Of a stretch of DNA of 64,000 bases, positions 1 to 64,000 are shown piece by piece; positions within the stretch are counted from its first letter, which is position 1, and each line of letters begins with the position of its first letter. The notes below the pieces were generated by a model, which was not told where the DNA came from, ran no database searches, and saw nothing but the letters and a program-made list of their open reading frames with translations. The stretch spans positions 1 through 64,000 of the forward strand of contig CASFVA010000036.1 of the NCBI GenBank assembly GCA_949298075.1, written 5' to 3'. Position numbers and translations under genes: made by a program. This DNA comes from an uncultured Lentisphaeria bacterium. Its GTDB lineage: Bacteria; Verrucomicrobiota; Lentisphaeria; Victivallales; Victivallaceae.

Positions 1-50
1 GGAAAAAGATACGTTTCCATTGTAAAGTAAAGCTTCGGCAGATCGTTCAT
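1..50 (-). CDS. N-terminus of an unidentified gene cut by the left window edge
   Basis: On the minus strand an ATG at 50-48 follows a GGAGG ribosome binding site (about 54-58) at good spacing and opens a frame that runs off the window after 16 codons, beginning MNDLPKLYFTMETYLF. Nothing more of the product is visible and the function is unknown. It is divergent from the zinc-ribbon gene at 233, so the AT-rich stretch 51-232 is probably a shared promoter region. Confidence 0.5.
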   Translation of the reverse strand, partial: MNDLPKLYFTMETYLF

Positions 51-141
51 TTTTCCTCCAGGTTTGGTATCCCTAAGTTAAAATGAACCTTCTGCCTCTT
101 TTTTCATCCCCAAAAATTAAAAACTTTTGAAATTACCTCAA

Positions 142-160
142 TATAAAAGCCGCTTTTATA
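142..160. promoter_or_regulatory. Perfect 8-bp inverted repeat in a divergent promoter region
   Basis: TATAAAAG (142-149), CCG, CTTTTATA (153-160) form a perfect palindrome about 70 bp upstream of the zinc-ribbon gene and about 90 bp upstream of the partial gene at the left edge. No T-run follows the right arm at once, so an operator is a better reading than a terminator. The binding protein is unknown. Confidence 0.4.
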
Positions 161-180
161 AAAGTCAATTGCGGCTCAGC

Positions 181-209
181 TTGAAAATCGGCCAAACTCG
201 AACTATTGT
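181..209 (+). promoter_or_regulatory. Candidate sigma-70 promoter of the zinc-ribbon gene
   Basis: TTGAAA (181-186) and TATTGT (204-209) are separated by 17 bp and lie 24 bp upstream of the ATG at 233. AAGGA at 218-222 is the probable ribosome binding site. The -35 is good and the -10 fair. Confidence 0.45.
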
Positions 210-232
210 AAATATATAAGGAATCAGAATTC

Positions 233-592
233 ATGAAATGTGCAAAATGCGGATACGATATTGACCCTGCCGCCAGGAGTTGTCCCCACTGTGCCGCCGG
301 CGAGCAGCGTTCGGATGGTTATGCGGACTCCGGGCGCGGACTTTGTCCGGTTTGCGGTTCGAACCGGGTTTTTGCGGTAAGGAAAAATTTTAATCCCGGG
401 TGCGGCTGTCTCGGAGTCCTGCTCTTTGGCTGGATTGGACTGCTGCTCGGTCTGCTGGGCGCCGGCGAGGTTGAAATGGTGTGTGCCGACTGCGGTGCCA
501 AATGGCCGGCCGGCCGTCCTCGGCAGGCCGGACAGGGGTGTTGCTGGATTCTGGTGCTGATTATGGTGGTTGCGGTTTGCGCTTTGATCTGA
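233..592 (+). CDS. Small zinc-ribbon membrane protein
   Basis: This 119-residue protein starts with a clear zinc ribbon (C3-x2-C6, C17-x2-C20). A second cysteine set, C38-x2-C41 and C84-x2-C87, could form another ribbon. It is interrupted by a CGC motif (57-59) and a hydrophobic segment (about 60-76). The C-terminus (about 104-119) is also hydrophobic and ends almost at the stop codon. The layout resembles small bacterial zinc-ribbon proteins anchored in the inner membrane, whose jobs are mostly unknown. The ATG at 233 follows AAGGA and a plausible promoter. No functional partner is evident: the next gene is convergent and unrelated. The fold is reasonably certain and the function is not. Confidence 0.75.
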   Translation: MKCAKCGYDIDPAARSCPHCAAGEQRSDGYADSGRGLCPVCGSNRVFAVRKNFNPGCGCLGVLLFGWIGLLLGLLGAGEVEMVCADCGAKWPAGRPRQAGQGCCWILVLIMVVAVCALI

Positions 593-811
593 GCCGCTGA
601 CGTTTCGCTGAGCAGAGTCATTCAACCTGAACTGCCTGCGCGCACGGGGCCCAAAGGCCACGTTCATTTCTCCGCAACCTGCGGAAACCGAATTGCCTGC
701 GCTCACTGGGCCAGAAAGGTGTTAAATTTTCCAGGTTCAGGCATAAACTGAACTGATTGCACCCGGGGCCAATGCGCAAATCCCGCGTGGCGGGGGAGAG
801 CTGCAGAGCGG
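593..811. repeat. Three degenerate ~60-bp repeat units between convergent genes
   Basis: The gene-free stretch between the zinc-ribbon gene and the convergent egsA-type gene contains three similar blocks starting near 624, 686 and 745. They share a core of the form AACYGAAYTGCCTGCGC followed by a GGGCC-containing segment. Copies 1 and 2 are closest and copy 3 is the most diverged. No gene, terminator with a T-run or mobile-element feature was seen in it. Confidence 0.4.
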
Positions 812-2098
812 TCAGGAAATCATCCGGTCAAGTGAGTTCATGGCGGTGTTCAGCAAGCCGGTCTCGTACAACAGATCCAATATGGTATAGCGCCGGCGGA
901 TTAATTGCGCCGCCTCAATCCCGTGGCGGAATTGTTCCGGGGTCAGTCCGATGGCGGCTGGTTCGGTCGGGCAGCCCGCAGCTGCCAGCTGCTGTTTAAG
1001 CCGGTCGAATCCGATCACCTGATCGGAAAGACGCGTTCTCAGGTTTTCCCAATGGTTGAATATCAGGTCGCGCCGGTCAGTGATGGCGCTGCCGGTGAGA
1101 AATTTGCTCATGGCCACTTCTTTGGCATTCCCGTAAACGCCCCGGCACAGCAGACGGTCGATTTCGGCTTCGCGCCAGACTTTGTCTGGAGTCGCTTCCG
1201 CGAGACGGCGGGCCCGGGATACCGGGGTGTTGATAACAAATTCCTGCAGCAGCGTGGAAGCCAGAGTGCCGACGCCGACCTTGAAACCGTGGGAAACCGG
1301 TTCTCCTTTGTATTCCAGCCCCTCCATTTCCCAGATGTGACTGAACAGGTGTTCCGCCCCGGACGCCGGACGCGATTCATGATAGAGCTGCATGGCGTAC
1401 CCTGTGGCGGCCAGTCCCATGAAAATGTGTTCGAGATTATTGTGATCAGCCAGCCAGGTTTTCAAATCCTGCTGCACCAACTGCCAGACCGCAGAGTTGA
1501 TCGGCTCCAGTCCAAGCTCGTCCACAATGATCCAGTCGGCTCCGGCCGGCAGCTTCGCGGCAAGATCAGCGTATCCTGATGCGAGCATTTCCGCCGGGGC
1601 CGTTTTCAGAACTGCCAGATCAGCCACCACCGCAAAGGGTGGCGGACACGGCAGAGTTTGCTTGAAGCCGCCGCGGGTGAGCGCGGCGCCGCTGGAGGTG
1701 TAGCCGTCCACTGAACATGCGGTCGGAATACAGCAGTAACGCTTTTGGCGCAGGCCGGAAGCCCGTTTTACCAGATCGTTGACGGTTCCCGAACCGACGG
1801 CCAGTGGCAGGGCGTTGCCGGGCATGGCGGCGGCGAGCTCGTCCGCAAGTTCGCTGGTTGCGTGCAGACGCGGCGCCGCCGGAAAAACGCGGGGGGAAAG
1901 CAAAACAGAGCCGGAGGCGCGCAGAATCTCGGCTACTCTCTGTCCGGCGGCGTCCCAGGTGTTTTCATCGGCAACGATCCAGGGCGTGAGGTCAGGGGAA
2001 AACTCTTCGCGCAAGACCTGTGGCAAATCGTCAAGTGCACCGGAAGACATGACAAAGCAGCAAGTATTCATGCCGCTCGGAATCGCGATTTTTTTCAT
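812..2098 (-). CDS. egsA: sn-glycerol-1-phosphate dehydrogenase (EgsA/AraM family)
   Basis: The predicted 428-residue cytoplasmic protein matches the NAD(P)-dependent glycerol-1-phosphate dehydrogenases, metal-dependent members of the iron-alcohol-dehydrogenase fold that reduce dihydroxyacetone phosphate to sn-glycerol-1-phosphate. Visible family features are the glycine-rich GSGTVND nucleotide-binding turn (around residue 99), the IPTACSVDGYTSSGAAL segment, and a metal-site region beginning SGYADLAAKLPAGADW. The ATG at 2098 is preferred over one 18 codons upstream because AGGTG lies just before it and the family alignment begins there. In archaea this product forms the ether-lipid backbone. 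Bacterial members such as Bacillus AraM supply minor ether or glycerol-1-phosphate compounds. The neighbour on the other strand is waaG. Family confident, physiological role open. Confidence 0.85.
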   Translation of the reverse strand: MKKIAIPSGMNTCCFVMSSGALDDLPQVLREEFSPDLTPWIVADENTWDAAGQRVAEILRASGSVLLSPRVFPAAPRLHATSELADELAAAMPGNALPLAVGSGTVNDLVKRASGLRQKRYCCIPTACSVDGYTSSGAALTRGGFKQTLPCPPPFAVVADLAVLKTAPAEMLASGYADLAAKLPAGADWIIVDELGLEPINSAVWQLVQQDLKTWLADHNNLEHIFMGLAATGYAMQLYHESRPASGAEHLFSHIWEMEGLEYKGEPVSHGFKVGVGTLASTLLQEFVINTPVSRARRLAEATPDKVWREAEIDRLLCRGVYGNAKEVAMSKFLTGSAITDRRDLIFNHWENLRTRLSDQVIGFDRLKQQLAAAGCPTEPAAIGLTPEQFRHGIEAAQLIRRRYTILDLLYETGLLNTAMNSLDRMIS

Positions 2099-2237
2099 TG
2101 TTTGCACCTGTTTCAGCCGGGCGACCGACCTGCCGTCGCCGGACGTTGGCATGTTGTCATCCGCTCAGCCGGATGTCTGACAATGTTAAAATATCTGTTT
2201 TTGAAGATAAGTCCAGCCTTTACCGTTTTTTTTGATG

Positions 2238-2280
2238 AAAAAAAAGCAACTGCGCACGTTCATTGGTCGTTTGCGCAGTT
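2238..2280 (-). terminator. Hairpin plus T8 on the minus strand, upstream of egsA
   Basis: Arms 2248-2256 and 2272-2280 pair perfectly (AACTGCGCA with TGCGCAGTT). On the minus strand they are followed by eight T residues, the pattern of an intrinsic terminator. It sits in the 320-bp gap between egsA (start 2098) and waaG (start 2419). No minus-strand gene lies just upstream of it, so it may attenuate egsA transcription, end an antisense transcript from waaG, or end a small RNA. No other feature was seen in the gap. Confidence 0.6.
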
Positions 2281-2418
2281 TAACTCTTTTATTTTACTTT
2301 TGAACCTAATTAAAATGCGCCGGCCCTTGCGGATCGTCTCACCGGGTTGTATTTTATGAAAGTCGCATCCGACGGAGCGCCGGATGTGCGGAGAGTTCTC
2401 AAGGGGGATCGGCCCGGT

Positions 2419-3570
2419 ATGAAAATTGCTTTTGCCATATTCAGATATTTTCCGTACGGCGGTTTGCAACGGGACATGCTCAGAATCGCCGTTGAATTGC
2501 GTCGGCGTGGCCACGATGTGGTGATTTACTGCGGCGCCTGGGAAGGGCCGGTCGCTCCGGAAGGGGTGCGCAGTGTGGTGCTTCGTCCGCATGGGTGGAG
2601 CAATCATGCCAGGGCATGGGATTTTATCCGATTGCTGCAGGAAGAATTGCGCCGGCAGCCGGCCGATGGACTGGTGGCCTTCAACCGGATGCCGGGTGCG
2701 GATGTTTATTTTGCCGCCGACAACTGTTTCGCCGCGGCGGCGTGGCGTAAAGTCGGGATTTTGAGTCGATGGCTCCCCCGTTACCGGAGTTTCTGCAAGC
2801 TGGAACGGTCGGTTTTCGGGCAAGACGCTTCGACTGTCATCATGTACCTGACTCCGCATCAGCTGCCGGATTTTACCGGAATTTACCACACCCCTCTGGA
2901 ACGCTTGAGATTGCTGCCGCCCGGAATTGCTCCGGATCGCCGCCGTCCCCCAGATGCTGAAGCGCGGCGGGCGGCAAAACGACGGGAGTTGGGGATTGAT
3001 GACGGCGGCGCGCTGTTGCTGGAGGTCGGTTCGGGGTTTTTCACTAAAGGAGTGGATCGGGCTGTCGCGGCGGTGGGGGCTCTGCCCGGGCAGCTGCGAC
3101 GCCGGGTTCGTCTTGCCGTGACCGGACGGGGACGGCAAGACGCCATGCGCCAATTGGCTGAACGGCTTGGCATCGGAGGGCAGGTGAGCTGGCTGGGGGG
3201 GCGCGATGACGTGCCCGATCTGTTGCTGGCGGCGGACTTGCTGATTCATCCGGCCCGCAATGAGGCCACCGGTACGGTTCTGATCGAGGCGCTGGCGGCC
3301 GGACTGCCGGTATTGACCACGGCCAACTGCGGATTTGCCGACTTTGTTGCCGCTTCGGGGGGGGAAGTGGTTCCGGAGCCGTTCCGGCAGGAGCAGCTTG
3401 ACCGGAGCCTGGCTGCGATTCTCGGAACCGAAGGGAGACTGGCGGAGCTGAAACAAGCGGCAACCGCTTATGGCGCCCAGGCGGATTTTTACAGCCGGGC
3501 CGGTGTGGCCGCTGACATCATTGAGCAGGTTATAAAACATGAACAAACTGGTTCTGAATCCGCCCTTTGA
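2419..3570 (+). CDS. waaG: LPS core glucosyltransferase WaaG (GT4)
   Basis: The 383-residue protein is close in layout to E. coli WaaG/RfaG, the UDP-glucose:(heptosyl)LPS alpha-1,3-glucosyltransferase that adds the first outer-core hexose on the cytoplasmic face of the inner membrane. Recognisable blocks are the N-terminal RYFPYGGLQRDMLRIA, the GFNRMPGADVYFAADNCF-type segment (here with AFNRMPG), LLPPGIAPDRR, and the GT4 donor-site region HPARNEATGTVLIEALAAG. The ATG at 2419, after AAGGGGG, fits the family start better than the upstream in-frame ATG at 2347. The gene overlaps waaP by 32 bp, as expected for a translationally coupled LPS core pair. This implies a heptose-containing core in this organism. 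Confidence 0.9.
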   Translation: MKIAFAIFRYFPYGGLQRDMLRIAVELRRRGHDVVIYCGAWEGPVAPEGVRSVVLRPHGWSNHARAWDFIRLLQEELRRQPADGLVAFNRMPGADVYFAADNCFAAAAWRKVGILSRWLPRYRSFCKLERSVFGQDASTVIMYLTPHQLPDFTGIYHTPLERLRLLPPGIAPDRRRPPDAEARRAAKRRELGIDDGGALLLEVGSGFFTKGVDRAVAAVGALPGQLRRRVRLAVTGRGRQDAMRQLAERLGIGGQVSWLGGRDDVPDLLLAADLLIHPARNEATGTVLIEALAAGLPVLTTANCGFADFVAASGGEVVPEPFRQEQLDRSLAAILGTEGRLAELKQAATAYGAQADFYSRAGVAADIIEQVIKHEQTGSESAL

Positions 3571-4342
3571 CCGGCTGTGGCCGCGGGAAAAGGCGTTTGA
3601 CGAGGCGGCGGCTCTGGATGGTGAGGAGTTCCGCCGCGTGAAAAGCCGCCGGACTTTCCGTTTTGAAGTCGCCGGTTTCGGCTATTTCATGAAATATCAT
3701 CACGGCGTCGGCTGGCGGGAGATCATTAAAAACTGGCTGCAATTCAAACTGCCGGTTCTGGGTGCCGGTAATGAATTCCGGGCATTGGCCCGGCTGCATG
3801 AGATCGGAGTGCCCACCATGTCGGCGGCGGCTTTCGGCCAACGGGGGTGGAATCCCGCCGCCCTGGAGTCGTTCCTGATCACCCGGGAGCTGACCGGTGT
3901 GATCAGCCTTGAAGACTTTTGCCGGGATTGGCGGGAGCGTCCTCCATCCTCTGCAGTTCGCCACCGGCTGGTGGCGGCGCTGGCCCGCAGTGTTGGAGCC
4001 ATGCATGCCGCCGGAATAAATCATCGTGATTGTTATCTTTGCCATTTTCTGCTGGAATGCGGTACGGAAATGACCCGGCCCCAACTGCTGGTGATTGATC
4101 TTCACCGGGCACAGTTGCGCCGGCGGCTGCCATTGCGTTATCGGATCAAGGATCTGGCCGGGCTGCGTTTCTCGGCTTTGGACTGCGGTTTGACCCGGCG
4201 GGACGTTCTCCGGTTCAAAGCTGTTTATCTGCGCTTGAATCCCGGAATACGGCGGAGTCCGGGAATTGCGTGGCGGGTGGTCCGGGCTTCAGAGAGGCTA
4301 TACCGCCGGGAATACGGGGCTATTCCGCCGGAAGTGCGGTGA
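3539..4342 (+). CDS. waaP: LPS core heptose(I) kinase WaaP
   Basis: The 267-residue protein matches WaaP/RfaP, the kinase-fold enzyme that phosphorylates heptose I of the inner core. The catalytic loop is clear: MHAAGINHRDCYLCHFLL (about 156-173), followed by the metal-binding VIDLHRAQLRRRLPLR and the KDLAGLRFS segment. The N-terminal WPREKAFDEAAALDGEEFRR and KNWLQFKLPVLGAGNEF blocks also match the family. It overlaps waaG by 32 bp. Together the two genes imply that heptose-phosphate bridges stabilise the outer membrane. Downstream, two minus-strand genes converge on it with no clear terminator. Confidence 0.9.
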   Translation: MNKLVLNPPFDRLWPREKAFDEAAALDGEEFRRVKSRRTFRFEVAGFGYFMKYHHGVGWREIIKNWLQFKLPVLGAGNEFRALARLHEIGVPTMSAAAFGQRGWNPAALESFLITRELTGVISLEDFCRDWRERPPSSAVRHRLVAALARSVGAMHAAGINHRDCYLCHFLLECGTEMTRPQLLVIDLHRAQLRRRLPLRYRIKDLAGLRFSALDCGLTRRDVLRFKAVYLRLNPGIRRSPGIAWRVVRASERLYRREYGAIPPEVR

Positions 4343-4364
4343 GACGGTCCGGCTGACGCCGTTT

Positions 4365-4747
4365 TCAAGGTTTTGACCAGATTCTGGTATTCAGACTCAA
4401 GGTTTCGACAATACCGCTCAGGGCATCCAATTCGTCAATAATCTGATTGACGGTTTTCCCGCGTCGGATAACGGCTGCGGACCAGAGACTGCAGCATCAC
4501 CTGTTTGAGTTCGGTCCGAATTGTTTGAATTTGCTGTAATACATCCGCGATTCCGTCCGGAAGCCGCGCTGCTGCGGACAGAACCGGTAATCCCCAGGCG
4601 ACGGTAATCAACGCCAGTGCAACGAAAACGCAGAGTGCTGAAATCACTGCCGATACGATTTGCTGTCACCGGAAATCCAGCCGCAAACTTTTCCAACCGG
4701 TCCGGGATCACCGGCACTGCATCCGGAAGAGCGGTCGTTTCAGCCAT
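4365..4747 (-). pseudogene. Small membrane protein gene broken by two apparent +1 frameshifts
   Basis: Nine bases after lemA stops, an ATG at 4747 opens a frame starting MAETTALPDAVPVIPDRLEK. Near 4665 the coding character moves to another frame, giving QQIVSAVISALCVFVALALI, a membrane segment, then a helical region ending LQQIQTIRTELKQVMLQSLV. Near 4480 it moves again, in the same direction, to a third frame containing TVNQIIDELDALSGIVETLS that stops at 4365. Joined, the pieces give about 127 residues: soluble N-terminus, one membrane helix, then a coiled-coil-like tail. This could be a decayed member of the lemA operon or two sequencing errors. The intact product is not recognised. Confidence 0.55.
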
Positions 4748-4755
4748 TGCAATGC

Positions 4756-5310
4756 TTAGGATTTGAACAATTCGCCGACATCCGGATTCAGACGCTCATT
4801 CTCCTCCACCCGGAAAAGTTCAAACGGTCGGTAATTCAGCATGGAAGCAACCAGATTGGAGGGAAACACTTCCACTGCTTTGTTGAACTCGGTGGCGGCG
4901 GTGTTGTAAAAACGCCGGGCCGCAGCCAGTTGGGCTTCGATTTCATTTAGCGAGCGTTGAAGCTGTTCCAGGCTGTCCGAGGCCTTGAGTTCGGGATAAT
5001 TTTCCACCTGAACCATCAGGCTGTGCAGCAGAGCACTGCCGGCGGCGTCAATTTCGACCTTGTCCGCGATGGCGGCGGCGGAATTGTATTGCGACCGCAA
5101 CTGCGTAAGGCGGGTCAGCGTGTCGTTTTCATGTTCCAGGTAACGTGCAACGGCGGCGACCAGATTCGGGACGAGATCAAAACGTTTTTTCAGCTGAATG
5201 TCAACTCCGAGCAGGGCATTTTTCACATTGTTCTTTTTCATAATCAGCGAATTGATCAGAAAAATCACGACAATGCCGGCCATTACAATAATCAATGACA
5301 GTATGTGCAT
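4756..5310 (-). CDS. lemA: LemA family membrane protein
   Basis: The 184-residue protein has an N-terminal membrane helix (about 3-22) followed by the helical LemA domain. Family features are the KNNVKNALLGVDIQLKKRFD block with LVPNLVAAV, the YNTAATEFNKAVEVFPSN block and the NYRPFELFRVEENER C-terminus. LemA proteins are widespread and anchored in the cytoplasmic membrane with the helical bundle outside. Their role is unclear, though they often sit beside membrane proteases or DUF3137 proteins. Here the gene lies 50 bp downstream of a CPBP protease and just upstream of the broken gene at 4365-4747, probably as part of the thiL operon. Confidence 0.85.
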   Translation of the reverse strand: MHILSLIIVMAGIVVIFLINSLIMKKNNVKNALLGVDIQLKKRFDLVPNLVAAVARYLEHENDTLTRLTQLRSQYNSAAAIADKVEIDAAGSALLHSLMVQVENYPELKASDSLEQLQRSLNEIEAQLAAARRFYNTAATEFNKAVEVFPSNLVASMLNYRPFELFRVEENERLNPDVGELFKS

Positions 5311-5360
5311 TTTCTTGTCTCCTGTTGAATTACACTAATATATTTAAGATGTCGTCACAC

Positions 5361-6071
5361 TCAGGTTCCGGCGCCGTATAGCGTCGCAATCACCGTGGTC
5401 AAATTGGTGAGTCCGTGCAAGATTATGGCAGCGGCCAGGTTGCGCGTTACCAGGTACGTCAGCTGGAAAACCATTCCCAATACGAACAACCCCGGAAGTC
5501 CGGCCAGAAAACCGTGAACCAGGGAAAACAGCAGCGAAGTCGTGAGCAGCGCGGAAACTGTTCCCAGCGGAAGCAGCAGATCGTAAAGCACCCGCCGGAA
5601 GACAATCTCTTCAAAAAACGGCATTATCACTGCGACGGCGATTGTCAACAGCAAGAGTTCTCCCCAGTCGGCGTCATCAATCAGGGCAACGAGATACTGC
5701 CGCTGATTGTAATCGACCGCGAGTTCGCTGAGCAGTTTCTCCCAGCCGAATGAAACTGCCGCTACCGCCACTTCGGTTCCCAGCAGCAACAGCGGCATTG
5801 CGATCAGAGTTGAACGGGAAACACGCCGGAATCCGAAGCCGGAAAGAATCGCAGGCTGCCCTGAAGCCAGCAGAAACATCGTCATCACCGCAATGGCACC
5901 GCTGTTCAGCGCAAGATGAACCGGCCAGGAGAGCCCCAGTTTTCTGCACAGTGCCGGCAGCAGCAGAACCGCCAGCCCGAAACAGAGCAGGGCGGCTCCT
6001 TTGCTGGCCGGACTTAGTTCGGAGTCCCATGGTTTGGAATCGAGCCGGGGAAAAATATGAAATCCAGTCAT
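5361..6071 (-). CDS. CPBP family intramembrane glutamic endopeptidase
   Basis: The 236-residue protein is rich in membrane helices and carries the CPBP (CAAX protease and bacteriocin-processing) signature: E154, E155 and R159 in FFEEIVFRR, H186 in FSLVHGF, and H219/N223 in ILHGLTN. These residues line the active site of glutamic intramembrane proteases such as Rce1. In bacteria such proteins process or confer immunity to peptides, or have unknown targets. The ATG at 6071 overlaps the tsaE stop as ATGA, which supports this start and translational coupling. The substrate is unknown, and nothing beside it encodes a recognisable peptide. Confidence 0.85.
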   Translation of the reverse strand: MTGFHIFPRLDSKPWDSELSPASKGAALLCFGLAVLLLPALCRKLGLSWPVHLALNSGAIAVMTMFLLASGQPAILSGFGFRRVSRSTLIAMPLLLLGTEVAVAAVSFGWEKLLSELAVDYNQRQYLVALIDDADWGELLLLTIAVAVIMPFFEEIVFRRVLYDLLLPLGTVSALLTTSLLFSLVHGFLAGLPGLFVLGMVFQLTYLVTRNLAAAIILHGLTNLTTVIATLYGAGT

Positions 6072-6499
6072 GATGTGACGGTAATTTCCCGGGTATGCTC
6101 ACCGCGGTGAACGATGTTCACGGTAATGGCCGTTGCCGGCAGCAGGGATTCAATGCGTTCCGGCCATTCGATCAGAACAAAACTCCCGGGATCGTCCAAA
6201 TATTCATCGACTCCGAACGCCAGCGCCGCCTCCGCGCCATTGATCCGGTAGAGGTCGAGATGACACAGCCGTCCGCCGTTCGGCAGCGGATATTCCTGCG
6301 CAATTGTGTACGTGGGACTTGACACCGGTTCCACAATGCCTAGGCCCCTGGCGAAACCGCGGGCAAACACGGTTTTGCCTGCTCCGAGATCGCCGCGCAA
6401 CAGAACCACGCTGCCCGGCGGCAGACCGGCGGCAATACCGGCGGCCAGATTCTCGGTGTCGTCCTCATTTTCACTGATAATAATGCGTTCAGTGCTCAT
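6068..6499 (-). CDS. tsaE: tRNA threonylcarbamoyladenosine biosynthesis ATPase TsaE
   Basis: The 143-residue ATPase belongs to the TsaB-TsaD-TsaE complex that makes t6A37 in tRNAs reading ANN codons. The P-loop is GDLGAGKT (36-43), followed by the TsaE hallmarks SPTYT (61-65), HLDLYR and EWPERI (111-116). Length is normal for the family. It overlaps thiL by 11 bp upstream and the CPBP gene by 4 bp downstream, so the three are co-translated. A thiL-tsaE pairing is not functionally explained but is compatible with a housekeeping operon. Confidence 0.95.
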   Translation of the reverse strand: MSTERIIISENEDDTENLAAGIAAGLPPGSVVLLRGDLGAGKTVFARGFARGLGIVEPVSSPTYTIAQEYPLPNGGRLCHLDLYRINGAEAALAFGVDEYLDDPGSFVLIEWPERIESLLPATAITVNIVHRGEHTREITVTS

Positions 6500-7361
6500 A
6501 CCCTGATTTTTCCATGATTAAGGGGTTGCCGTTCAGATCAGTCAGAATGCCGCATCCGGTAGTGACGCAGCCGATTTTGGTGATGGGGGCAAGGTCCGCC
6601 GGCCAGTGGGATGCCGGGTTTCCCGGAGCGGTGAACAGCAACTCATAATCTTCGCCATCGCTCCAGGCCGCGGGAGCGACGGCGTCGTCATGCAGAGGAA
6701 TGCTGTTCAGGTCAATCGCAAGGTTGACACCGGACGCGGCGGCCAGGCGCCTGGCATCAAGCAGCAGTCCGTCGCTGATGTCGAGCATGGCTGAGGCACA
6801 GTAGCGCAGTCTGCTCCCTTCTCGCAGACGAGGAGTAAAAGTCAGGTGCCGGCCGCTGCTGAAAGAGTTGCCGATCCGTCCGGTGACGTACAGACCGTCG
6901 CCAGGCCGGGCCCCGTATCGGCGCACAGCCTGCCCGGATGGAGCTTCCCCGATAATGGAGAGAGACGCCGCCATTCCGGTCTCCGGCAGCGCCGCCAGAT
7001 CGCCGCCGATGAGTTCGGTGTCATAGCGGCGGCCGGCGGCAATGACTCCGCGGCAGAACTCAAGCAGCCAGTCGGAAGACCAGCCGTTGGCGGCGATCGT
7101 CAGCAATGCCCAGCGGGGACGCCCACCCATGGCGGCGATATCGCTCAGATTGCGGTTCATCAGTTTGGCTCCGGCCAGTTGCGGGGGAGTGTCGTAAGTA
7201 AAGTGAATTCCGGCGATAAGCTGATCCGCCGCCGCCAGCGTTTCCTGCCCCGGAGTCGGAACGACGGCGGCGCAGTCGTCGCCGGGACCGATGCGCAGTC
7301 CGGCCGAGGAGCTATGCAATTCCGGCAGCAGTTGCCGCAAAAAATCCAATTCATTGATCAT
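6489..7361 (-). CDS. thiL: Thiamine-monophosphate kinase ThiL
   Basis: The 290-residue protein phosphorylates thiamine monophosphate to the active cofactor thiamine diphosphate. Family features are the N-terminal GPGDDCAAV metal/ATP motif, LMNRNLSDIAAMGGRPRWAL, the GGDLA segment and the ISDGLLLDARRLA block. It is slightly shorter than the E. coli enzyme but collinear with it. It is the first gene of the leftward thiL-tsaE-CPBP-lemA operon, driven by the promoter at 7418-7445. No thiamine-pyrophosphate riboswitch is apparent in the short leader. Confidence 0.93.
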   Translation of the reverse strand: MINELDFLRQLLPELHSSSAGLRIGPGDDCAAVVPTPGQETLAAADQLIAGIHFTYDTPPQLAGAKLMNRNLSDIAAMGGRPRWALLTIAANGWSSDWLLEFCRGVIAAGRRYDTELIGGDLAALPETGMAASLSIIGEAPSGQAVRRYGARPGDGLYVTGRIGNSFSSGRHLTFTPRLREGSRLRYCASAMLDISDGLLLDARRLAAASGVNLAIDLNSIPLHDDAVAPAAWSDGEDYELLFTAPGNPASHWPADLAPITKIGCVTTGCGILTDLNGNPLIMEKSGYEH

Positions 7362-7397
7362 GTTATAAAATACCCCCGAAATATCATCATTTCAAGA

Positions 7398-7425
7398 TTG
7401 AAAATCCGGGTGTCCCATCTATATT
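7398..7425 (+). promoter_or_regulatory. Sigma-70 promoter of asnB
   Basis: TTGAAA (7398-7403) and TATATT (7420-7425) are separated by 16 bp, about 48 bp upstream of the asnB GTG start. The -10 shares bases with the thiL-operon -10 on the other strand, so the two promoters could not both be occupied by polymerase at once. Confidence 0.6.
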
Positions 7426-7445
7426 ATTCCAAAATGGCTTGTCAA
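7418..7445 (-). promoter_or_regulatory. Sigma-70 promoter of the thiL operon
   Basis: Read on the minus strand, TTGACA (7445-7440) and TATAGA (7423-7418) are separated by 16 bp and lie about 57 bp upstream of the thiL start. Its -10 overlaps the -10 of the divergent asnB promoter at 7420-7423. Confidence 0.65.
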
Positions 7446-7473
7446 TTTAAAATACGGGAGCGTTTTTCTCATT

Positions 7474-9387
7474 GTGTGTGCGATTGCCGGCATAATCAAT
7501 CCCCGGGATGCGGTCGCGGCCGAAAGTATTGTCCGGGCGATGACTGCGGCCATGGCTCATCGCGGTCCGGACGGCTCGGGCTGTTTTGCTTCCTCTGATG
7601 CGGTGCTCGGGCACCGCCGCTTGGCGGTGATTGATCCGTCCGGTGGAGTCCAGCCGCTGTTTTCCGAGGATCGCTCCGTGGTGGCCGTTGTCAATGGCGA
7701 GATCTACAACTTCCGGGAATTGCGCGCCGAATTGGAACGACTCGGACACCGCATGGCCAGCCGTTGTGACTCCGAAGTGCTGGTGCATTTGTATGAGGAG
7801 TACGGCAGCGATTGCGTCCGGCGCCTCGAAGGCATGTTCGCGGCAGCGGTTTTTGACTGCCGGCGCAGAAAACTGCTGCTGCTGCGCGACCGGTTCGGCA
7901 AAAAGCCGCTGTTGTATTTCATGAGAGGTGAAACATTGGTGTTCGCCAGTGAATTTTGCGGTTTGGAGTGCCATCCCGACTTGCCGCGCGAACCTGATCT
8001 GGCCGCCATCGGCGATTTCCTTTCTCTGCAATATATTCCGGGGCCGGACACGGTTTACCGGAAAGTCCGCAAACTTATGCCGGCGCATTTGCTTGAATAC
8101 CGGCTTGACACTGGTGCGGTATCCATCCGCAGATACTGGGAGCTGGATTATCGCAAAAAGGAATGGAATCTGCGCTTCGCCGATGCCGTGCATGAATTGC
8201 GGCGACTGCTGGAGAACGCGGTCGCCGCCCGTTTGGAGTCGGATGTCCCGCTGGGAGTTTTTTTGTCAGGCGGGATTGATTCCACGATTGTAGCCGGCCT
8301 GACGGCCCGCAAACTGTCTCCCCGCCGGTGTGCGGCTTTTACGATTGGATTTGATCATGCGGCTTACGATGAGCGGCAGTTTGCCGCTGCGGCAGCCGTG
8401 GCAGTCGGACGTTTTGCCTCGGCGGAACTTGATCATCGAATCGAGGTGGCCGCCCCCTGCGGTTTTGAGCTGTTGAAAAAGCTGGTTTACCACACCGGAG
8501 AACCTTATGCCGACGCTTCACTTCTGCCGACGTATCAGCTTTGTTCCTTTGCCCGGCGGAGCATCACGGTGGCGTTGAGCGGTGATGGTGCGGATGAGAT
8601 TTTCTGCGGATATGAACGTTACAGCGCCATGCGGCTGATCCACCGGCTGGACTGGTTTCCGGCGGGATGGTTGCGAAAGTTGTGCGGCGGTTCGGACGGT
8701 CGTCCGGCCGGTGCGGGGGAGCGCTCAACGGCCGGACGTCTGCTGCGTTTTGTCCGGCTGTTCGGAGTCGGAGAGCCGGAACGCTATTTCAGTCTGCTCG
8801 ACCGTTGTCCGGTTGGGGTCAAGTCCGCATTGTGGCCGGTGTACAGCGGCAGAATGGGGACTGCGGCGCAACAGTTTGCCGCCCCGCAGTGGTTCGGGGC
8901 GGCAACAGATCCGGTGGAGCGCTGTTCCGAGCTGGATGTGCACACCTATCTGCCCGGAGACATTCTCACTAAAATTGACAGTGCCTCTATGGCGGTCGGT
9001 TTGGAGGTGCGTTCGCCTTTCCTTGACCGCGAGGTTGTGGAGTTTGCCGCCCGGTTGCCGCTGGCGTACAAGTTGCGGGGCTGGAGCCGCAAGCGGATCT
9101 TGCGGGCGGCTTTTGCCGATCTGCTCCCCGGGGAATTGTTGCATCGTCCCAAGCGGGGATTCGGGGTTCCGGTGGCGGATTGGCTGCGTGGCGCGTGGCG
9201 GCAGCCGGTAGAAGAGGAGTTGTTGCACAGCGGCAGACTGACCGGGTTTGGCATAGAAATTCCCGAAGTGGAGAAGCTGTGGCGTGAACATCAGCGCCGG
9301 GAAGGCGACTGGAGTTATCTGTTATGGAGTTTGTTGAATCTCAGCCTTTTTGCCGAACGCGGCATCGCGGCGATCAAAGCGAGGTGA
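7474..9387 (+). CDS. asnB: Glutamine-hydrolysing asparagine synthetase AsnB
   Basis: The 637-residue enzyme converts aspartate, glutamine and ATP to asparagine. Translation must begin at GTG 7474, because the next codon encodes the N-terminal cysteine nucleophile (MCAIAGI) of class II glutaminases. The glutaminase domain shows HRGPDGSG and NGEIYNFRELR. The synthetase domain has the pyrophosphate loop SGGIDST near residue 266 and SGDGADEIFCGYERY. The C-terminus (KRGFGVPVADWLRG) matches the AsnB type found in polysaccharide and peptide gene clusters as well as in metabolism. It ends 4 bp before trxB, sharing its GAGGTGA as the downstream ribosome binding site. An intact glutaminase with Cys2 argues against a lasso-peptide cyclase role. 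Confidence 0.92.
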   Translation: MCAIAGIINPRDAVAAESIVRAMTAAMAHRGPDGSGCFASSDAVLGHRRLAVIDPSGGVQPLFSEDRSVVAVVNGEIYNFRELRAELERLGHRMASRCDSEVLVHLYEEYGSDCVRRLEGMFAAAVFDCRRRKLLLLRDRFGKKPLLYFMRGETLVFASEFCGLECHPDLPREPDLAAIGDFLSLQYIPGPDTVYRKVRKLMPAHLLEYRLDTGAVSIRRYWELDYRKKEWNLRFADAVHELRRLLENAVAARLESDVPLGVFLSGGIDSTIVAGLTARKLSPRRCAAFTIGFDHAAYDERQFAAAAAVAVGRFASAELDHRIEVAAPCGFELLKKLVYHTGEPYADASLLPTYQLCSFARRSITVALSGDGADEIFCGYERYSAMRLIHRLDWFPAGWLRKLCGGSDGRPAGAGERSTAGRLLRFVRLFGVGEPERYFSLLDRCPVGVKSALWPVYSGRMGTAAQQFAAPQWFGAATDPVERCSELDVHTYLPGDILTKIDSASMAVGLEVRSPFLDREVVEFAARLPLAYKLRGWSRKRILRAAFADLLPGELLHRPKRGFGVPVADWLRGAWRQPVEEELLHSGRLTGFGIEIPEVEKLWREHQRREGDWSYLLWSLLNLSLFAERGIAAIKAR

Positions 9388-9391
9388 ATTT

Positions 9392-10327
9392 ATGAACGTG
9401 GAGAAACTGGTTATTATAGGTAATGGTCCGGCCGGTTGTACCGCTGCGATTTATGCGGCGCGGGCGGCTCTGAATCCGGTGATTTATTGCGGGGAGATGC
9501 CCGGCGGACTGCTGACTCAGACCTCGGAAGTGGAAAATTTCCCCGGTTTTCCGGATGGCGTATCCGGATTTGACCTGGTCATGGCCATGCAGGCACAGGC
9601 GGAAAAATTCGGCGCCCGGATTGAGTACGATGAAATAGAACGGGTTGAGTTCAGCGACGGCGGAACTCAGAAGCTGTGGGTGTCCGGCGGAGCCGAAATT
9701 GAAGCTGCCGCAGTCATCGTGGCCACCGGGGCGGTGCCGCGGTATCTCGGACTGCCGGCGGAGGAACGTTTGCGGGGCAGCGGGGTTTCTGCCTGTGCCA
9801 CCTGTGATGGCGCATTTTTCAAGGATGTCCCGGTGGTGGTGGTCGGAGGCGGCGATTCCGCCATGGAGGAGGCGCTGTTTCTGACCCGGTTTGCCTCCCG
9901 GGTGTATGTGGTGCATCGGCGGGACGAATTGCGGGCTTCGCCGATCATGGCCCGACGGGCCCTGGAGCATCCCAAAATTGAATTTGTCTGGAGCAGTGTA
10001 ATCGAGGATATTCTCGGAGACAAATCCGTGGCGGGGGTGCGGATTCGCGATCTCAAGACAGGTGCGGTCCGGGAGCTGGACTGCCGCGGTTATTTTGCCG
10101 CTCTCGGTCATGTCCCGTGCGTCGAACGGTTCAGGGATTTTCTTGAGCTGGACGAAAAAGGGTTCATTCATGTGCAACCGGGCGGTTCCGCCACCAGCCG
10201 GCGGGGAGTTTTCGGCGCCGGCGATTGTTGTGATTCCCGCTATCGTCAGGCCATCACGGCGGCGGCTGCCGGATGTCGGGCCGCCATGGATGCCCAGCGT
10301 TATCTGGAAGAGAGCGGTGTCATTTGA
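9392..10327 (+). CDS. trxB: Thioredoxin reductase TrxB
   Basis: The 311-residue flavoprotein carries FAD- and NADPH-binding dinucleotide folds (IGNGPAGCTA near the start, VVGGGDSAMEEA in the middle). The redox-active CATC pair is at 135-138, exactly where the low-molecular-weight bacterial enzyme has it. The C-terminal FAD motif is GVFGAGDC. It reduces thioredoxin in the cytoplasm using NADPH. The ATG at 9392 follows GAGGTGA. It sits directly behind asnB and overlaps the YgjP-like gene by 11 bp, so the three are probably one transcript. Confidence 0.93.
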   Translation: MNVEKLVIIGNGPAGCTAAIYAARAALNPVIYCGEMPGGLLTQTSEVENFPGFPDGVSGFDLVMAMQAQAEKFGARIEYDEIERVEFSDGGTQKLWVSGGAEIEAAAVIVATGAVPRYLGLPAEERLRGSGVSACATCDGAFFKDVPVVVVGGGDSAMEEALFLTRFASRVYVVHRRDELRASPIMARRALEHPKIEFVWSSVIEDILGDKSVAGVRIRDLKTGAVRELDCRGYFAALGHVPCVERFRDFLELDEKGFIHVQPGGSATSRRGVFGAGDCCDSRYRQAITAAAAGCRAAMDAQRYLEESGVI

Positions 10328-10979
10328 AATCAGGGTGGTCAGATCCGCCCGGCGGCGGCGGATTGCGTTTCGCATTGCAAGCGATGGCGCGGTTGAGATC
10401 TGTGCCCCGCCGCTGGTTCCACCGGCTGTACTGCTGAAAGCCTTTGAGGCCAATCGCGACCGCATTGAAAATTGGCGGCGCCGGGTGCTCAATTCCGGGC
10501 GGGGATCGTGCGGTCAATTTGCCGACGGCACAAAATTGTGGCTGTTCGGTGAACCGCGCCGCCTGAGGGTGGTTCCCGGCTGTGCCGGTTTTGATGGTGA
10601 GTTCAAAGTTCCGCCCGGAGACGAACCGGCGATTCAAATTGCAGTGGCCGGAATATATCGGCAGTTGGCCCTGGATTTCCTGCCTGGACGGGTGGAATTG
10701 CTGGCCGAAGGTCTTGAACGCCGTCCCCGGCGGATTTCAATCAATTCGGCAAAAACCCGCTGGGGGTCCTGCAATTTGCGGGGCGATCTGCATTTTTCCT
10801 GGCGGATCATGCAGCTGCCGGGACATTTGATTGACTATGTCATATGGCATGAATTAACTCATTTGCGCTGGTTCAACCATTCCGCAGATTTCTGGGCGGC
10901 CCTTGGGGAAAAGTGCCAGCGATCAGAATTGCTGCGGCGGGAACTGCGAATGTTTTCCCGGCAACTGCCGCGATTTTAG
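10317..10979 (+). CDS. YgjP-like (SprT/M48-type) zinc metalloprotease
   Basis: The 220-residue product has the YgjP/DUF45 core: INSAKTRWGSCNLRGDLHFS followed by the zinc site HELTHLRWFNHSADFW, with two His and the Glu in HExxH and a third His in FNHS. The GTG at 10317 is chosen because it overlaps trxB by only 11 bp, follows GGAAGAGAG, and starts the family-like VSFEIRVVRSARRRRI. The upstream open frame is only trxB read in another frame. No signal peptide is seen, so it is probably cytoplasmic. E. coli YgjP acts as a SprT-like protease, and the substrate here is unknown. It converges on the CE15 gene with a 95-bp gap and no clear terminator. Confidence 0.85.
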   Translation: MSFEIRVVRSARRRRIAFRIASDGAVEICAPPLVPPAVLLKAFEANRDRIENWRRRVLNSGRGSCGQFADGTKLWLFGEPRRLRVVPGCAGFDGEFKVPPGDEPAIQIAVAGIYRQLALDFLPGRVELLAEGLERRPRRISINSAKTRWGSCNLRGDLHFSWRIMQLPGHLIDYVIWHELTHLRWFNHSADFWAALGEKCQRSELLRRELRMFSRQLPRF

Positions 10980-11074
10980 TGTGCCGCATTCCCGGAATCA
11001 TCTCCGTCGCGGGGACTCAATTGCCTGATGTCCGGCGCGGCTCGTTCCGGTCGGTTACGCACATTATCCGGGGC

Positions 11075-12283
11075 CTACAGCCAGCGATCCGCCAGGTCGA
11101 GATAATGGGCCCAGTCAGCTGCGTCCTGATCGTGTTTGCCGGTGCGCAGCAGATAGCTGACATCCGATGAAACCGGAGTGTCCGGCGCCGGCTGTTCATC
11201 GACTCCGAGGCCTTTGCCGCCAAACAGCCGGTAGACTTCCCCCGCCTGGAGTGCGGAAAGAAATTCTCCCTTGGGATCGGCCCACTGATCGAGGGTGGCG
11301 CTGTGTACCGCCAGCGGGCGCGGGGCTATTAATGCCAGCAGTTCGTGTTGGTCGATCGGCAGTTTTTCAGGAGTGGAGGCGTAACGGCGCAATTCCGGAA
11401 CAAACCAGTAGAGGCCGATTTCATTTGTCATCATCAGTTCCAGCGTCTCTCCGTACAGCCGGCGGGACAAGGCGGCTCCACCGCAACCTGAATCGTTGGA
11501 ACAGACCATCCGGAAGCGCCGGTCGAGGCTGCCGGCCCACAATGCGGTTTTGCCAAGTCGGGAGTGGCCGTGGATGGCAATCCGGTTTTTATCAATTTCG
11601 GTAATGCTTTCCGCCAGGTCCAACATCCGGGAAAGCCCCCAGGCCCAGGCGCCGATGGCGGAAAAACTTTTACGGGCCTCATCCATCCGGTCTGGCGTGA
11701 AAAAGAGGGCGTAGATGCTGTCGTCCCAGCCATTGAGGCAATCCTGAAAAAAGTCATGATAGCAAGCGGTGATTGAGGCATAGCCCCGGCTGATGACCTC
11801 GGGAAACAGCCAGCGGCCGACTTGTCTCCCGCGGGACTCTACTCCGGATGGTGAATTCAATCCGGTTTCAATTACGTCATCTTCGTCGGTGGTGGCATGA
11901 TTGCCTTTGAAATTGAGGCCGAGAAACGCCGGAACCTTGATCCGCTGCCTGACTTTGTCTGCCGGCAGATAAACCAGCACTGTAACCCGGCGGACGGCTC
12001 CGGAATTCATGGCAAATTCAAGTTCGTATTCCCGGCGGACGGCCTGACCTGCCAAGGCATCGGTTTTTTCACTGAGCAGCCGGCTGCGGACCGCGTCTGG
12101 ACGGGGTGGCTCTTCGCCGTACATAAGCTGTTTGAATTTGCTCAGCAGTTCTCCCCGTCGGCGGTTGACCCACATGGCAGGAGACGTCACCCGGTCACCG
12201 TTGAAACAGGTCAGAATTTCGGGCAGCTGATATGCCGGGATTTTGGTTTCGTCGTAGTTGACGGCATCGCAAGGGAAAGCCAT
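11075..12283 (-). CDS. CE15-like glucuronoyl esterase / acetylxylan-esterase-type hydrolase
   Basis: The 402-residue alpha/beta hydrolase matches the CE15 glucuronoyl esterases, which cleave esters between lignin alcohols and 4-O-methyl-glucuronic acid on xylan. The nucleophile elbow is GHSRLGKTALWAG, the bacterial form of the fungal GCSRxGK. SNDSGCGGAALSRR and a TP..KLPIDQHELLALIAPRPLAV segment with a probable catalytic His follow. AGGAG precedes the ATG at 12283. There is no signal peptide although many family members are secreted, so this one appears cytoplasmic and probably acts on imported oligosaccharides. A promoter (12341-12373) lies directly upstream. Substrate specificity is inferred from family only. 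Confidence 0.8.
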   Translation of the reverse strand: MAFPCDAVNYDETKIPAYQLPEILTCFNGDRVTSPAMWVNRRRGELLSKFKQLMYGEEPPRPDAVRSRLLSEKTDALAGQAVRREYELEFAMNSGAVRRVTVLVYLPADKVRQRIKVPAFLGLNFKGNHATTDEDDVIETGLNSPSGVESRGRQVGRWLFPEVISRGYASITACYHDFFQDCLNGWDDSIYALFFTPDRMDEARKSFSAIGAWAWGLSRMLDLAESITEIDKNRIAIHGHSRLGKTALWAGSLDRRFRMVCSNDSGCGGAALSRRLYGETLELMMTNEIGLYWFVPELRRYASTPEKLPIDQHELLALIAPRPLAVHSATLDQWADPKGEFLSALQAGEVYRLFGGKGLGVDEQPAPDTPVSSDVSYLLRTGKHDQDAADWAHYLDLADRWL

Positions 12284-12340
12284 GATGGACTCTGCTCCTG
12301 TAGGGTTAAGGTTGCACAACAGACCACGTTTTCAAAAGAG

Positions 12341-12373
12341 AATATAATATATAACGCTGCCGGCAAAAATCAA
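12341..12373 (-). promoter_or_regulatory. Sigma-70 promoter of the CE15 esterase
   Basis: On the minus strand TTGATT (12373-12368) is followed after 16 bp by TATATT (12351-12346). A second overlapping TATATT is at 12346-12341. It lies about 60 bp upstream of the start codon at 12283. Confidence 0.55.
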
Positions 12374-12681
12374 GCCGATTCATTTTCCGGACCGCTGCCT
12401 GCAAATGTTGCCGTCCAGCGGGATTTTTCCCATGAAAATGTGCTGCCTTGCTTTGCTGCGGGAGCTGCCGGTTGAGCTCAGATCCGCGGCTCGAAACTGC
12501 TTTGCCGCGTTGCCGCAGGCTGGGCGCTGGTTCGCGGTTGCCGCGTCGGCTTTCCCGTCAATGAAAATTTCACTCGGAGGGTGTTTCCGGCAGAGGATTT
12601 TAAGCCGCCAGTCCAAAAGGCGTGCGAAGCAGGGGAGGGCTTTTACCGGGATTTCTTAATTCCAAAATGCCGTTGCCGCAG
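12374..12681. other. Gene-free stretch upstream of the CE15 gene
   Basis: Several short open frames cross this GC-rich segment, but none has a convincing ribosome binding site, family match or conserved motif. It continues into the decayed pseudopilin copy at 12682-12830. Beyond that, 12831-13351 also lacks a supportable gene. The whole 1.1 kb between the CE15 gene and the live pseudopilin looks like decaying sequence. Confidence 0.4.
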
Positions 12682-12830
12682 CCGGCGATTTCAATTTATC
12701 GGACCGGGGAGCGGGACGTACTGATTGCATGCCGGAGGCATGGAATGCCGCGTTGGAGCAATCGCAGTGCAGCTTGGCTGTCCAAGATATATTGCGGTTG
12801 GCAACCGAACGGAATTGCAGATCGCAAGAG
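12682..12830 (-). pseudogene. Decayed 3' end of a second pseudopilin gene
   Basis: This stretch is collinear with the 3' end of the live pseudopilin gene, roughly 13439-13605. A 15-base block is identical at 12741-12755 and 13502-13516. Similar blocks flank it: 12682-12696 with 13439-13454, and 12807-12829 with 13583-13605. Spacing differs by a few to about 15 bases. Translated on the minus strand, fragments FRSV and CSNAAFHASGMQSVRP correspond to FRSV and [16 protein letters not shown] of the live protein. The 5' part with the pilin signal was not found, so only the end of the gene remains recognisable. Confidence 0.65.
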
Positions 12831-13351
12831 GCGCTCGGGTGTTGAGGAAACTGAACTGGAGACTTGGGGGCGGACAGAATTTCGTGAGCTGCCGCATGTC
12901 GGAAATAAGTTCGGGATGAATCGTCCGAAAATTGAACCGGTTTGGAATCATGGCGATGGTGTATGTTCCGGCGGATTTTTCTGAAGCACCGGAAACGGTA
13001 TGCCGCTACGATGGTAATGATTTTACAGTCTGAAGTCAGATCAGCGTAAAACATTTTTCGTCTGATGTTGCTGGGCGGGCAAACCGGTACAGCTTTGCGG
13101 CTGGCGAATATCAGTCTGCATTCCGAACGATGGTAAGAATTTGGGAAGTTGATTTCCTGCCGGAAAGCGTTTGGAGAAAGAAGATTGAGATGTGCTTTTG
13201 ATAATTCGATTATAGGTTTTTGACACAATAACTTATTCCTGCGTGCTTTCACCTCAAGAACGATTTGCGCTTGCTTGACCTTGTCCGGAACTTCATAAGA
13301 GCCGGACCTTTGGAGGATTGTGAATTAGGGCCCCCGGGCGGGGAGCGCAAT

Positions 13352-13381
13352 AAAAAGGCAGGCACTCCGGGAGTGCCTGCT
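13352..13381 (-). terminator. Intrinsic terminator of the pseudopilin gene
   Basis: A near-perfect hairpin (GGCAGGCACTC / GAGTGCCTGC, 13357-13380) is followed on the minus strand by TTTTTA. It lies 20 bp after the stop codon of the pseudopilin. Confidence 0.85.
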
Positions 13382-13401
13382 TGCAGTTCGTTTTATACCG
13401 G

Positions 13402-14154
13402 TTACCAAGACGTCAACTCAAAAGCATCATTGAAGTAACCGGTGATTTTCAATTCGCTGAACCTGGTGTCTCCGGGCCGTACCGATTCCACATGAGTGTC
13501 GTGGAATGCCGCGTTGAGGAAATCGCCGTGGAGCGTGGCCACCAATGAGGCTTGATCGTCAGTGTTCTTGCTGTGATCAACTGAACGGAACTGCGACTTG
13601 TAAGAACCGATGTATGAATCAGACAACATAAAGAAGCTGTCCGGACGATACATTTTTGCGAGATTGACATATTCCTTGTTGCCGGCTCCGTCCACATTGG
13701 CAATCATGGAGGAAATGTCGCGGTCATAAAATTTCTTGAGGTTTTTCAAGTAGCGCAACTGCCCGTAAGTGTGTTCCGAGACCTTCCCCTCCATCAAGTT
13801 AGCGTAACGGGTACCTTCGTTGAAAGTCGGGCAGCACAGGGCCCCGGGAGCTGCCACATATTTGGTGGAGTTTTTGGATGACCCGTCTAAAAAGTTGAAT
13901 CCAGCCAGAATCATGGTGAGAGTACGGCCGGCGCCGGATCCGCTGTCGCCGTAATAGGTGTAAACCGGAAGGTAATTTGCGTAGTCCTGGGCGTATGACT
14001 GGGCTCCGATGCCGCATTGCTTGAGATTGCTTTTGCATTTGGCGTCGTTTGCCCGGGCCCTGGCTTTCTGAAGTGCCGGTAGCAGCATGCTGGCCAAAAT
14101 AGCGATGATCGCAATGACTACAAGCAGTTCAATCAGTGTAAAAGCTTTTTTCAT
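13402..14154 (-). CDS. Type II/IV pseudopilin with prepilin N-terminal methylation signal
   Basis: The 250-residue protein starts MKKA then [19 protein letters not shown], the class III prepilin signal with cleavage before Phe and Glu at position 5 of the mature form, followed by a long hydrophobic helix. The rest resembles the large Lentisphaerae/Planctomycetes family of pseudopilins with a C-terminal processing-associated domain: [20 protein letters not shown] is the variant of the H-x9-DG block. Such proteins are paralogous by the dozens in Victivallis-type genomes and are thought to be surface or secretion-pseudopilus subunits. It is monocistronic, with its own consensus promoter and terminator and a leader of about 117 bases. 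No peptidase or secretion ATPase gene is nearby. Confidence 0.9.
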
Positions 14155-14277
14155 GAGTGTCTCCCCCTTGTCAAAATTGATTCCGATGGATTAGCCACAT
14201 GGCTCAAAACCAAACCGGAAATCATCAATTACCGCTTTTGAATCGATATTCAAGCTGGTAATTGCCATTTGCCGTCT

Positions 14278-14306
14278 ATTATACTTAAGCGGAAAGGATT
14301 TGTCAA
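14278..14306 (-). promoter_or_regulatory. Consensus sigma-70 promoter of the pseudopilin
   Basis: On the minus strand TTGACA (14306-14301), a 17-bp spacer and TATAAT (14283-14278) match the consensus at all 12 positions. Transcription would start near 14271, giving a leader of about 117 bases. The rest of the 340-bp gap to the mannosidase gene holds only the hairpin at 14452-14482. Confidence 0.85.
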
Positions 14307-14451
14307 GAGGGTGGCGAGGGTAAATCTTTTTTTATCAGAAATATTGCAACTATTTTAATAAAATTTGAGACGAAAACAACATTTGCCGGCTTCGCTGCAA
14401 ACATTGGCGTACAACCCGGATGGCCGGTGAATCTCATCAGAATACAGAACA

Positions 14452-14482
14452 CCCCGCCTGCCCGGTTGCGGGCAGCGCGGGG
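14452..14482 (-). terminator. GC-rich hairpin after the alpha-mannosidase gene
   Basis: Arms ending CTGCCCG and CGGGCAG around a GTTG loop extend into CCCCGC/GCGGGG with one bulge, 14 bases past the stop codon. The following minus-strand sequence is only moderately T-rich, so this may be a weak terminator or an mRNA 3'-end stabiliser. Confidence 0.5.
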
Positions 14483-14495
14483 AGGCTGGACGGAA

Positions 14496-17400
14496 TCAGC
14501 GCGCAATGCGCAAGGTCAGAATTTCAAATGGCTTGAGTGTGACGGGCAGAGTTCCGCCGACCTTCTTCAACGCAGAATTTTTCTGCCATTCCATTAGGTC
14601 GGTTACGCTGATTTCACCGGGAATATTAACTTGAAGCTGACCACGACTTGAAAGTCCGCGGGTTTCGACCAGCCGTACGATCAGATCATTGCTTTTGGCT
14701 GCTTTTTTGACCGCTTCCAGTGCGATCCCCGAAGACTCCAGATGTACCGGGGTTTTTACTTCTGAAACGCTCCGTCCGACAAAAATCTGCGGAGTGCGAT
14801 TGAGTTTTGCCGCACTTTCAATGACATCGGATTCCACCAGTCCGCCGATGTGAGGAAGCAGACTGTATGTAAATTCATGATGTCCCTGGTCGGAATAAAA
14901 ATCCGGTTTCTTGCTGGCGCGCAGCAGGGCCAGATCCAGCACCCCGTCCCGGACACGATAACCGTATTTGCAATCGTTCAGCAGCGCTACGCCGTAGTCG
15001 GCCGCAGAAAGGTCGGCATAACGCTGACCGCAGACCTCAAACTGAGCTTCGTCCCAGCTGGTATTGCAGTGCGTGGTCCGGTTGACGTAGGCGTACTGAA
15101 TATCGAATGCCGCCTGATCAGCGGTGACGGTGGTCGGAAAGGCCACCCGGAGCAGCCGGTGCACTTCCCGCCACTCCACGGTGGTGTGAAAATCCAGCTG
15201 CCGGGAGTGGGAACCAAGGCTTATCTTTTGAATCAGGGTTGAGTTTCCTATCCGTAAAGTGAATTCCAGGGTTGAACGGACTTTGCCTTCGGCGCTCCGG
15301 ACCGCGTTCACCGGCTCCGGGCCGGAGGTTTGCATGTCACGGTAATAGACATCCGTATCCCAGGCATCATATTCGACGGGAAAATCATGGTAAAGGGTCA
15401 GCCGGTTGCCGGCGGAACTCAGAATTTCACGCTTGGCAATCTTATCGTAAGCGCTGATCAGTTCGGCCGTGTCGGAAAATTCGTAGCGAACCATCGCGTT
15501 TTCGAGCACCAGGTCATCCGGATTTTTCACCTTTGAACCGCGCAGTTTCCGGCCGCGTTTAAGACCGGTGCAGCTGGTTCCGGGCAGTTCAAGCGCTGCC
15601 ACGCAGCGGTGGTTTTCCAGTTGACAGGGCAGCTCCCGTCCTTCGGAGTCAAGCACGGCATACGGTCCCCAGTTTTCCGGCATTTCCAAAACGAAGGTGC
15701 CGCCGGCCGAAAGTGAATTGACTGCAGCGGCTTCTTCCGGAACCGGGTGGAACACCGCTTCAGCTGTCGCAGCGGTCAATTCCGCACATCTGGCCAGTAC
15801 GTGAGCATGTTCCGCCTCGGTGGTTTCATAGACTTCCCGGATGGATGACCCGGGAAGAATATCATGGAACTGATTGGTCAATACCGTTTCCCAGAGTTCA
15901 TCGAGTTCAGCGGCCGGATACTCTTGCGGCGGCAGCAGTGAGGCGAGAAACTCCAGTGCGCCGAGCGCCTGTTCGCACTGGCGGTTGCCCCGTTTGGTTC
16001 TGGCCTGGTTGGTCAGAGTGGCGCGATGCTTTTCCAGATAGAGTTCGCCGTGCCATTGCGGAAGCCGTTCCTGACGTTCGGCCAGCCGTTCAAAGCAGTT
16101 GGCGGCGGTATCAAAACAAAGTCGCGGAGTGCCTTCCAGATTGCGCATCCGCAGGCCGCGTTCAACCATTTCTTCCGTGGGGCCGCCGCCGCCGTCGCCG
16201 ATGCCGAAGAGTGATATGAAGTCATTGACCAGATGGGATTCCGGGAATTGGTTCTGCGCTTTAACCAGGTTCTCGGGGAGCAGCATGGAAATGTAGGTGT
16301 TCTCCGGTGGGAAATGGGTCAGGACCACGGAGCCGTCCACGCCGACCCAGTTGAAGGTCTGGTGCGGAAAACGGTTGATTTCGTTCCAGGAGAGCTTCTG
16401 GGTCAGAAAATAATCGCAACCGGATTTCTTTATAATCTGGGGCATTGCTGCGGAGTAGCCGAAAACATCCGGAATCCAGAGGTTTTTTACGTCGACGCCA
16501 AAGTGGTCCATGAAAAAGTTTTTGCCGTAGAGAAATTGCCGGACCATGGATTCGCCGCTGATGAGATTGGCATCGGCCTCCACCCACATGCCGCCCTGGA
16601 TCTCCCAATTTCCCTCCCGGACCGCAGCCTGAATTTTTTTGAAAAGCTCAGGATAATCCCGTCGGGCAAAGTCATATAATACCGCCTGGGACGCGCCGAA
16701 TTTGTATTCCGGATACTTTCTAATCAATTCCAGCTGACTGGAAAACGTCCGGGCGACTTTGCGGCGGCTTTCGCGAACCGGCCACAGCCAGCCGACGTCG
16801 ATGTGGGCATGGCCGACGGCATGCGCAGTCAGGGCGGAATATGTTGCCGGCCGTGACAGTACCGGGGCCAGCTCCGAGCGGGCCGCTTCGGCGTTTTCGA
16901 CGCTGTCGCCGTAACGGTTCATTGCCGCGTTGAGGGCATCCAACAGCTGGAGAGCACGATAATCTTTGGTCCCCAGTCCGTCCAGCAGACTGAGCACCAC
17001 TTCGAAATCCAGCGCAAGATGCCAGAGTTCACGCTTAAACTCGAGCAACCGCATTTTGCGGGCAATTGCTGTGTAGTGACCCAGCGGGTGAGGGGTTTGC
17101 AATTCGTCGGACTCGGGCAGAAAAATTCCGGTGATTGCATTGGCGGCGGCTTCAGCTTCAAAAAACAGTGTCTGGCCGCCGCGACCGGGATCCGGGAGTA
17201 CATAACGGGTTTTTTCATAGTTGCCGATATAGACAGTTCCTCCGGAAAGTCCATACAGAGGAACTCCGTCCGGCGTAAACAGCATGCTTTCACCGCCGAG
17301 ATTTAAGTCGAGAGCAAGCTCCTTGCCGTCCAGGCTCTTTGGAACCGTCACTTTAAATCGAAACCAGCCGCTTTCCCATTTGTCTCCCCATTTATCGCCT

Positions 17401-17570
17401 TCGGCAATCGGCCTGTAGTCGAGTTTCTGACGCATCCGCCAGGGCACCGGCTGCCGGGAGTTGGCACATTCAGCCTGAAGCGGAATCCAGTTGTTGTTCA
17501 GTTCCTTACGGATGCGTTTCAAAAAAGTTGTCGCCCGCCAATGATACATTTTGTAAAAATTTTCGTGCAT
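14496..17570 (-). CDS. Alpha-mannosidase, glycoside hydrolase family 38
   Basis: The 1024-residue protein has the GH38 layout. An N-terminal beta domain is followed by the catalytic barrel with zinc ligands in VGHAHIDVGWLWPVRES (around residue 253), the catalytic Asp in LWIPDVFGYSAAMPQI (around residue 364), and GGMWVEADANLISGES. A helical segment and C-terminal beta-sandwich domains complete the protein. The enzyme retains configuration and hydrolyses alpha-mannosides. Length and arrangement fit the cytosolic/bacterial branch (yeast Ams1-like). No signal peptide is present, so the substrate is probably imported manno-oligosaccharide. The ATG at 17570 starts MHENFYKMYHWR as in family members. 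It has a strong promoter and is divergent from a PocR-AraC regulator that is the obvious candidate controller. Confidence 0.93.
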   Translation of the reverse strand: MHENFYKMYHWRATTFLKRIRKELNNNWIPLQAECANSRQPVPWRMRQKLDYRPIAEGDKWGDKWESGWFRFKVTVPKSLDGKELALDLNLGGESMLFTPDGVPLYGLSGGTVYIGNYEKTRYVLPDPGRGGQTLFFEAEAAANAITGIFLPESDELQTPHPLGHYTAIARKMRLLEFKRELWHLALDFEVVLSLLDGLGTKDYRALQLLDALNAAMNRYGDSVENAEAARSELAPVLSRPATYSALTAHAVGHAHIDVGWLWPVRESRRKVARTFSSQLELIRKYPEYKFGASQAVLYDFARRDYPELFKKIQAAVREGNWEIQGGMWVEADANLISGESMVRQFLYGKNFFMDHFGVDVKNLWIPDVFGYSAAMPQIIKKSGCDYFLTQKLSWNEINRFPHQTFNWVGVDGSVVLTHFPPENTYISMLLPENLVKAQNQFPESHLVNDFISLFGIGDGGGGPTEEMVERGLRMRNLEGTPRLCFDTAANCFERLAERQERLPQWHGELYLEKHRATLTNQARTKRGNRQCEQALGALEFLASLLPPQEYPAAELDELWETVLTNQFHDILPGSSIREVYETTEAEHAHVLARCAELTAATAEAVFHPVPEEAAAVNSLSAGGTFVLEMPENWGPYAVLDSEGRELPCQLENHRCVAALELPGTSCTGLKRGRKLRGSKVKNPDDLVLENAMVRYEFSDTAELISAYDKIAKREILSSAGNRLTLYHDFPVEYDAWDTDVYYRDMQTSGPEPVNAVRSAEGKVRSTLEFTLRIGNSTLIQKISLGSHSRQLDFHTTVEWREVHRLLRVAFPTTVTADQAAFDIQYAYVNRTTHCNTSWDEAQFEVCGQRYADLSAADYGVALLNDCKYGYRVRDGVLDLALLRASKKPDFYSDQGHHEFTYSLLPHIGGLVESDVIESAAKLNRTPQIFVGRSVSEVKTPVHLESSGIALEAVKKAAKSNDLIVRLVETRGLSSRGQLQVNIPGEISVTDLMEWQKNSALKKVGGTLPVTLKPFEILTLRIAR

Positions 17571-17640
17571 TTAACCTGTTTCTCCACATGCGAAGATGGT
17601 TCAATATCGGACATTCCATAGTCCGGAAATATCGGCGGAC

Positions 17641-17669
17641 AATATAGGATGGCGATTGCGGCATTGCAA
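17641..17669 (-). promoter_or_regulatory. Sigma-70 promoter of the alpha-mannosidase, with a possible operator
   Basis: On the minus strand TTGCAA (17669-17664), 17 bp and TATATT (17646-17641) form a good promoter about 70 bp upstream of the start. Just downstream, GTCCG and CGGAC (within 17620-17641) form an inverted repeat separated by 10 bases, a candidate operator for the divergent regulator. Confidence 0.6.
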
Positions 17670-17803
17670 GCGATCAAAAAAGTTTTTTTCAATTTTATAT
17701 GGATTTTTTGACAAACAGGTGTACATTAAAATCAGTGCGGAACGGTTGCGGTTCCCCAAGGGACAAGTGATGGACTGAAAAATTAGGAATGAAATGAGGC
17801 GCC

Positions 17804-18703
17804 ATGAGTAATTCCGGAGCTTTTGATTTGTTTCTGAGCGATGAGGTGCAGGCCCTGATTGATGACTTTGCCGCACTGTTGGACATCCGTGTCACCTTCT
17901 TTTCTGCTGACGGCGTCTGGATGCGGCGCGGCAAGTCTATGCGCAACTGCGAATTCTGTCAGCTGGTGCAGAATGAATTGGGTGAACTCGATAAATGTCT
18001 GGTCATGGATGGCGACAAACAGGCCGAAGCGGTGGCCCGTCGCGGTATTGTCTGTTACCGCTGCCATGCCGGACTCCATGAGGGCATCGCCCCGATTTTC
18101 GTGCATAACAAGTTGGCCGGCTACCTGATGATCGGACAGTTCAGGGTTGGAGACGCCCTGCCGGTTAAACTCTTCGAACGGGTGCCGTCCCCGGCGTTGC
18201 GTCGCCGGCTTGAAGCGGCTTTTGAAGTGCTGCCGAAATTTGCGCCCGAAAAATTTTCCAGTATTGTCGGCTTGTTCAAGACCCTGATTGATTACATCGC
18301 GGTCAGAGAATTGGCGGTTCTGCAGAGCGACCGGTTGCGTCTGGATATTGACCGTTACATCAAAACTCATGGAGCGGAGGATATCCGGTTGCCGGATATG
18401 GCCCGGAAACTGGGGCGCAGCGTTTCGACCATTTCCCAGTTCCTGCGCCGGGAATACGATACCAGTTTCAAGGAGCTGCTGATTGAGCACCGGTTGCGTC
18501 GGGCGGAACAGTTTTGGAGGGAATATCCGGAAGCAACTGTGGCTGAAGCTGCCTTCGCGTCAGGATTTACTGATCAGTTTTACTTCTCCAGGGTGTTTCG
18601 CCGCCGGCGGGGACTGCCGCCCCGGGAATACCGGGATCGGCAGCGCAGACGTCTGGACAGCGGCGGTGTTCATTCCGGCGACAGTCACGATGGTGCGGAT
18701 TGA
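17804..18703 (+). CDS. AraC-family regulator with PocR ligand-binding domain
   Basis: The 299-residue protein combines an N-terminal PocR sensory domain (about 8-140) with a C-terminal AraC-type pair of helix-turn-helix motifs (about 180-285). The PocR domain shows its conserved cysteine pattern in NCEFCQL, DKC and YRCHAGLHEGIAPI and ends GYLMIGQF. The first HTH lies around MARKLGRSVSTISQFLRREY and the second around EAAFASGFTDQFYFSRVFRRR. PocR domains were named from the propanediol regulator and bind small metabolites such as sugars or diols. Divergent placement from the GH38 mannosidase suggests it senses a mannose-containing compound. The 3' end overlaps the convergent comF gene by 19 bp. 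Confidence 0.88.
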   Translation: MSNSGAFDLFLSDEVQALIDDFAALLDIRVTFFSADGVWMRRGKSMRNCEFCQLVQNELGELDKCLVMDGDKQAEAVARRGIVCYRCHAGLHEGIAPIFVHNKLAGYLMIGQFRVGDALPVKLFERVPSPALRRRLEAAFEVLPKFAPEKFSSIVGLFKTLIDYIAVRELAVLQSDRLRLDIDRYIKTHGAEDIRLPDMARKLGRSVSTISQFLRREYDTSFKELLIEHRLRRAEQFWREYPEATVAEAAFASGFTDQFYFSRVFRRRRGLPPREYRDRQRRRLDSGGVHSGDSHDGAD

Positions 18704-19431
18704 GCGTAGCGCGGCGTACGGCAGATGGTCAGAACCCGGATCGGTCCACAGCCGGCGTGTTGCAGTAGCCGGGCGGCGGCATTCAGCGTTGCTCCGGTGG
18801 TAAAAACATCATCAACCAGCAGCACCCGGGCATTGGGGGGCAGGGCCCCGGGACGCACGGCAAAACGGTGACGGAGATTGTGCAGTCTGGCCTTGCGGCC
18901 GAGGGTGGATTGTTTGCGTCCGCGGCTGGTGCGGCGCAGCGCCGGACAGAGTGGAATGTCCAGCTCACGGCTGAGGATGCTTCCCAGCAGTTCTGTCTGA
19001 TTGAATCCCCTGGACAGCTGCCGGGTCCAGTGCAGAGGGATTGGTACAATGTAATCCGCCTCGAATCCGGCAGCGCGAAAGGCCGCTGCCGCCAGAATTC
19101 CAAGCGGCCGAGCCAGTTCGACCCGGCCCCGGAATTTGAAGTCAGCGATTAATTTTCTGGCTTCTCCCCGGTATTCCAGCGCCGTAACCGCATCAAGCCA
19201 GGGGCGATCCGCTTCCTGCAGACACTGGGAACATAGAGCCAAAGCTCCGTCGAGTTCGCCGCCGCACCCCCGGCAGCGGGCCCCGGGATCGACCAGAGGC
19301 AGTTCAGACAGGCAGTCCGGACAAAAACAGTTGTTTCCACTGCCGTCGCCGCTGTGGCAGCGGGGACAGGGCAGCAGGTTGTAGGTGCGTAGAAACGCCC
19401 GCCAGAACCGGCCTGCCCACCCGATAATCAT
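18685..19431 (-). CDS. comF: ComF family phosphoribosyltransferase-like protein
   Basis: The 248-residue protein has an N-terminal four-cysteine zinc finger region (CPRCHS, CFCPDC, then CRGCGG and CSQC) and a C-terminal type I phosphoribosyltransferase fold with the PRPP loop VLLVDDVFTTGATL and IPIPLHWTRQLSRGFNQTELL. ComF proteins act with ComFA in DNA uptake during competence or, as GntX-type proteins, in unknown roles. No other competence gene is nearby. The ATG at 19431 overlaps the yraN stop as ATGA, as at the neighbouring yraN-prmC junction. An in-frame ATG three codons upstream (19440) is the alternative. Confidence 0.88.
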   Translation of the reverse strand: MIIGWAGRFWRAFLRTYNLLPCPRCHSGDGSGNNCFCPDCLSELPLVDPGARCRGCGGELDGALALCSQCLQEADRPWLDAVTALEYRGEARKLIADFKFRGRVELARPLGILAAAAFRAAGFEADYIVPIPLHWTRQLSRGFNQTELLGSILSRELDIPLCPALRRTSRGRKQSTLGRKARLHNLRHRFAVRPGALPPNARVLLVDDVFTTGATLNAAARLLQHAGCGPIRVLTICRTPRYAQSAPS

Positions 19432-19829
19432 GTCCAGCATCCCGGTACCAGCGGCGGCAGGTAATTCTCGTAGCGTCGGAGTGTCATGAGATGGCCGCGG
19501 CGGGAAAAGGTGACTTCCGCCAGACAAAACCGCCCGATCCGGTGGGGGCGCCCGAGCATGCGCAGGTAAAGTTTGGCCGCATTGCGGTTGCGGCGGCGCT
19601 GTCGGAATGACAGGTTGCCGGCAGCAAAATATCCGGGTTTGATCCGCATGGATTTTACCTCGACGAAGACCAGTTCATCGCCGTCGCGGACTATCAGGTC
19701 CAGTTCACCCACCCGCGTCCGCCAGTTCCTGGCCAGAATGTCGCAGCCGAGAACCCGGTAAAGCCGGGCGGTCAGATTTTCACCCCGCCGTCCGAGGCGC
19801 AGATGGGCGGCACGCGCCGGGGCGGTCAT
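19428..19829 (-). CDS. yraN: YraN/UPF0102 family nuclease-like protein
   Basis: The 133-residue protein carries the UPF0102 core GRRGENLTARLY, RNWRTRVGELDLIVRDGDELVFVEVKS, a PD-(D/E)xK-like arrangement in which the Asp, Glu and Lys of GELDLI and FVEVK would form the metal site. The family is thought to be nuclease-related, but its cellular role is not settled. It overlaps prmC upstream and comF downstream by 4 bp each, so all three are translationally coupled. Confidence 0.88.
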   Translation of the reverse strand: MTAPARAAHLRLGRRGENLTARLYRVLGCDILARNWRTRVGELDLIVRDGDELVFVEVKSMRIKPGYFAAGNLSFRQRRRNRNAAKLYLRMLGRPHRIGRFCLAEVTFSRRGHLMTLRRYENYLPPLVPGCWT

Positions 19830-20665
19830 GATTTCAACTCCGCAGTGACAAAGCGGTCGCGTCCGGTATAATCCCGGTGAATGGCGCCGGTGAAGCCGAT
19901 TTTTTCAAGATGCCTGGCTACCGGCACCGCCTGCGCCGGAGACAGTTCAAAAATTGCCGCTCCGTCCGGATTGAGGTGATTCCGGAGCTGGTCGGACAGT
20001 TTGAAGATCAAATCCAGTCCATCGGCTGCGGCCACCAGGGCTTCGAACGGTTCATAATCGCGAACCTCCGGGGGCAGGGTCGGATATTCCGCCTCGGTCA
20101 CATAAGGCAGGTTGGCAGCGATGAGGTCAAAACGTTCGCCTACAAAAGCCGACAGCAGATCGGAATGCCGCAGCTCCACCCGGTCCAACCGATATTTGTT
20201 ACGGTTGCGCTCAGCTATTGCCAGTGCGGCCAAACTCAAATCGGCACCGGTTACCCGCAGGTCGGGACGTTCCTCCGCTGCTGCCAGCGCGATTGCCCCG
20301 GAACCGGTGCCGACGTCAAGCAGCGTACCGTTTTCCGGGGCCCGCCGCAGTATCCAGTCGACCAGCAATTCGGTTTCCGGACGCGGAATCAAAACCGCCG
20401 GAGTAACTTCCAGATCCAGTTGCCGGAATGGCGCAATTCCGATAATGTACTGCAATGGTTCCCGGCGGCACCGGCGCTCGGACCAACTCCGGAGCCGGTT
20501 TTCCGCATCCGGAGGCAGTTCGGAGGCCGCACGGAGCGTGAGTTCGGTTCCGGATAAATTCAGTACTTCGGCCAGCAGCCATCTGGCCTCAGCCTCCGGG
20601 GCTTCAATCCCGGACGTTGAAAATGCTTCGGACAATTCCCGCAGACGGCCGCCGATCGAGGCCAT
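19826..20665 (-). CDS. prmC: Release factor glutamine methyltransferase PrmC
   Basis: The 279-residue enzyme methylates the GGQ glutamine of peptide release factors using S-adenosylmethionine. The AdoMet site DVGTGSGAIALAA (about 117-129) and RPETE (95-99) are clear. The substrate-binding motif is NLPY (185-188) where most members have NPPY, a conservative change. The N-terminal helical domain is present. The ATG at 20665 is chosen because AGGAG stands eight bases before it. An upstream ATG at 20719 would overlap larA. It follows larA by 16 bp. Confidence 0.92.
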   Translation of the reverse strand: MASIGGRLRELSEAFSTSGIEAPEAEARWLLAEVLNLSGTELTLRAASELPPDAENRLRSWSERRCRREPLQYIIGIAPFRQLDLEVTPAVLIPRPETELLVDWILRRAPENGTLLDVGTGSGAIALAAAEERPDLRVTGADLSLAALAIAERNRNKYRLDRVELRHSDLLSAFVGERFDLIAANLPYVTEAEYPTLPPEVRDYEPFEALVAAADGLDLIFKLSDQLRNHLNPDGAAIFELSPAQAVPVARHLEKIGFTGAIHRDYTGRDRFVTAELKS

Positions 20666-20681
20666 GACACCAACTCCTGTA

Positions 20682-21962
20682 TCAGGTCCGGCTGAGCCGG
20701 GCAATGACCGAAACACCATCGGGAATCACCGCGACTTTGGCTCCGGAGCCGGCAATTTCCCGGGCTCTGGCATAGGCTTCCGGAAGGGTGGCGGCCGGAT
20801 CCAGCATCATTTCCCGCAGCATCTGGTGATCGCAGTCAGAGGTTACCACAATGACATGGTATCGGGACAAAATCCGGGCCAGAATCTGAAATTCCCATTG
20901 ATCCGGCTGAGTGGCATGGCGCGGAACCTCTGCCGTGTATTTCAGAATCTCCTCGGGAGACGCGGCTCGAGCCAGCGTACGGTAAAATGATTCGCCGCCG
21001 TGGCCGTCAATGCAGCTGGCCGCCATGATGATTACTCCGCCCGGGCGGCAGACCGCCTCCGCCGCGGTCATTCCCTTGACCGACTGATAGACATTCATAT
21101 CCAGCGGATAACCACCGTTGGACGTAATAACAATGTCAGCGGCCGGAACTTCGACGCCGGCATAGCGGTTGAGAAATTCCACTCCGGCTGCGTGAGCCGC
21201 TTCACATCCGCCGGCAAATGCTTTCACCACCCGTTTAGACGAATCAATCACCACATTGACAATAAAGGCCAGTTTGGCTTGTCGTGCTGCTGAAATCATA
21301 TCACGGTGAATGGGATTGCCTTCGAGATTGCCGGTGCGGGCTCCCGGATCGGCAATGAATTCCGCACAATGGTTGGCAAGGACGGTTTCCCGCGAGGCAA
21401 TTCCCGGAAGCACGCTTTTGCGGCCGCCGGAAAAGCCGGCGAAAAAGTGCGGCTCAATAAAACCCTCAGCCACCAGCAGGTCACATTCAGCTGCCAGACG
21501 GTTGATGAGCAGCCGTCCCCCGGAGGGAAGGCGGCCGATCTCGATCATTTGTTCCGGCGCTCCGGAGTCGTGAACAACTATTTTTTCCCGGGCGACGATT
21601 TCATCACCGAACTTCGCTGCCAGCTCCGCTCGGGTGGTGGCCCGGTGGAAGCCGGTGGCAATCAGCAGCGTAATGTCGATCTGAGGATTATTTCGTCTCA
21701 GTTCGGCCAGCAGGGGCGGAATGATCGCCTTGCTCGGAACCGGACGGGTGTGGTCGCTGCAAATGACTACCGCCCGACTGCTCCTGGCGGCCAGATCGCA
21801 TAAGCGCCGGCTGCCAATGGGATGTCGCAGCGCGCGCTCAATTTCTCCGTTTTCGTCTGCGACCGCTTCGGGCAGCCGGGAATGATAAACCCCCAGCAGT
21901 TCCTGTTCCGGAATGTCCAGTTGAAGTCTGGTGCGGTGATAGGGGATTTCAACACGGGTCAT
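20682..21962 (-). CDS. larA: LarA-type nickel-dependent racemase
   Basis: The 426-residue protein matches lactate racemase LarA (DUF2088). These enzymes use a nickel-pincer nucleotide cofactor covalently linked to a lysine to racemise or epimerise 2-hydroxyacids. Visible family blocks are SDHTRPVPSKAIIPPLL, ATGFHRATT, the EGFIEPHFFAGFSGGRKSVL block and GNPIHRDM. The cofactor-making genes larB, larC and larE are not in the window, so they must lie elsewhere if the enzyme is active. Many LarA paralogues act on substrates other than lactate. Overlap of 14 bp with the exonuclease gene places it in the galE run, although no pathway links them. Confidence 0.85.
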   Translation of the reverse strand: MTRVEIPYHRTRLQLDIPEQELLGVYHSRLPEAVADENGEIERALRHPIGSRRLCDLAARSSRAVVICSDHTRPVPSKAIIPPLLAELRRNNPQIDITLLIATGFHRATTRAELAAKFGDEIVAREKIVVHDSGAPEQMIEIGRLPSGGRLLINRLAAECDLLVAEGFIEPHFFAGFSGGRKSVLPGIASRETVLANHCAEFIADPGARTGNLEGNPIHRDMISAARQAKLAFIVNVVIDSSKRVVKAFAGGCEAAHAAGVEFLNRYAGVEVPAADIVITSNGGYPLDMNVYQSVKGMTAAEAVCRPGGVIIMAASCIDGHGGESFYRTLARAASPEEILKYTAEVPRHATQPDQWEFQILARILSRYHVIVVTSDCDHQMLREMMLDPAATLPEAYARAREIAGSGAKVAVIPDGVSVIARLSRT

Positions 21963-22500
21963 GACTCGTTCCTATAATTTTTGACAGCGAAATTTTCAAC
22001 AATTGCATTGTCCATTCCACGTCGGATCCGGCCCGGTGCGCAACCGCCCCGGCGGCGTCTTCCAGCCGGAATCGGACGCGCAGGTCCTGCAGCCGGTATG
22101 ATGGCAGCCCCGGATGGGTGGTGCGTATCAGGCGGAGCGAATCCATGGTCTTTCCCTCCCACAATGGTTGTCCGGACCTGGCCAGGCTTTCCTGGAGAAA
22201 GGCCAGATCAAAGCGGGCGTTGTGGGCAACCAGCGTTGAACCGCAGGCAAATTCAAGAAAATCCGCAGCTATCCTTCCGAATTCGGGCGCTCCTGCGACC
22301 ATTTCGTCGGTGATATGATGTACTGCAATGACTCCCCGGGGAATTTTCCGGCCGGGATTTACCAATGAACTGAAGCGGCTGGTCTTACCGTCGCGGTCGA
22401 TTCGCAGCGCCGCCAGTTCGACAATCCGGTCATAGACCGGACTCATGCCGGTGGTTTCGACGTCAAAGACGGTAAAAGGCCCCAGTTCGTGCCAAATCAC
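21949..22500 (-). CDS. DEDDh 3'-5' exonuclease (DnaQ-like)
   Basis: The 183-residue protein is a stand-alone DnaQ-fold exonuclease. The DEDDh residues are visible in FTVFDVETTG, HHITDEMV, VAHNARFDLAFL and HRAGSDV. It could proofread for DNA polymerase III (epsilon) or be a DinG/RNase-T-like nuclease, and the sequence alone does not decide. The GTG at 22500 is preferred because it overlaps the galE stop as GTGA and follows GGAGGG. Upstream in-frame starts would extend into galE. Confidence 0.85.
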   Translation of the reverse strand: MIWHELGPFTVFDVETTGMSPVYDRIVELAALRIDRDGKTSRFSSLVNPGRKIPRGVIAVHHITDEMVAGAPEFGRIAADFLEFACGSTLVAHNARFDLAFLQESLARSGQPLWEGKTMDSLRLIRTTHPGLPSYRLQDLRVRFRLEDAAGAVAHRAGSDVEWTMQLLKISLSKIIGTSHDPC

Positions 22501-23471
22501 CTGGCGTATCCCTCCGGAAATTTCAGCTGCCACTTCCAGGCGGATTCAATGATCGCGTGGGCTGATTCAAAAGCCGGTTTCCAGCCCAGCAGACGGCGGG
22601 CGCGGTCGCTGCAGGCAATCAGCCGGGCGGGATCGCCGGGACGGCGCGGGGCAATTTCGTAATTGACCTTGCGACCGGTAACCTCCTCGGCTGCCGCAAT
22701 GATTTCCAGCACTGACAGCCCGTTGCCGGTGCCCAGGTTGTAATGACCGCTTTCCGGGGCCGACAACGCCAGTTCATGGGCCTGCGCCAGGTCAAGGATA
22801 TGAATGTAGTCGCGGATGCAACTGCCGTTCGGAGTATCGTAATCATCGCCGTACAGCAGCAGCTTGTCGCGTTGTCCGCGGATTGTCTGCAGGATCAGCG
22901 GAATCAGATGACTTTCGGGACGGTGGTCTTCGCCATGCAGCTCAGTGGCTCCGGCGGCGTTGAAATAACGCAGCGCCGCGTATTTGAGCTGATGAATGGT
23001 GCTGTACCACTTAAGCACTTTTTCAAAGCACAGCTTGGATTCCCCATAGGGATTGATCGGAATTTGGGCATCGTTTTCACTGATCGGCACTTTTTCTGGC
23101 TGTCCGAAAGTGGCGGCGGTGCTGGAGAAAACGAAGCGCTCGGTACCGGCTTCGACTGCCGCGTCAGCAAGGTTAATGGCCGCAGCCAGGTTGTTGCGGA
23201 AATATTTGGACGGGTTTTTCATCGATTCCCCGACCAGTGAAAAGGCCGCGAAGTGCATAATGGCTTCTGGTTTTTCCTGCTTGCAGACGTCGATGATCAG
23301 CTGCCGGTCGGCCAGGTCGCCCTCAATAAATTTGGCGCGGGGATCCACCGCGTCGCGGTGGCCTGTAATCAATGCGTCAAATACCGTTACTTCATAGCCA
23401 TGATCCAACAGGTATTCAGTGCAGGCGCTGCCAATATAGCCGGCACCGCCGGTAACCAGAATCTTTTTCAT
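22497..23471 (-). CDS. galE: UDP-glucose 4-epimerase GalE
   Basis: The 324-residue extended SDR has the NAD-binding TGGAGYIGS near the N-terminus, the catalytic YxxxK in NPYGESKLCFEKVLK, SSTAATFGQPEKVPISE, and the GALE-specific RYFNAAGAT. It interconverts UDP-glucose and UDP-galactose, supplying galactose for surface glycans or channelling galactose into glycolysis. The ATG at 23471 follows AAAGGA. It heads the leftward run galE-exonuclease-larA-prmC-yraN-comF, from the promoter at 23555-23583. Confidence 0.93.
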   Translation of the reverse strand: MKKILVTGGAGYIGSACTEYLLDHGYEVTVFDALITGHRDAVDPRAKFIEGDLADRQLIIDVCKQEKPEAIMHFAAFSLVGESMKNPSKYFRNNLAAAINLADAAVEAGTERFVFSSTAATFGQPEKVPISENDAQIPINPYGESKLCFEKVLKWYSTIHQLKYAALRYFNAAGATELHGEDHRPESHLIPLILQTIRGQRDKLLLYGDDYDTPNGSCIRDYIHILDLAQAHELALSAPESGHYNLGTGNGLSVLEIIAAAEEVTGRKVNYEIAPRRPGDPARLIACSDRARRLLGWKPAFESAHAIIESAWKWQLKFPEGYAR

Positions 23472-23554
23472 GAAGAATCCTTTCTGCAAAATAAAATTCC
23501 CAACCGGTATCCACGGTGTGATTACTGTCGGCAGAAAACTTTTTTAATGACGCT

Positions 23555-23583
23555 AAAATACATCAAATCGGCTTCAATGTCAA
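23555..23583 (-). promoter_or_regulatory. Sigma-70 promoter of the galE operon
   Basis: On the minus strand TTGACA (23583-23578), a 17-bp spacer and TATTTT (23560-23555) lie about 85 bp upstream of the galE start. Confidence 0.65.
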
Positions 23584-23718
23584 TGTCATTCGGTTAAAAA
23601 GGTGGTATTTTGCATTCTGATACTTGATTTTTGAAAATCCGGTGATATGTTAAATGATCTGAATAACACATGATTCAGTTTTATCATTTTAAATAAAGCT
23701 TAAAGGAAAGCACGACAA

Positions 23719-23988
23719 ATGGCCCATTCGAAGTCCGCTATGAAGCGTCAGCGCACCAGCCGCGAAGCCAATCTGCGCAATCGTATCCGCATCAGTGAAA
23801 TCAAGACCATGGAAAAGAAACTGCGCGCCGCAGTTGCGGCCGGTGATGCTTCCGCCGCGTCTGAGGCGGCCAAATGCTTCAGCAGCTGCCTGGACAAGGC
23901 CGCCAAGTGCGGAACGATTCATCCCAATCGTGCCGCCAACAAGAAATCGCAGGCCGATAAGTTGCTGAACAGCGTTTCCGCCAAGTAA
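23719..23988 (+). CDS. rpsT: 30S ribosomal protein S20
   Basis: The 89-residue basic helical protein shows the S20 pattern: MAHSKSAMKRQRTSREANLR at the start and GTIHPNRAANKKSQADKLL near the end. It binds 16S rRNA early in 30S assembly. A plausible promoter (TTGATT 23624-23629, TATGTT 23646-23651) and AAAGGAA ribosome binding site precede it, and an intrinsic terminator follows. It is divergent from galE. Confidence 0.96.
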   Translation: MAHSKSAMKRQRTSREANLRNRIRISEIKTMEKKLRAAVAAGDASAASEAAKCFSSCLDKAAKCGTIHPNRAANKKSQADKLLNSVSAK

Positions 23989-24016
23989 GTTTCGGTTTAA
24001 TCTCATTTGGTTCGAT

Positions 24017-24053
24017 CCGGTGGAAACGCGGTTTTCACCGGGTTTTGTTTTTT
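24017..24053 (+). terminator. Intrinsic terminator of rpsT
   Basis: CCGGTG...CACCGG (24017-24041), with AAA/TTT extending the stem inward past one mismatch, is followed by GTTTTGTTTTTT. It lies about 30 bp after the rpsT stop and ahead of the dCMP deaminase gene. Confidence 0.8.
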
Positions 24054-24135
24054 GCAGGACGGATGGTGTATCCGGACCGCGTGTTTAAACCAATATTTGC
24101 AGCGCCCGGGATTGGGCGGCAGCAAGGAGGCCGGG

Positions 24136-24609
24136 ATGGCGGAACACAAATTGAATCGTCCGAGCTGGGATCAGTATTTCATGGACATCGCCCAGGTGGC
24201 GGCTACCCGCAGCAATTGTCGTCGTCGGCAGGTTGCTGCGGTGCTGGTACGTGATTACCGGATTATTTCCACCGGGTACAACGGGACTCCGCGGGGAGTG
24301 AAAAACTGTGACGAGGGCGGCTGTCCCCGTTGCAATTCCGATACTCCATCCGGAGAAAACCTCGGCTCCTGCCTGTGCAGCCACGCTGAGGAAAACGCCA
24401 TCGTTCAAGCCGCCTATCACGGCATTATGGTCAAGGATTCGACCCTCTACACGACTTTCAGCCCCTGCCTGTTGTGTGCCAAGATGATTATCAATGCCGG
24501 TATTGTCGAAGTGGTTTACCATCAGCGCTACACGATCGACGAGGTCTCGATGAATCTGCTCCGTGAGGCTGGAGTCAGAGTCCGTTGTCTCGAAGGGAAT
24601 ATTTCATGA
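24136..24609 (+). CDS. dCMP deaminase (ComEB-like)
   Basis: The 157-residue zinc enzyme belongs to the deoxycytidylate deaminases, which make dUMP for thymidylate synthesis. The active site is in SHAEENAIVQAA (zinc His and catalytic Glu) and SPCLLCAKMI (two zinc Cys). YNGTPRGVKNCDEGGCPRC adds a second cysteine group, seen in this family as a possible extra zinc site. The ATG at 24136 follows a strong AAGGAGG. It overlaps the hldE C-half gene by 4 bp, an unexplained but probably co-translated pairing. Confidence 0.9.
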   Translation: MAEHKLNRPSWDQYFMDIAQVAATRSNCRRRQVAAVLVRDYRIISTGYNGTPRGVKNCDEGGCPRCNSDTPSGENLGSCLCSHAEENAIVQAAYHGIMVKDSTLYTTFSPCLLCAKMIINAGIVEVVYHQRYTIDEVSMNLLREAGVRVRCLEGNIS

Positions 24610-25100
24610 ACGGTGATCCGGTTCTTGCTCTGCTTTCGCTGGAAGACGCCTGCAGCTGGCGTCAGACGCTCCGGTCGTCCGGTCGGCGTCTTGTGGTCAC
24701 CAACGGATGTTTCGACCTGATGCACCGGGGGCATGCCCAGTATCTGGCCGCGGCGCGGGCCGAAGGAGAGGCGTTGCTGGTATTGCTCAATTCGGATGCT
24801 TCGGTACGGCGGCTCAAAGGGCCGTCACGTCCGGTCAACTCTGAACTTGACCGGGCTTACATGTTGGGGGCGCTGGCCTCTGTGGATCGGGTCGTGATTT
24901 TTGATGGTTCACGGTGTCATCGCGAGTTGGCGGCACTGGCTCCGGATGTCTATGTCAAAGCGGGCGACTACACGTTGGAAAAGCTAGACCCCGGAGAGCG
25001 GGCGGCGTTGGAAGCGGCTGGCAGCCGGATTGTATTCATGCCGTTTGTGGCCGGATATTCAACCACCGAACTGATTGAGCGGATTCTGCGGCGCCGCTGA
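24606..25100 (+). CDS. hldE (C-terminal domain) / rfaE2: D-glycero-beta-D-manno-heptose 1-phosphate adenylyltransferase
   Basis: The 164-residue nucleotidyltransferase equals the C-terminal half of E. coli HldE and makes ADP-heptose, the donor for LPS heptosyltransferases and for protein heptosylation. VTNGCFDLMHRGHAQYL contains the HxGH nucleotide-binding motif. SRPVNSELDRAYML, YVKAGDYTLEKL and GYSTTELIERIL are family hallmarks. The kinase half of HldE is absent here and must be encoded separately. The product fits with waaG-waaP (2419-4342) and with the heptosyltransferase-like gene at 44026, which would all depend on heptose supply. Confidence 0.92.
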   Translation: MNGDPVLALLSLEDACSWRQTLRSSGRRLVVTNGCFDLMHRGHAQYLAAARAEGEALLVLLNSDASVRRLKGPSRPVNSELDRAYMLGALASVDRVVIFDGSRCHRELAALAPDVYVKAGDYTLEKLDPGERAALEAAGSRIVFMPFVAGYSTTELIERILRRR

Positions 25101-25162
25101 TGTGGAGCCTCCCGGACAAAACTGTCCACTGAAAATGAATTTCTGCTGCTGCCGCCTCTTGA

Positions 25163-25211
25163 CTTAAAATAAAACGGGAAAGCGCTTAAGACGAGTATGC
25201 GCTTTCCCGTT
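25163..25211 (-). terminator. Strong intrinsic terminator of the ilvE-leuS operon
   Basis: A perfect 13-bp stem (AACGGGAAAGCGC at 25173-25185 with its complement at 25199-25211) is followed on the minus strand by TTATTTT. It ends the operon just after the small lipoprotein gene. Confidence 0.85.
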
Positions 25212-25230
25212 CTTTGTAACCTGAGTCGGT

Positions 25231-25650
25231 TTACTGCATGCTGGTGTTAGGCATGGCCGCCGGCGCCACCTGAAGCTCCCGGTAGGTCGGGCGCTCATAA
25301 TAGAGCATCCGGCCGGTCCGGGTTCCCCAGTCATTGAGTACGACGCCGCCCTGCTGGTTGACAAAAGTGTAGGAGAAGCGCCATTTCTTTTTAAGCTCGT
25401 CGTTCATGTCGAAGTCAAGTTCGCCGCTGTCGCTGATTGAGTATTTTCCGGCCCAGGTCCAGTAGGTCTGACGCTCGGGCAGATTGTCCGGCGTTTTGAT
25501 ATGGAGAAACACCAGATCGTCGTAGACGATGATGTAATCATCCTGCCCAGGAATCCGGGATTCATACTTGCCGTTGGCCAGCCGGGGGGAGGAACATCCG
25601 GCAACCAGCATCGCAACTGCCGCCAGCATCAAAATTGCCGCTTTTCTCAT
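25231..25650 (-). CDS. Small lipoprotein of unknown function
   Basis: The 139-residue product begins with a lipoprotein signal, MRKAAILMLAAVAMLVAGCS, with the lipobox ending at Cys19. The mature part is hydrophilic with alternating charged and aromatic residues (KYESRIPGQDDYIIVYDD, YWTWAGKYSISDSGE), which suggests a small beta-rich domain. No family was recognised. It lies 21 bp downstream of leuS and is the last gene before a strong terminator. Confidence 0.75.
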   Translation of the reverse strand: MRKAAILMLAAVAMLVAGCSSPRLANGKYESRIPGQDDYIIVYDDLVFLHIKTPDNLPERQTYWTWAGKYSISDSGELDFDMNDELKKKWRFSYTFVNQQGGVVLNDWGTRTGRMLYYERPTYRELQVAPAAMPNTSMQ

Positions 25651-25671
25651 GCTTCACCTCGTTGTCTTTGA

Positions 25672-28227
25672 TTAGTTCGCCACAATGTTTACCAGTCGGC
25701 CGGGAACATGAATAATCTTTCTGATATTCTTCCCTTCCAAAGCTTTAGCCACCTCCGGCGCCGCCAGTGCCAGTTGCCTGGCCGTTTCGTCATCGCAGCC
25801 GACCGGCATCATGATCCTGGCCTTGGGTTTGCCGAGAACCTGAATGAGGATTTCCACCTCGGAAACCCGAAGCAGATTTTCATCGTATTCCGGCCACTTT
25901 TCATAAGCCAGCGATTCGGCATGGCCGAGTTTGGCCCACAGCTCCTCGCCGATATGCGGAGCAAAAGGCGCAAGCAGCAGAACAAATGTTTCCGCGGCCT
26001 CCCTGGGCAGGGGATCGCACTTGACCAGTTCGTTCAGGCAGATCATCAACTGGCTGATCGCGGTATTGAAGCCGAAAGTCTCCAGATCGGAAGTCACCTT
26101 TTTGATGGTTCCATGCAGAAGCCGCCGCAGTTCCGGCGTCGGCTCGGCTTCGCTGACGGCCGCATCATCAATCAGCCGCCAGGAGCGTTTGAGAAAACGG
26201 TGAACGCCTTCGACGCCGGTGGTACTCCAGGGTTTGGTTGCTTCCAGCGGTCCCATGAACATTTCATAGAGCCGCATACTGTCTGCGCCGTATTGGCGTA
26301 CGACGTCGTCCGGGTTTACCACATTGCGCAGACTCTTGGACATTTTTGCCGGAAATTCGACAAGCCTGGCTCCGTCACTTTTGCGTACCGGTCCGTCCGG
26401 GGTGAAATCGACTTGATCGGTCGGCACCAGGGCCCCGCGTTCATCCTTGTAGGAAACGCCGAGGATCATGCCCTGATTCACCAGTTTCATAAAAGGCTCG
26501 CTGGTTGAGACCAGTCCGAGGTCGAAAAGAACCTTGTGCCAGAAACGGGCGTAAAGCAAATGCAGCACCGCATGTTCTGCGCCGCCGACGTAAAGATCCA
26601 CCGGCATCCAGTAGCGCTCTACGGCGGGATCCCAGGCTTTCCGGTCGTTTCGGGGATCCAGATAGCGCAGGTAGTACCAGCAGGAACCCGCCCACTGAGG
26701 CATGGTGTTGGTTTCACGGCGGCCGCGGCGGCCGGTTTTGGGATCAACATAGTTTACCCAGTCCGCCGCCTTGGCCAGGGGCGGTTCTCCGGTGCCGGAT
26801 GGCTTGAAATCGGTCATGTCGGGCAGTGCGACCGGCAGTTCGTTCTCGTCCACCAGCTCAATGGAACCATCTTCGTAGTGGATGATCGGGAACGGTTCTC
26901 CCCAATAGCGCTGCCGGCTGAACAGCCAGTCACGCAGTTTGTATTTGACCGCTTCCCGCCCGAGACCGCGGTCAGCCAGCCATTTGGTGGCGGCCGGTTT
27001 GGATTCTTTCACTGACAGGCCGTTGAGATCAAGTCCGTCGGAATTGGCTGAATTGATGAGACGGCCTTCTCCGGTCCAGCAGGCGGCGCCGCGAAGTACG
27101 GCATCGATGTCGCAGCCAGCCTCCCGGGCGGCTTCCGGATCGGGAGAGATGATGCATCTGACCGGCAGGTTGAACTTTTGCGCAAAATCAAAATCCCGGG
27201 TATCATGGGCCGGCACTGCCATGATGGCTCCGGTGCCGTAACCCACCATGACGTAATCGGCGATCCAGATCGGAATCTTTTCTTCGTTAACCGGATTTAC
27301 TGCGTATGCACCTGTGAACGCACCGGTTTTTTCCGTGGCAAGTTCGGTTCTGGCGAGTTCGCTTTTGTTGGCGGCTTTTGACTGATAGGACTTGACTGCG
27401 GCGGAACATTCCGCTGTGGTAATGGTCGGAACAAGCGGATGTTCCGGAGCCAGCACCATGTAGGTGGCGCCGAACAACGTATCGGGCCGAGTGGTGTAGA
27501 CGGTGATTTTTTCTCCGCCTGTCGTAGTGAAGATCACCTCGGCTCCAGTGGATTTGCCGATCCAGTTGCGCTGCATTTCCTTGATACCCTCTGGCCAGTC
27601 GAGACCGTCGAGATCGTTAAGCAGACGTTCTGCATATTCAGTGATTCTGAGCATCCATTGTTTCATGGGACGCCGCTCCACCGGATGGTTTCCGCGTTCG
27701 CTGCGGCCGTCAATCACCTCCTCGTTGGCCAGCACTGTACCGAGGGCCGGACACCAGTTGACCGGTATTTCATCCAGATAGGCCAGCCCTTTGCGATAGA
27801 GCTGCAGAAATATCCACTGGGTCCATTTGTAATAACCGATGTCGGTGGTGTTGATTTCCCGGTCCCAGTCGTAGCTGAAGCCCAGGGCCTTGATCTGGCG
27901 GCGGAAGTTGTCAACATTTTTGGCTGTGGTCACCGCCGGATGAGTTCCGGTATCCACGGCGTACTGTTCCGCCGGCAGCCCGAATGCGTCCCAACCCATT
28001 GGATGCAGCACGTTGAAGCCGCGCATGCGTTTGTAGCGGCAGACAATGTCCGTCGCAGTATAACCTTCCGGATGCCCGACATGCAGTCCGGCCCCGGATG
28101 GATACGGAAACATATCCAGACAGTAATATTTGGGCTTGTCATCAAAATTCACCGCCCGGAAAGTATGATGATCTTCCCAGTACTGCTGCCACTTGCGTTC
28201 AATGGCGTTGAAATCGTATTCGGCCAT
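25672..28227 (-). CDS. leuS: Leucyl-tRNA synthetase
   Basis: The 851-residue class Ia synthetase charges tRNA-Leu. The HIGH-type motif is HVGHPEG near residue 48, with [18 protein letters not shown] following. The CP1 editing domain includes [12 protein letters not shown] and the [16 protein letters not shown] segment. KMSKS is in [17 protein letters not shown]. Length and order are standard for bacterial LeuS. It follows hisD by 42 bp in an operon of branched-chain and other amino-acid genes, fitting leucine-related grouping with ilvE. Confidence 0.97.
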
Positions 28228-28269
28228 GTGCTTGCTTACCTTAAAAGATGGAGGTTTTTATCTTGAATG

Positions 28270-29571
28270 TTATTTTTTCAGAGGCTGCTTGTCGCGGCGC
28301 CGGATTGATCCGGACCGGGCGTGGGCATCGAGCTGTTCCATGGCTCCGAAACGTTCAATGACACCGATTTCCCGGCGCAGCGCTGACTTGGAGTATTTCA
28401 CCAGACTGCTGCGGCGCATGAAACTGGAGGTTTCCAGTCCGTTGAAGCTGCGGGCGCTCGATGCCGTCGGCAGTACATGCGACGGTCCGGCGCAGAAATC
28501 TCCGACCGGTTCCGGGGTCCAGCTGCCGAGAAACATGGCTCCTGCGGCCGAAATTCTGCCCGCCAGTTTTTCCGGATGTGCGGTCTGAATTTCAAGGTGC
28601 TCCGGAGCGTAGCGGCCGGCCAGTTCAGCTGCGGCATCAAGATCGGAGACGTGGATCAGAAAAGTGCCGTTGGCCAGAACCCGATCGATGGTCTCACCGC
28701 GTTTGCGATTGATTTTCTGTAAAATAATTTCAGCTTCGACCGCGTCAATCAGTTCGCGTGAAGGTGTAACCAGCACCGCCTGCTCATGACCGCTGCCGTG
28801 CTCGGCCTGGCTGAGCATGTCGGCTGCAATAAAACCCGGATCGGCCGAGTCGTCAGCCACAATCAGAATTTCGGATGGACCGGCCACCAGGTCGATGGCA
28901 ACTTCTCCGTAAAGGAGTTTTTTGGCCGCCGTCACATAGGCATTGCCGGGGCCGGCAATTTTTTCCACCTTGGGAATTGTCGCCGTGCCGAGCGCCATGG
29001 CTGCAATGGCATAAACTCCGCCAAGCCGGTAAATTTCCTTGACGCCGGCTTCGCGCATGGCATACAGCGTGGCCGGATGCAGTCCGCCCGGAGGGGTGCA
29101 GGCGATTATTTCCTTCACTCCGGCCGCAGCGGCGATACCGGCAGTGTGGATGACCGATGAGACCAGCGGCGCGGTTCCGCCGGGAATATAAACCCCGACC
29201 CGATCCAGCGGAGTGAACTTTTCACCGAGGATGACGCCGGGACGCGGCGAGGCATGCCAGTTGCGCGGCCTGGTGGCCCGAGCGAATTTCTGAATCTGTT
29301 TCAGCGCCAGTCGGATTGCCTTCTTGTCGGGAGAGGGCAGCTTTCTGGCCGCCTCCTGCAATTCCTGATCGGTCACCCGGAAAGTGGTCGGAGTCAATTG
29401 CGCATGATCGAATTGCTCGGCAAACCGAACCAGGGCCGCATCACCCTCCTGTCTTACCGCTTCGATAATTTCCCGGGCGGCCTCTTCAGCTGCCTTGGGA
29501 AATGGGGCCCGCCGGTACAGCTGTTCAAGCTCGGCGGAAAAGTCGGGCGCGTTGAAAAACAGTTTTTTCAT
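28270..29571 (-). CDS. hisD: Histidinol dehydrogenase
   Basis: The 433-residue zinc enzyme catalyses the last two oxidations from histidinol to histidine. Family signatures include RVGVYIPGGTAPLVSSVI, GPGNAYVTAAKKLLYGEVAI, the DLVAGPSEILIVADD segment, SQAEHGSGHEQAVL and PVGDFCAGPSHVLPT. Zinc ligands fall in the SQAEH and C-terminal regions. No other his genes are adjacent. It lies 7 bp downstream of panC. Confidence 0.95.
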   Translation of the reverse strand: MKKLFFNAPDFSAELEQLYRRAPFPKAAEEAAREIIEAVRQEGDAALVRFAEQFDHAQLTPTTFRVTDQELQEAARKLPSPDKKAIRLALKQIQKFARATRPRNWHASPRPGVILGEKFTPLDRVGVYIPGGTAPLVSSVIHTAGIAAAAGVKEIIACTPPGGLHPATLYAMREAGVKEIYRLGGVYAIAAMALGTATIPKVEKIAGPGNAYVTAAKKLLYGEVAIDLVAGPSEILIVADDSADPGFIAADMLSQAEHGSGHEQAVLVTPSRELIDAVEAEIILQKINRKRGETIDRVLANGTFLIHVSDLDAAAELAGRYAPEHLEIQTAHPEKLAGRISAAGAMFLGSWTPEPVGDFCAGPSHVLPTASSARSFNGLETSSFMRRSSLVKYSKSALRREIGVIERFGAMEQLDAHARSGSIRRRDKQPLKK

Positions 29572-29578
29572 GATTCTG

Positions 29579-30430
29579 TTATCGGTTTTTCAGTTCAAAC
29601 ATTTCGTTGTCGATCAGTCTGGTGGTGCCGAACCAGGCCGCCGCCGCCAGCAGGACCCATTGGCTTTCCGACGTTAAAGGGGCAAGCGTGTCCCGGTCCA
29701 GCGCTGATACGTAATCAACTTTGCCGCCGGCGGCGGCAATGGCTGCTTTGGCGAGATCTTCCGCTGCGCCGGGGGCTGACGGTTGCTGAACCAGCGCTGC
29801 TTTGGCCGCAAGCAGAGCCTGGTGAATGGCCAGGGCGCGCCGCCGCTCGTCTTCTGACAGATAGCGGTTGCGGGAGCTCAGGGCCAGGCCATCGGGATCA
29901 CGCACCAGGGGCGCGGCAATGATTTCCACCGGGAAGTCCAGGTCGCGCACCATTCTCTTGATCACCAGCAGCTGCTGGGCGTCCTTTTCTCCAAAAATCG
30001 CATAATCAGGCTGGGCGAGCAGAAAGAGCTTGGCCACCACCGTGGTTACGCCGCGGAAGAACGTCGGACGGCTGGCTCCGCACAGCGGTCCGGACAGTCG
30101 GGTTTCCTCCACCCAGGTAGAGGCATCCGGAGCATACATTTCTCCTGGCGCCGGGGCGAAAATCACGTCAGCGTGGTGCAGCCCGCACAAGCCGGCATCA
30201 CGGTCAAAATCCCGCGGATAGCTGTCAAAATCCTCGGTGGGGGCGAACTGTGTAGGATTCACGAAAATCGACACGATCACCACATCGGCTTTGGCACGGG
30301 CAAGGTCGATCAACGACAAATGACCTTCATGCAGAAAGCCCATGGTCGGCACCAGCGCAATGGTTTTTCCGGAACGCCTGGCGGCCAGGGCGAATTTCTG
30401 CAATTCGTCGCGGGTCCGGAAGATTTTCAT
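29579..30430 (-). CDS. panC: Pantothenate synthetase
   Basis: The 283-residue nucleotidyltransferase-fold ligase joins pantoate and beta-alanine using ATP. VPTMGFLHEGHLSLI contains the HxGH motif, with FVNPTQFAPTEDFDSYPRD, FGEKDAQQLLVIKRMVRDL and LALSSRNRYLS. It overlaps the ilvE stop by 4 bp. Pantoate is made from a valine-pathway intermediate, so pairing with ilvE is metabolically sensible. panB and panD are not in the window. Confidence 0.95.
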   Translation of the reverse strand: MKIFRTRDELQKFALAARRSGKTIALVPTMGFLHEGHLSLIDLARAKADVVIVSIFVNPTQFAPTEDFDSYPRDFDRDAGLCGLHHADVIFAPAPGEMYAPDASTWVEETRLSGPLCGASRPTFFRGVTTVVAKLFLLAQPDYAIFGEKDAQQLLVIKRMVRDLDFPVEIIAAPLVRDPDGLALSSRNRYLSEDERRRALAIHQALLAAKAALVQQPSAPGAAEDLAKAAIAAAGGKVDYVSALDRDTLAPLTSESQWVLLAAAAWFGTTRLIDNEMFELKNR

Positions 30431-31443
30431 TGTTCCGGAACCTCCACCAGCCAGTTGTGAGTATCCGGATATTCCCCATACTGGATTCCGGTCATGCGCT
30501 GGTAGAGTTTATGCAGCACCGGACCAATTTCCGTGAGGTGGTAGTCGTACACCTTGTCGCCGTCGAAAATCCGGCCGACCGGCGTGATGACCACAGCAGT
30601 GCCGCAGGCGGCGACTTCGGCGAAATCGGCCAGCTCCTCAACCCGGATTTTCCGCCGTTCAACCGCCATGCCGAGATCCCGGGCAATGGTCAGCAGCGAA
30701 TCATTGGTGATCGAGGGCAGAATCGAATCGGAGAGACTGGTGACGTACTTGCCATCCTTTGAGATCGCCAGAAAGTTGCTGGTGCTGAATTCGTCGATGT
30801 AAGTGTGGCTGCCGGGGTCGAGGAAAAGGGCGACCGGGCAATGACGTTCCTTGGCGATTTTGCTGGAAAGCAGACTGGCGGCATAGTTTCCGGCGGCCTT
30901 GATGTGGCCGGTGCCGTGCGGAGCGGCACGGTCGAAATCCCGGGAAACCATCGAGTCAACCGGCTTGATTCCGCCCTTGTAATAAGCACCGACAGGCACT
31001 ACCAGAATTATGAATTCATATTCAAAGCTGGCGTTGACTCCGATCTGGGACGAGCTGCCGAACATCACCGGTCGAATATAGAGCGAACCGCCGCTGCCGT
31101 AGGGGGGCACATAATCAATGTTGTCCGCCACAACGGTCCGGACGGCTTCGACAAACTTTTCCTCCGGGAACTCCGGCATCAGCAGCTGGCGGGCGGAACT
31201 GTTGAGCCGCTTCGCGTTGGCCTGGGGACGGAAAATGCGAACCTTGCCGTCTTTGCAGCGAAAGGCCTTGAGCCCCTCGAAAATCGCCTGGCCGTAATGA
31301 AAAACGTTGGCAGCCACCGACATGCTGATCTGATAATCCGACGTGAGGGTGCCTTCGCTCCAGGCGCCGTCGGCATAGTGAAAACGGATGTTGCTCTTGG
31401 TCGGCATGAACTGGAATCCCAGTTTTTCCCAATCGATATTCAT
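30427..31443 (-). CDS. ilvE: Branched-chain amino acid aminotransferase
   Basis: The 338-residue class IV PLP aminotransferase fits the larger (BCAT type II) group. VFHYGQAIFEGLKAFRCKDG is a hallmark of these enzymes. GHIKAAGNYAAS holds the PLP lysine, and LDPGSHTYIDEFSTSNFLAI supports the assignment. It makes leucine, isoleucine and valine from their keto acids. The ATG at 31443 is preferred because the family begins about here (MNIDWEKLGF) and AGAGG lies upstream. The 39-codon extension to 31560 would run through the promoter. First gene of the ilvE-panC-hisD-leuS-lipoprotein operon. Confidence 0.93.
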   Translation of the reverse strand: MNIDWEKLGFQFMPTKSNIRFHYADGAWSEGTLTSDYQISMSVAANVFHYGQAIFEGLKAFRCKDGKVRIFRPQANAKRLNSSARQLLMPEFPEEKFVEAVRTVVADNIDYVPPYGSGGSLYIRPVMFGSSSQIGVNASFEYEFIILVVPVGAYYKGGIKPVDSMVSRDFDRAAPHGTGHIKAAGNYAASLLSSKIAKERHCPVALFLDPGSHTYIDEFSTSNFLAISKDGKYVTSLSDSILPSITNDSLLTIARDLGMAVERRKIRVEELADFAEVAACGTAVVITPVGRIFDGDKVYDYHLTEIGPVLHKLYQRMTGIQYGEYPDTHNWLVEVPEQ

Positions 31444-31541
31444 TTTAACCTGACCTCTTTTCCTGGTTTGGCCGGAACCGGTTTCGCCGGCTCCGGGCCG
31501 TCGTTCTGCAGTTGCGAAAAACCGCCGTAAATCATTTATAA

Positions 31542-31570
31542 AATATAGCCCTGTTCGCAATGAATATCAA
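31542..31570 (-). promoter_or_regulatory. Sigma-70 promoter of the ilvE-panC-hisD-leuS operon
   Basis: On the minus strand TTGATA (31570-31565), a 17-bp spacer and TATATT (31547-31542) lie about 100 bp upstream of the ilvE start. No leucine-rich leader peptide or T-box was recognised in the leader. Confidence 0.65.
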
Positions 31571-31642
31571 GGCTGGATTAACCGTGCGGAGTCAAGAAAT
31601 GTTTTTTTTGCAAAAAAAAACGCAAAATACCGGTAATGCAGC

Positions 31643-31670
31643 TTGGAAAATCCGTTCTCAAGTGTATTTT
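31643..31670 (+). promoter_or_regulatory. Candidate promoter of the pal gene
   Basis: TTGGAA (31643-31648), 16 bp, TATTTT (31665-31670) precede the pal ATG by about 75 bp. This and the divergent ilvE promoter account for most of the 300-bp intergenic region. Confidence 0.45.
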
Positions 31671-31743
31671 AATATATGTGCAATTTGTAAACTTTAGTTT
31701 GACTGTTAAATCAACAGGTTGAGTAAAAGTGGAGGTCGAATCA

Positions 31744-32349
31744 ATGTTCAGATCTTTTATCGGATGTGCGGCGGCGGCCGCGGTTGTCGTTCTGTTCGGC
31801 GCTGGTTGCGAAAGCACTCCGCCTGAGGACACCACCCTGCCGATGGTTCCGGCGGCGGTGGATGATCCCAATATGATGTCCGGCGGATTTACCGGTGTCG
31901 GCGGCGGCGGCTTTGACGGTTCCGGTGCCACCGGCTGGCAGGAAGGTGGAGCGGCGGTGTCAGCCGACCCCAACGGCTGGGTGGAGGCTGATCCTTCCGG
32001 CAACCGGCTGGGGATGCCGATTATTTATTTCGCTTATGATTCGGACATGCTGGTTCCCTCCGAGACGGAAAAGCTTGATCAGATTGTCGCCTACCTGGGT
32101 GACAAGCCGGATCTGGCCCTGGTTATCGAGGGGCACTGCGACCAGCGCGGCACCGAAGAATACAACCGGGCACTGGGTGAGCGTCGGGCCAATGCCATCC
32201 GGGCATACATGGCCGGACGCGGCCTGGGTGACAACCGCATGAAGACGATCAGCTACGGCGAGGATCGTCCGGCCGTTTCCGGTTCCGGCGAATCGGTCTG
32301 GTCCCAAAACCGGCGTGGTGTCCCGGTGCCGATGCGCATGCCGCGCTGA
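31744..32349 (+). CDS. pal: Pal-like OmpA-family peptidoglycan-associated lipoprotein
   Basis: The 201-residue lipoprotein has a signal peptide with lipobox FGAGC, a Gly-rich linker (about 45-70), and a C-terminal OmpA domain: IIYFAYDSDMLVPSETEKLD and VIEGHCDQRGTEEYNRALGE with RRANAIRAY. This places it in the Pal group of the Tol-Pal envelope system, linking outer membrane to peptidoglycan. The ATG at 31744 follows GGAGG. The C-terminus (SQNRRGVPVPMRMPR) has the usual NRR peptidoglycan-site residues. No tol genes are adjacent, and the gene stands alone with its own promoter and terminator. Confidence 0.88.
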   Translation: MFRSFIGCAAAAAVVVLFGAGCESTPPEDTTLPMVPAAVDDPNMMSGGFTGVGGGGFDGSGATGWQEGGAAVSADPNGWVEADPSGNRLGMPIIYFAYDSDMLVPSETEKLDQIVAYLGDKPDLALVIEGHCDQRGTEEYNRALGERRANAIRAYMAGRGLGDNRMKTISYGEDRPAVSGSGESVWSQNRRGVPVPMRMPR

Positions 32350-32382
32350 CCCGGTTCGGTGTATTCTGTTTCAGTTATTGCG

Positions 32383-32414
32383 CCCGGATGCGAAACCGCT
32401 GATCCGGGTTTTTT
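32383..32414 (+). terminator. Intrinsic terminator of pal
   Basis: CCCGGAT (32383-32389) and ATCCGGG (32402-32408), with an inner GCG/CGC pairing, are followed by six T residues. Confidence 0.85.
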
Positions 32415-32494
32415 GTTAATATCCGTTATCTGCAAAGATTGCAAAACAGATTCGTCGTTGCCGGCGAATTAAAAACTATGAGGATGTCGTTGTC

Positions 32495-33730
32495 ATGAGC
32501 AAAATCCGCAGTGAGCACGTCTTTACTTCCGAGTCGGTGTCCGAAGGACATCCGGACAAGGTGTGCGATCAAATTTCTGACGCTATTCTTGACGCCTGTC
32601 TGGCTGGAGATCCGGAAAGCCGGGTCGCCTGTGAGACACTGGCCACTACCAATCTGATAGTGATTTCCGGTGAAATCACCACTCGCTCTCAGGTGAATTG
32701 GCAGGAAGTGGCATTGCAGGCGGTTCGCGATATAGGTTACAATGATCCCGGCGTCGGCTTTTCGGCTGACGATGCCAAGGTGATGATTTGCATTCACCGG
32801 CAGTCTCCGGACATTTCCCAGGGCGTCACTGAGGGAATGGGGCGGTTCACCGAGCAGGGGGCCGGAGACCAGGGCATGATGTTCGGCTATGCCAGTGATG
32901 AGACTCCGGAACTGATGCCGGCGACTCTGGTTTATGCTCATAAAATAGTCCGGCGGCTGGCCGAATTGCGTAAGAGCGACCCTGTGAAATACCGGTATCT
33001 GCGTCCCGACTCCAAGAGTCAGGTTTCAATCCGTTATAAAGACGGTCGGCCGGCGGCGGTTGAAACGGTGGTGGTTTCTCACCAGCACACTCCGGACATG
33101 GAGCCTTCTTGGCTTGAAAATCTGGTGCGCCAGGTGGTAAAAGAGGTGATCCCGGCGGATCTGCTGAGCGATGACATCGTTTATTATGTCAATCCCACCG
33201 GACGATTTGAGATTGGCGGTCCCAATGGTGACACCGGTGTGACAGGACGGAAGATCATTGTCGACACCTACGGGGGAGTGGGATCACACGGCGGCGGAGC
33301 ATTTTCCGGCAAAGATCCTTCCAAGGTGGATCGTTCAGCCGCATATTACTGTCGTTATATCGCCAAAAACATTGTGGCGGCCAAACTCGCGCATAAGTGT
33401 GAAGTGCAGGTGTCCTATGCGATTGGCGTGGCGGAACCGCTCAGCATCAACGTGGACACTTACGGTACCGGGGTGGTCTGTGATGACGCCGATTTGGAAA
33501 AGATCATTCGCCGGGTGTTTGACCTGCGTCCGGCTTCCATCGTCAGATCGCTTGGACTCAAGTACCCGGGGCAGGGCTGGTGTTTCCGGGATACCGCCAG
33601 TTATGGCCATTTCGGCCGGGCCGAGTTTCCGTGGGAAAAGACGGACAAGGTAGCTGAATTGCAGGCCGCAGTGGCCGAATTGGCGGAACCGAAACGCTCC
33701 TGCGGATCGGGCGGCTGCTGCGGTAAGTAA
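32495..33730 (+). CDS. metK: S-adenosylmethionine synthetase MetK
   Basis: The 411-residue enzyme makes S-adenosylmethionine from methionine and ATP. Signatures are [20 protein letters not shown] at the N-terminus, [12 protein letters not shown], and [19 protein letters not shown]. It ends in an unusual cysteine- and glycine-rich tail ([11 protein letters not shown]), absent from well-known MetK proteins. It is followed after 11 bp by adenosine kinase and then ahcY, which together make and recycle the methyl donor. No SAM riboswitch was recognised in the 80-base leader after the pal terminator. Confidence 0.96.
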
Positions 33731-33741
33731 CGGTTGGTGCC

Positions 33742-34719
33742 ATGCGCTGCTTAGGAGTGGGGTCCCCGCTGGTGGATTTGCTGGCGCGGGTTGATGAAAC
33801 TTTTCTGCGCGACAATGTTTCCGGAGCCAAGGGCGGCATGGAAATGGTTTCGGAGGATTTTATCGCCGGGTTGCTCTCCCGGCTGCCGGAGCCGCCGCAA
33901 CAGGTTGCCGGGGGTTCGGCCGGCAACACGATTTTTGCCATGGCCGAACTGGAATGCGACGTCGCCATGTTTGGAAAACTGGGCGGTGATCCGAACGGTG
34001 ATTTCTATCGCCGGACTTTGCGGGAACTCGGCGGTTCGGATCGGGAGTTCATTGTGACTGACGCGGCTCCCACCGGAGTGTGTCTGTCGCTGATTACTCC
34101 GGATGCCGAGCGGACGATGCGCTCCAGTCTCGGAGCATCCCTGCTGCTGACCGCGCGAGAGGCGGATCGGGTTGACTTCAATTCCTTTGATTTGGTTTAT
34201 ATTGAAGGATACATGCTCTTTTCTCCGGTTTTTCGCCGGGTGCTTGAACTGGCCCGCGCCGCCGGTTGTCGCATCGGCATAGATTTGTCCAGTTTCGAGG
34301 TGGCTGAAAAATTCCGGGCGGAGCTCAAACAGATCCTGCCTGAGTGTGTCGACATTGTGTTGGCCAACGCCGAAGAGGCCGCCGCGCTTTTTGGGGGAGA
34401 AGGTACTTCGGACGACCATCTTGACCGGCTGGCTGAATGGTGTGACATCGCTGCGGTTAAGCTTGGTCGGGACGGCGCGCTGGTTCGACGCGGCGCGGAA
34501 AAAATCCACATTGCGCCCTGCCTGGTTGAACATCCGGTTGATACCACCGCCGCCGGAGATTACTGGGCCGCCGGGTTTCTCTGTGGATTAGGGAGGGGGG
34601 AACCGCTGGAGCGGGCGGCCTGGTATGGTTCGTTGCTGTCCGGAGAGATCGTCAAGGTGATCGGAGCCAAGCTGCCGGAAAACTCATGGAAATACATCAG
34701 ACAGGCCATGGCGCGCTGA
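33742..34719 (+). CDS. PfkB-family adenosine kinase-like protein
   Basis: The 325-residue ribokinase-fold protein has GGSAGNTIFAMAEL near the N-terminus and the catalytic block VDTTAAGDYWAAGFLCGLG with its anion hole and Asp base. The N-terminal GVGSPLVDLLARVD resembles adenosine kinases rather than sugar kinases. Placement between metK and ahcY supports adenosine as substrate: AhcY releases adenosine, which inhibits the cycle unless converted to AMP. The exact substrate is inferred from context and family resemblance. Confidence 0.85.
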   Translation: MRCLGVGSPLVDLLARVDETFLRDNVSGAKGGMEMVSEDFIAGLLSRLPEPPQQVAGGSAGNTIFAMAELECDVAMFGKLGGDPNGDFYRRTLRELGGSDREFIVTDAAPTGVCLSLITPDAERTMRSSLGASLLLTAREADRVDFNSFDLVYIEGYMLFSPVFRRVLELARAAGCRIGIDLSSFEVAEKFRAELKQILPECVDIVLANAEEAAALFGGEGTSDDHLDRLAEWCDIAAVKLGRDGALVRRGAEKIHIAPCLVEHPVDTTAAGDYWAAGFLCGLGRGEPLERAAWYGSLLSGEIVKVIGAKLPENSWKYIRQAMAR

Positions 34720-34795
34720 GTTGTGACGGGAAGCCGGAGCCTGGAATGGATATGAGTTGCTGTGTTCACAAATAAACTCAGATATGGAGATGAAA

Positions 34796-36205
34796 ATGAG
34801 TCAATATAAGATCAAGGACATCGGACTGGCCGATTTCGGCCGCAAGGAGATTGATATCGCCCAGCATGAAATGCCGGGTTTGATGGCAACCCGGGCGAAA
34901 TACGGTACCGGACAACCTCTCCGTGGAGTCAGAATTTCCGGCAGTCTGCACATGACCGTGCAGACTGCGGTGCTGATTGAAACGCTTAAAGAGCTTGGAG
35001 CTGATGTCCGCTGGGCCAGTTGCAATATTTTTTCAACCCAGGATCATGCCGCGGCGGCAGTGGCGGCCGCCGGTGTTCCGGTCTTCGCCTGGAAAGGCGA
35101 GACGTTGGAGGAATACTGGGAATGCACCTATCAGGCCCTGACCTGGCCGGACGGTTCCGGTCCGGATCAGATTGTCGATGACGGTGGCGATGCCACATTG
35201 CTGATTCACCGCGGCGTGGCGGCTGAAAACGATCCGTCAATTCTGGATGAGCCGACTGACGTTCACGAAATGCAGGTTATCAACGCGCTTCTGAAGCGGG
35301 AACTTGCTCGGGATCCCCGCCATTGGCATCGGGTGGCGGCCGGCGTGCGCGGGGTGTCCGAGGAGACCACCACAGGAGTTCACCGGCTGGAGTTGATGAG
35401 CCGGCGCGGGGAGCTGCTGTTTCCGGCGGTGAATGTCAATGATTCGGTGACTAAAAGCAAATTTGACAATATATACGGCTGCCGTCACAGTCTTACTGAC
35501 GGCATCAAGCGGGCGCTGGATGTCATGCTGTCGGGCAAAACCGTGGTGATATGCGGCTACGGTGACGTCGGCAAGGGGTGTGCCGAGGCGATGCGCAACG
35601 AACGGGCAAGAGTGCTGGTGACCGAGGTTGACCCGATCTGCGCACTCCAGGCCTGCATGGCCGGGTTCCAGGTGGTGACTGTGGAGGAGGCTTTGGCCGA
35701 GGCGGATTGCTTTGTGACCTGTACCGGCAACTGCCACATTATCACGTTGGAACACATGAAAAAAATGAAAGATCAGGCGATTGTCTGCAATATCGGTCAT
35801 TTTGACAACGAGATCGATGTCGCGGATCTCGAGCGTTGCCCCGGAGTTCGGAAGCTGCAGATCAAAGACAGCAGCTGTCCGGTCAGTCGCTATACCTTTG
35901 CCGATGGTCACAGCATCTATTTGCTTGCCGAAGGACGTCTGGTCAATCTCGGCTGTGCAACTGGACATCCGTCGTTTGTGATGTCAAACAGTTTCACCAA
36001 TCAGACTCTGGCGCAGATTGACATCGCCCGCAATCCGGAGCGTGCCCCCGGAGTGTACCTGCTGCCCAAAAAGCTGGACGAGGAAGTCGCCCGGCTGCAT
36101 TTGGATAAGCTCGGCGCCAGGTTGACCCGGTTGACGCCTGAGCAGGCGGATTACATCGGAGTTGAAGTTGACGGACCGTTCAAGGGAGAAAATTACCGTT
36201 ACTGA
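34796..36205 (+). CDS. ahcY: Adenosylhomocysteinase AhcY
   Basis: The 469-residue NAD-dependent enzyme hydrolyses S-adenosylhomocysteine to homocysteine and adenosine. Clear blocks are [50 protein letters not shown], the NAD site [17 protein letters not shown], and the C-terminal [10 protein letters not shown]. The ATG at 34796 follows GGAGATGAAA. The ORF could extend 13 codons upstream, but that start lacks support. Last gene of the SAM-cycle operon. The following 174 bp carry the promoter of the next operon. Confidence 0.97.
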
Positions 36206-36326
36206 TGATGAGGCGGCAGCAGGAATTTTTTCATGTTGCCGGTTTGCGGCATGGCGAGTCCGGTGACGCGCATCTGGTATTCGCGCTTCCGCCCTGGGCG
36301 TAAAACTGTAAAAAAGGTTTTGCGGC

Positions 36327-36355
36327 TTGCATTTATCGGTTTTGTGTATTATAAT
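36327..36355 (+). promoter_or_regulatory. Strong sigma-70 promoter of the kinase/PqqD/secretion operon
   Basis: TTGCAT (36327-36332), a 17-bp spacer and a perfect TATAAT (36350-36355) lie 24 bp upstream of the TTG start at 36380. No other comparable promoter was noticed before the operon's terminator at 45447. Confidence 0.75.
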
Positions 36356-36379
36356 AATTGGTCCTTTATGGAGTGAATT

Positions 36380-37279
36380 TTGGGTTTTGAGGCAACTGGT
36401 TTGAATCGGTTGGATCAGTCGGTCCCGGCAGGCGGCGAGCCGCGTTGGGTGACTATGCCGTTGCCGGATGGCAGTTTTTGCGCATGGCGTTCAAAAGGAA
36501 AAGACGCCGCGGCTGCCCTGGCCATGCTGAGTCATTGTACAGGTTTGCCGCTGAGTGACTTGGGATCGTCCTGCGGGAATGGGGTGGTGCTGCCGGTCGG
36601 CGGATCTGATGATCTGCGCCCCGGCGGTTTCGCCATTCGCCGCAATGGTTTGCGGGCATACGAGCTGGATAGCGGGAGATTTGAGGCATTAGTGATTCCG
36701 TGGGACGGGCGGACCATGGAATTGCGGGGCAGAATTGTCCGTCAGTTGTTTTTTCTGGGAGTACTGCCACGCCTGCTGGATGGCAGCTCATTTTTGGTTC
36801 ATGGCGCACTTGCGGTGCGGGGGGAGGAAGGATTTCTGTTCTGCGGTCCTTCCGGAATCGGTAAAAGTACGACGGTCTCACGCCTGAATCCGGACTTTCA
36901 GGTGCTGAGTGATGACTGTACTTTGCTGACAGAGTTGGAAGATGGCTTTTACGCGCAGCCGGTTCCGACCTGGAGTATCTGGACCAGCGGCAAGCCGGAA
37001 TGCGCGTTTAATTGCGCCAGGATTGCCAAAGTCAGCCGGTTTTGTCTTCTTGAGCGGGGAGAGCATGCGGTGTTCGGATTGGATAACATGGAGGCATTGC
37101 TTGGCGTGATGCCTTCTTTTACCGATATGATGAGATGGCATGTGGCCAGTTATCCGCCTGGAATTGTCCGCCGGCTGACTGAACGAAACATGGCGGCGGC
37201 GGAGCGGCTGGTTCGCCGGCTTCCCGGATGCCGCCTGCGGGTCAAACTGGATAAAACATTGGTTGGAGGTTTGTTATGA
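36380..37279 (+). CDS. HPr kinase-like (HprK-related) protein
   Basis: The 299-residue protein carries an HprK-type kinase core. LVHGALAVRGEE leads to a P-loop GPSGIGKST (156-164), followed by LSDDCTLL (Asp178-Asp179) at the expected metal/base position. The N-terminal half is unlike HPr kinase proper and is not recognised. HprK-related kinases occur next to PqqD-like proteins in several peptide-modification clusters, including lasso peptides whose precursor is phosphorylated on serine. The gene begins with TTG, the only plausible start after GGAG, which may limit expression. It overlaps the pqqD-like gene by 4 bp. Kinase activity and substrate are inferred. Confidence 0.75.
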   Translation: MGFEATGLNRLDQSVPAGGEPRWVTMPLPDGSFCAWRSKGKDAAAALAMLSHCTGLPLSDLGSSCGNGVVLPVGGSDDLRPGGFAIRRNGLRAYELDSGRFEALVIPWDGRTMELRGRIVRQLFFLGVLPRLLDGSSFLVHGALAVRGEEGFLFCGPSGIGKSTTVSRLNPDFQVLSDDCTLLTELEDGFYAQPVPTWSIWTSGKPECAFNCARIAKVSRFCLLERGEHAVFGLDNMEALLGVMPSFTDMMRWHVASYPPGIVRRLTERNMAAAERLVRRLPGCRLRVKLDKTLVGGLL

Positions 37280-37545
37280 TGCGAGTCAATCCGCTGATCG
37301 TCTGCCGTGAAGAGTTTGATGGCAGCGGCTGTTTGTTTAACCCCGATGACGGCAAAGTGTTCGGTGTCAACGCCACTGGTCTGGCCATCTGGCGGATTAT
37401 CGAAAACGGGGAGTGCGCCGACACGGCCGCGGTGCTGGAACAGCTGGCGGCACGCTGCGATGCACCGTTGCCGCCTGGAGCTGCGGATGAGGTCGAGGCA
37501 TTCGTGGGAGAACTCCGGACCAAGGGGTATATTTCGCTGGACTGA
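37276..37545 (+). CDS. PqqD-like peptide-binding (RRE) protein
   Basis: The 89-residue protein has the PqqD winged-helix pattern: FNPDDGKVFGVNATGLAIWR followed by a helix with LEQLAARC and a C-terminal EVEAFVGELRTKGYI. PqqD domains (RiPP recognition elements) bind the leader of a precursor peptide and hand it to modifying enzymes. It overlaps the HprK-like gene as ATGA and lies 6 bp before the ABC exporter, so binding, possible phosphorylation and export are encoded together. No cognate precursor peptide with a typical leader was recognised. Confidence 0.8.
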   Translation: MMRVNPLIVCREEFDGSGCLFNPDDGKVFGVNATGLAIWRIIENGECADTAAVLEQLAARCDAPLPPGAADEVEAFVGELRTKGYISLD

Positions 37546-37551
37546 GGCGTT

Positions 37552-39204
37552 ATGAATATCCTGCCGTTCGGCATGAGGCGCGCGTTGCGGCTGCTGTCTC
37601 CGGAATTTGCCCGGGAGCGATATTGCATAGCGGTCACGGTGGTTCTGGCGGTGTTATCATCGTCGGCTTTATGGTTGGTGCCATACTGCCAGCGATGGCT
37701 GGTTGATCGCCTGGCCGGCGGAGATTACTCCAGCGCGGTGTGGTGGCTGATCGGTTGCGGCGGACTGCTGCTGGCGATTGGCGGATGCGACACGTTAAGT
37801 GAATATCTGATTCGCGGAATCGGAACCCGGATCGGATTGTCTCTTAAGCGCCGGCTGCTCGGGGCGCTGATGGGACTGCCGGTGGATAGTATCAGTTCGC
37901 TGGGCAGCGGTTATCTTTCAGGACGGCTGCTCAATGATTTGGCCCTGGCTGGTTTTATTTATTCTGATGCTGCCATTGCCGGTTTGCGCAACGGTTTGAA
38001 ACTCGGCGGCGGCTGGGTGATGATAGCTGTTTTTGACTGGCGGGTGGCGGCGGTGTTGCTGCCGGTGCTGCCGGTGTATTGGTTGGCTTCACGTTTTTTT
38101 GGCCGGCGACAGTTTGCTCTGGCTTTGGATTACTGCGAATGCAATGCCAGAACCAATCGGTCGCTTTATGAATTCCTGCGCAACATTGTGCTGGTGAAAA
38201 GCCGGGCAGCCGAAACAGAATCGGATCAACGGTTCCGGTCCGGCCTGGAGGCGGTGGCGGGACTCCAGTATCGCCGGTTCCGGTTGGATGCTGGTTTCAG
38301 GCTGGTTTTGCTGATATTGCCAGGGGTGTGTTACTTCGCGGTTTTTCTGGTGGGAATAGCCATGATTGCACATGGGCGGTGGAGCCTGGGCGGTCTGTGG
38401 GCGCTGAATTGCTATTTGCATTATATATTTGTGCCGCTGCAGGGTTTGAGCCGGACTTCGGTGCGCTTGTCTCAGGCTTTTGCGGCGGCCGGACGGTTGA
38501 CGGACTTGATGGACCAGCTGCCGGAAAATTCTCCGGAAGGACTGCGGGTAGAACGATTGGCCGGAGCAGTCGAAGCCCGGAATTTGACTTTCGGCTATCC
38601 GGGAGCTCCGTTGCTGTTTGAAAATTTGAATTTTAAGATCGCTCCCGGGGAGCATGTGGCGATTGCCGGAGACAGCGGAACCGGCAAGAGTACTTTGGCG
38701 GCTCTGTTGCTTGCTCTGCGACGTCCGACCTCCGGAACCCTTAAGGTTGATGACGTGCCGGTGACGGAGTATGAATTGAGCTCGTATCGGCGGCGGATCG
38801 GATTTATCAGCCAGATCAGCGAGTTTTTCGCAGGCACTTTGCAGGAAAACCTGGCGTGTGGATTGGAGACTTCTCCGGGAGATGACGACATTGATCGGGC
38901 AATTGTCGCGGTCGGTCTGGCCGAACGGCTGCCGGAGGGCGGCAAGGCTCAGGTGATGGAAAACGGGACTAATTTCTCGGTTGGGGAACGTTTGCGACTG
39001 GCGCTGGCCCGGGAGTTGCTCCGGGAGGTGGACATTTTGATTCTGGATGAACCCACCGCTAACCTGGACGCCGTAGCCGCTGCTCGGACTCTGGATCTGA
39101 TTGAGCGTATTTTCGCCGGCAAAACGGTGCTGATGATTTCTCATCGGGAATCGACACTGGCCCGGTTTTCCCGGAAGATTGAACTGGGGTGTGACCGTCG
39201 ATGA
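37552..39204 (+). CDS. ABC transporter, fused membrane and ATPase domains
   Basis: The 550-residue half-transporter has an exporter-type membrane domain (about 20-310, several helices) and an ATPase domain with Walker A GDSGTGKST, a variant signature FSVGERLRLALARELL in place of LSGGQ, Walker B ILILDEPTANLD and the H-loop ISHRES. There is no N-terminal peptidase domain. ABC exporters of this shape (McjD/LanT-like without C39) export modified peptides. Context with PqqD and an S26-type peptidase favours a peptide substrate. The downstream gene overlaps by 4 bp. Confidence 0.85.
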   Translation: MNILPFGMRRALRLLSPEFARERYCIAVTVVLAVLSSSALWLVPYCQRWLVDRLAGGDYSSAVWWLIGCGGLLLAIGGCDTLSEYLIRGIGTRIGLSLKRRLLGALMGLPVDSISSLGSGYLSGRLLNDLALAGFIYSDAAIAGLRNGLKLGGGWVMIAVFDWRVAAVLLPVLPVYWLASRFFGRRQFALALDYCECNARTNRSLYEFLRNIVLVKSRAAETESDQRFRSGLEAVAGLQYRRFRLDAGFRLVLLILPGVCYFAVFLVGIAMIAHGRWSLGGLWALNCYLHYIFVPLQGLSRTSVRLSQAFAAAGRLTDLMDQLPENSPEGLRVERLAGAVEARNLTFGYPGAPLLFENLNFKIAPGEHVAIAGDSGTGKSTLAALLLALRRPTSGTLKVDDVPVTEYELSSYRRRIGFISQISEFFAGTLQENLACGLETSPGDDDIDRAIVAVGLAERLPEGGKAQVMENGTNFSVGERLRLALARELLREVDILILDEPTANLDAVAAARTLDLIERIFAGKTVLMISHRESTLARFSRKIELGCDRR

Positions 39205-39767
39205 GTTTTATATACCATGGTTCCAGCATGCTGAGGGTGTTTGCGCCGGGTGATGAGATCATTCTGGCGGAGGTGGATTTTGCCGCGTTGGAGGTCGGTG
39301 ATGTGGTGTGTTTCAGGAGCGCTTCCGGCGGGCTGGTCATTCATCGGGTCATCGGACGCGAGGCGGACCGGTTGTTTACCATGGGGGATAATAACACAAC
39401 TCCGGATCATGAACCGGTTAAAGCTGACCAGGAAGTCCGATTGGCTTTGGCGTTGATTCGCGGCGGCCGCAGATTTCCGGTGGCAGTCGGACGGGCCGGG
39501 GTACGGCAATTTTGTTGTAATCGCTTGCGGTACTGGTGCCGTCGCTGGCTGCGGCGTTTGCTTCTGCCGGCGGTGATGACGATCGGACGTTGCTTGGGGC
39601 GAAAAAGATTGGAGTGCGCCAGCTATGCTGATGGCTCGAAGTGCTACTTTGCCGGAAAAGTTCCGGTGGCGCGGCAAAACGCATCCGGCGAAGTGCATTA
39701 TATAAAATGGTATTACCGGTTTTTTTATCATGTTGATTCTGTCGGAACCAACCGGAGCCGGGACTGA
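39201..39767 (+). CDS. S26-type (ER/archaeal-like) signal peptidase homologue
   Basis: The first 80 residues match the S26B serine peptidases of archaea and the ER: GSSML with the candidate nucleophile Ser9, GDVVCFRS, LVIHRVIGRE with His48 replacing the bacterial lysine, and TMGDNNTTPD with Asp residues 63 and 69. The remaining 100 residues are basic and cysteine-containing and show no recognised domain. No membrane anchor is obvious at the N-terminus, though hydrophobic patches occur near 130. In context it could remove a leader from the exported peptide. Catalytic competence is inferred from motif spacing. Confidence 0.75.
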   Translation: MSFIYHGSSMLRVFAPGDEIILAEVDFAALEVGDVVCFRSASGGLVIHRVIGREADRLFTMGDNNTTPDHEPVKADQEVRLALALIRGGRRFPVAVGRAGVRQFCCNRLRYWCRRWLRRLLLPAVMTIGRCLGRKRLECASYADGSKCYFAGKVPVARQNASGEVHYIKWYYRFFYHVDSVGTNRSRD

Positions 39768-39774
39768 ATGACGA

Positions 39775-39999
39775 TTGAAAACGAAAAATTTAACAGTTTT
39801 ACACGGAGGCATTCTGAGCTATAAATTTCCGGGCGGCGTTGGTCTGCCGCATTCGACGGCCGGAGCGCTGACCGGCCGGCGCAATGCCATGATTGATTGC
39901 GGTTGGAACTCGGAAGATGATAAGGGAACCGGCGGTGCCGCGGATTCGGAATTTCCCGTCCGGATCCGACCGGCGGAACTGGCCGTCCGGCTGTTGTGA
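39775..39999 (+). CDS. Small unassigned ORF with non-ATG start, between peptidase and secretion genes
   Basis: An open frame of coding-like composition runs from TTG 39775 to 39999. A strong GGAGG at 39805-39809 stands just before ATT (39811) and CTG (39814) in the same frame, so a 62- or 63-residue product starting near SYKFPGGVGLPHSTAGALTG is more likely than the TTG form. There is no ATG until codon 39. A 17-codon ATG ORF (39768-39821) overlaps it in another frame and could be a leader coupling translation. Neither product is recognised. It is the best-placed candidate for a peptide substrate, but could also be non-coding. Confidence 0.35.
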   Translation: MKTKNLTVLHGGILSYKFPGGVGLPHSTAGALTGRRNAMIDCGWNSEDDKGTGGAADSEFPVRIRPAELAVRLL

Positions 40000-40046
40000 T
40001 TCATGGAATGAGTTTTGCATATACATTTATAGGGAAAGGAGAAGTA

Positions 40047-42596
40047 ATGTCATTGCCCAATGGTATATTGTGCCTGAAATACATCGCTTCGCAAATCCGC
40101 AGGCGTATCAACTTTGATGCGTTGATCACCAATGAGGTTTTGGCCAAATATGGAGCTGAAGCCGGCGCCGCGCTGCTGGAGATTTCCCAGGCGCTGGATT
40201 TGGCCCCGGAGTTGATGAACGACTATTCCGAGGCCGCGAAACTTTACCGCGGCGCCTCGCTGCTGAAACTGACCGGCGGCAACTGGGTGCTGGTGTTCCG
40301 TTTGGAACAGCTGGCTGGCAATTCGGCGGTGGCGATTTACGATCCAACGCAGCCCAAGGGGAGGGAGGCTCTCAATGTTTCGCTGGATCAGCTTAAATCG
40401 CGGGCGGAAGGACCGGTAATTGTCTTTCAGCAGCTGCAGGAAGTGGACACCCGCAAATACAGTTCGCTGTTTGGCTTGTCGTCAATTGCACGACACCATG
40501 GACTGAGATGCGATCTGCCCCAGCTCATCCACGATTACGCAGTCGGTGAAAATGAACCGACGCTGCGTGAACTTCAGGAAATGGCCTCGGATCTCGGACT
40601 CCGGAACCGTCTGGTGCGTCTGCAGTGGAAGGATTTAAAAAAGGCGGAAAAAGCCTTCCCCTGCATCGGTTTCAAGCGCGACGGTAAAAGTGCGGTGATC
40701 TGCGGAATGCGTGACAAGGACGGCATAACAGAAGTGGTGGTGTCCGATCCCGCATATTCGGCCGAACACCCCGGCGAGCAGTTCGCCTTTTACACGGAGG
40801 AGCAGTTCAATGAATTGTTCAACGGCGAAACCCTGATGCTCAAGCGGGTCTACAAGCTCAGTGACGAGGAGCAGCCGTTTGGATTGCTCTGGTTCATTCC
40901 GGAGTTTATCAAGCTGAAGGGCGTTTTCGGGCAGATTGCCCTCGCGGTGCTGCTGATTACGGTGGTGGCGCTGATTACTCCGCTCTTTTTCCAGATTGTG
41001 GTGGACAAGGTGCTGGTCAACGCCAGTTTCCGGACCTTGAACGTGCTGGGAATCGGCATTCTGGTAGCGATCCTGTTCAACGGCTTCATGGAATACCTGC
41101 GCGGCTATTTGCTGCTGTTCGCCACCAACAAGATAGATATTTCTACTGCGACCAAAACCTTCAGCCATCTCATGCGGCTGCCGATCAGCTTTTTTGAACG
41201 GGTGCCGTCGGGAGTTCTGCTCAAACACATGCAACAGACGGAGCGTATCCGTGGATTTCTTTCCGGCAACCTGTTTTTTACGGTTTTGGAATTGTTTTCC
41301 CTGGTGGTATTTCTGCCGTTTTTACTGCTGTACAGCCCGATTCTGACGGCAGTTGTCACCGGATTTTCCCTGATGATGGCCGTGGTCATCGCGCTGCTGA
41401 TCAAACCTTTTCAGCGTTGCCTGGACGAACTTTACCAGGCTGAAGGCAAACGTCAGAGCCGTCTGGTGGAATCAATTCACGGTATCCGCACAGTGAAATC
41501 GCTGGCTTTGGAGCCGGTTGAACGCAAAGCCTGGGACAATCGCACCGCCAGTGCCATCCGCGCCAGTTTCAGGGTGGGAAAAATCTCTTTGATTGCCCGC
41601 ACAATCAGTCATGGCCTTGAGATGCTGATGACCGTGGCGATCATTTGGATCGGAGCTTTGCTGGTATTCAGCGGCAAACTCAGCATCGGCGAATTGATCG
41701 CGTTTCAGATGCTTTCCGGACGGGTGACCGGACCGCTGGTTAAACTGGTCGGATTGATCCATGAATACCAGCAGGTCGCGTTGTCAGTGCGCATGCTTGG
41801 AGTAGTGATGAATTCCCCGGTCGAGAGCAACGGTGGCGGAGTCCGCCAGCCGCTCCGCGGTGCAATCACCATTGAAAACGTTTCGTTCCGTTATCGTCCG
41901 GATGCACCGGATGTTATCCGGCATTTCAATCTGGAGATCAGGCCGGGCAGCACTATTGGCATTGTCGGGCGTTCCGGATCGGGGAAATCCACGCTGACGA
42001 AACTGATCCAGGGACTCTATTCTGCGCAGAGCGGGCTGGTCAAGCTCGACGGCATCGACGTCAGGGAGTTGGATAAGTCGCATTTGCGCAGCAGCATCGG
42101 AGTGGTGTTGCAGGAAAACTTTTTCTTCAACGGCACTGTTCGCGAGAACATCAGTCTGACCCGTCCCAACGCCACGCTGGAGGAAATCATTTATGTTTCC
42201 AAGCTCGCTGGCGCTGACAGTTTCGTACAGAATCTGCAGCAGGGCTACGACACCATGCTTGATGAGAATGCCTCCAACCTTTCCGGCGGTCAGAAGCAGC
42301 GGCTGGCCATTGCCCGGGCGTTGCTGACCAACCCGTCGATCCTGATTTTTGACGAGGCGACCAGTGCGCTTGATCCGGAAAGTGAGACGATAATTCAAAA
42401 CAACCTTGGAGCCATTTCCCGCGGCCGGACGGTGCTGATTATTTCGCATCGTCTGAGCATGACGGTCGGCGCCGATAAGATCCTGGTGATGGATAATGGT
42501 GAACGGGTCGGTTTCGGCACCCACCGGGAGCTGTTGGCAATCGACGGCATTTACCGCGACTTCTGGCACCAGCAGATGGAAAGGAATCAGGGATGA
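40047..42596 (+). CDS. Type I secretion ABC transporter with two C39-like domains
   Basis: The 849-residue protein matches HlyB-type transporters. Residues about 137-268 form a C39-like domain in which the catalytic cysteine is absent (YSSLFGLSSIARHHGL), as in HlyB, where it binds the unfolded substrate. Residues about 50-130 (LYRGASLLKLTGGNWVLVFR, AIYDPTQ) look like the second half of another such domain. Then come the membrane domain (about 295-570) and ATPase with Walker A GRSGSGKST (about 641-649), LSGGQ (about 746) and ILIFDEATS. The ATG at 40047 follows GGAAAGGAG. Coupled by 4 bp to the HlyD-type gene. It should export a large protein or peptide in one step. Confidence 0.88.
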   Translation: MSLPNGILCLKYIASQIRRRINFDALITNEVLAKYGAEAGAALLEISQALDLAPELMNDYSEAAKLYRGASLLKLTGGNWVLVFRLEQLAGNSAVAIYDPTQPKGREALNVSLDQLKSRAEGPVIVFQQLQEVDTRKYSSLFGLSSIARHHGLRCDLPQLIHDYAVGENEPTLRELQEMASDLGLRNRLVRLQWKDLKKAEKAFPCIGFKRDGKSAVICGMRDKDGITEVVVSDPAYSAEHPGEQFAFYTEEQFNELFNGETLMLKRVYKLSDEEQPFGLLWFIPEFIKLKGVFGQIALAVLLITVVALITPLFFQIVVDKVLVNASFRTLNVLGIGILVAILFNGFMEYLRGYLLLFATNKIDISTATKTFSHLMRLPISFFERVPSGVLLKHMQQTERIRGFLSGNLFFTVLELFSLVVFLPFLLLYSPILTAVVTGFSLMMAVVIALLIKPFQRCLDELYQAEGKRQSRLVESIHGIRTVKSLALEPVERKAWDNRTASAIRASFRVGKISLIARTISHGLEMLMTVAIIWIGALLVFSGKLSIGELIAFQMLSGRVTGPLVKLVGLIHEYQQVALSVRMLGVVMNSPVESNGGGVRQPLRGAITIENVSFRYRPDAPDVIRHFNLEIRPGSTIGIVGRSGSGKSTLTKLIQGLYSAQSGLVKLDGIDVRELDKSHLRSSIGVVLQENFFFNGTVRENISLTRPNATLEEIIYVSKLAGADSFVQNLQQGYDTMLDENASNLSGGQKQRLAIARALLTNPSILIFDEATSALDPESETIIQNNLGAISRGRTVLIISHRLSMTVGADKILVMDNGERVGFGTHRELLAIDGIYRDFWHQQMERNQG

Positions 42597-43942
42597 GCAA
42601 GGAAAAACCGGCTTCTGCCGACCGCGCGGTGGAATTTTTCCCGGACGCGCTGGAGATTAAACACGAAGTTCTGCCCTGGTACGCCAGGCACGGTATTCTG
42701 CTGGGGCTGATCTTTTTCGCCGCAGCGCTGATCTGGGCCATAGTAGGCAAGGTGGATATTGTAATTGTCGGCCAGGGCAAGCTCATTGCCGATCATGATA
42801 TCGTGATGAAGCCTCTCCAGACATCGGTGATTAAGAGCATTGAGGTCAAAGTTGGCGATGTGGTCAAAAAAGATCAGGTGCTGATTACGTTTGATCCGGA
42901 GCTTTCCCAGGCTGACGCCGACCGTCTGGCCAGTGACATTGACACTTACACCGCGATGTATGAGCGTCTTCAGGCTGAATTCGAAGGCCGGGATTATGTG
43001 CCCAGCCGTGAAGCCAAAACCCCGACCGGAATTCGGGATCAGAAATGGCAGCTGGCCTCCTTCAAGCAGCGGCGCAGCTTTTACAATGAGAAAATCAATT
43101 ACTACGATCAGAGCTTGAAGCGGATTGACGCTTCGCTCAAATCGACCCGCGACAGTCTCGAAAAACAGAAAAACATTCTGAGTGCTATGTCGACCATTGA
43201 GGAAATGTACCGGGGATTGCAGGAGAAAAACGCGGTGTCGCTCCGGGAATTTCTAAGCATCCAGATCAACCGGATGTCCACAGAGGCGCAGGTTTCCAGT
43301 TTGGAGAATTCGCTGACTGAGCAGCACCATCAGAGATTGTCGATGGAGGCTGAAAAGAATTCTTTTGTGGAAGAGTGGCGCAACAGCATCGCGTCCGGAC
43401 TGGTTGAGGCTCAGCAGAATCTAACTTCCGCGCTAAAACAGTTTGCCAAAGCTGAACAGTATGTTTCCTATGTTCATCTCCGGGCGCCGTGCGATGCGGT
43501 GGTGCATGATATTGCCTCCTTTTCTCCAGGGTCGGCAGTGGGTGAAGCCGAAGCGGTGATCACTCTGGTTCCGCTGGACAGCCGGATTGAGATGCAGGCT
43601 GAAATCCGCCCGCAGGATATCGGCAAGCTGCGTCCCAACGCTGAAGTCAGGGTGAAACTTAGCGCTTTCCCGTTTCAGAAATACGGGACACTTGACGGTC
43701 GGGTGCGCCTGATCTCTGAAAATACTTTCACCCGTCCTTCCGGAAGCGATGGCTCACCCGGCGCCACTTATTACCGGGTCCGGATTGCACTTTCCGGTAA
43801 ATTGCACAATACTGAACCCGGATTCCGCCTGATCCCCGGCATGGAGGCCACTGCGGAAATCAAAACCGGTACGCGCCGGATTATCGACTACATCACCTAT
43901 CCGCTGGTGCGGGGGCTGGATGAGTCATTCAGGGAACCGTGA
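42593..43942 (+). CDS. HlyD-family type I secretion membrane fusion protein
   Basis: The 449-residue adaptor has a short cytoplasmic tail, one membrane helix (about 26-45, GILLGLIFFAAALIWAIVG), a lipoyl half-motif (VMKPLQTSVIKSIEVKVGDV with VKKDQVLI), a long coiled-coil region (about 90-285), the second lipoyl half (VHLRAPCDAVVHDIASF) and a beta-barrel (LGV-like) C-terminus ending in the family's RPLVRGLDESFREP-like tail. It bridges the ABC transporter to a TolC-type outer-membrane channel, which is not encoded in the window. It is coupled to the ABC gene by an ATGA overlap. Confidence 0.9.
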   Translation: MSKEKPASADRAVEFFPDALEIKHEVLPWYARHGILLGLIFFAAALIWAIVGKVDIVIVGQGKLIADHDIVMKPLQTSVIKSIEVKVGDVVKKDQVLITFDPELSQADADRLASDIDTYTAMYERLQAEFEGRDYVPSREAKTPTGIRDQKWQLASFKQRRSFYNEKINYYDQSLKRIDASLKSTRDSLEKQKNILSAMSTIEEMYRGLQEKNAVSLREFLSIQINRMSTEAQVSSLENSLTEQHHQRLSMEAEKNSFVEEWRNSIASGLVEAQQNLTSALKQFAKAEQYVSYVHLRAPCDAVVHDIASFSPGSAVGEAEAVITLVPLDSRIEMQAEIRPQDIGKLRPNAEVRVKLSAFPFQKYGTLDGRVRLISENTFTRPSGSDGSPGATYYRVRIALSGKLHNTEPGFRLIPGMEATAEIKTGTRRIIDYITYPLVRGLDESFREP

Positions 43943-44025
43943 AAATGAAAAAACGTCCGAATATTCCCTATCGCCGGGCATGTGCAGTTCCGAACAGATC
44001 ATCAGCTCATAAGGAGAAAAGCATA

Positions 44026-45429
44026 ATGGATATTACAATCAACAACAGCAATGCCGCGCCGGTTCAGGATATTTCGATTACGCCGGCGGCGTCCCCCGCG
44101 GCTCCGGCGTCCCCCGCGGCTCCGGCGTCCCCAGCGGCTGATTCTTCCAGTTCGTCGGCGCAGGGTTCGGCCCGGCCGAAACAGGCCTCAATTTACGGCG
44201 AGATTCCAACTGAGCCTGTGCTGGACGCAGTGGATGGTATCAAATTTGATTTCAACCACGGGATCCGGATTCTGATTCCGCGTAACGGCAAGAATTATCA
44301 CATTGTATTTTCCGACATTGACACCGGGATCATTCTGTACAGTGCCGACACGGTGCCGGGAGCCTACATCACCAGCGTCAAGAAGTTTTACATCCGGTTC
44401 CGGCTCGAAATATTTGAAAAAGGCAAGGAAAAGGCAATCTTTGTGCATGATTACGATGCCAAAGACAAAGAAGTCATGATCCAGCTGCCGGTGGGAACGA
44501 TCGGCGATTCGATCGGCTGGTTCAGTTATGTTGAGCGTTTTCAGCTCAAACATCAGTGCAAGGTTATCTGTGTGATGACTCCCTGGATCTCGATTCTGGT
44601 CAGGGATCAATATCCGGATATCACGTTTATCGGTCCGGAAGAGACGATGAAATACCGTCCTTATGCCAGTTATTATATGGGGCTGTTTTTCAAGGGCGAT
44701 GTCGACAACCAGCCGATTGATTTCCGGTATATCGGACTGCATCGGACGGCCGGTTATATTCTCGGAGTTGATCCTGCCGACATTCCGCCGCGGTTCAATC
44801 TCTCCGCGCCGAGGCGGATCAAGGAGAAATATGTGTGTATTGCCGCACAAAGCTCCAGTCAGGCCAAATACTGGAACAACCCCAACGGCTGGCGGGAGAT
44901 TGTCAAATTTCTGAAGAACAACGGCTACCGGGTATTGTGCATCGACAAGGAGCCGGTGCACGGGGATGGGTTGGTGTGGAACCACATACCATTCGGATGC
45001 GAGGACTTCACCGGGTCGCGTCCGTTGCAGGAGCGGGTGGATCTGGTCAAGGATGCCGACTTCTTCATCGGACTTTCCAGCGGTCTCTCCTGGTTGGCGT
45101 GGGGATGCAAGGTCCCGGTGGTGATGATTTCCGGTTTCACTCATCCCACCAATGAGTTTGCGACGCCGTACCGGGTGATTAACTATCATACCTGCCACAG
45201 CTGCTGGAATGACATGCGAGTGGATTTCGATCATTATGATTTCCTGTGGTGCCCGCGCCAGAAAGGTACCTCGCGTCAGTTTGAGTGCAGTCGGCTGATT
45301 TCGGCTGACCAGGTGATTACAACCATCAAGAAAGTTCCGACTTTCCGGCCCGGCAAGCCGCTGCCGGAGTTGTTCCCGGACAACGCTGAAACCATTTTCG
45401 GACCGGTTGACAAAAAGTCGGGCAAATGA
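44026..45429 (+). CDS. TibC/Aah-like protein O-heptosyltransferase (BAHT family)
   Basis: The 467-residue protein fits the bacterial autotransporter heptosyltransferases, which transfer heptose from ADP-heptose to serines of adhesins in the cytoplasm. Visible features are an N-terminal beta domain (FDFNHGIRILIPRNGKNYHI), a GT-B core with IGLSSGLSWLAWGCKVPVVM, and the four-cysteine metal finger C390, C393, C409, C421 (THSCW-like TCHSCWND, WCPR, FECSR), matching the Fe(III) finger of TibC. The ATG at 44026 follows AAGGAG. An upstream GTG at 43939 is possible. A low-complexity Ala-Pro-Ser segment (about 20-45) precedes the enzyme. It is the last operon gene, downstream of a type I secretion pair. 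The target is unknown. Confidence 0.85.
   Translation: MDITINNSNAAPVQDISITPAASPAAPASPAAPASPAADSSSSSAQGSARPKQASIYGEIPTEPVLDAVDGIKFDFNHGIRILIPRNGKNYHIVFSDIDTGIILYSADTVPGAYITSVKKFYIRFRLEIFEKGKEKAIFVHDYDAKDKEVMIQLPVGTIGDSIGWFSYVERFQLKHQCKVICVMTPWISILVRDQYPDITFIGPEETMKYRPYASYYMGLFFKGDVDNQPIDFRYIGLHRTAGYILGVDPADIPPRFNLSAPRRIKEKYVCIAAQSSSQAKYWNNPNGWREIVKFLKNNGYRVLCIDKEPVHGDGLVWNHIPFGCEDFTGSRPLQERVDLVKDADFFIGLSSGLSWLAWGCKVPVVMISGFTHPTNEFATPYRVINYHTCHSCWNDMRVDFDHYDFLWCPRQKGTSRQFECSRLISADQVITTIKKVPTFRPGKPLPELFPDNAETIFGPVDKKSGK
44085..44136 (+). repeat. 18-bp tandem repeat coding for an Ala-Pro-Ser linker
   Basis: About three copies of an 18-base unit (GCTCCGGCGTCCCCCGCG, copies at 44101 and 44119 and a partial at 44085) encode repeated SPAAPA in the N-terminus of the heptosyltransferase-like protein. 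Copy-number change would stay in frame. Confidence 0.8.
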
Positions 45430-45446
45430 GTCGGCGTCTGCCTGCG

Positions 45447-45477
45447 GTCCGGGGGATGACAGATCCCCCGGACTTTT
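45447..45477 (+). terminator. Strong intrinsic terminator ending the secretion operon
   Basis: A perfect 11-bp stem (45447-45457 and 45463-45473) with loop GACAG is followed by TTTT. The minus strand lacks a T-run after it, so it mainly ends the rightward operon. Confidence 0.9.
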
Positions 45478-46346
45478 CATTTATGGTGGTTTGCCGTTTT
45501 ATCTGCGGGTTCCGATTGCTGAGGGCCTCCGGAAGTGCAGCGGTAGTTGCCGGCGGTGGTTCCGCTCCAGAGGTGGAATCGGCGGGAGAAGTAGAGCGGA
45601 TCATTGTATCCGCATTGAATCGCAATTTCTTTGCAGCTGCATGAGGAATGGCGCAACAGATAAGCGGCCTTGCGCATGCGTTGCTCAAAGTGGTAGCGGA
45701 TGGGGGACATACCGTAAAAACGTTTGAAAAGCATAATGAAATGCGAGGCTGACATGCCGGCCGAGCTGGCCAGTTCGCTGAGGTTAAGTGGATCGCCAAG
45801 GCGACGAATCAGCAGGCGTTCAACCCGGCGCAGGTTTTCCGGAACCGGAGGGGAGTGATGGTCGGTAAGTCGGTGCAGTTCAATAATGAAAAGTTCGCAC
45901 AATTTCGATATAACTATGCGGTCAGAAGGTTTGCCGGGAGCTACCTCGTCATTGAGCAGAGTCAGATATTTTTCAAACAAGGCGTCGGCGTCGATGGACA
46001 GCGGGCCGGAAGGCAGCGGATATTTGCTGAGCCAGTCTCCGGTTTCAGGATGGCGCAATGCCAGCCAGCTGTGATCCCAGGGGGACCCGGCATTGCCGTA
46101 ATGGTGAAAATCCCCTGGTCGCCAGACCATTAAGCCCCGATCGAGTTGACATTCATCATCCGGATTCCAGTAGATGGTTGCCGGAGAGTGAAACAGCATG
46201 AACAGCCAGGGATAATCTGTGGAATCGTGTCTTATGAATCCCGGCGGCATGCGTTGATGCAATCCGAAGCCGTTGATGGGGCAAAGCCCGTCGCGTCCGG
46301 ATCCGTAGAAACTGAATAAATCTGCATCAATCATAATAATATCCAT
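45477..46346 (-). CDS. AraC-family transcriptional regulator
   Basis: The 289-residue protein has an N-terminal cupin-like sensing domain (about 1-165, PGFIRHDSTDYPWLFMLFHS, RPGDFHHYG) and the C-terminal AraC DNA-binding domain with two helix-turn-helix motifs, around LSELASSAGMSASHFIMLFK and KEIAIQCGYNDPLYFSRRFH. It resembles regulators that bind arabinose-type sugars. Divergent placement from the sugar cluster at 46496-51050 makes that its likely target. Two in-frame ATGs (46346, 46334) are possible and neither has a strong ribosome binding site. The 3' end abuts the terminator of the secretion operon. Confidence 0.88.
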   Translation of the reverse strand: MDIIMIDADLFSFYGSGRDGLCPINGFGLHQRMPPGFIRHDSTDYPWLFMLFHSPATIYWNPDDECQLDRGLMVWRPGDFHHYGNAGSPWDHSWLALRHPETGDWLSKYPLPSGPLSIDADALFEKYLTLLNDEVAPGKPSDRIVISKLCELFIIELHRLTDHHSPPVPENLRRVERLLIRRLGDPLNLSELASSAGMSASHFIMLFKRFYGMSPIRYHFEQRMRKAAYLLRHSSCSCKEIAIQCGYNDPLYFSRRFHLWSGTTAGNYRCTSGGPQQSEPADKTANHHK

Positions 46347-46495
46347 ATGTTTAATTATTTATTACATGATATAATGTATTGATGTTTATCGGAAATACAA
46401 TAAATTATTAACAGTGCCGGTTGCAGTTTTGCTAAAAAAATCCATTAAATTATCCGTGAGCCTGATATTCCGGTTCCGGAGGGAGAACGGGGAAA

Positions 46496-47476
46496 GTGAG
46501 TGGACAAAGAAAATATTCGGTTTTTCTCGGAAACGTTGGTTCCTGTTCCGACCGTTACTGCGGAGCGTACGGACCTGAATTTTCTACCGCGGAGCTGCTG
46601 AGGCGGGTCGATGGCATCAAGCTGGTTTCCGGCGTCGATCTGGTACTGACTCCGGAGTTGCTTGAAGATATTGACCTGATCAGTCAATGGCATCGGGATT
46701 CCGGCACCGCAGTCGTTTCAGTTGCGGTTGATCATTTTGCCAGGTCGGTATGGAAACAGGGATCTTTTTCCGCCGGCGACCCCGAAATACGCCGTTTGGC
46801 TGTTGCCGATGCCGTCCGGGCGATGGATGTCGCTGCTGAGCTGGGATGCGATATGATCACGATTTGGCCGGGGCAGGATGGTTACGATTACTTGTTTCAG
46901 GCCGATTATGAAGCTGAACGCAACTGGTTTGCCGATGGGGTGCGCGAGGTGTGCCGGCACCGCAGTGATGTCCGGGTGTCGCTCGAATACAAATGCAAAG
47001 AACCCCGGAATCACTGCTACGTCTCCAGCGCCGCCTCCACACTTCTGCTGATCCAGGAGATCGGCGAGGATAACTGCGGCGCGGTTCTTGACTACGGTCA
47101 TGCTTTGATCGGTTACGAAAACCCCGCGGAGTCGGTGGCGCTTCTGCAGCATTTCGGCCGCAGGCTTATGCACGTGCACATCAATGATAATTACCGGCTT
47201 TGGGATGATGACATGATTGTCGGCTCGGTGCACACGCTGGAATTTCTCGAGTTTTTCTATTGGCTGCGTCGGACCGGATACACCGGTTGGATGACCATAG
47301 ATCAATATCCCTACCGGGAGGATGGGCAGCAGGCGGTAGCTGAGAGCGCCGCCTGGTTGGATACCCTGGAAAGCCTGCTTGATCGGGTCGATCCGGAGGA
47401 AATCGCCGAGGTGTTGCATCGAAAAGACGCGATCGCCTCCAGCCGTCTTATGCGGAAAATATTGATGGGAGGATAA
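46496..47476 (+). CDS. TIM-barrel sugar isomerase/epimerase family protein
   Basis: The 326-residue protein resembles the xylose-isomerase-like TIM-barrel family (AP endonuclease 2 superfamily). ITIWPGQDGYDYLFQADY, VSLEYKCKEP, AVLDYGHALIGYENPAE and MHVHINDNY provide the Glu, Asp and His residues of the usual metal site, and WMTIDQYPYRED closes the barrel. These enzymes isomerise or epimerise free or phosphorylated sugars, and the exact substrate cannot be read from sequence. The GTG start follows GGGGAAA. It is the first gene of a four-gene sugar cluster, 3 bp before the GH127 gene and divergent from an AraC regulator. Confidence 0.8.
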   Translation: MSGQRKYSVFLGNVGSCSDRYCGAYGPEFSTAELLRRVDGIKLVSGVDLVLTPELLEDIDLISQWHRDSGTAVVSVAVDHFARSVWKQGSFSAGDPEIRRLAVADAVRAMDVAAELGCDMITIWPGQDGYDYLFQADYEAERNWFADGVREVCRHRSDVRVSLEYKCKEPRNHCYVSSAASTLLLIQEIGEDNCGAVLDYGHALIGYENPAESVALLQHFGRRLMHVHINDNYRLWDDDMIVGSVHTLEFLEFFYWLRRTGYTGWMTIDQYPYREDGQQAVAESAAWLDTLESLLDRVDPEEIAEVLHRKDAIASSRLMRKILMGG

Positions 47477-47479
47477 ATT

Positions 47480-49162
47480 ATGTTTGGGCGTTACCAGCGG
47501 GTTGGATTCAGGCAGGTCGGGGTTGGAGGCGAAATCCGCCGCCGACTGGATGCGGCGGCCGAGCATTTGCTGAAAATTGATGTTGAAAATGAATTTGTCC
47601 GTCATTTCAAACGGCGGGGGAATCCTCCGGATCTGTTCGGCGGTTTTGCCGGATACGGTATGCTGCTTGACGCAGTAGTGAAGGCGGTGGCTTCGGGAAT
47701 CGGAGGGGAACGTCTGGCGGAGTGGAAGCGCGCCCGGATTGCCGAATTGATCGGCACCCAGTTCCCTGATGGCGCCATTTCCATATTTTCGGGCCAGCCG
47801 GGAGTATGGGACAACCACGAACAGGCTTACATCATTCAAGCTTTGGTCAATGATTTCCGGTTGCACGGCACGACGGACGCCCTGGCGGCTGCGGTGCGGC
47901 TCGGCGACTACATGATTGCGGCCAACCGCGGTCTGAATATTGGTGTGGAGACCGCATTCCTTCTGTTGTATCAGTATTCTGGAGAATCCCGTTTTCTCGA
48001 TCATTGCCGCGGAAAATTGATTATTGAACAGGGGATTCCCGACTATGACCGGGCGTTGCCGGTCAACGGAGTCCGGCATGTCTACACCTGGCTGGCGCGT
48101 TCTCTGGCGCAGCTGCAATACGCGGAATTGACCGGCAGCGACCGCAGTGAACTGCATGATGGGGCGGAAGAGGCGTTCAGACGGATCTTGACGGAAGGCT
48201 GTGCCTCAATCACCGGCAGTTGCACCGGTGGCCGGGTGTGGGGGGAATTGTGGGATCGTTCTCAGATTGGAATCGGCAAATGGGGGGAGACCTGCGCTTC
48301 GGCCTACCTGATGCGCCTGGCCGGAGTGATGTTGACATTGACCGGAAACACGCTGTTCGGGGATCTGATGGAACGGGTCATGTTCAATTCATTTTTCGGG
48401 GCGCAGGCTCCGGATGGCGCCGGTCGTCACTACTTTGTTCCTTTCAATGAGCATCCGGCGGTTTTTGAGCATGAGACCTATTGCTGCCCCAACAACTTCA
48501 GGAGAATGCTGTTTGAAATTCCGGAAAATATCTGGTTCATAGGGGAGCAGGGGGTGCTGGTTAACCTGTACACTCCGGGTAGCTTGACCTGTGAGATCTC
48601 CGGAGTTTCCGTATTTATCGAGCAAATCACCTCGTATCCGGATTCTCCGGAAGTTAAACTGCGGATTTCACCGGCAGCTCCCGTCCGTTTTGATTTGGCA
48701 TTACGGATTCCGCGCTGGTGCCGCGGTGCCAGCAGCTGCTGTGCCGGACAAGTCCGAACCGGAGCTCCCGGCAGCTGTCTGGTCTGGAGCCGGGAGTATC
48801 GGTTCGGTGATGAGGTCGTCCTGGAACTTCCGGCCCCATATCGTCTGGTGGCGGGAAACGGTGCCCAGCGGGGGAGAGCGGCATTGATGCGCGGGGCGCT
48901 GGTATTCGGAGTCGGAGCCGCCGAAAACGACTTGACATCCACTGTCGATGCCCTGAGTTTTGTACCGGAAAGTGTGATTACAGATTCCCTTCACGGTCCG
49001 GTGGTGACGATGCACACCGGGCGGATGGGGCAGCCTCTGCAAAGCATCCGGTTTTGCCGGTTCAGCGATGAAAAGCGGGACCAGACCTATTTTGAGGTCA
49101 ACGGGCCGGTTAATACAGAGCCCGACGAATTATTTGAAATCCGGGGCGGTTCCGATGAATGA
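47480..49162 (+). CDS. GH127-family beta-L-arabinofuranosidase-like protein
   Basis: The 560-residue protein matches GH127 (DUF1680). The (alpha/alpha)6 domain contains FGGFAGYG, PGVWDNHEQAYIIQAL and GETCASAYLMRLAGVMLTLT. YCCPNNFRRML carries the cysteine expected to be the nucleophile in HypBA1-type enzymes, with the Glu of GETCA as partner. A C-terminal beta domain follows. GH127 enzymes release beta-L-arabinofuranose from glycans. No signal peptide is present, so imported oligosaccharides are likely substrates. GGAGG precedes the ATG at 47480. It overlaps the aldolase gene by 8 bp. Confidence 0.87.
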   Translation: MFGRYQRVGFRQVGVGGEIRRRLDAAAEHLLKIDVENEFVRHFKRRGNPPDLFGGFAGYGMLLDAVVKAVASGIGGERLAEWKRARIAELIGTQFPDGAISIFSGQPGVWDNHEQAYIIQALVNDFRLHGTTDALAAAVRLGDYMIAANRGLNIGVETAFLLLYQYSGESRFLDHCRGKLIIEQGIPDYDRALPVNGVRHVYTWLARSLAQLQYAELTGSDRSELHDGAEEAFRRILTEGCASITGSCTGGRVWGELWDRSQIGIGKWGETCASAYLMRLAGVMLTLTGNTLFGDLMERVMFNSFFGAQAPDGAGRHYFVPFNEHPAVFEHETYCCPNNFRRMLFEIPENIWFIGEQGVLVNLYTPGSLTCEISGVSVFIEQITSYPDSPEVKLRISPAAPVRFDLALRIPRWCRGASSCCAGQVRTGAPGSCLVWSREYRFGDEVVLELPAPYRLVAGNGAQRGRAALMRGALVFGVGAAENDLTSTVDALSFVPESVITDSLHGPVVTMHTGRMGQPLQSIRFCRFSDEKRDQTYFEVNGPVNTEPDELFEIRGGSDE

Positions 49163-49883
49163 ACTTCAAAAACGGTTTGCAAGCGAAATCGAACAACTGC
49201 AGCAAGTGGCGGTTGCAGTTGGCGACTCCGGTCTGGTGACCTCGCAAGGCGGTAATTTATCATATCGCGTGTCGGAGGAACATGTACTGATTACTCCGAC
49301 CAAACTTGCCAAATCCTCTCTGAATTTTGATGATATTGTCATTATCGATTTGGGCGGTCGTGTGGATTTTGCCGCTTCCGGGCGTCGTCCCACCGGTGAA
49401 ACCCCGATGCATCTGAACATTTATCGCCGACGTCCGGACTTGCAGAGTCTGATACATGCGCACCCATCCGCGTTGACCGGGATTGCTCTGACCGACAGCG
49501 ACATATTGGCCCGCCCCCTGCTTCCCGAACCGGTCATTGAACTCGGTCCGATTCTGGAGGTGGAATATGCTGAACCGGTTTCCCGGGCGCTGGCCGCGGC
49601 TTTTGATGCGGTCATTGACTATTCGAACGCCTGGCTGATGCGCAATCACGGTATTACCGTCGGCAGCCCGGAAGGACCGCGGCGCACTTTGGAACTGCTC
49701 CAAATGGCGGAGGCAATGGCGAAGTCGGTCGGCGTCGCCGGACGAGTCGGCGGAATAAGGGAAATTTCGCGGGAAGAAGTTCGGCGTCTGGAACGGGTGG
49801 TGTCCGAACGCGGCTTACCGCGTCCCGGCAATCCCGAGGTGGTCAAAACGCTTGAGGAACTCTATTACCGAATTACAAGGTGA
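49155..49883 (+). CDS. Class II aldolase / sugar-phosphate epimerase family protein
   Basis: The 242-residue protein belongs to the class II aldolase/adducin fold, which includes fuculose- and rhamnulose-phosphate aldolases and L-ribulose-5-phosphate 4-epimerase. TSQGGNLSYRV, the HAHPS pair of zinc-binding histidines (about residue 97) and the second His in MRNHGITVGS are clear. Which activity it has cannot be fixed from sequence. The neighbouring arabinofuranosidase would favour an epimerase of the L-arabinose pathway, while the phosphate-handling kinase is missing from the cluster. Confidence 0.82.
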   Translation: MNELQKRFASEIEQLQQVAVAVGDSGLVTSQGGNLSYRVSEEHVLITPTKLAKSSLNFDDIVIIDLGGRVDFAASGRRPTGETPMHLNIYRRRPDLQSLIHAHPSALTGIALTDSDILARPLLPEPVIELGPILEVEYAEPVSRALAAAFDAVIDYSNAWLMRNHGITVGSPEGPRRTLELLQMAEAMAKSVGVAGRVGGIREISREEVRRLERVVSERGLPRPGNPEVVKTLEELYYRITR

Positions 49884-49889
49884 AGGGCC

Positions 49890-51050
49890 GTGAAGTATCC
49901 GGAAATATTTCTCGCCGCTGACAATTGTTTTGCCTCCAAGCGATGGACGAAACCGGAAGAGTGGATGCGGATCCTGGCCGGAGCGGGAATTTTCTGCGCT
50001 GAAGCCGGAGCCGATACCGAATTTGATCCGCTCTATCATTCTCCGGCCTATTTGGAGGAATGGCTGAGCCGGGCGGAACAGGCCATGCGCCGTACCGGTG
50101 TGAGAATTGTCAACTTTTACTCCGGACATGGGACCTATGCCACCCTGGGATTGGCGCATTATGACCGGCGCAACTGCGACCGTCTTCAGTCTGACTGGCT
50201 GTACGCCATGATTGAGGCGGCCGCCAGACTTAATTGCGGTCTGGGTTTTTTCTGTCATGCTTTTGACCAGCGGACGCTTCAGTGTCCGGAGCTGTGGCGG
50301 CAGGCCAGGGCCGATTTATTTCGCCGTCTGGCTGAAATTGCCGGCTATGCCGCTGAACGAAAGGTGATTTGCGGCGTGGAGCAAATGTATTCCCCGCACC
50401 AGATTCCGTGGACAGTGAAGCAGGCGGAAAATCTTCTTCAGGAAATATGGAGAACATCTCGGACGGATTTTTATATTACAATAGATACCGGACATCAGTC
50501 CGGGCAGGCCCGCTTTGTTCGTCCGGAGCATGAGGAGTTTGAACTTGTCCGTCAACACCGGTCCGGGCGGCTGCGCAACATTTGGCTGGGACCGGATTTC
50601 ATATACGACCGGATTGTCGCCGGAGCTTCTGAAGCCGATTTGAATCAGGATCTGGATTTATACGACTACCTGTTTGCCGCGCCGGAAGACGGGTGCACTG
50701 AATATTGGCTGGAAAAGCTGGGAAGTTTTTCACCCATCATCCATCTGCAACAGACCGATGGCAGTCATTCCGCGCACCATCCTTTTACAGCGCACTACAA
50801 TACCCGGGGAAGGATTCGGGGGGGCGAAGTCCTGCGTGCTCTCAAGCGTGCCTATGATGCCGCCGAAAGACCGGATATGCCCCGCCGGTGTGATAAAATT
50901 TATCTCACCCTGGAGCTTTTTGGCGGCACCGCCGCCATTCCTGGCGACATCGTGGCCGATTTGCGGGAATCAGCGGCTTACTGGCGGCGTTTTGTTCCGG
51001 AGGATGGCTGGCCGCTTGACCGGCTGGTGGAGGCGCTGCCCCCGAGTTGA
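49890..51050 (+). CDS. Second TIM-barrel sugar isomerase-like protein
   Basis: The 386-residue protein again shows the xylose-isomerase-like TIM-barrel pattern. VICGVEQMYSPHQIPWTVKQ supplies the Glu, YITIDTGHQSGQ the Asp-His pair, PIIHLQQTDGSHSAHH a further His-rich strand, and YLTLELFGGTAA the last strand. It is longer than its neighbour at 46496 and only distantly like it. The GTG start (49890) overlaps a GAAGGGCC context six bases after the aldolase stop. A role in converting a keto sugar or its phosphate is likely, substrate unknown. Confidence 0.75.
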   Translation: MKYPEIFLAADNCFASKRWTKPEEWMRILAGAGIFCAEAGADTEFDPLYHSPAYLEEWLSRAEQAMRRTGVRIVNFYSGHGTYATLGLAHYDRRNCDRLQSDWLYAMIEAAARLNCGLGFFCHAFDQRTLQCPELWRQARADLFRRLAEIAGYAAERKVICGVEQMYSPHQIPWTVKQAENLLQEIWRTSRTDFYITIDTGHQSGQARFVRPEHEEFELVRQHRSGRLRNIWLGPDFIYDRIVAGASEADLNQDLDLYDYLFAAPEDGCTEYWLEKLGSFSPIIHLQQTDGSHSAHHPFTAHYNTRGRIRGGEVLRALKRAYDAAERPDMPRRCDKIYLTLELFGGTAAIPGDIVADLRESAAYWRRFVPEDGWPLDRLVEALPPS

Positions 51051-51079
51051 CTGCGGCGGCCGGTTTCCGGCGCCGATGG

Positions 51080-51799
51080 TCAGGGCAGGTAGGTGCCTCC
51101 ATTGATGTTGAGAATTTCGCCGGTGATGTAATCGTTGCCGATCAGAAATTCGATCGCTTTGACGATTTCCGCGGCGTCTCCGCCCCGGCCCAGGGGAATG
51201 CGGCGGGTCATTTCCGATATTTCGGCAGACGACAGCCTGGACTTCATCTCTGCGGAAACAATCATACCCGGAGCTACGGTATTCACCGTAATGTGATGGG
51301 GCGCCCCCAGTTCGGCGAAAGATCTGCCCAGACTGTGCAGCGCGGCTTTGGTCATAGCGTATTCCAGCATCCGGTGTCCGCCGGAACGATAGGCCCAGAC
51401 GGAAGATATGTTGATGATTTTACCGCCGCCGCGTTGCTTCATGATCTCCAGTGCCGCCAGGGAGCAGAGATACGGCCCCTTAAGATTGACGGCGGTGATC
51501 CGGTCGAACCATTCGGAGTCCGGCATGTCGAGCGGTCGCCGGTAGGGATCGAGGCGGGCATTGTTAATCAGGATGTCCAGCGGAAGGTCTCCGAGCGCTT
51601 TTTTGACGGCCTGGGGGTCAGAAATATCGAAAATCCTGACCGACGCGCCGATTTCCGCGGCGATTTTTTGTGCGGCTGCGGCGTGGTGTGCGCAGTTGAT
51701 GATCACTTTGCCTCCGGCGGCCGCCAGTTTCCGGGCGATCTGTTCACCAAGCCCCTGGGAGGATCCGGTGACGAGAATGCATTTGTCTTTGATATCCAT
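51080..51799 (-). CDS. SDR-family oxidoreductase
   Basis: The 239-residue short-chain dehydrogenase has the cofactor motif TGSSQGLGEQIARKL (about 11-25), NNARLDPYRR in place of NNAG, and the catalytic Ser-Tyr-Lys in SSVWAYRSGGHRMLEYAMTK. FabG-like enzymes of this size oxidise sugars, sugar acids or hydroxyacyl compounds. Location 5 bp downstream of the sugar-acid dehydratase gene suggests it oxidises a sugar or lactone in the same pathway. It converges on the sugar cluster of the other strand, leaving 29 bp between stop codons. Confidence 0.85.
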   Translation of the reverse strand: MDIKDKCILVTGSSQGLGEQIARKLAAAGGKVIINCAHHAAAAQKIAAEIGASVRIFDISDPQAVKKALGDLPLDILINNARLDPYRRPLDMPDSEWFDRITAVNLKGPYLCSLAALEIMKQRGGGKIINISSVWAYRSGGHRMLEYAMTKAALHSLGRSFAELGAPHHITVNTVAPGMIVSAEMKSRLSSAEISEMTRRIPLGRGGDAAEIVKAIEFLIGNDYITGEILNINGGTYLP

Positions 51800-51804
51800 A
51801 ATTC

Positions 51805-52968
51805 CTACCAGTCGCTGACCGCGCCGTCTTCCCGGAACAACCTGGGGATGGTGATTTGAATTTTAGGATGGGCGGCGCACAGTTCTTCATCCAGTTCGAT
51901 TCCCCATCCAGGTTGATCCGGAAGGGTTATGAATCCATCTTTTACCTCAAGCGGCTTTTTGATGATGCGATTGCGCCAGTCGTTGAGGAACAACCGCTCC
52001 TGGATCAGGAAATTGGGTGCCACTGCGTCCAGATGGGCCGAGATCACTGTGAGCACCGGACTCATCGGACCATGCGGCGCTATGAATGCGGAAAAACTGT
52101 CTGCCAGCACACTTGTCTTGTAGGCTTCAAGAAAACCGTTGCAGTGAGCGAGGTCCGGCTGAACAATCCGTACCGCCCCGGATTCCAGCAGGCGGCGGTA
52201 TTCCCATTTGGATTCCAGGCGTTCTCCGGCCGCGATCGGCATATTCAGTCGGTCCGCGACCCGGGCCATGGCGGATTCATCGACCTGGCTGACCGGTTCC
52301 TCAAAAAAATAAAGACAATACGGTTCCAGTGCCCGGCCGATGGCGATGGCGCTTTCAGAGTCGTAACGGCCATGGCCGTCAAACATCAGCAGGTCGTCAT
52401 CGCCGATCCTGGTTCGGATAGTTTCGGCCACTTTGACAATAGTCCGGGTAACGGCAGGATCGTACAAAGGCCATGAGGGATGGGATATGCTGAATTTAAA
52501 GGCATGGTACCCGGCGGCAATTGCTTCTTCCAGTTTGTCCAGAACCACCGCCGGATCGGTGGCTCCTCCGCTCCAGCCGTTTACGTAGACGCGGATTTTG
52601 CTGCGGTAGGGGCCTCCGAACAGGCGATGAACCGGAACGTTGAGGGTCTTGCCGAGAATGTCCCAGCAGGCCAGCTCGATGCCGGCCACCGCGCTGCCTT
52701 TGACTACGCCGCCACGCCAGAATTTCTGCCGCTGCATTACTTGCGAAAGATATTCAATCCGGGTGGGGTCTTCGCCGATGAGCAGTTGCGAAAGATCTTC
52801 CAGCAGGGCGATGATGGTTGAAGTATAGCCTCCGAGTGAGGCTTCACCCAGTCCGGTGAGGCCTTCGTCGGTATGGACCCGGACAAATATGTAGTTTTTG
52901 TTGGAAAGCTGTCCCGTTCCAGGAGTCGGGGCGCCGACGACAATGGGCTCGATTTTGGTGATTTTCAT
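51805..52968 (-). CDS. Enolase-superfamily sugar-acid dehydratase (galactonate dehydratase-like)
   Basis: The 387-residue protein belongs to the mandelate racemase/enolase superfamily. The barrel carries metal ligands in LMFDGHGRYDS, YFFEEPVS and AAGERLES, and a basic His in APHGPMSP. The D-x-H-G-R arrangement is typical of galactonate/mannonate-type dehydratases. Such enzymes remove water from a sugar acid to give a 2-keto-3-deoxy acid, the substrate class of the aldolase encoded just upstream (4-bp ATGA overlap). The exact epimer is not deducible. Confidence 0.85.
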   Translation of the reverse strand: MKITKIEPIVVGAPTPGTGQLSNKNYIFVRVHTDEGLTGLGEASLGGYTSTIIALLEDLSQLLIGEDPTRIEYLSQVMQRQKFWRGGVVKGSAVAGIELACWDILGKTLNVPVHRLFGGPYRSKIRVYVNGWSGGATDPAVVLDKLEEAIAAGYHAFKFSISHPSWPLYDPAVTRTIVKVAETIRTRIGDDDLLMFDGHGRYDSESAIAIGRALEPYCLYFFEEPVSQVDESAMARVADRLNMPIAAGERLESKWEYRRLLESGAVRIVQPDLAHCNGFLEAYKTSVLADSFSAFIAPHGPMSPVLTVISAHLDAVAPNFLIQERLFLNDWRNRIIKKPLEVKDGFITLPDQPGWGIELDEELCAAHPKIQITIPRLFREDGAVSDW

Positions 52969-53567
52969 GCCAGCATGAACTCCTCCGCCATAATCCTCAG
53001 TTCAAGGTCGGTGGCTTCGGGATTGAAAATGCCGATGCCTACACCGACTCCGGCGGCTACTTTGAGATAGTCGCGCTTGTTGTTTTTATCAATGCCGCCA
53101 ACCGCGAAAACCGGGAGCGGGATCACTGATTTCATGATAGCAATGTCGCGGGGATTGCCGCAGGGAAACACTTTCAGCAGATGTGCTCCGGAATCTATGG
53201 CTTCAAACGCTTCAGTAGGAGTGGCAAAACCCGGCATCGATAGCATTCCGGATTCAACCGTGGCGGCGATGACGTCGCGTCTGACATTGGGCGAAATGAC
53301 GAATTCCCCGCCGGCCCGCTTGACCTCGGCTACCGCGGTCGGCGTCAAAACGGTTCCGGCGCCGATATGCACGTCGGTGCCGTGAAAACGCCTGGCCAGC
53401 CGGGCGATGGAATCCGGCGCATCGGGGGTGTTGAGAGGAACTTCCATGAATTTTACGCCGGCTGCCGCCAGTATTTCTCCGACGGCGGCGGACTTTTCGG
53501 GGTGCAGCCCGCGCAGGATGGCGACGACGCCGGCCGCCAGAATGGGTTCGTAAAGTTGATGTGACAT
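52965..53567 (-). CDS. 2-keto-3-deoxy-phosphosugar-acid aldolase (DgoA/KDPG type)
   Basis: The 200-residue class I aldolase matches KDPG/KDPGal aldolases. VAILRGLHPEKSAA leads the fold, and the catalytic Glu is in MEVPLNTPDAPDSI. GAGTVLTPTAV is followed by ISPNVRR, and the Schiff-base Lys lies in HLLKVFPCG. The EVPLNTP wording is closest to DgoA (2-keto-3-deoxy-6-phosphogalactonate aldolase), giving pyruvate and glyceraldehyde 3-phosphate. The ATG at 53567 matches the family start. Longer forms (53600, 53741) lack support. A kinase for the keto-deoxy acid is not adjacent. Confidence 0.85.
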   Translation of the reverse strand: MSHQLYEPILAAGVVAILRGLHPEKSAAVGEILAAAGVKFMEVPLNTPDAPDSIARLARRFHGTDVHIGAGTVLTPTAVAEVKRAGGEFVISPNVRRDVIAATVESGMLSMPGFATPTEAFEAIDSGAHLLKVFPCGNPRDIAIMKSVIPLPVFAVGGIDKNNKRDYLKVAAGVGVGIGIFNPEATDLELRIMAEEFMLA

Positions 53568-53896
53568 GTTCGGGAACGTCCTGTTGTTGGTAATTGACAT
53601 TATCAATATAGCCGCGTCTGATGGTTTAGAAAAATTCCGGAGTGCCAAAAAAATAGCGATTTTCTGCCACCGGCAACCTTTTCCGCAGGCCGGGGAAGCG
53701 GACTTGGATAATTCCGCAAAATAACCGGTAAAAAAACTCATGATATGCCCTTTGCATTGGAAAAATTCCGAAGCGGAAGCTATGTTGAGTTTGGTTTGGT
53801 TCAGGCCGCGGCCGGTCCGGTGCCGGTGATTGGCAGGAGGGGACTTTAAAACGGTGCGGTGAAGTATTATATTATATGCAGAAGAAAGAGGGGATT
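53568..53896. promoter_or_regulatory. Divergent promoter region with an 11-bp direct repeat
   Basis: This gene-free stretch separates the leftward dgoA-like operon from the rightward NahK-like kinase. GAAAAATTCCG occurs at 53629-53639 and again at 53760-53770, a possible pair of regulator sites. TATATT on the minus strand (53610-53605) could be the -10 of the leftward operon, though its -35 is poor. No terminator or RNA gene was seen. Confidence 0.4.
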
Positions 53897-54997
53897 ATGA
53901 CAAAATTAAATCCGGATCAGGTAAGCGGAGCCTTTGACATAGCAGGGCGGGCAACCGGTTTTATGCCGTATGGAACCGGACATATCAATGACACATTTCT
54001 GGTGACTTTTGACACGGGAAAGCGCTACATTTTCCAAAGGGTCAATACCGTGGTGTTCCGCGATCCGGAAACATTGATGCGCAACTTTGTCGCCGTCACC
54101 AATCATATCGGCGCCAAAATCGCCGCCGAACAGCGGAATCATCCGGGGACCCGGCGACGCAGTCTCAAGCCGGCGCGGGCGTATGACGGAGAACCTTTTG
54201 TGCGGGACGAGGCTGGCGGATTCTGGCGCTGTTACGAGTTCATAGACGGAGCCAGAACTTTTGATATTGTCGAAAATCCCGGCCAGGCTTTTGCCGCTGC
54301 TGCCGCATTTGGCGGGTTCCAGCATGATTTGTCCGATCTCAGGACCAGACTGGCCGAAACAATTCCGGATTTTCACAATACTCCGGCCCGACTGGCGGCA
54401 CTGGAGACTGCGGTGCGGCAGGATGTGGCGGGTCGGGTTCGGAACGTCGGCTCGGAACTGGATTTTGTGATGGCCCGCCGGGAGCTTTGCGGCCGCCTGA
54501 TCCGGCTGCAGCAGGCGGGCGAGCTCATTGAACGGACCACCCACAACGACACTAAAATAAACAACGTCCTGATTGACGATGTCTCCGGAACCGGCGTTTG
54601 CGTGATTGATTTGGATACGGTTATGCCGGGATTGCCGCGTTATGATTTCGGTGACATGGTGCGGAGCGCCACCAATCCCATGCCCGAGGATACCCGTGAT
54701 CTGGACCGGGTGGAAATGCGCTCGGACATCTTTGAAGCTCTGTTGCGGGGGTACCTCTCTACTGCGGGGCGTTTTCTCAATTCGGTTGAAAAGTCTCTGC
54801 TGCCGTTTTCAGGAGTGCTCATTACTTTGGAAATCGGTATCCGGTTTCTGACGGATTATGTTTCCGGTGACGTGTATTTCAAGACCTCCCGTCCGGAACA
54901 CAACCTCGACCGGGCCAGGGTGCAGTTCAAGCTGGCGGCCTCGATTGAACGTCATTTGGGCGAAATGGAAAAACTGAATGAGTCCATTGGAGGGTAG
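53897..54997 (+). CDS. NahK-like sugar 1-kinase (aminoglycoside phosphotransferase fold)
   Basis: The 366-residue protein resembles N-acetylhexosamine 1-kinases. YGTGHINDTFLV is the nucleotide loop, THNDTKINNVLID the catalytic loop, and VIDLDTVMPGLPRYDFGDMV the metal-binding block. RSATNPMPEDTRDL follows as in NahK. It would phosphorylate GlcNAc/GalNAc or a related hexose at C1, feeding nucleotide-sugar or catabolic routes. galE (22497-23471) could act in the same route. The ATG at 53897 follows GAGGGG. It lies 11 bp ahead of sbcD, but with no functional link. Confidence 0.82.
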   Translation: MTKLNPDQVSGAFDIAGRATGFMPYGTGHINDTFLVTFDTGKRYIFQRVNTVVFRDPETLMRNFVAVTNHIGAKIAAEQRNHPGTRRRSLKPARAYDGEPFVRDEAGGFWRCYEFIDGARTFDIVENPGQAFAAAAAFGGFQHDLSDLRTRLAETIPDFHNTPARLAALETAVRQDVAGRVRNVGSELDFVMARRELCGRLIRLQQAGELIERTTHNDTKINNVLIDDVSGTGVCVIDLDTVMPGLPRYDFGDMVRSATNPMPEDTRDLDRVEMRSDIFEALLRGYLSTAGRFLNSVEKSLLPFSGVLITLEIGIRFLTDYVSGDVYFKTSRPEHNLDRARVQFKLAASIERHLGEMEKLNESIGG

Positions 54998-55008
54998 CAC
55001 CATATACC

Positions 55009-56283
55009 ATGCTCAGGCTGCTGCACACCTCGGACTGGCATTTGGGCCGGACCCTCTTCGGGCGACGGCGATTTGATGAATACGCCGCATGGCTTGACTG
55101 GCTGCTGGATACAATTTCCGGGAGACGGATCGACGTGCTGGTGGTTTCAGGCGACATTTTTGATTCCGCCACGCCCGGTGCCCGCAGCCAGGAGCTATAT
55201 TACGATTTTCTGAGCCGGCTTGGGGCAACCGGATGCCGTCATGCCGTGATTGTGGGCGGCAACCATGATTCTCCTGCTTTTCTTGACGCTCCCGGGCGGC
55301 TTTTGCGGCATCTCTGCATCCATGTGGTGGGAAGCCGTCCTGAAAACCCCCGGGATATGCTGGTGGAACTGGGTGCGCCGGGGGGCGAACCGGAACTGCT
55401 GGTCGCCGCCATACCTTATCTGCGGGAACGCGATTTGCGCCGGGCGGCGGAGGGCGGGGACGCGGCCGCGCTGACGACGGCCGAGCTGTCCGGAATGAAA
55501 CAGCTCTACGCCGAGCTGGGCCGACTGGCTGAATCCCGGCGCCGGGCACTGGCAATGCCGGAATTGCCGGTGGTCTTCACAGGGCATTTATTTGCTGCCG
55601 GCGGGCGCACTCTTCCGGAAGACGGTGTTCGGGAACTTTATCTGGGCACCTTGCCGCAGGCCGGGGTGGATCTGTTTCCGGAAGTCGCTGATTACGTCGC
55701 GCTTGGCCACCTGCATTTGCCGCAGTTGGTGGCCGGGTGCGAGTGGGTGCGGTACAGTGGATCGCCGCTGGCCGCGGGATTCAGTGACGCCGGTGTGAAA
55801 CGCAGTGTGGTCGAGGTGACCTGGGACCGGGGCACACGCCGTATTGCCGCCATACCGGTTCCGGCCTGGCGGCGCATGATCAGTCTCCGGGCTTCGGAAA
55901 CTGCTCTTGAGGAGACGCTGATCCAACTGGTTGCGGCGGGAGAACCGGTGTGGGTTGAAGTCGAGGTTCCGGCTGAAACGGCAAGCATGACCGGGGTGCT
56001 GACGATGATTGACCGGTGTACAGCCGGAACCCCGGTTGAAGTTCTGGGATGCCGCCGGACGCTTCCTGCCGGGGAGATGACCGATGGCGGGGAATTGATT
56101 GAGGATGGGGCGCAATTGGCTGAGCTCACTCCGGAACAGGTGTTTGAGTGCTGTCTTGAGCACTATCGCGTTCCCGGAGAGGCCCGGGACGGTTTGCGCG
56201 GCACCTATTGTGAGGTGCTGCGGAATGTGCTGGAGATGGACGAGGCGGCCGGCGGCGAAGAACTGGAGCGCCGCATGCCATGA
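55009..56283 (+). CDS. sbcD: Exonuclease subunit SbcD (Mre11-like)
   Basis: The 424-residue metallophosphoesterase has the Mre11 motifs HTSDWHLGR, VSGDIFDSATP, VGGNHDSP, FTGHLF and LGHLHLPQ, with the five His/Asp metal ligands. With SbcC it forms the SbcCD nuclease that cleaves hairpins and processes blocked DNA ends. The ATG follows TTGGAGGG. It overlaps sbcC by 4 bp (ATGA), as usual for this pair. Confidence 0.95.
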   Translation: MLRLLHTSDWHLGRTLFGRRRFDEYAAWLDWLLDTISGRRIDVLVVSGDIFDSATPGARSQELYYDFLSRLGATGCRHAVIVGGNHDSPAFLDAPGRLLRHLCIHVVGSRPENPRDMLVELGAPGGEPELLVAAIPYLRERDLRRAAEGGDAAALTTAELSGMKQLYAELGRLAESRRRALAMPELPVVFTGHLFAAGGRTLPEDGVRELYLGTLPQAGVDLFPEVADYVALGHLHLPQLVAGCEWVRYSGSPLAAGFSDAGVKRSVVEVTWDRGTRRIAAIPVPAWRRMISLRASETALEETLIQLVAAGEPVWVEVEVPAETASMTGVLTMIDRCTAGTPVEVLGCRRTLPAGEMTDGGELIEDGAQLAELTPEQVFECCLEHYRVPGEARDGLRGTYCEVLRNVLEMDEAAGGEELERRMP

Positions 56284-58739
56284 AAATCCTTGCGCTGCGT
56301 CTTAAAAATCTCAATTCGCTCTATGGCGAACACGGAGTTGATTTTACTGCTCCGGAGTTTGAGGCCGATGGTCTGTTTGCCATTACCGGCGCCACCGGTT
56401 CCGGGAAAAGCACTCTGCTTGATGCCATAACGCTGGCCCTGTATGGCAAAACCCCGCGTTTCCCGGGAAAAGGGGGACAGGGGGCTTTGATGTCGCGGCA
56501 TACGCGGGAGGCCTGGGCCGAGGTGGTTTTTGAATCCGGCGGTGCGGTTTACCGCAGCCGTTGGGGATATCGCTTGACCCGGGGCGGCAATCCGGTTGAA
56601 CCGACCCGTGAGTTGTCCGAACATCCTTCCGGCCGGCTGCTGGCAACCCGGGTCAAAGAGCACGCCCGGCTCGTAGAAGAGCTGACGGGGCTGGATTTTC
56701 AACGTTTTTCCCGTACGGTATTGCTGGCGCAGGGGGATTTTGCGGCATTTCTCGCTGCCGGAGGAGATGCCCGGGCTGAGATCCTCGAAGAACTTACCGG
56801 CACCGGCATTTACAGCTTGATTTCAATTCAGACCCATTTGCGCACCCGGTCTGAGGCGGAAAAGCTGGCCGCACTAAAAGCGGAGCTTTCCGCCGTTGAC
56901 ACTTTGGCGCCGGAGCGGCGGCGAGAGCTGGAAATGAAGTTGACAGATGAAAAACGCGCGGTGGCAGCGGAGGACGCCAGGCTGCAGAGAATGGCTTTGG
57001 CAGCCGCGAAAAGAGGGGAATTGGCCAGGTTGCGTGCCGCCAGAGCCGAAATTGAAGTGCGCTTGCCTGACCTGGAACAGCGATTCAATCAGGCCGCGGC
57101 CGCGCTGAGTGACGCGGAGCTCCGCAGTTCTGCGGCATCGGAGGCGCGTCAGCAGGCCGTCGGTCGTCTGGAACAGATGCGCCGGGCAGAACAGCAGATC
57201 GAATCAGCTGCCGCTGCTCTTAAGGCAGCGCAGAGTCGTTCTGCCGGGATTTCCGCCGGACTGGCTGGCGTGCGCCGGGAAATTTCGCATCATCAGGATG
57301 ATCTGAATGTTTTGGAGCGCCGGCGTAAGGAGTTGACAGCCGCCGTCGCCGCAAAAGAAGAAGCGTCGCCGGAATTTGATTGGCGCCAATTGGAAAAGTG
57401 CCGGCTGGAACGGGAGCGGCTGTTCAATGAATTGCTGGAGTTTCAGCGTATTGCTTCGCTCGGTGAACAGCGCTCCGCACTCAGGGAGGGGTCCCCATGT
57501 CCACTGTGCGGAGCTACGGATCACCCTTATGCCCGGGGCGGAGTCCCTGAACCCGGAGACCGCGAAAGGCGGCTGGGAGAATTGGACATCCGGCTGCGGC
57601 TGCTTCAGGAGACGGCCCGGGCGGCGGAGGTGTGTCGGCGTGAGACTGAACGACTCCGAGCGGAACTTGCCTCAGTTGACGGTCGGATTGTTCAGGTGCA
57701 GGGAGCCTGCGGAGCGGCCGTCGCGGTGGAGAGGGAGCGGAGCGGCCAATTGGCGCTGGTCGCCCGGGAGGAGGCCGCCCTCGATGCCGCTTTGACCGCG
57801 TTGCGGAATGATGCCCGGAGACAGTTCGGAAAACTGAATTATGCCGGCGAAACCCGGCGTCTGGAGTCCGAGGTTCGAATCGCCGCCGAAGCCGTTGAGA
57901 TTCAGCGCGCCCGGCGAGAGGCGGCATTGACCGATTTGACCAGTGGTCAGGCTTCGGCGTCTTCGCTCGCGAAGGCTGTCGGCGCGGTCGAGCTGGAACT
58001 TCGGAAACCGCTTTTTGCGGAATTTGTTCCGCTGGAGGATCAGGTTCTGCAGAAGCAGCTGAGCGCGGCGGCGGAACTGCTCAAGCAGCGGCGGGAACAG
58101 ATCGGTGCCACCAAGCGCGTTTTGGATGACGACGATGCCAGGCGGCTTCAGCTTGCTGATTTGGAAGCTCGCATTGCCGTCCGGCAAGCCGAGTTTGCCC
58201 GCTGGGATGCCTTGCGTTCGCTGATCGGTTCGGGAGATGGCAAACTGTTCCGCCGTTTTGTTCAGGGATTGACTTTTGAACAGGTCGTGGCGGGAGCCAA
58301 TCGCAGTTTACGCAAAATGACGGACCGTTACATCCTGAGGCGTTCATCGGCCGATCCGCTCGAATTGGATGTGCTGGACCGATACCAGGGGGATTTGCCC
58401 CGTACCGTGAAAAATCTTTCCGGCGGGGAGTGCTTTCTGGTCAGTTTGGCGCTTGCCCTTGGATTGGCCGGGGTAGCCGGTCAGAAAATCCGGATCGATT
58501 CTCTGTTCCTTGATGAAGGATTCGGCACTTTGGATGATTCCGCATTGGATACGGCGCTTTCCGCTCTGGCGGCTTTGCGCAGTGACGGCAAGCTGATCGG
58601 CATCGTTTCCCATGTCCCGGCCATCCGGGAGCGCATTGCCGCCCAGATCCGGGTGGAATCCGTCGGTGACGGGCGCAGCCGGCTGAGCGGTCCGGGCTGC
58701 TCGTCTTTGGCCGGGGGGCGCAAAGACGGCCGGAGTTGA
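56280..58739 (+). CDS. sbcC: Exonuclease subunit SbcC (Rad50-like), short form
   Basis: The 819-residue SMC-like ATPase has the N-terminal Walker A GATGSGKSTLLDAITLALYG, Q-loop region LAQGDFAAFLAA, a long coiled coil rich in Ala, Glu and Arg, and the zinc hook CPLCG at 407-411. The C-terminal signature is NLSGGECFLVSLALALGLA and Walker B IDSLFLDEGFGTLD. At 819 residues it is clearly shorter than E. coli SbcC (just over 1000), mostly from shorter coiled coils. The hook lies near the middle, as expected. Pairs with sbcD. Confidence 0.95.
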   Translation: MKILALRLKNLNSLYGEHGVDFTAPEFEADGLFAITGATGSGKSTLLDAITLALYGKTPRFPGKGGQGALMSRHTREAWAEVVFESGGAVYRSRWGYRLTRGGNPVEPTRELSEHPSGRLLATRVKEHARLVEELTGLDFQRFSRTVLLAQGDFAAFLAAGGDARAEILEELTGTGIYSLISIQTHLRTRSEAEKLAALKAELSAVDTLAPERRRELEMKLTDEKRAVAAEDARLQRMALAAAKRGELARLRAARAEIEVRLPDLEQRFNQAAAALSDAELRSSAASEARQQAVGRLEQMRRAEQQIESAAAALKAAQSRSAGISAGLAGVRREISHHQDDLNVLERRRKELTAAVAAKEEASPEFDWRQLEKCRLERERLFNELLEFQRIASLGEQRSALREGSPCPLCGATDHPYARGGVPEPGDRERRLGELDIRLRLLQETARAAEVCRRETERLRAELASVDGRIVQVQGACGAAVAVERERSGQLALVAREEAALDAALTALRNDARRQFGKLNYAGETRRLESEVRIAAEAVEIQRARREAALTDLTSGQASASSLAKAVGAVELELRKPLFAEFVPLEDQVLQKQLSAAAELLKQRREQIGATKRVLDDDDARRLQLADLEARIAVRQAEFARWDALRSLIGSGDGKLFRRFVQGLTFEQVVAGANRSLRKMTDRYILRRSSADPLELDVLDRYQGDLPRTVKNLSGGECFLVSLALALGLAGVAGQKIRIDSLFLDEGFGTLDDSALDTALSALAALRSDGKLIGIVSHVPAIRERIAAQIRVESVGDGRSRLSGPGCSSLAGGRKDGRS

Positions 58740-58773
58740 AATCAGACTGGGGCGTAGGGAAGGGGAGTTTGGT

Positions 58774-59415
58774 TCAAAGAGACTGACTCGTTTCAAAAAG
58801 CGTGCGCAAGGCAATAACTTTGATTTTCGCAGCGCTGAGACGATGCATCTGATCAGTAAAAATCTCCGGAGGCGTGTCGACCCAGGGGTGAAGAAAATCC
58901 GGCACTCCATGATAGACCAGAGAGGTCAAGCCGCCGGACAGGGCGATTGCCAGCCCTTGTTCAAAAGCACCGTTGTTGCCGACAACGGAAAAACTGGGAA
59001 AGCGCATGGGATCGTCCCGGCCGAAGACGAAGTCATGTTGCTCTGTGGTCCGCGCCGCAAGGTAACCCCGGGCTTTCAACATATCAGCCGCATATTGGCG
59101 GTATGGTCCGCCGGGGTAGGCAAAAGTGACCGGACGGGAAATTCCGATGGCGGCAAGTTTTTCTTCCAGCCGGATAATTTCAGATTCAGCCGCTTCCGGT
59201 GCAATGTTGTGATTTAGGGTATGGTTGCCGATCTCGAATCCCTGCTCGTCCAGAGATTTCAGCTGAGCGGGAGTCATGAATGCCGATTCCGGCGCATCCG
59301 GAAAAGAACAGATGTAAAACGTTGCTCCGAATCCCAGTTCCAGCAGGAGCGGAGCCACCGCATCGCAGTGATTGGGCACGGCGTCGTCAAAGGTCAGAAC
59401 AATTGTTTTTTGCAT
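58774..59415 (-). CDS. Polysaccharide deacetylase family protein
   Basis: The 213-residue protein has the NodB-type core: TIVLTFDDAVPNHCDAV with the catalytic/metal Asp pair, the metal-binding GNHTLNHNI (H-x3-H-type), and TFAYPGGPYRQYA with the Arg. SLVYHGVPD is the C-terminal His motif. Carbohydrate esterase family 4 members deacetylate chitin, peptidoglycan or xylan. No signal peptide is seen. The ATG at 59415 follows a strong AGGAGGAG, while the upstream start at 59475 lacks one. It follows the two-domain esterase by 73 bp, suggesting joint removal of ester or acetyl groups. Confidence 0.85.
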   Translation of the reverse strand: MQKTIVLTFDDAVPNHCDAVAPLLLELGFGATFYICSFPDAPESAFMTPAQLKSLDEQGFEIGNHTLNHNIAPEAAESEIIRLEEKLAAIGISRPVTFAYPGGPYRQYAADMLKARGYLAARTTEQHDFVFGRDDPMRFPSFSVVGNNGAFEQGLAIALSGGLTSLVYHGVPDFLHPWVDTPPEIFTDQMHRLSAAKIKVIALRTLFETSQSL

Positions 59416-59488
59416 TACGGCAACTCCTCCTGGGACATTGATCCCACCGGCACGGTAAAAAGCTGACAGGATCAAGGCAGTTAATTTT

Positions 59489-61363
59489 TCATGCCGGACT
59501 CATATTGCAGATTCGGGTGAGCAGATCGTCGGTGTCGGTCAACTCCAAAATTCCGAGTGGAATCATTGATTGCGGCAGCGGTGAGAAACGCTTCCGGGTC
59601 AATTCCGCATAAGTCGGCGGCGGAGTTTCAAGCCTGAGCCTCAATTTCCCCGCTGCAAGAAAAGCGGCAAATATGGCCACATAACGTCCGATTCCGGAAG
59701 CCGTCAGGGTCAGATTGCGAATGCCTCTGGATTCCAGCAGGGCGGCCGTGGCCAGTACGTCGTACACTCTTCTGCCGAAATAAGATTCGCCAAGCAGCAT
59801 CCCCAGCGAATCGTAAAAATAATCGGAACGGTACAAGGCGAAAAATGGTGCGTTGTCCTGGTCGCCTCCGGAAGCCATGCTTTCACCCACCCCCCGGTAA
59901 TCAAGCGCGAAATGCAGACAGCCCGGAGCCGGATGCGGCCGCTCCGCCAGCTCCCGGAGACTCTCCTGATGGGGCAGGTAAAGTTCGGCCTGTTCCGCTT
60001 CCGGCAGGTGAAAGAATTCCTGCGTGCTCCAGAGCTGCAGCACGGCCGGAACTTCCGAGTCGCACTCCACCGCAAACCGGCTGACGACTATCAGGTCGCC
60101 GTTGTTGCGCGAACGCAACTGGCGGTAATGGGGAACGGTGATTGCTCCTATGTCGAGTTTCTGACGCAGTGCTTCGCGCAACTCATCCGCAGTGAGCCGG
60201 GGACGCCGCGCCGCAACTTCCGCCAGTTCGTCGCCGATAAGATCATGCATGGTGCGGGTGCCGGGCAGTTTCAGTGTCCGTCCCTCCGGAGTGCAAAGCA
60301 ATTCTGAGGAGGGGCGGGGGGCTGCGGAGGCAGGTTCAGCGCTGTCAGATTTCAAATGAAAAGTCTTGCAGAAAAAGTCGTAGGCCCTTTCCCGCAGCTC
60401 AATGGAATAGCCGTGGCTGCGGGGGCCGATCTCCATCTCCACCCGATTTTCGGCGCCAAGCAGACTGTAAATATGCCTGACTTCTTCATAGGCTTCGCGG
60501 GTGCCGCGAATGTCAAAAAAATCATTTTTCTGCCCCATGATCAATACCGGCCGCGGGGCTGCCGCAATCAGGAAATCCGCCATTTCTCCACCATTGGCGG
60601 CGGCCCCCGGCGGGATTTGTTCCGCATCGGCCGGAAGTTCATTCTCCGTATTGGCCAGCCAGGTGGTGATGTAACATCCGGGAGCAGCGGCGGCCAGGCG
60701 GTCATCGCAGGCGTTCAGCAATGCAGTCATGGTTCCTCCGCCGGAGTTGCCGGTCACGCCAATCCGGTCGGCATCTACTTCCGGAATCTCCAACAGACAG
60801 TCGATGCCGCGGATGGCGTCCCAGAGCCGGTATTCTCCGAAGTGTCGTCCCAGTGGTTTGAGACGACGGTTGAAAGCATTGTGTTCACATACGTTGAAAA
60901 GGCCTTCTTCCGGTTCATATTGACCGCGTTCGCCCTGGCCGAGCGGATCCGGTGTCAATACATAACATCCCTTGGCCGCAAGTGAGGCTGAAACCGCCTG
61001 ATAGTAAGGCGAGGCCTTTGCCTCATTGCTGTGTCCGCAGAGCATCAGTATGCCCGGAGCCTGCTTCTCGCGGGAATGGGGATGGTAGAGCAGGGCGGTG
61101 ACCGGAAAGTCGGGACGACTGAAAAAGATGATTTTTTCAATATCGAAATCCGGTCCGCTGATGATTTCGCCCCGCTGGAGATTCAGAGGAGTTTTTTCCC
61201 GGGGCAGACGGTAGATGTCACGGAGTCTGCTGCGGACCGCGGCAACGTATTTTTCAGCTTTTTCGGGAGTGTCGATCTGTTCAAACAGGGTCCGGCGCCG
61301 GATCCGGTTGGCCCGGAAGGCGGAGACGTAATATTCCTGGACTGCATCGCCGAAGTTACTCAT
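59489..61363 (-). CDS. Two-domain alpha/beta-hydrolase esterase
   Basis: The 624-residue protein contains two alpha/beta hydrolase-like domains. The N-terminal one (about 50-345) has GILMLCGHSNEAKASPYYQA, DPLGQGERGQYEPEEG, the nucleophile elbow GVTGNSGGGTMTAL and a candidate His in GPRSHGYSIE, resembling acetylxylan-type esterases. The C-terminal half (about 390-600) has a second elbow-like ASGIGRYVAIFAAFL and HFALDYRGVGES, but fewer catalytic features. AAAGGAG precedes the ATG at 61363. No signal peptide. The promoter at 61464-61491 drives it and probably the deacetylase. Confidence 0.78.
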   Translation of the reverse strand: MSNFGDAVQEYYVSAFRANRIRRRTLFEQIDTPEKAEKYVAAVRSRLRDIYRLPREKTPLNLQRGEIISGPDFDIEKIIFFSRPDFPVTALLYHPHSREKQAPGILMLCGHSNEAKASPYYQAVSASLAAKGCYVLTPDPLGQGERGQYEPEEGLFNVCEHNAFNRRLKPLGRHFGEYRLWDAIRGIDCLLEIPEVDADRIGVTGNSGGGTMTALLNACDDRLAAAAPGCYITTWLANTENELPADAEQIPPGAAANGGEMADFLIAAAPRPVLIMGQKNDFFDIRGTREAYEEVRHIYSLLGAENRVEMEIGPRSHGYSIELRERAYDFFCKTFHLKSDSAEPASAAPRPSSELLCTPEGRTLKLPGTRTMHDLIGDELAEVAARRPRLTADELREALRQKLDIGAITVPHYRQLRSRNNGDLIVVSRFAVECDSEVPAVLQLWSTQEFFHLPEAEQAELYLPHQESLRELAERPHPAPGCLHFALDYRGVGESMASGGDQDNAPFFALYRSDYFYDSLGMLLGESYFGRRVYDVLATAALLESRGIRNLTLTASGIGRYVAIFAAFLAAGKLRLRLETPPPTYAELTRKRFSPLPQSMIPLGILELTDTDDLLTRICNMSPA

Positions 61364-61463
61364 TGGAACTCCTTTCACTCTGTGGTCCCGATTTTCGTGT
61401 TCTGACGGAGATCGGGACCGTGGCGGATTCCGGCCGGATGGCTGGATTTCAATGATTCAAGTT

Positions 61464-61491
61464 AATATAGACGGTACCTGAGTTATGTCAA
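61464..61491 (-). promoter_or_regulatory. Sigma-70 promoter of the esterase-deacetylase operon
   Basis: On the minus strand TTGACA (61491-61486), 16 bp and TATATT (61469-61464) lie about 100 bp upstream of the esterase start. Confidence 0.7.
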
Positions 61492-61510
61492 ACGTTTTTT
61501 TGCTGATTCA

Positions 61511-61574
61511 CGCAAAAAATTTTTTAAATATTTGCGTAAAAACATTTGACTTTGCGCAGAAAATATCTTATAGT
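61511..61574 (+). promoter_or_regulatory. Promoter of the Lrp/AsnC-type gene with three TTTGCGY half-sites
   Basis: TTGACT (61546-61551), 17 bp, TATAGT (61569-61574) form a strong promoter. ACGCAAA (61511-61517) and TTTGCGT (61531-61537) are an inverted repeat around a 13-base AT-rich centre, and a third TTTGCGC (about 61551-61557) lies inside the promoter spacer, an arrangement suited to autorepression. Confidence 0.6.
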
Positions 61575-61630
61575 TGTAGCGTACCGCAACCGATGGGGTG
61601 AAGCCCCGTCAACAGTTAAGGAGAAGTGCT

Positions 61631-61903
61631 ATGATTACAGGTATCGTGTTGATCAACGTTGAAAGATCCATGATCGGAGACGCCATCGATGGTCTTATGG
61701 CCATCAAGGGCGTCACCGAAGTATATACTGTCGCCGGTGAATATGATCTGGTCGCGGTGATCCGCGTCGCCACCAATTCCGAACTTGCAGATATTATTGC
61801 CACCAGAATGACTCATGATATCCGCGGCATTGTTCATACCAAGACTCTGGTGACGCTCGATTGCAAATCCAAGGTTGATCTTGATAAAGTTTTCCTTTGC
61901 TGA
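61631..61903 (+). CDS. Stand-alone Lrp/AsnC ligand-binding (RAM) domain protein
   Basis: The 90-residue protein consists only of the alpha-beta sandwich domain that binds amino acids in Lrp/AsnC regulators (IKGVTEVYTVAGEYDLVAVI, TMTHDIRGIVHTKTLVTLD-like segment). There is no helix-turn-helix. Such stand-alone domains form oligomers, and some modulate other regulators or enzymes. The ATG at 61631 follows AAGGAG. It is followed after 15 bp by a lipoprotein gene. Confidence 0.88.
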   Translation: MITGIVLINVERSMIGDAIDGLMAIKGVTEVYTVAGEYDLVAVIRVATNSELADIIATRMTHDIRGIVHTKTLVTLDCKSKVDLDKVFLC

Positions 61904-61918
61904 AGTCAGGAAGCGCAA

Positions 61919-62527
61919 GTGGTGAAAAGCAGGCTGATTGCAAACATGAAGTTCGGAGTCTTGACAGTGGTGGCGGCGGCGCTCGGCCTGATGGCCGGGT
62001 GTGCTGATCCGGTGGTGATGGCTGAGGTTCTTCAGCTCCGGGAGGGGCAGAAAATCTACACCAACTACAATTTGTGGTACACCGATCCAGCCGACATCAG
62101 CTGTCTTAACATTCAGCAGGGAGCGTTCATCCCGCTCGGAACCGAGGTGGAGCCGGTAGGCACCAGCCGCTGGGGAGACACCATCACGTTCCGGGACAAG
62201 CTGGGAAAAACCTATGTGATCAAATTCAGATCCGGGTACCGGCTCTGCACCATGGCTGATTTTATCGCCTACACTTTCACCACCAAAAACCGCGAAGAAT
62301 TGCTGGACGGGATTTCGGAAGAGGTTAAAACGCGAATTGAACGCGGAGAAGTGGTTCCGGGAATGTCTCAGCGCGAGGTTTTGCTCGCATACGGGCCGCC
62401 CCCGGGGTGCCGTACTCCGAGTTTGCGCAACGAAACCTGGATTTACTGGATCAGCGATTCCCGGACTGTGCGTTTGGTTTTCCGGGGCGACAAAGTGCGC
62501 AACATATTGAACATTAACGAAAATTAA
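61919..62527 (+). CDS. Lipoprotein with C-terminal SmpA/OmlA-like domain
   Basis: The 202-residue protein has a basic N-terminus, hydrophobic signal and lipobox (AALGLMAGC, Cys28). The middle region (LREGQKIYTNYNLWYTDPAD) looks like a small beta domain. The C-terminal GEVVPGMSQREVLLAYGPPP and RNETWIYWISDSRTVRLVF resemble the BamE/SmpA repeat fold. Two overlapping GTG codons (61919, 61922) follow AGGAAG. An internal ATG (61946) would shorten the signal peptide. Function unknown, probably envelope-related given murF next door. Confidence 0.72.
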   Translation: MVKSRLIANMKFGVLTVVAAALGLMAGCADPVVMAEVLQLREGQKIYTNYNLWYTDPADISCLNIQQGAFIPLGTEVEPVGTSRWGDTITFRDKLGKTYVIKFRSGYRLCTMADFIAYTFTTKNREELLDGISEEVKTRIERGEVVPGMSQREVLLAYGPPPGCRTPSLRNETWIYWISDSRTVRLVFRGDKVRNILNINEN

Positions 62528-62536
62528 TTATTCACC

Positions 62537-63907
62537 ATGAATCCGGCCACCTTTTCCGCCGCGGAATTGGCCGCGGCAACCGGCGGCAGATGGGATGGCG
62601 TTCCGGCTCCGGGTCGCATTGGGGTTTTTACCGACACCAGGCAATCCGGAGTCGGTTTGCTTTTCATCGCACTTGCCGGGGAACGTTTTGACGCTCATGC
62701 TTTTCTGGACCGTGCTGTCGAGTCCGGTGCGGCGGCGCTTTGTATCAGGGAGAGTTTTTCCGGTCCGACACCAATCGGAATTCCCGTGCTTCGAGTCCGG
62801 GATACTTTGGCGGCTTATCAGGCGGTGGCCGGATGGCACCGGCGTCGTTTCAGCCAGCTTGGAATTGCGGCGGTTACCGGCAGTGTCGGCAAAACCAGTG
62901 TCAAGGAGATGCTGGCGGCGATTGGTCGAACCGCTGCCGGTTCCGCCGGCGCGGTGGTTTCAACTGTCGGAAACACCAACAACCAGGTTGGCGTCCCGCA
63001 GAATCTGCTGCGGCTGACTGCTGCGACCCGTTATGCAGTGATTGAAATGGGCACCAATCATCCCGGCGAGATTCTGCCGCTGAGCCGAATTACAATGCCC
63101 GAGGTCGCGGTGGTTAATTCCATCGCTCCCTGTCACTTGGAATTTTTGGGCGATTTGGATGGAGTTGCCCGGGAAAAAGCAACTATTTTTGCCGGACTTC
63201 GTCCCGAGGGAACGGCTGTCATTCCGGCGGATCTGCCGCAGGAACCGATTTTGAGACGGGCGGCCGGTGAACACCGGATTCTGACTTTCGGGGCTTCGAA
63301 AGCGGCCGACTGCCGGGTGGAGTACCTCGGCGGGGCTTTGGCCGGCAGCCGGTTCCGTCTGATTTTCATAACCGGAGAGGATTTTACTGTCGACTGGCGT
63401 TTGACCGGAGCGCATCAGGCGATCAATGCCGCAGCGGCGGCTGCGGTGGCGCAGGTGCTGGGGATCGCACCTGCACTGATAGCGGCCGGATTGCCGGAAA
63501 CCGTACTGCCCGGTATGCGCATGAAGACTGCTGTAATCGCCGGTGTTACTTACATAAACGATGCTTATAATGCCAATCCGGCCAGTATGCAGGCAGCTTT
63601 GACACAGCTTCTCGAACTGCATCCTTCCGGACGGCTTATTCTGGTTTTAGGCGGTATGCGCGAATTAGGTGAGGTGTCGCTGGCTGAACACCACAGCCTG
63701 CTTGAGTTTGTCCATCGCGAATTTCCAGAAGCACTGACAATAACTGTTGGGGCCGAATTCGATGGTCTTGATTCACCCCGGCATTTTGCCGCGGCGGCGG
63801 ACGTGGCGCCGGTTCTGTCGGCTCTGGTCAGGTCCGGCGACGTGGTATTTGCCAAGGGATCGCGGGGGGTTGGGGTCGAAAACGCGTTGCCGCCTGCCGC
63901 CCGCTGA
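62537..63907 (+). CDS. murF: UDP-MurNAc-tripeptide:D-Ala-D-Ala ligase MurF
   Basis: The 456-residue Mur ligase adds D-Ala-D-Ala to the peptidoglycan precursor. The ATP loop TGSVGKTSVKEML (about 115-127), NTNNQVGVPQNLL, EMGTNHPGEI, VVNSIAPCHLEFL and DAYNANPASMQAAL are MurF-type signatures. The N-terminal domain with VFTDTRQSGVGLLFIALAGE is typical. It lies 9 bp after the lipoprotein gene. Other mur/fts genes may follow beyond the window. Confidence 0.95.
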   Translation: MNPATFSAAELAAATGGRWDGVPAPGRIGVFTDTRQSGVGLLFIALAGERFDAHAFLDRAVESGAAALCIRESFSGPTPIGIPVLRVRDTLAAYQAVAGWHRRRFSQLGIAAVTGSVGKTSVKEMLAAIGRTAAGSAGAVVSTVGNTNNQVGVPQNLLRLTAATRYAVIEMGTNHPGEILPLSRITMPEVAVVNSIAPCHLEFLGDLDGVAREKATIFAGLRPEGTAVIPADLPQEPILRRAAGEHRILTFGASKAADCRVEYLGGALAGSRFRLIFITGEDFTVDWRLTGAHQAINAAAAAAVAQVLGIAPALIAAGLPETVLPGMRMKTAVIAGVTYINDAYNANPASMQAALTQLLELHPSGRLILVLGGMRELGEVSLAEHHSLLEFVHREFPEALTITVGAEFDGLDSPRHFAAAADVAPVLSALVRSGDVVFAKGSRGVGVENALPPAAR

Positions 63908-63924
63908 AATTGAGAGATAGCAAT

Positions 63925-64000
63925 ATGCCAACTGGATTTATCAACCGGCGCGGTCCGGAATTGGATTTGCCTGAACAGCTTGTATGTGATTCCAGGCAGG
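63925..64000 (+). CDS. Start of an unidentified gene cut by the right window edge
   Basis: An ATG at 63925, 17 bp after the murF stop, opens a frame with no stop in the remaining 25 codons, beginning MPTGFINRRGPELDLPEQLV. The ribosome binding site is weak (GAGAG). By position a further cell-wall gene would be expected, but the visible residues do not identify one. Confidence 0.4.
   Translation, partial: MPTGFINRRGPELDLPEQLVCDSRQ

Follow-up and report, generated by a model that had tools for sequence, protein, structure and literature searches.

What does an operon process when it sets peptide-maturation enzymes beside a type I exporter and a heptosyltransferase, and does it serve one substrate or more? 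The operon lies in the window, the 64,000-nucleotide stretch of DNA from an uncultured Lentisphaeria bacterium that we analysed. We examined its genes, searched the same genome for candidate substrates and compared the locus with its relatives.

Organization of the operon

Seven co-directional genes follow one another in the order KIN-PqqD-ABC1-S26-ABC2-HlyD-HEP (Table 1). Profile searches confirmed the place and family that a sequence-only reading had given each of them, and the strong terminator it had predicted is present as a 12-pair hairpin. The single strong promoter it had proposed stands in part: the TATAAT element is there and is a good -10, but the -35 matches at 3/6 positions, the site falls under the threshold of a plus-strand scan, and a weak promoter-like match occurs mid-operon at 39798-39827, inside the S26-ABC2 gap. 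The second half may therefore be expressed separately. ATGA overlaps, claimed for four junctions, were found at three, 37276 (KIN/PqqD), 39201 (ABC1/S26) and 42593 (ABC2/HlyD); the fourth, at 43939, is GTGA, and an overlap there would require an unlikely GTG start of HEP. The most likely start of HEP is ATG 44027, which is preceded by AAGGAGAAAAGCATA and agrees with the start of its relatives. Likewise, the start of ABC2 is most likely ATG 40047, after AAAGGAG, rather than GTG 39996. PqqD and ABC1 are separated by 6 nt.

Table 1. Features of the operon region, in window coordinates.
Feature	Position	Strand	Description
Possible promoter	36327..36355	+	TTGCAT, 17-nt spacer, TATAAT at 36350; read from sequence
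KIN, HprK/ScmC-like P-loop kinase	36380..37279	+	TTG start after GGAG
PqqD-family RiPP recognition element (RRE)	37276..37545	+	PF05402 E 1.3e-12; stand-alone, 89 aa
ABC1, MsbA-like exporter, permease-ATPase	37552..39204	+	PF00664, PF00005; peptidase domain absent
S26, archaeal/SipW-type signal-peptidase-like protease	39201..39767	+	TIGR02228 2.3e-13, just under cut-off
S26-ABC2 gap, 279 nt	39768..40046		Sole long gap of the operon
ABC2, HlyB-type type I exporter, degenerate C39-like domain	40047..42596	+	TIGR01846 HlyB 4.5e-196
HlyD membrane-fusion protein	42593..43942	+	TIGR01843 289 bits, cut-off 209
HEP, TibC/Aah-type O-heptosyltransferase (BAHT)	44027..45429	+	TIGR04414 581 bits, cut-off 200
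Terminator-like hairpin, intrinsic type	45446..45474	+	12 pairs, 8 G-C, loop 5, T-rich tail

A small ORF at 39775-39999 had also been listed beside the seven genes. It gave zero family matches in profile searches, and at the related locus L051 the S26-ABC2 gap is short, with no room for a counterpart; the ORF is therefore probably not a gene. It was ruled out as a precursor as well, having no fitting YxxP leader.

The first half resembles a phosphopeptide cassette

The enzymes of the first half bear out the logic of a modified-peptide pathway that had been seen in them. The best matches of KIN and PqqD are ScmC (TIGR04249, E 1e-13, 51 bits against a cut-off of 125) and ScmD (TIGR04248, 3.6e-16, 59 bits against a cut-off of 100), respectively. 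In KIN, H141, GKST161-164 and DD178-179 are invariant among 16 homologues, and the predicted structure (pLDDT 82) resembles PEPCK-type kinases; a weak Pfam Hpr_kinase_C match was seen in relatives only. The PqqD protein is the sole one detected in the genome. The best NCBIfam match of ABC1 is MsbA (TIGR02203, 1.2e-68, under cut-off). S26, a putative leader peptidase, has Ser9, His48, Asp63 and Asp69 invariant among 8 homologues.

Linear polyphosphorylated peptides (LPP) have been reported from the lpp cluster of Paenibacillus alginolyticus (Nat Commun, May 2026; PMC13381572) and described as RiPPs restricted to Bacillota, of unknown biological role; the same paper shows activity of enzymes homologous to the peptide half. 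The first half, having already been described in 2026 as LPP RiPPs, is therefore not unknown by itself. From motifs and architecture we infer that it is an LPP-like RiPP cassette. Both sets have a SipW-like S26 leader peptidase, a discrete RRE, an HprK-like kinase and an MsbA-like exporter, and both lack a cyclase. The Ser-His spacing of S26 is 39, equal to that of LppS (S29-H68), YxxP leaders occur in both, and the distance from Tyr to cleavage is ~15 residues in LPP and 15-18 as proposed here; precursors measure 35-200 aa in LPP and 29-50 aa here. In contrast to LPP clusters, the host belongs to Lentisphaerota, the window operon has no NTP transferase (present in L383, L388 and L395, fused in L085), the LPP leader consensus YxxPxVLxHQxIxFETxxS is matched in its YxxP part only, the precursors are encoded in trans beside a radical SAM (rSAM) gene, and the set stands in linkage with a heptosyltransferase, a type I exporter and genes for giant secreted proteins.

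Other peptide systems were compared as well. NHLP/Nif11 clusters (PMC2887384), reported also in Victivallis vadensis, likewise tie RiPP maturation to a HlyD-containing exporter, but they have other precursors and an exporter that bears a peptidase, and the kinase/PqqD/S26 set with a heptosyltransferase falls outside that description. The macrolactam cyclase and cysteine leader peptidase B2 of lasso peptides are both absent among the operon genes.

The second half and giant strand-loop-strand proteins

The earlier reading took the second half for a type I secretion pair plus a TibC-like heptosyltransferase; the matches to HlyB, HlyD and the TibC structure agree. ABC2 scores 653 bits against the HlyB profile (cut-off 726), and the active-site position of its C39-like domain is without Cys. 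A gene for a TolC-type outer membrane protein is absent from the operon. HEP matches 4rb4 with an E value of 4e-141 and conserves the catalytic Asp110, the sugar-binding residues and the four iron-finger Cys, with Ser at Thr226.

Giant strand-loop-strand proteins adjoin HEP or the type I exporter in relatives, some of them with RTX repeats, and HEP-giant-T1SS (type I secretion system) or HEP-T1SS clusters occur in Victivallales and Desulfovibrionaceae. In the giants of the same genome as the window, the N-termini show no signal-peptide-like sequence and no YxxP-like leader motif, and no autotransporter barrel was found in the giants checked. The recovered C-termini end in ...LA. In a fold search the C-terminal module matched nothing significantly; its top weak matches were beta-helical passenger domains. 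The second half most likely serves such giants, encoded in trans without signal peptides. Separately, the own-genome C-terminal module was tried as a mark of KIN-bearing genomes and rejected: its HMM matched G000 and G030 proteins only, and other KIN-adjacent giants share merely the ...LA end.

HEP could instead serve ordinary type V autotransporters, its position behind a type I exporter being accidental. The family is named for autotransporter enzymes and its characterised members, TibC/Aah with TibA/AIDA-I, are such enzymes (PMC4358343); HEP shares their catalytic and iron-finger residues, and strand-loop-strand substrates occur in the genome here too. Yet the substrates here seem to leave by type I secretion, with neither signal peptide nor barrel, and the RTX repeats and the clusters in two lineages likewise speak against the autotransporter reading, which we consider highly improbable.

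Candidate precursor peptides

No conserved small ORF was found within or adjoining the window operon, which agrees with the earlier statement that no substrate gene is present there; candidate substrates do exist in trans. On contig C58 of the same genome, two tandem 45-48-aa peptides with YxxP leaders, P1 and P2, adjoin an ScmE-like rSAM gene (ScmE match 8e-63). They share a conserved Cys and are likely substrates of the peptide half. Among 60 relatives, P1/P2 homologues were found only in G030 and G007. In the named linked genomes searched for precursors, only UBA1784 gave any, plus weak Victivallis vadensis matches upheld on inspection, and none was found in the L214 genome. The top matches of an all-against-all BLAST of small ORFs resembled shadows of larger genes.

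Across Victivallales, a small YxxP ORF lies in 14/16 gaps between a giant gene and a kinase gene (0.11 expected); for loci inspected prospectively, once this pattern had been formulated, the count was 8/10 (0.06 expected). YxxP is present in all precursors, and their leaders differ between relatives mainly by silent changes. One such ORF belongs to cultured V. vadensis, which has the order giant-precursor-KIN-PqqD-ABC1-S26, with a predicted core ADSSGTGGEGGQP, and L383 carries a complete LPP enzyme set downstream of a giant gene. Since the YxxP ORF usually sits between giant and kinase genes, peptide and giant may cooperate.

Could kinase, PqqD and S26 act on the giants directly, the YxxP ORFs being adaptors or untranslated? 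KIN adjoins giant genes at many loci, and the giant-KIN gaps of L383 and L390 are without a YxxP ORF. Against this stand the lack of a visible YxxP-like leader in the own giants, the mainly silent variation of the precursor leaders and the use by LPP of an equivalent enzyme set on small YxxP peptides; direct action is very unlikely.

The Scm matches raise another alternative, a reduced SynChlorMet-type pathway (TIGR04248-04251) whose main chemistry is rSAM modification of the P1/P2 Cys region, the kinase-like protein having another role. A ScmC-like kinase, a ScmD-like PqqD and, elsewhere in the genome, the ScmE-like rSAM fit it, as do the conserved Cys and related loci with the order ABC2-HlyD-PqqD-S26-rSAM-KIN. 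However, the window operon itself is without rSAM, scores stay under the SynChlorMet cut-offs, and T1SS and HEP are added. Furthermore, most of the giant-precursor-KIN loci examined have no adjoining rSAM, the catalytic motifs of KIN do not vary, and Cys is missing from several precursors. We regard this pathway as unlikely.

Linkage of the halves and a proposed mechanism

The halves had been suggested to be linked, and they are: relative G030 (UBA1784) has a seven-gene order identical to that of the window operon, and the type I exporter has come to stand with the PqqD/S26 set more than once, the exporter tree forcing at least 3 changes. The junction is thus not accidental. Absence of linkage in relatives had been named in advance as refuting evidence, and the comparison showed recurrent linkage instead. 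A single substrate that undergoes binding, phosphorylation, heptosylation and export is not supported; comparison of the loci points to two classes: YxxP peptides for kinase, PqqD, S26 and ABC1, and giant strand-loop-strand proteins for HlyB, HlyD and the heptosyltransferase. Heptosylation of the peptide is unsupported.

Nearly all members of the genus have the T1SS, usually without the peptide set, and genomes lacking KIN can also encode giants, so each half can do without the other. Two independent surface systems might share an operon for co-regulation only; the peptide would be a RiPP in its own right, a signal or an antimicrobial, that plays no physical part for the giants. ABC1 as the peptide's own exporter, the finding of each half without the other and the LPP genes of Bacilli, which neighbor capsule loci but no giant proteins (PMC13381572), are consistent with this. 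The recurrent T1SS linkage argues otherwise, as does the fact that in at least 14 loci the peptide ORF itself, and not the enzymes alone, separates the giant gene from the kinase gene, and we hold independence to be rather unlikely.

On balance we favor the view that the operon processes and exports two classes of secreted product, both encoded at other places in the genome, and serves them as a common station. The sequences directly show the gene families with their catalytic residues, the precursor ORFs, the genes for giant proteins and the recurrent linkage; the steps below are a model. PqqD, as RRE, would grip the YxxP leader of P1/P2, and KIN would phosphorylate Ser/Thr near the core start, while the ScmE-like rSAM may add a further modification. 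S26 would cleave the leader at a predicted hydrophobic-x-[G/A] site, 15-18 residues past Tyr, and ABC1 would export the core. HEP would O-heptosylate the signal-peptide-less giants in the cytosol, and HlyB/HlyD, with a TolC from outside the operon, would secrete them through a C-terminal signal ending in ...LA. The two routes would be coupled because peptide and giant act jointly at the cell surface.

More tentatively, and with somewhat less than even confidence, we suggest a peptide-partnered giant adhesin system, undescribed before, in which an LPP-like phosphopeptide RiPP is encoded with a giant type-I-secreted protein lacking a signal peptide. Kinase, RRE and S26 would mature the peptide, which would work with the giant at the cell surface, whether by capping it, anchoring it, binding it as a ligand or helping it fold, and the window lineage would have fused the maturation set with a heptosylating type I station into one operon.

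Together, these comparisons find LPP-like cassettes and their predicted precursors throughout one order of Lentisphaerota, where giant secreted proteins are consistently encoded next to them. They also yield candidate precursors for SynChlorMet cassettes, and BAHT heptosyltransferases may serve type I secretion substrates instead of autotransporters. The question of what LPP do becomes testable in cultured Victivallis vadensis DSM 14823.

Operon layout and conserved residues

The organism is placed in Victivallales, Lentisphaerota, in the same genus as UBA1784 (G030), and its genome comprises 2.33 Mb in 75 contigs, 87% complete; the window lies on contig C36. The operon holds the seven co-directional genes described by the sequence-only reading, in the order HprK/ScmC-like kinase (KIN), PqqD, MsbA-like exporter (ABC1), signal-peptidase-like protease (S26), HlyB-type exporter (ABC2), HlyD and TibC/Aah-type O-heptosyltransferase (HEP), and the strong terminator reported downstream is a 12-pair hairpin. 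The ATGA overlaps number three rather than four, the small ORF is not supported, and the promoter called strong combines a good -10 with a poor -35. Start codons of ABC2 and HEP were corrected.

The HprK-type His-Gly, GxSGxGKST and Asp-Asp motifs of KIN are conserved in 16 homologues, the P-loop Gly and Ser positions being looser. A structure model of KIN (pLDDT 82) resembles PEPCK-type P-loop kinases at E 8.5e-8; HprK and PEPCK share a common fold. S26 has Ser9, His48 and Asp63/Asp69 in 8/8 homologues. By sequence, the C39-like domain of ABC2 is without Cys at the active-site position, as is that of HlyB. Aligned to the TibC structure (E 4e-141), HEP retains the catalytic Asp, the sugar-binding Lys/Arg/Trp and all four iron-finger Cys named for TibC (PMC4358343).

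Linkage of the two halves

UBA1784 has an identical seven-gene order. HEP, a radical SAM (rSAM) gene and KIN are consecutive in the relative G007, and PqqD-ABC1-S26-ABC2-HlyD lies at a contig edge in Victivallaceae STF1_78 (L214). Loci L228, L236, L244 and L078 read ABC2-HlyD-PqqD-S26-rSAM-KIN, L230 and L231 read KIN-PqqD-S26(+nucleotidyltransferase)-ABC2-HlyD, and L261 and L267 show further variants. In 9 of the 80 named loci, PqqD and S26 both fall within the fetched stretch, which extends at most 10 kb to either side. On the exporter tree (n = 82), 4 changes explain the linkage to PqqD/S26, compared with 10.5 when labels are shuffled; well-supported branches force at least 3 of the 4. Thus, the linkage is recurrent yet clustered, with gains and losses indistinguishable on the tree. 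The type I secretion pair, ABC2 and HlyD, is near-universal in the genus and usually stands alone; therefore type I secretion does not require the peptide set, which is accessory to it. L250 and L257 combine HEP with the pair and a giant protein. In Mailhella sp. (Desulfovibrionaceae) a heptosyltransferase is directly followed by HlyB and HlyD, so such enzymes (BAHT) combine with type I secretion outside Lentisphaerota as well.

Giant proteins as putative substrates

In relatives, a giant repeat protein is often encoded directly 3' of HEP. Strand-loop-strand repeats (TIGR04415) were found in 25 of the 60 genomes searched, and this genome has 34 matches on nine contigs, counted up to E 0.01. 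Every giant fetched from it is truncated by a contig end, probably owing to near-identical 3' parts, presumably collapsed by assembly; giants with such near-identical ends lie on C18, C64, C52, C28, C24, C70 and C19 (L200-L203, L205-L207). Four recovered C-termini (LKFAKLA on C20 and C62, KFASTLA on C6, LKFGILA on C21) share a module of ~110 aa with two UBA1784 giants, and of the repeat-rich proteins whose ends are complete, 25 of 45 terminate in LA or IA. A model of this genome's module is nearly all beta (pLDDT 86); in a fold search the nearest solved folds were beta-helical passengers, not significantly. A crude hydropathy check of the N-termini of this genome's giants revealed no clear signal-peptide-like stretch, the giants checked have no autotransporter barrel, and those of some relatives carry RTX repeats. 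Together with the LA/IA ends and the HEP/secretion neighbourhood, these features suggest that the giants are heptosylated and type I secreted. Large proteins starting MKELEIFKLEDRVLFEAAAAAE, with an N-terminal LEDRVLF motif, are encoded downstream of stand-alone ABC2-HlyD in L187, L188 and L189.

Candidate precursor peptides

A scan for RiPP-like ORFs whose leader carries the RRE-binding motif Y-x-x-P returned a series of short ORFs beside relatives' KIN genes. The order giant, YxxP ORF, KIN was first seen in six genomes and then tested on loci fetched afterwards. KIN is present in 45 of 137 genomes of the order searched; 20 further KIN loci were fetched, L380 being L230 again. Among the new loci, ten have KIN immediately downstream of a giant gene, and 8 of the ten gaps between them hold a YxxP ORF (0.06 expected); over all loci the count is 14/16 (0.11 expected). 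Requiring a Shine-Dalgarno sequence, which these headline counts do not, gives 6/10 (0.01 expected) and 11/16 (0.02 expected). Expectations derive from how often YxxP ORFs occur across 5.5 Mb of strand sequence. Because this background contains coding sequence as well as the hits, and because gaps of related genomes are partly dependent on one another, the roughly hundredfold excess is an estimate.

A hydrophobic-x-Gly/Ala site lies 15-18 residues after the Tyr in 22/22 precursors, against a mean of 7.1 and maximum of 16/22 in shuffled tails (2000 trials); its definition was chosen after viewing the sequences and the count is descriptive. Ser/Thr follows within four residues in 17 of the 22. 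In closely related copies, most changes in the leader are silent: the Victivallis vadensis precursor pair differs by 7 silent and 4 coding changes, the latter all in the core, and the G052/SI.B33 pair by 4 silent and no coding changes.

This genome carries two tandem paralogues, P1 and P2, upstream of an ScmE-like radical SAM gene and on the same strand as it. Among 60 relatives their model matched (E<0.01) only in UBA1784 (two copies) and G007, where inspection revealed two adjacent copies. These two are the genomes in which KIN and HEP occupy one locus. Among the longer exporter matches, theirs most resemble the window's own (79% and 70% identity), so shared descent confounds the co-occurrence. 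No second PqqD was detected in this genome, which makes the window's copy the obvious candidate partner for P1 and P2. NCBIfam is not known to name a precursor for SynChlorMet cassettes; candidates are tabulated.

Features and their locations
Feature	Location	Remark
Operon	36380-45429	window
ABC2 start	40047	corrected
HEP start	44027	corrected
Second TIGR04414 heptosyltransferase	C13:60587-61711 (-)	50% identity to HEP; no operon family adjoining
1,680-aa protein	C36 ~81787-86853 (L319 1788-6854)	Chlamydia PMP repeats and giant-like stretch; ~36 kb downstream of operon
P1, candidate precursor	C58	MEDARKITYGKPELIDYAFYGEVVAGASSHEPGGAVDTTCPVSGLDEA
P2, candidate precursor	C58	MKKIAYQTPVIFEYTYFGTVVSGLTSDPSGPGEGGDTGCVVGIDG
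Heptosyltransferase-HlyB-HlyD	L277 3895-9404	Mailhella sp.
S26 + KIN in one ORF	L079 6348-7961 (-)	fusion
S26 + nucleotidyltransferase domain PF14907	L085 1661-3319	fusion
S26 + PF14907	L081 7271-8929 (-)	same architecture
Giant-precursor-KIN-PqqD-ABC1-S26	L348 1-8642	V. vadensis DSM 14823; consecutive
Second V. vadensis precursor	L349 9491-9598	behind other giant
Four tandem near-identical YxxP ORFs	L397 1240-1928	precursor-like; directly upstream of KIN and PqqD
SynChlorMet candidates	L083 8341-8580 and 8708-8953 (-)	69-81 aa, YxxP leader, Cys-rich repeat-like cores; neighbour passes ScmC cut-off
SynChlorMet candidate	L082 2073-2282 (-)	as L083; neighbour passes ScmE cut-off

Comparison with linear polyphosphorylated peptides

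In linear polyphosphorylated peptides (LPPs), Ser3 of the core is the site phosphorylated by LppK, and LppS, aided by LppB, cleaves 15 residues after the leader Tyr; according to Popov et al., LPPs occur only in Bacillota and have no known role (PMC13381572). The window's first half, KIN to S26, matches four of the five enzymes, and L383 has all five downstream of a giant gene. However, the leaders depart from the full LPP consensus and the window has no NTP transferase; we therefore call the first half LPP-like and not an LPP member. Frequent neighbours are capsule loci in LPP clusters (PMC13381572), whereas here they are giant proteins. A literature search, with subscription papers mostly outside it, found no other LPP paper and none joining strand-loop-strand proteins with Lentisphaerota.

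The sequences themselves establish the families, residues, gene orders, precursor ORFs, giant genes and recurrent linkage. From what is known of LPP and BAHT enzymes, binding by the RRE, phosphorylation, leader cleavage and heptosylation would be expected. Gene neighbourhood hints at a single purpose of both halves; most tentative are the peptide's exporter, what the radical SAM enzyme might add and why peptide and giant go together. V. vadensis DSM 14823, a cultured type strain whose giant- and precursor-associated KIN-PqqD-ABC1-S26 follows the window's own gene order, is a tractable test organism.
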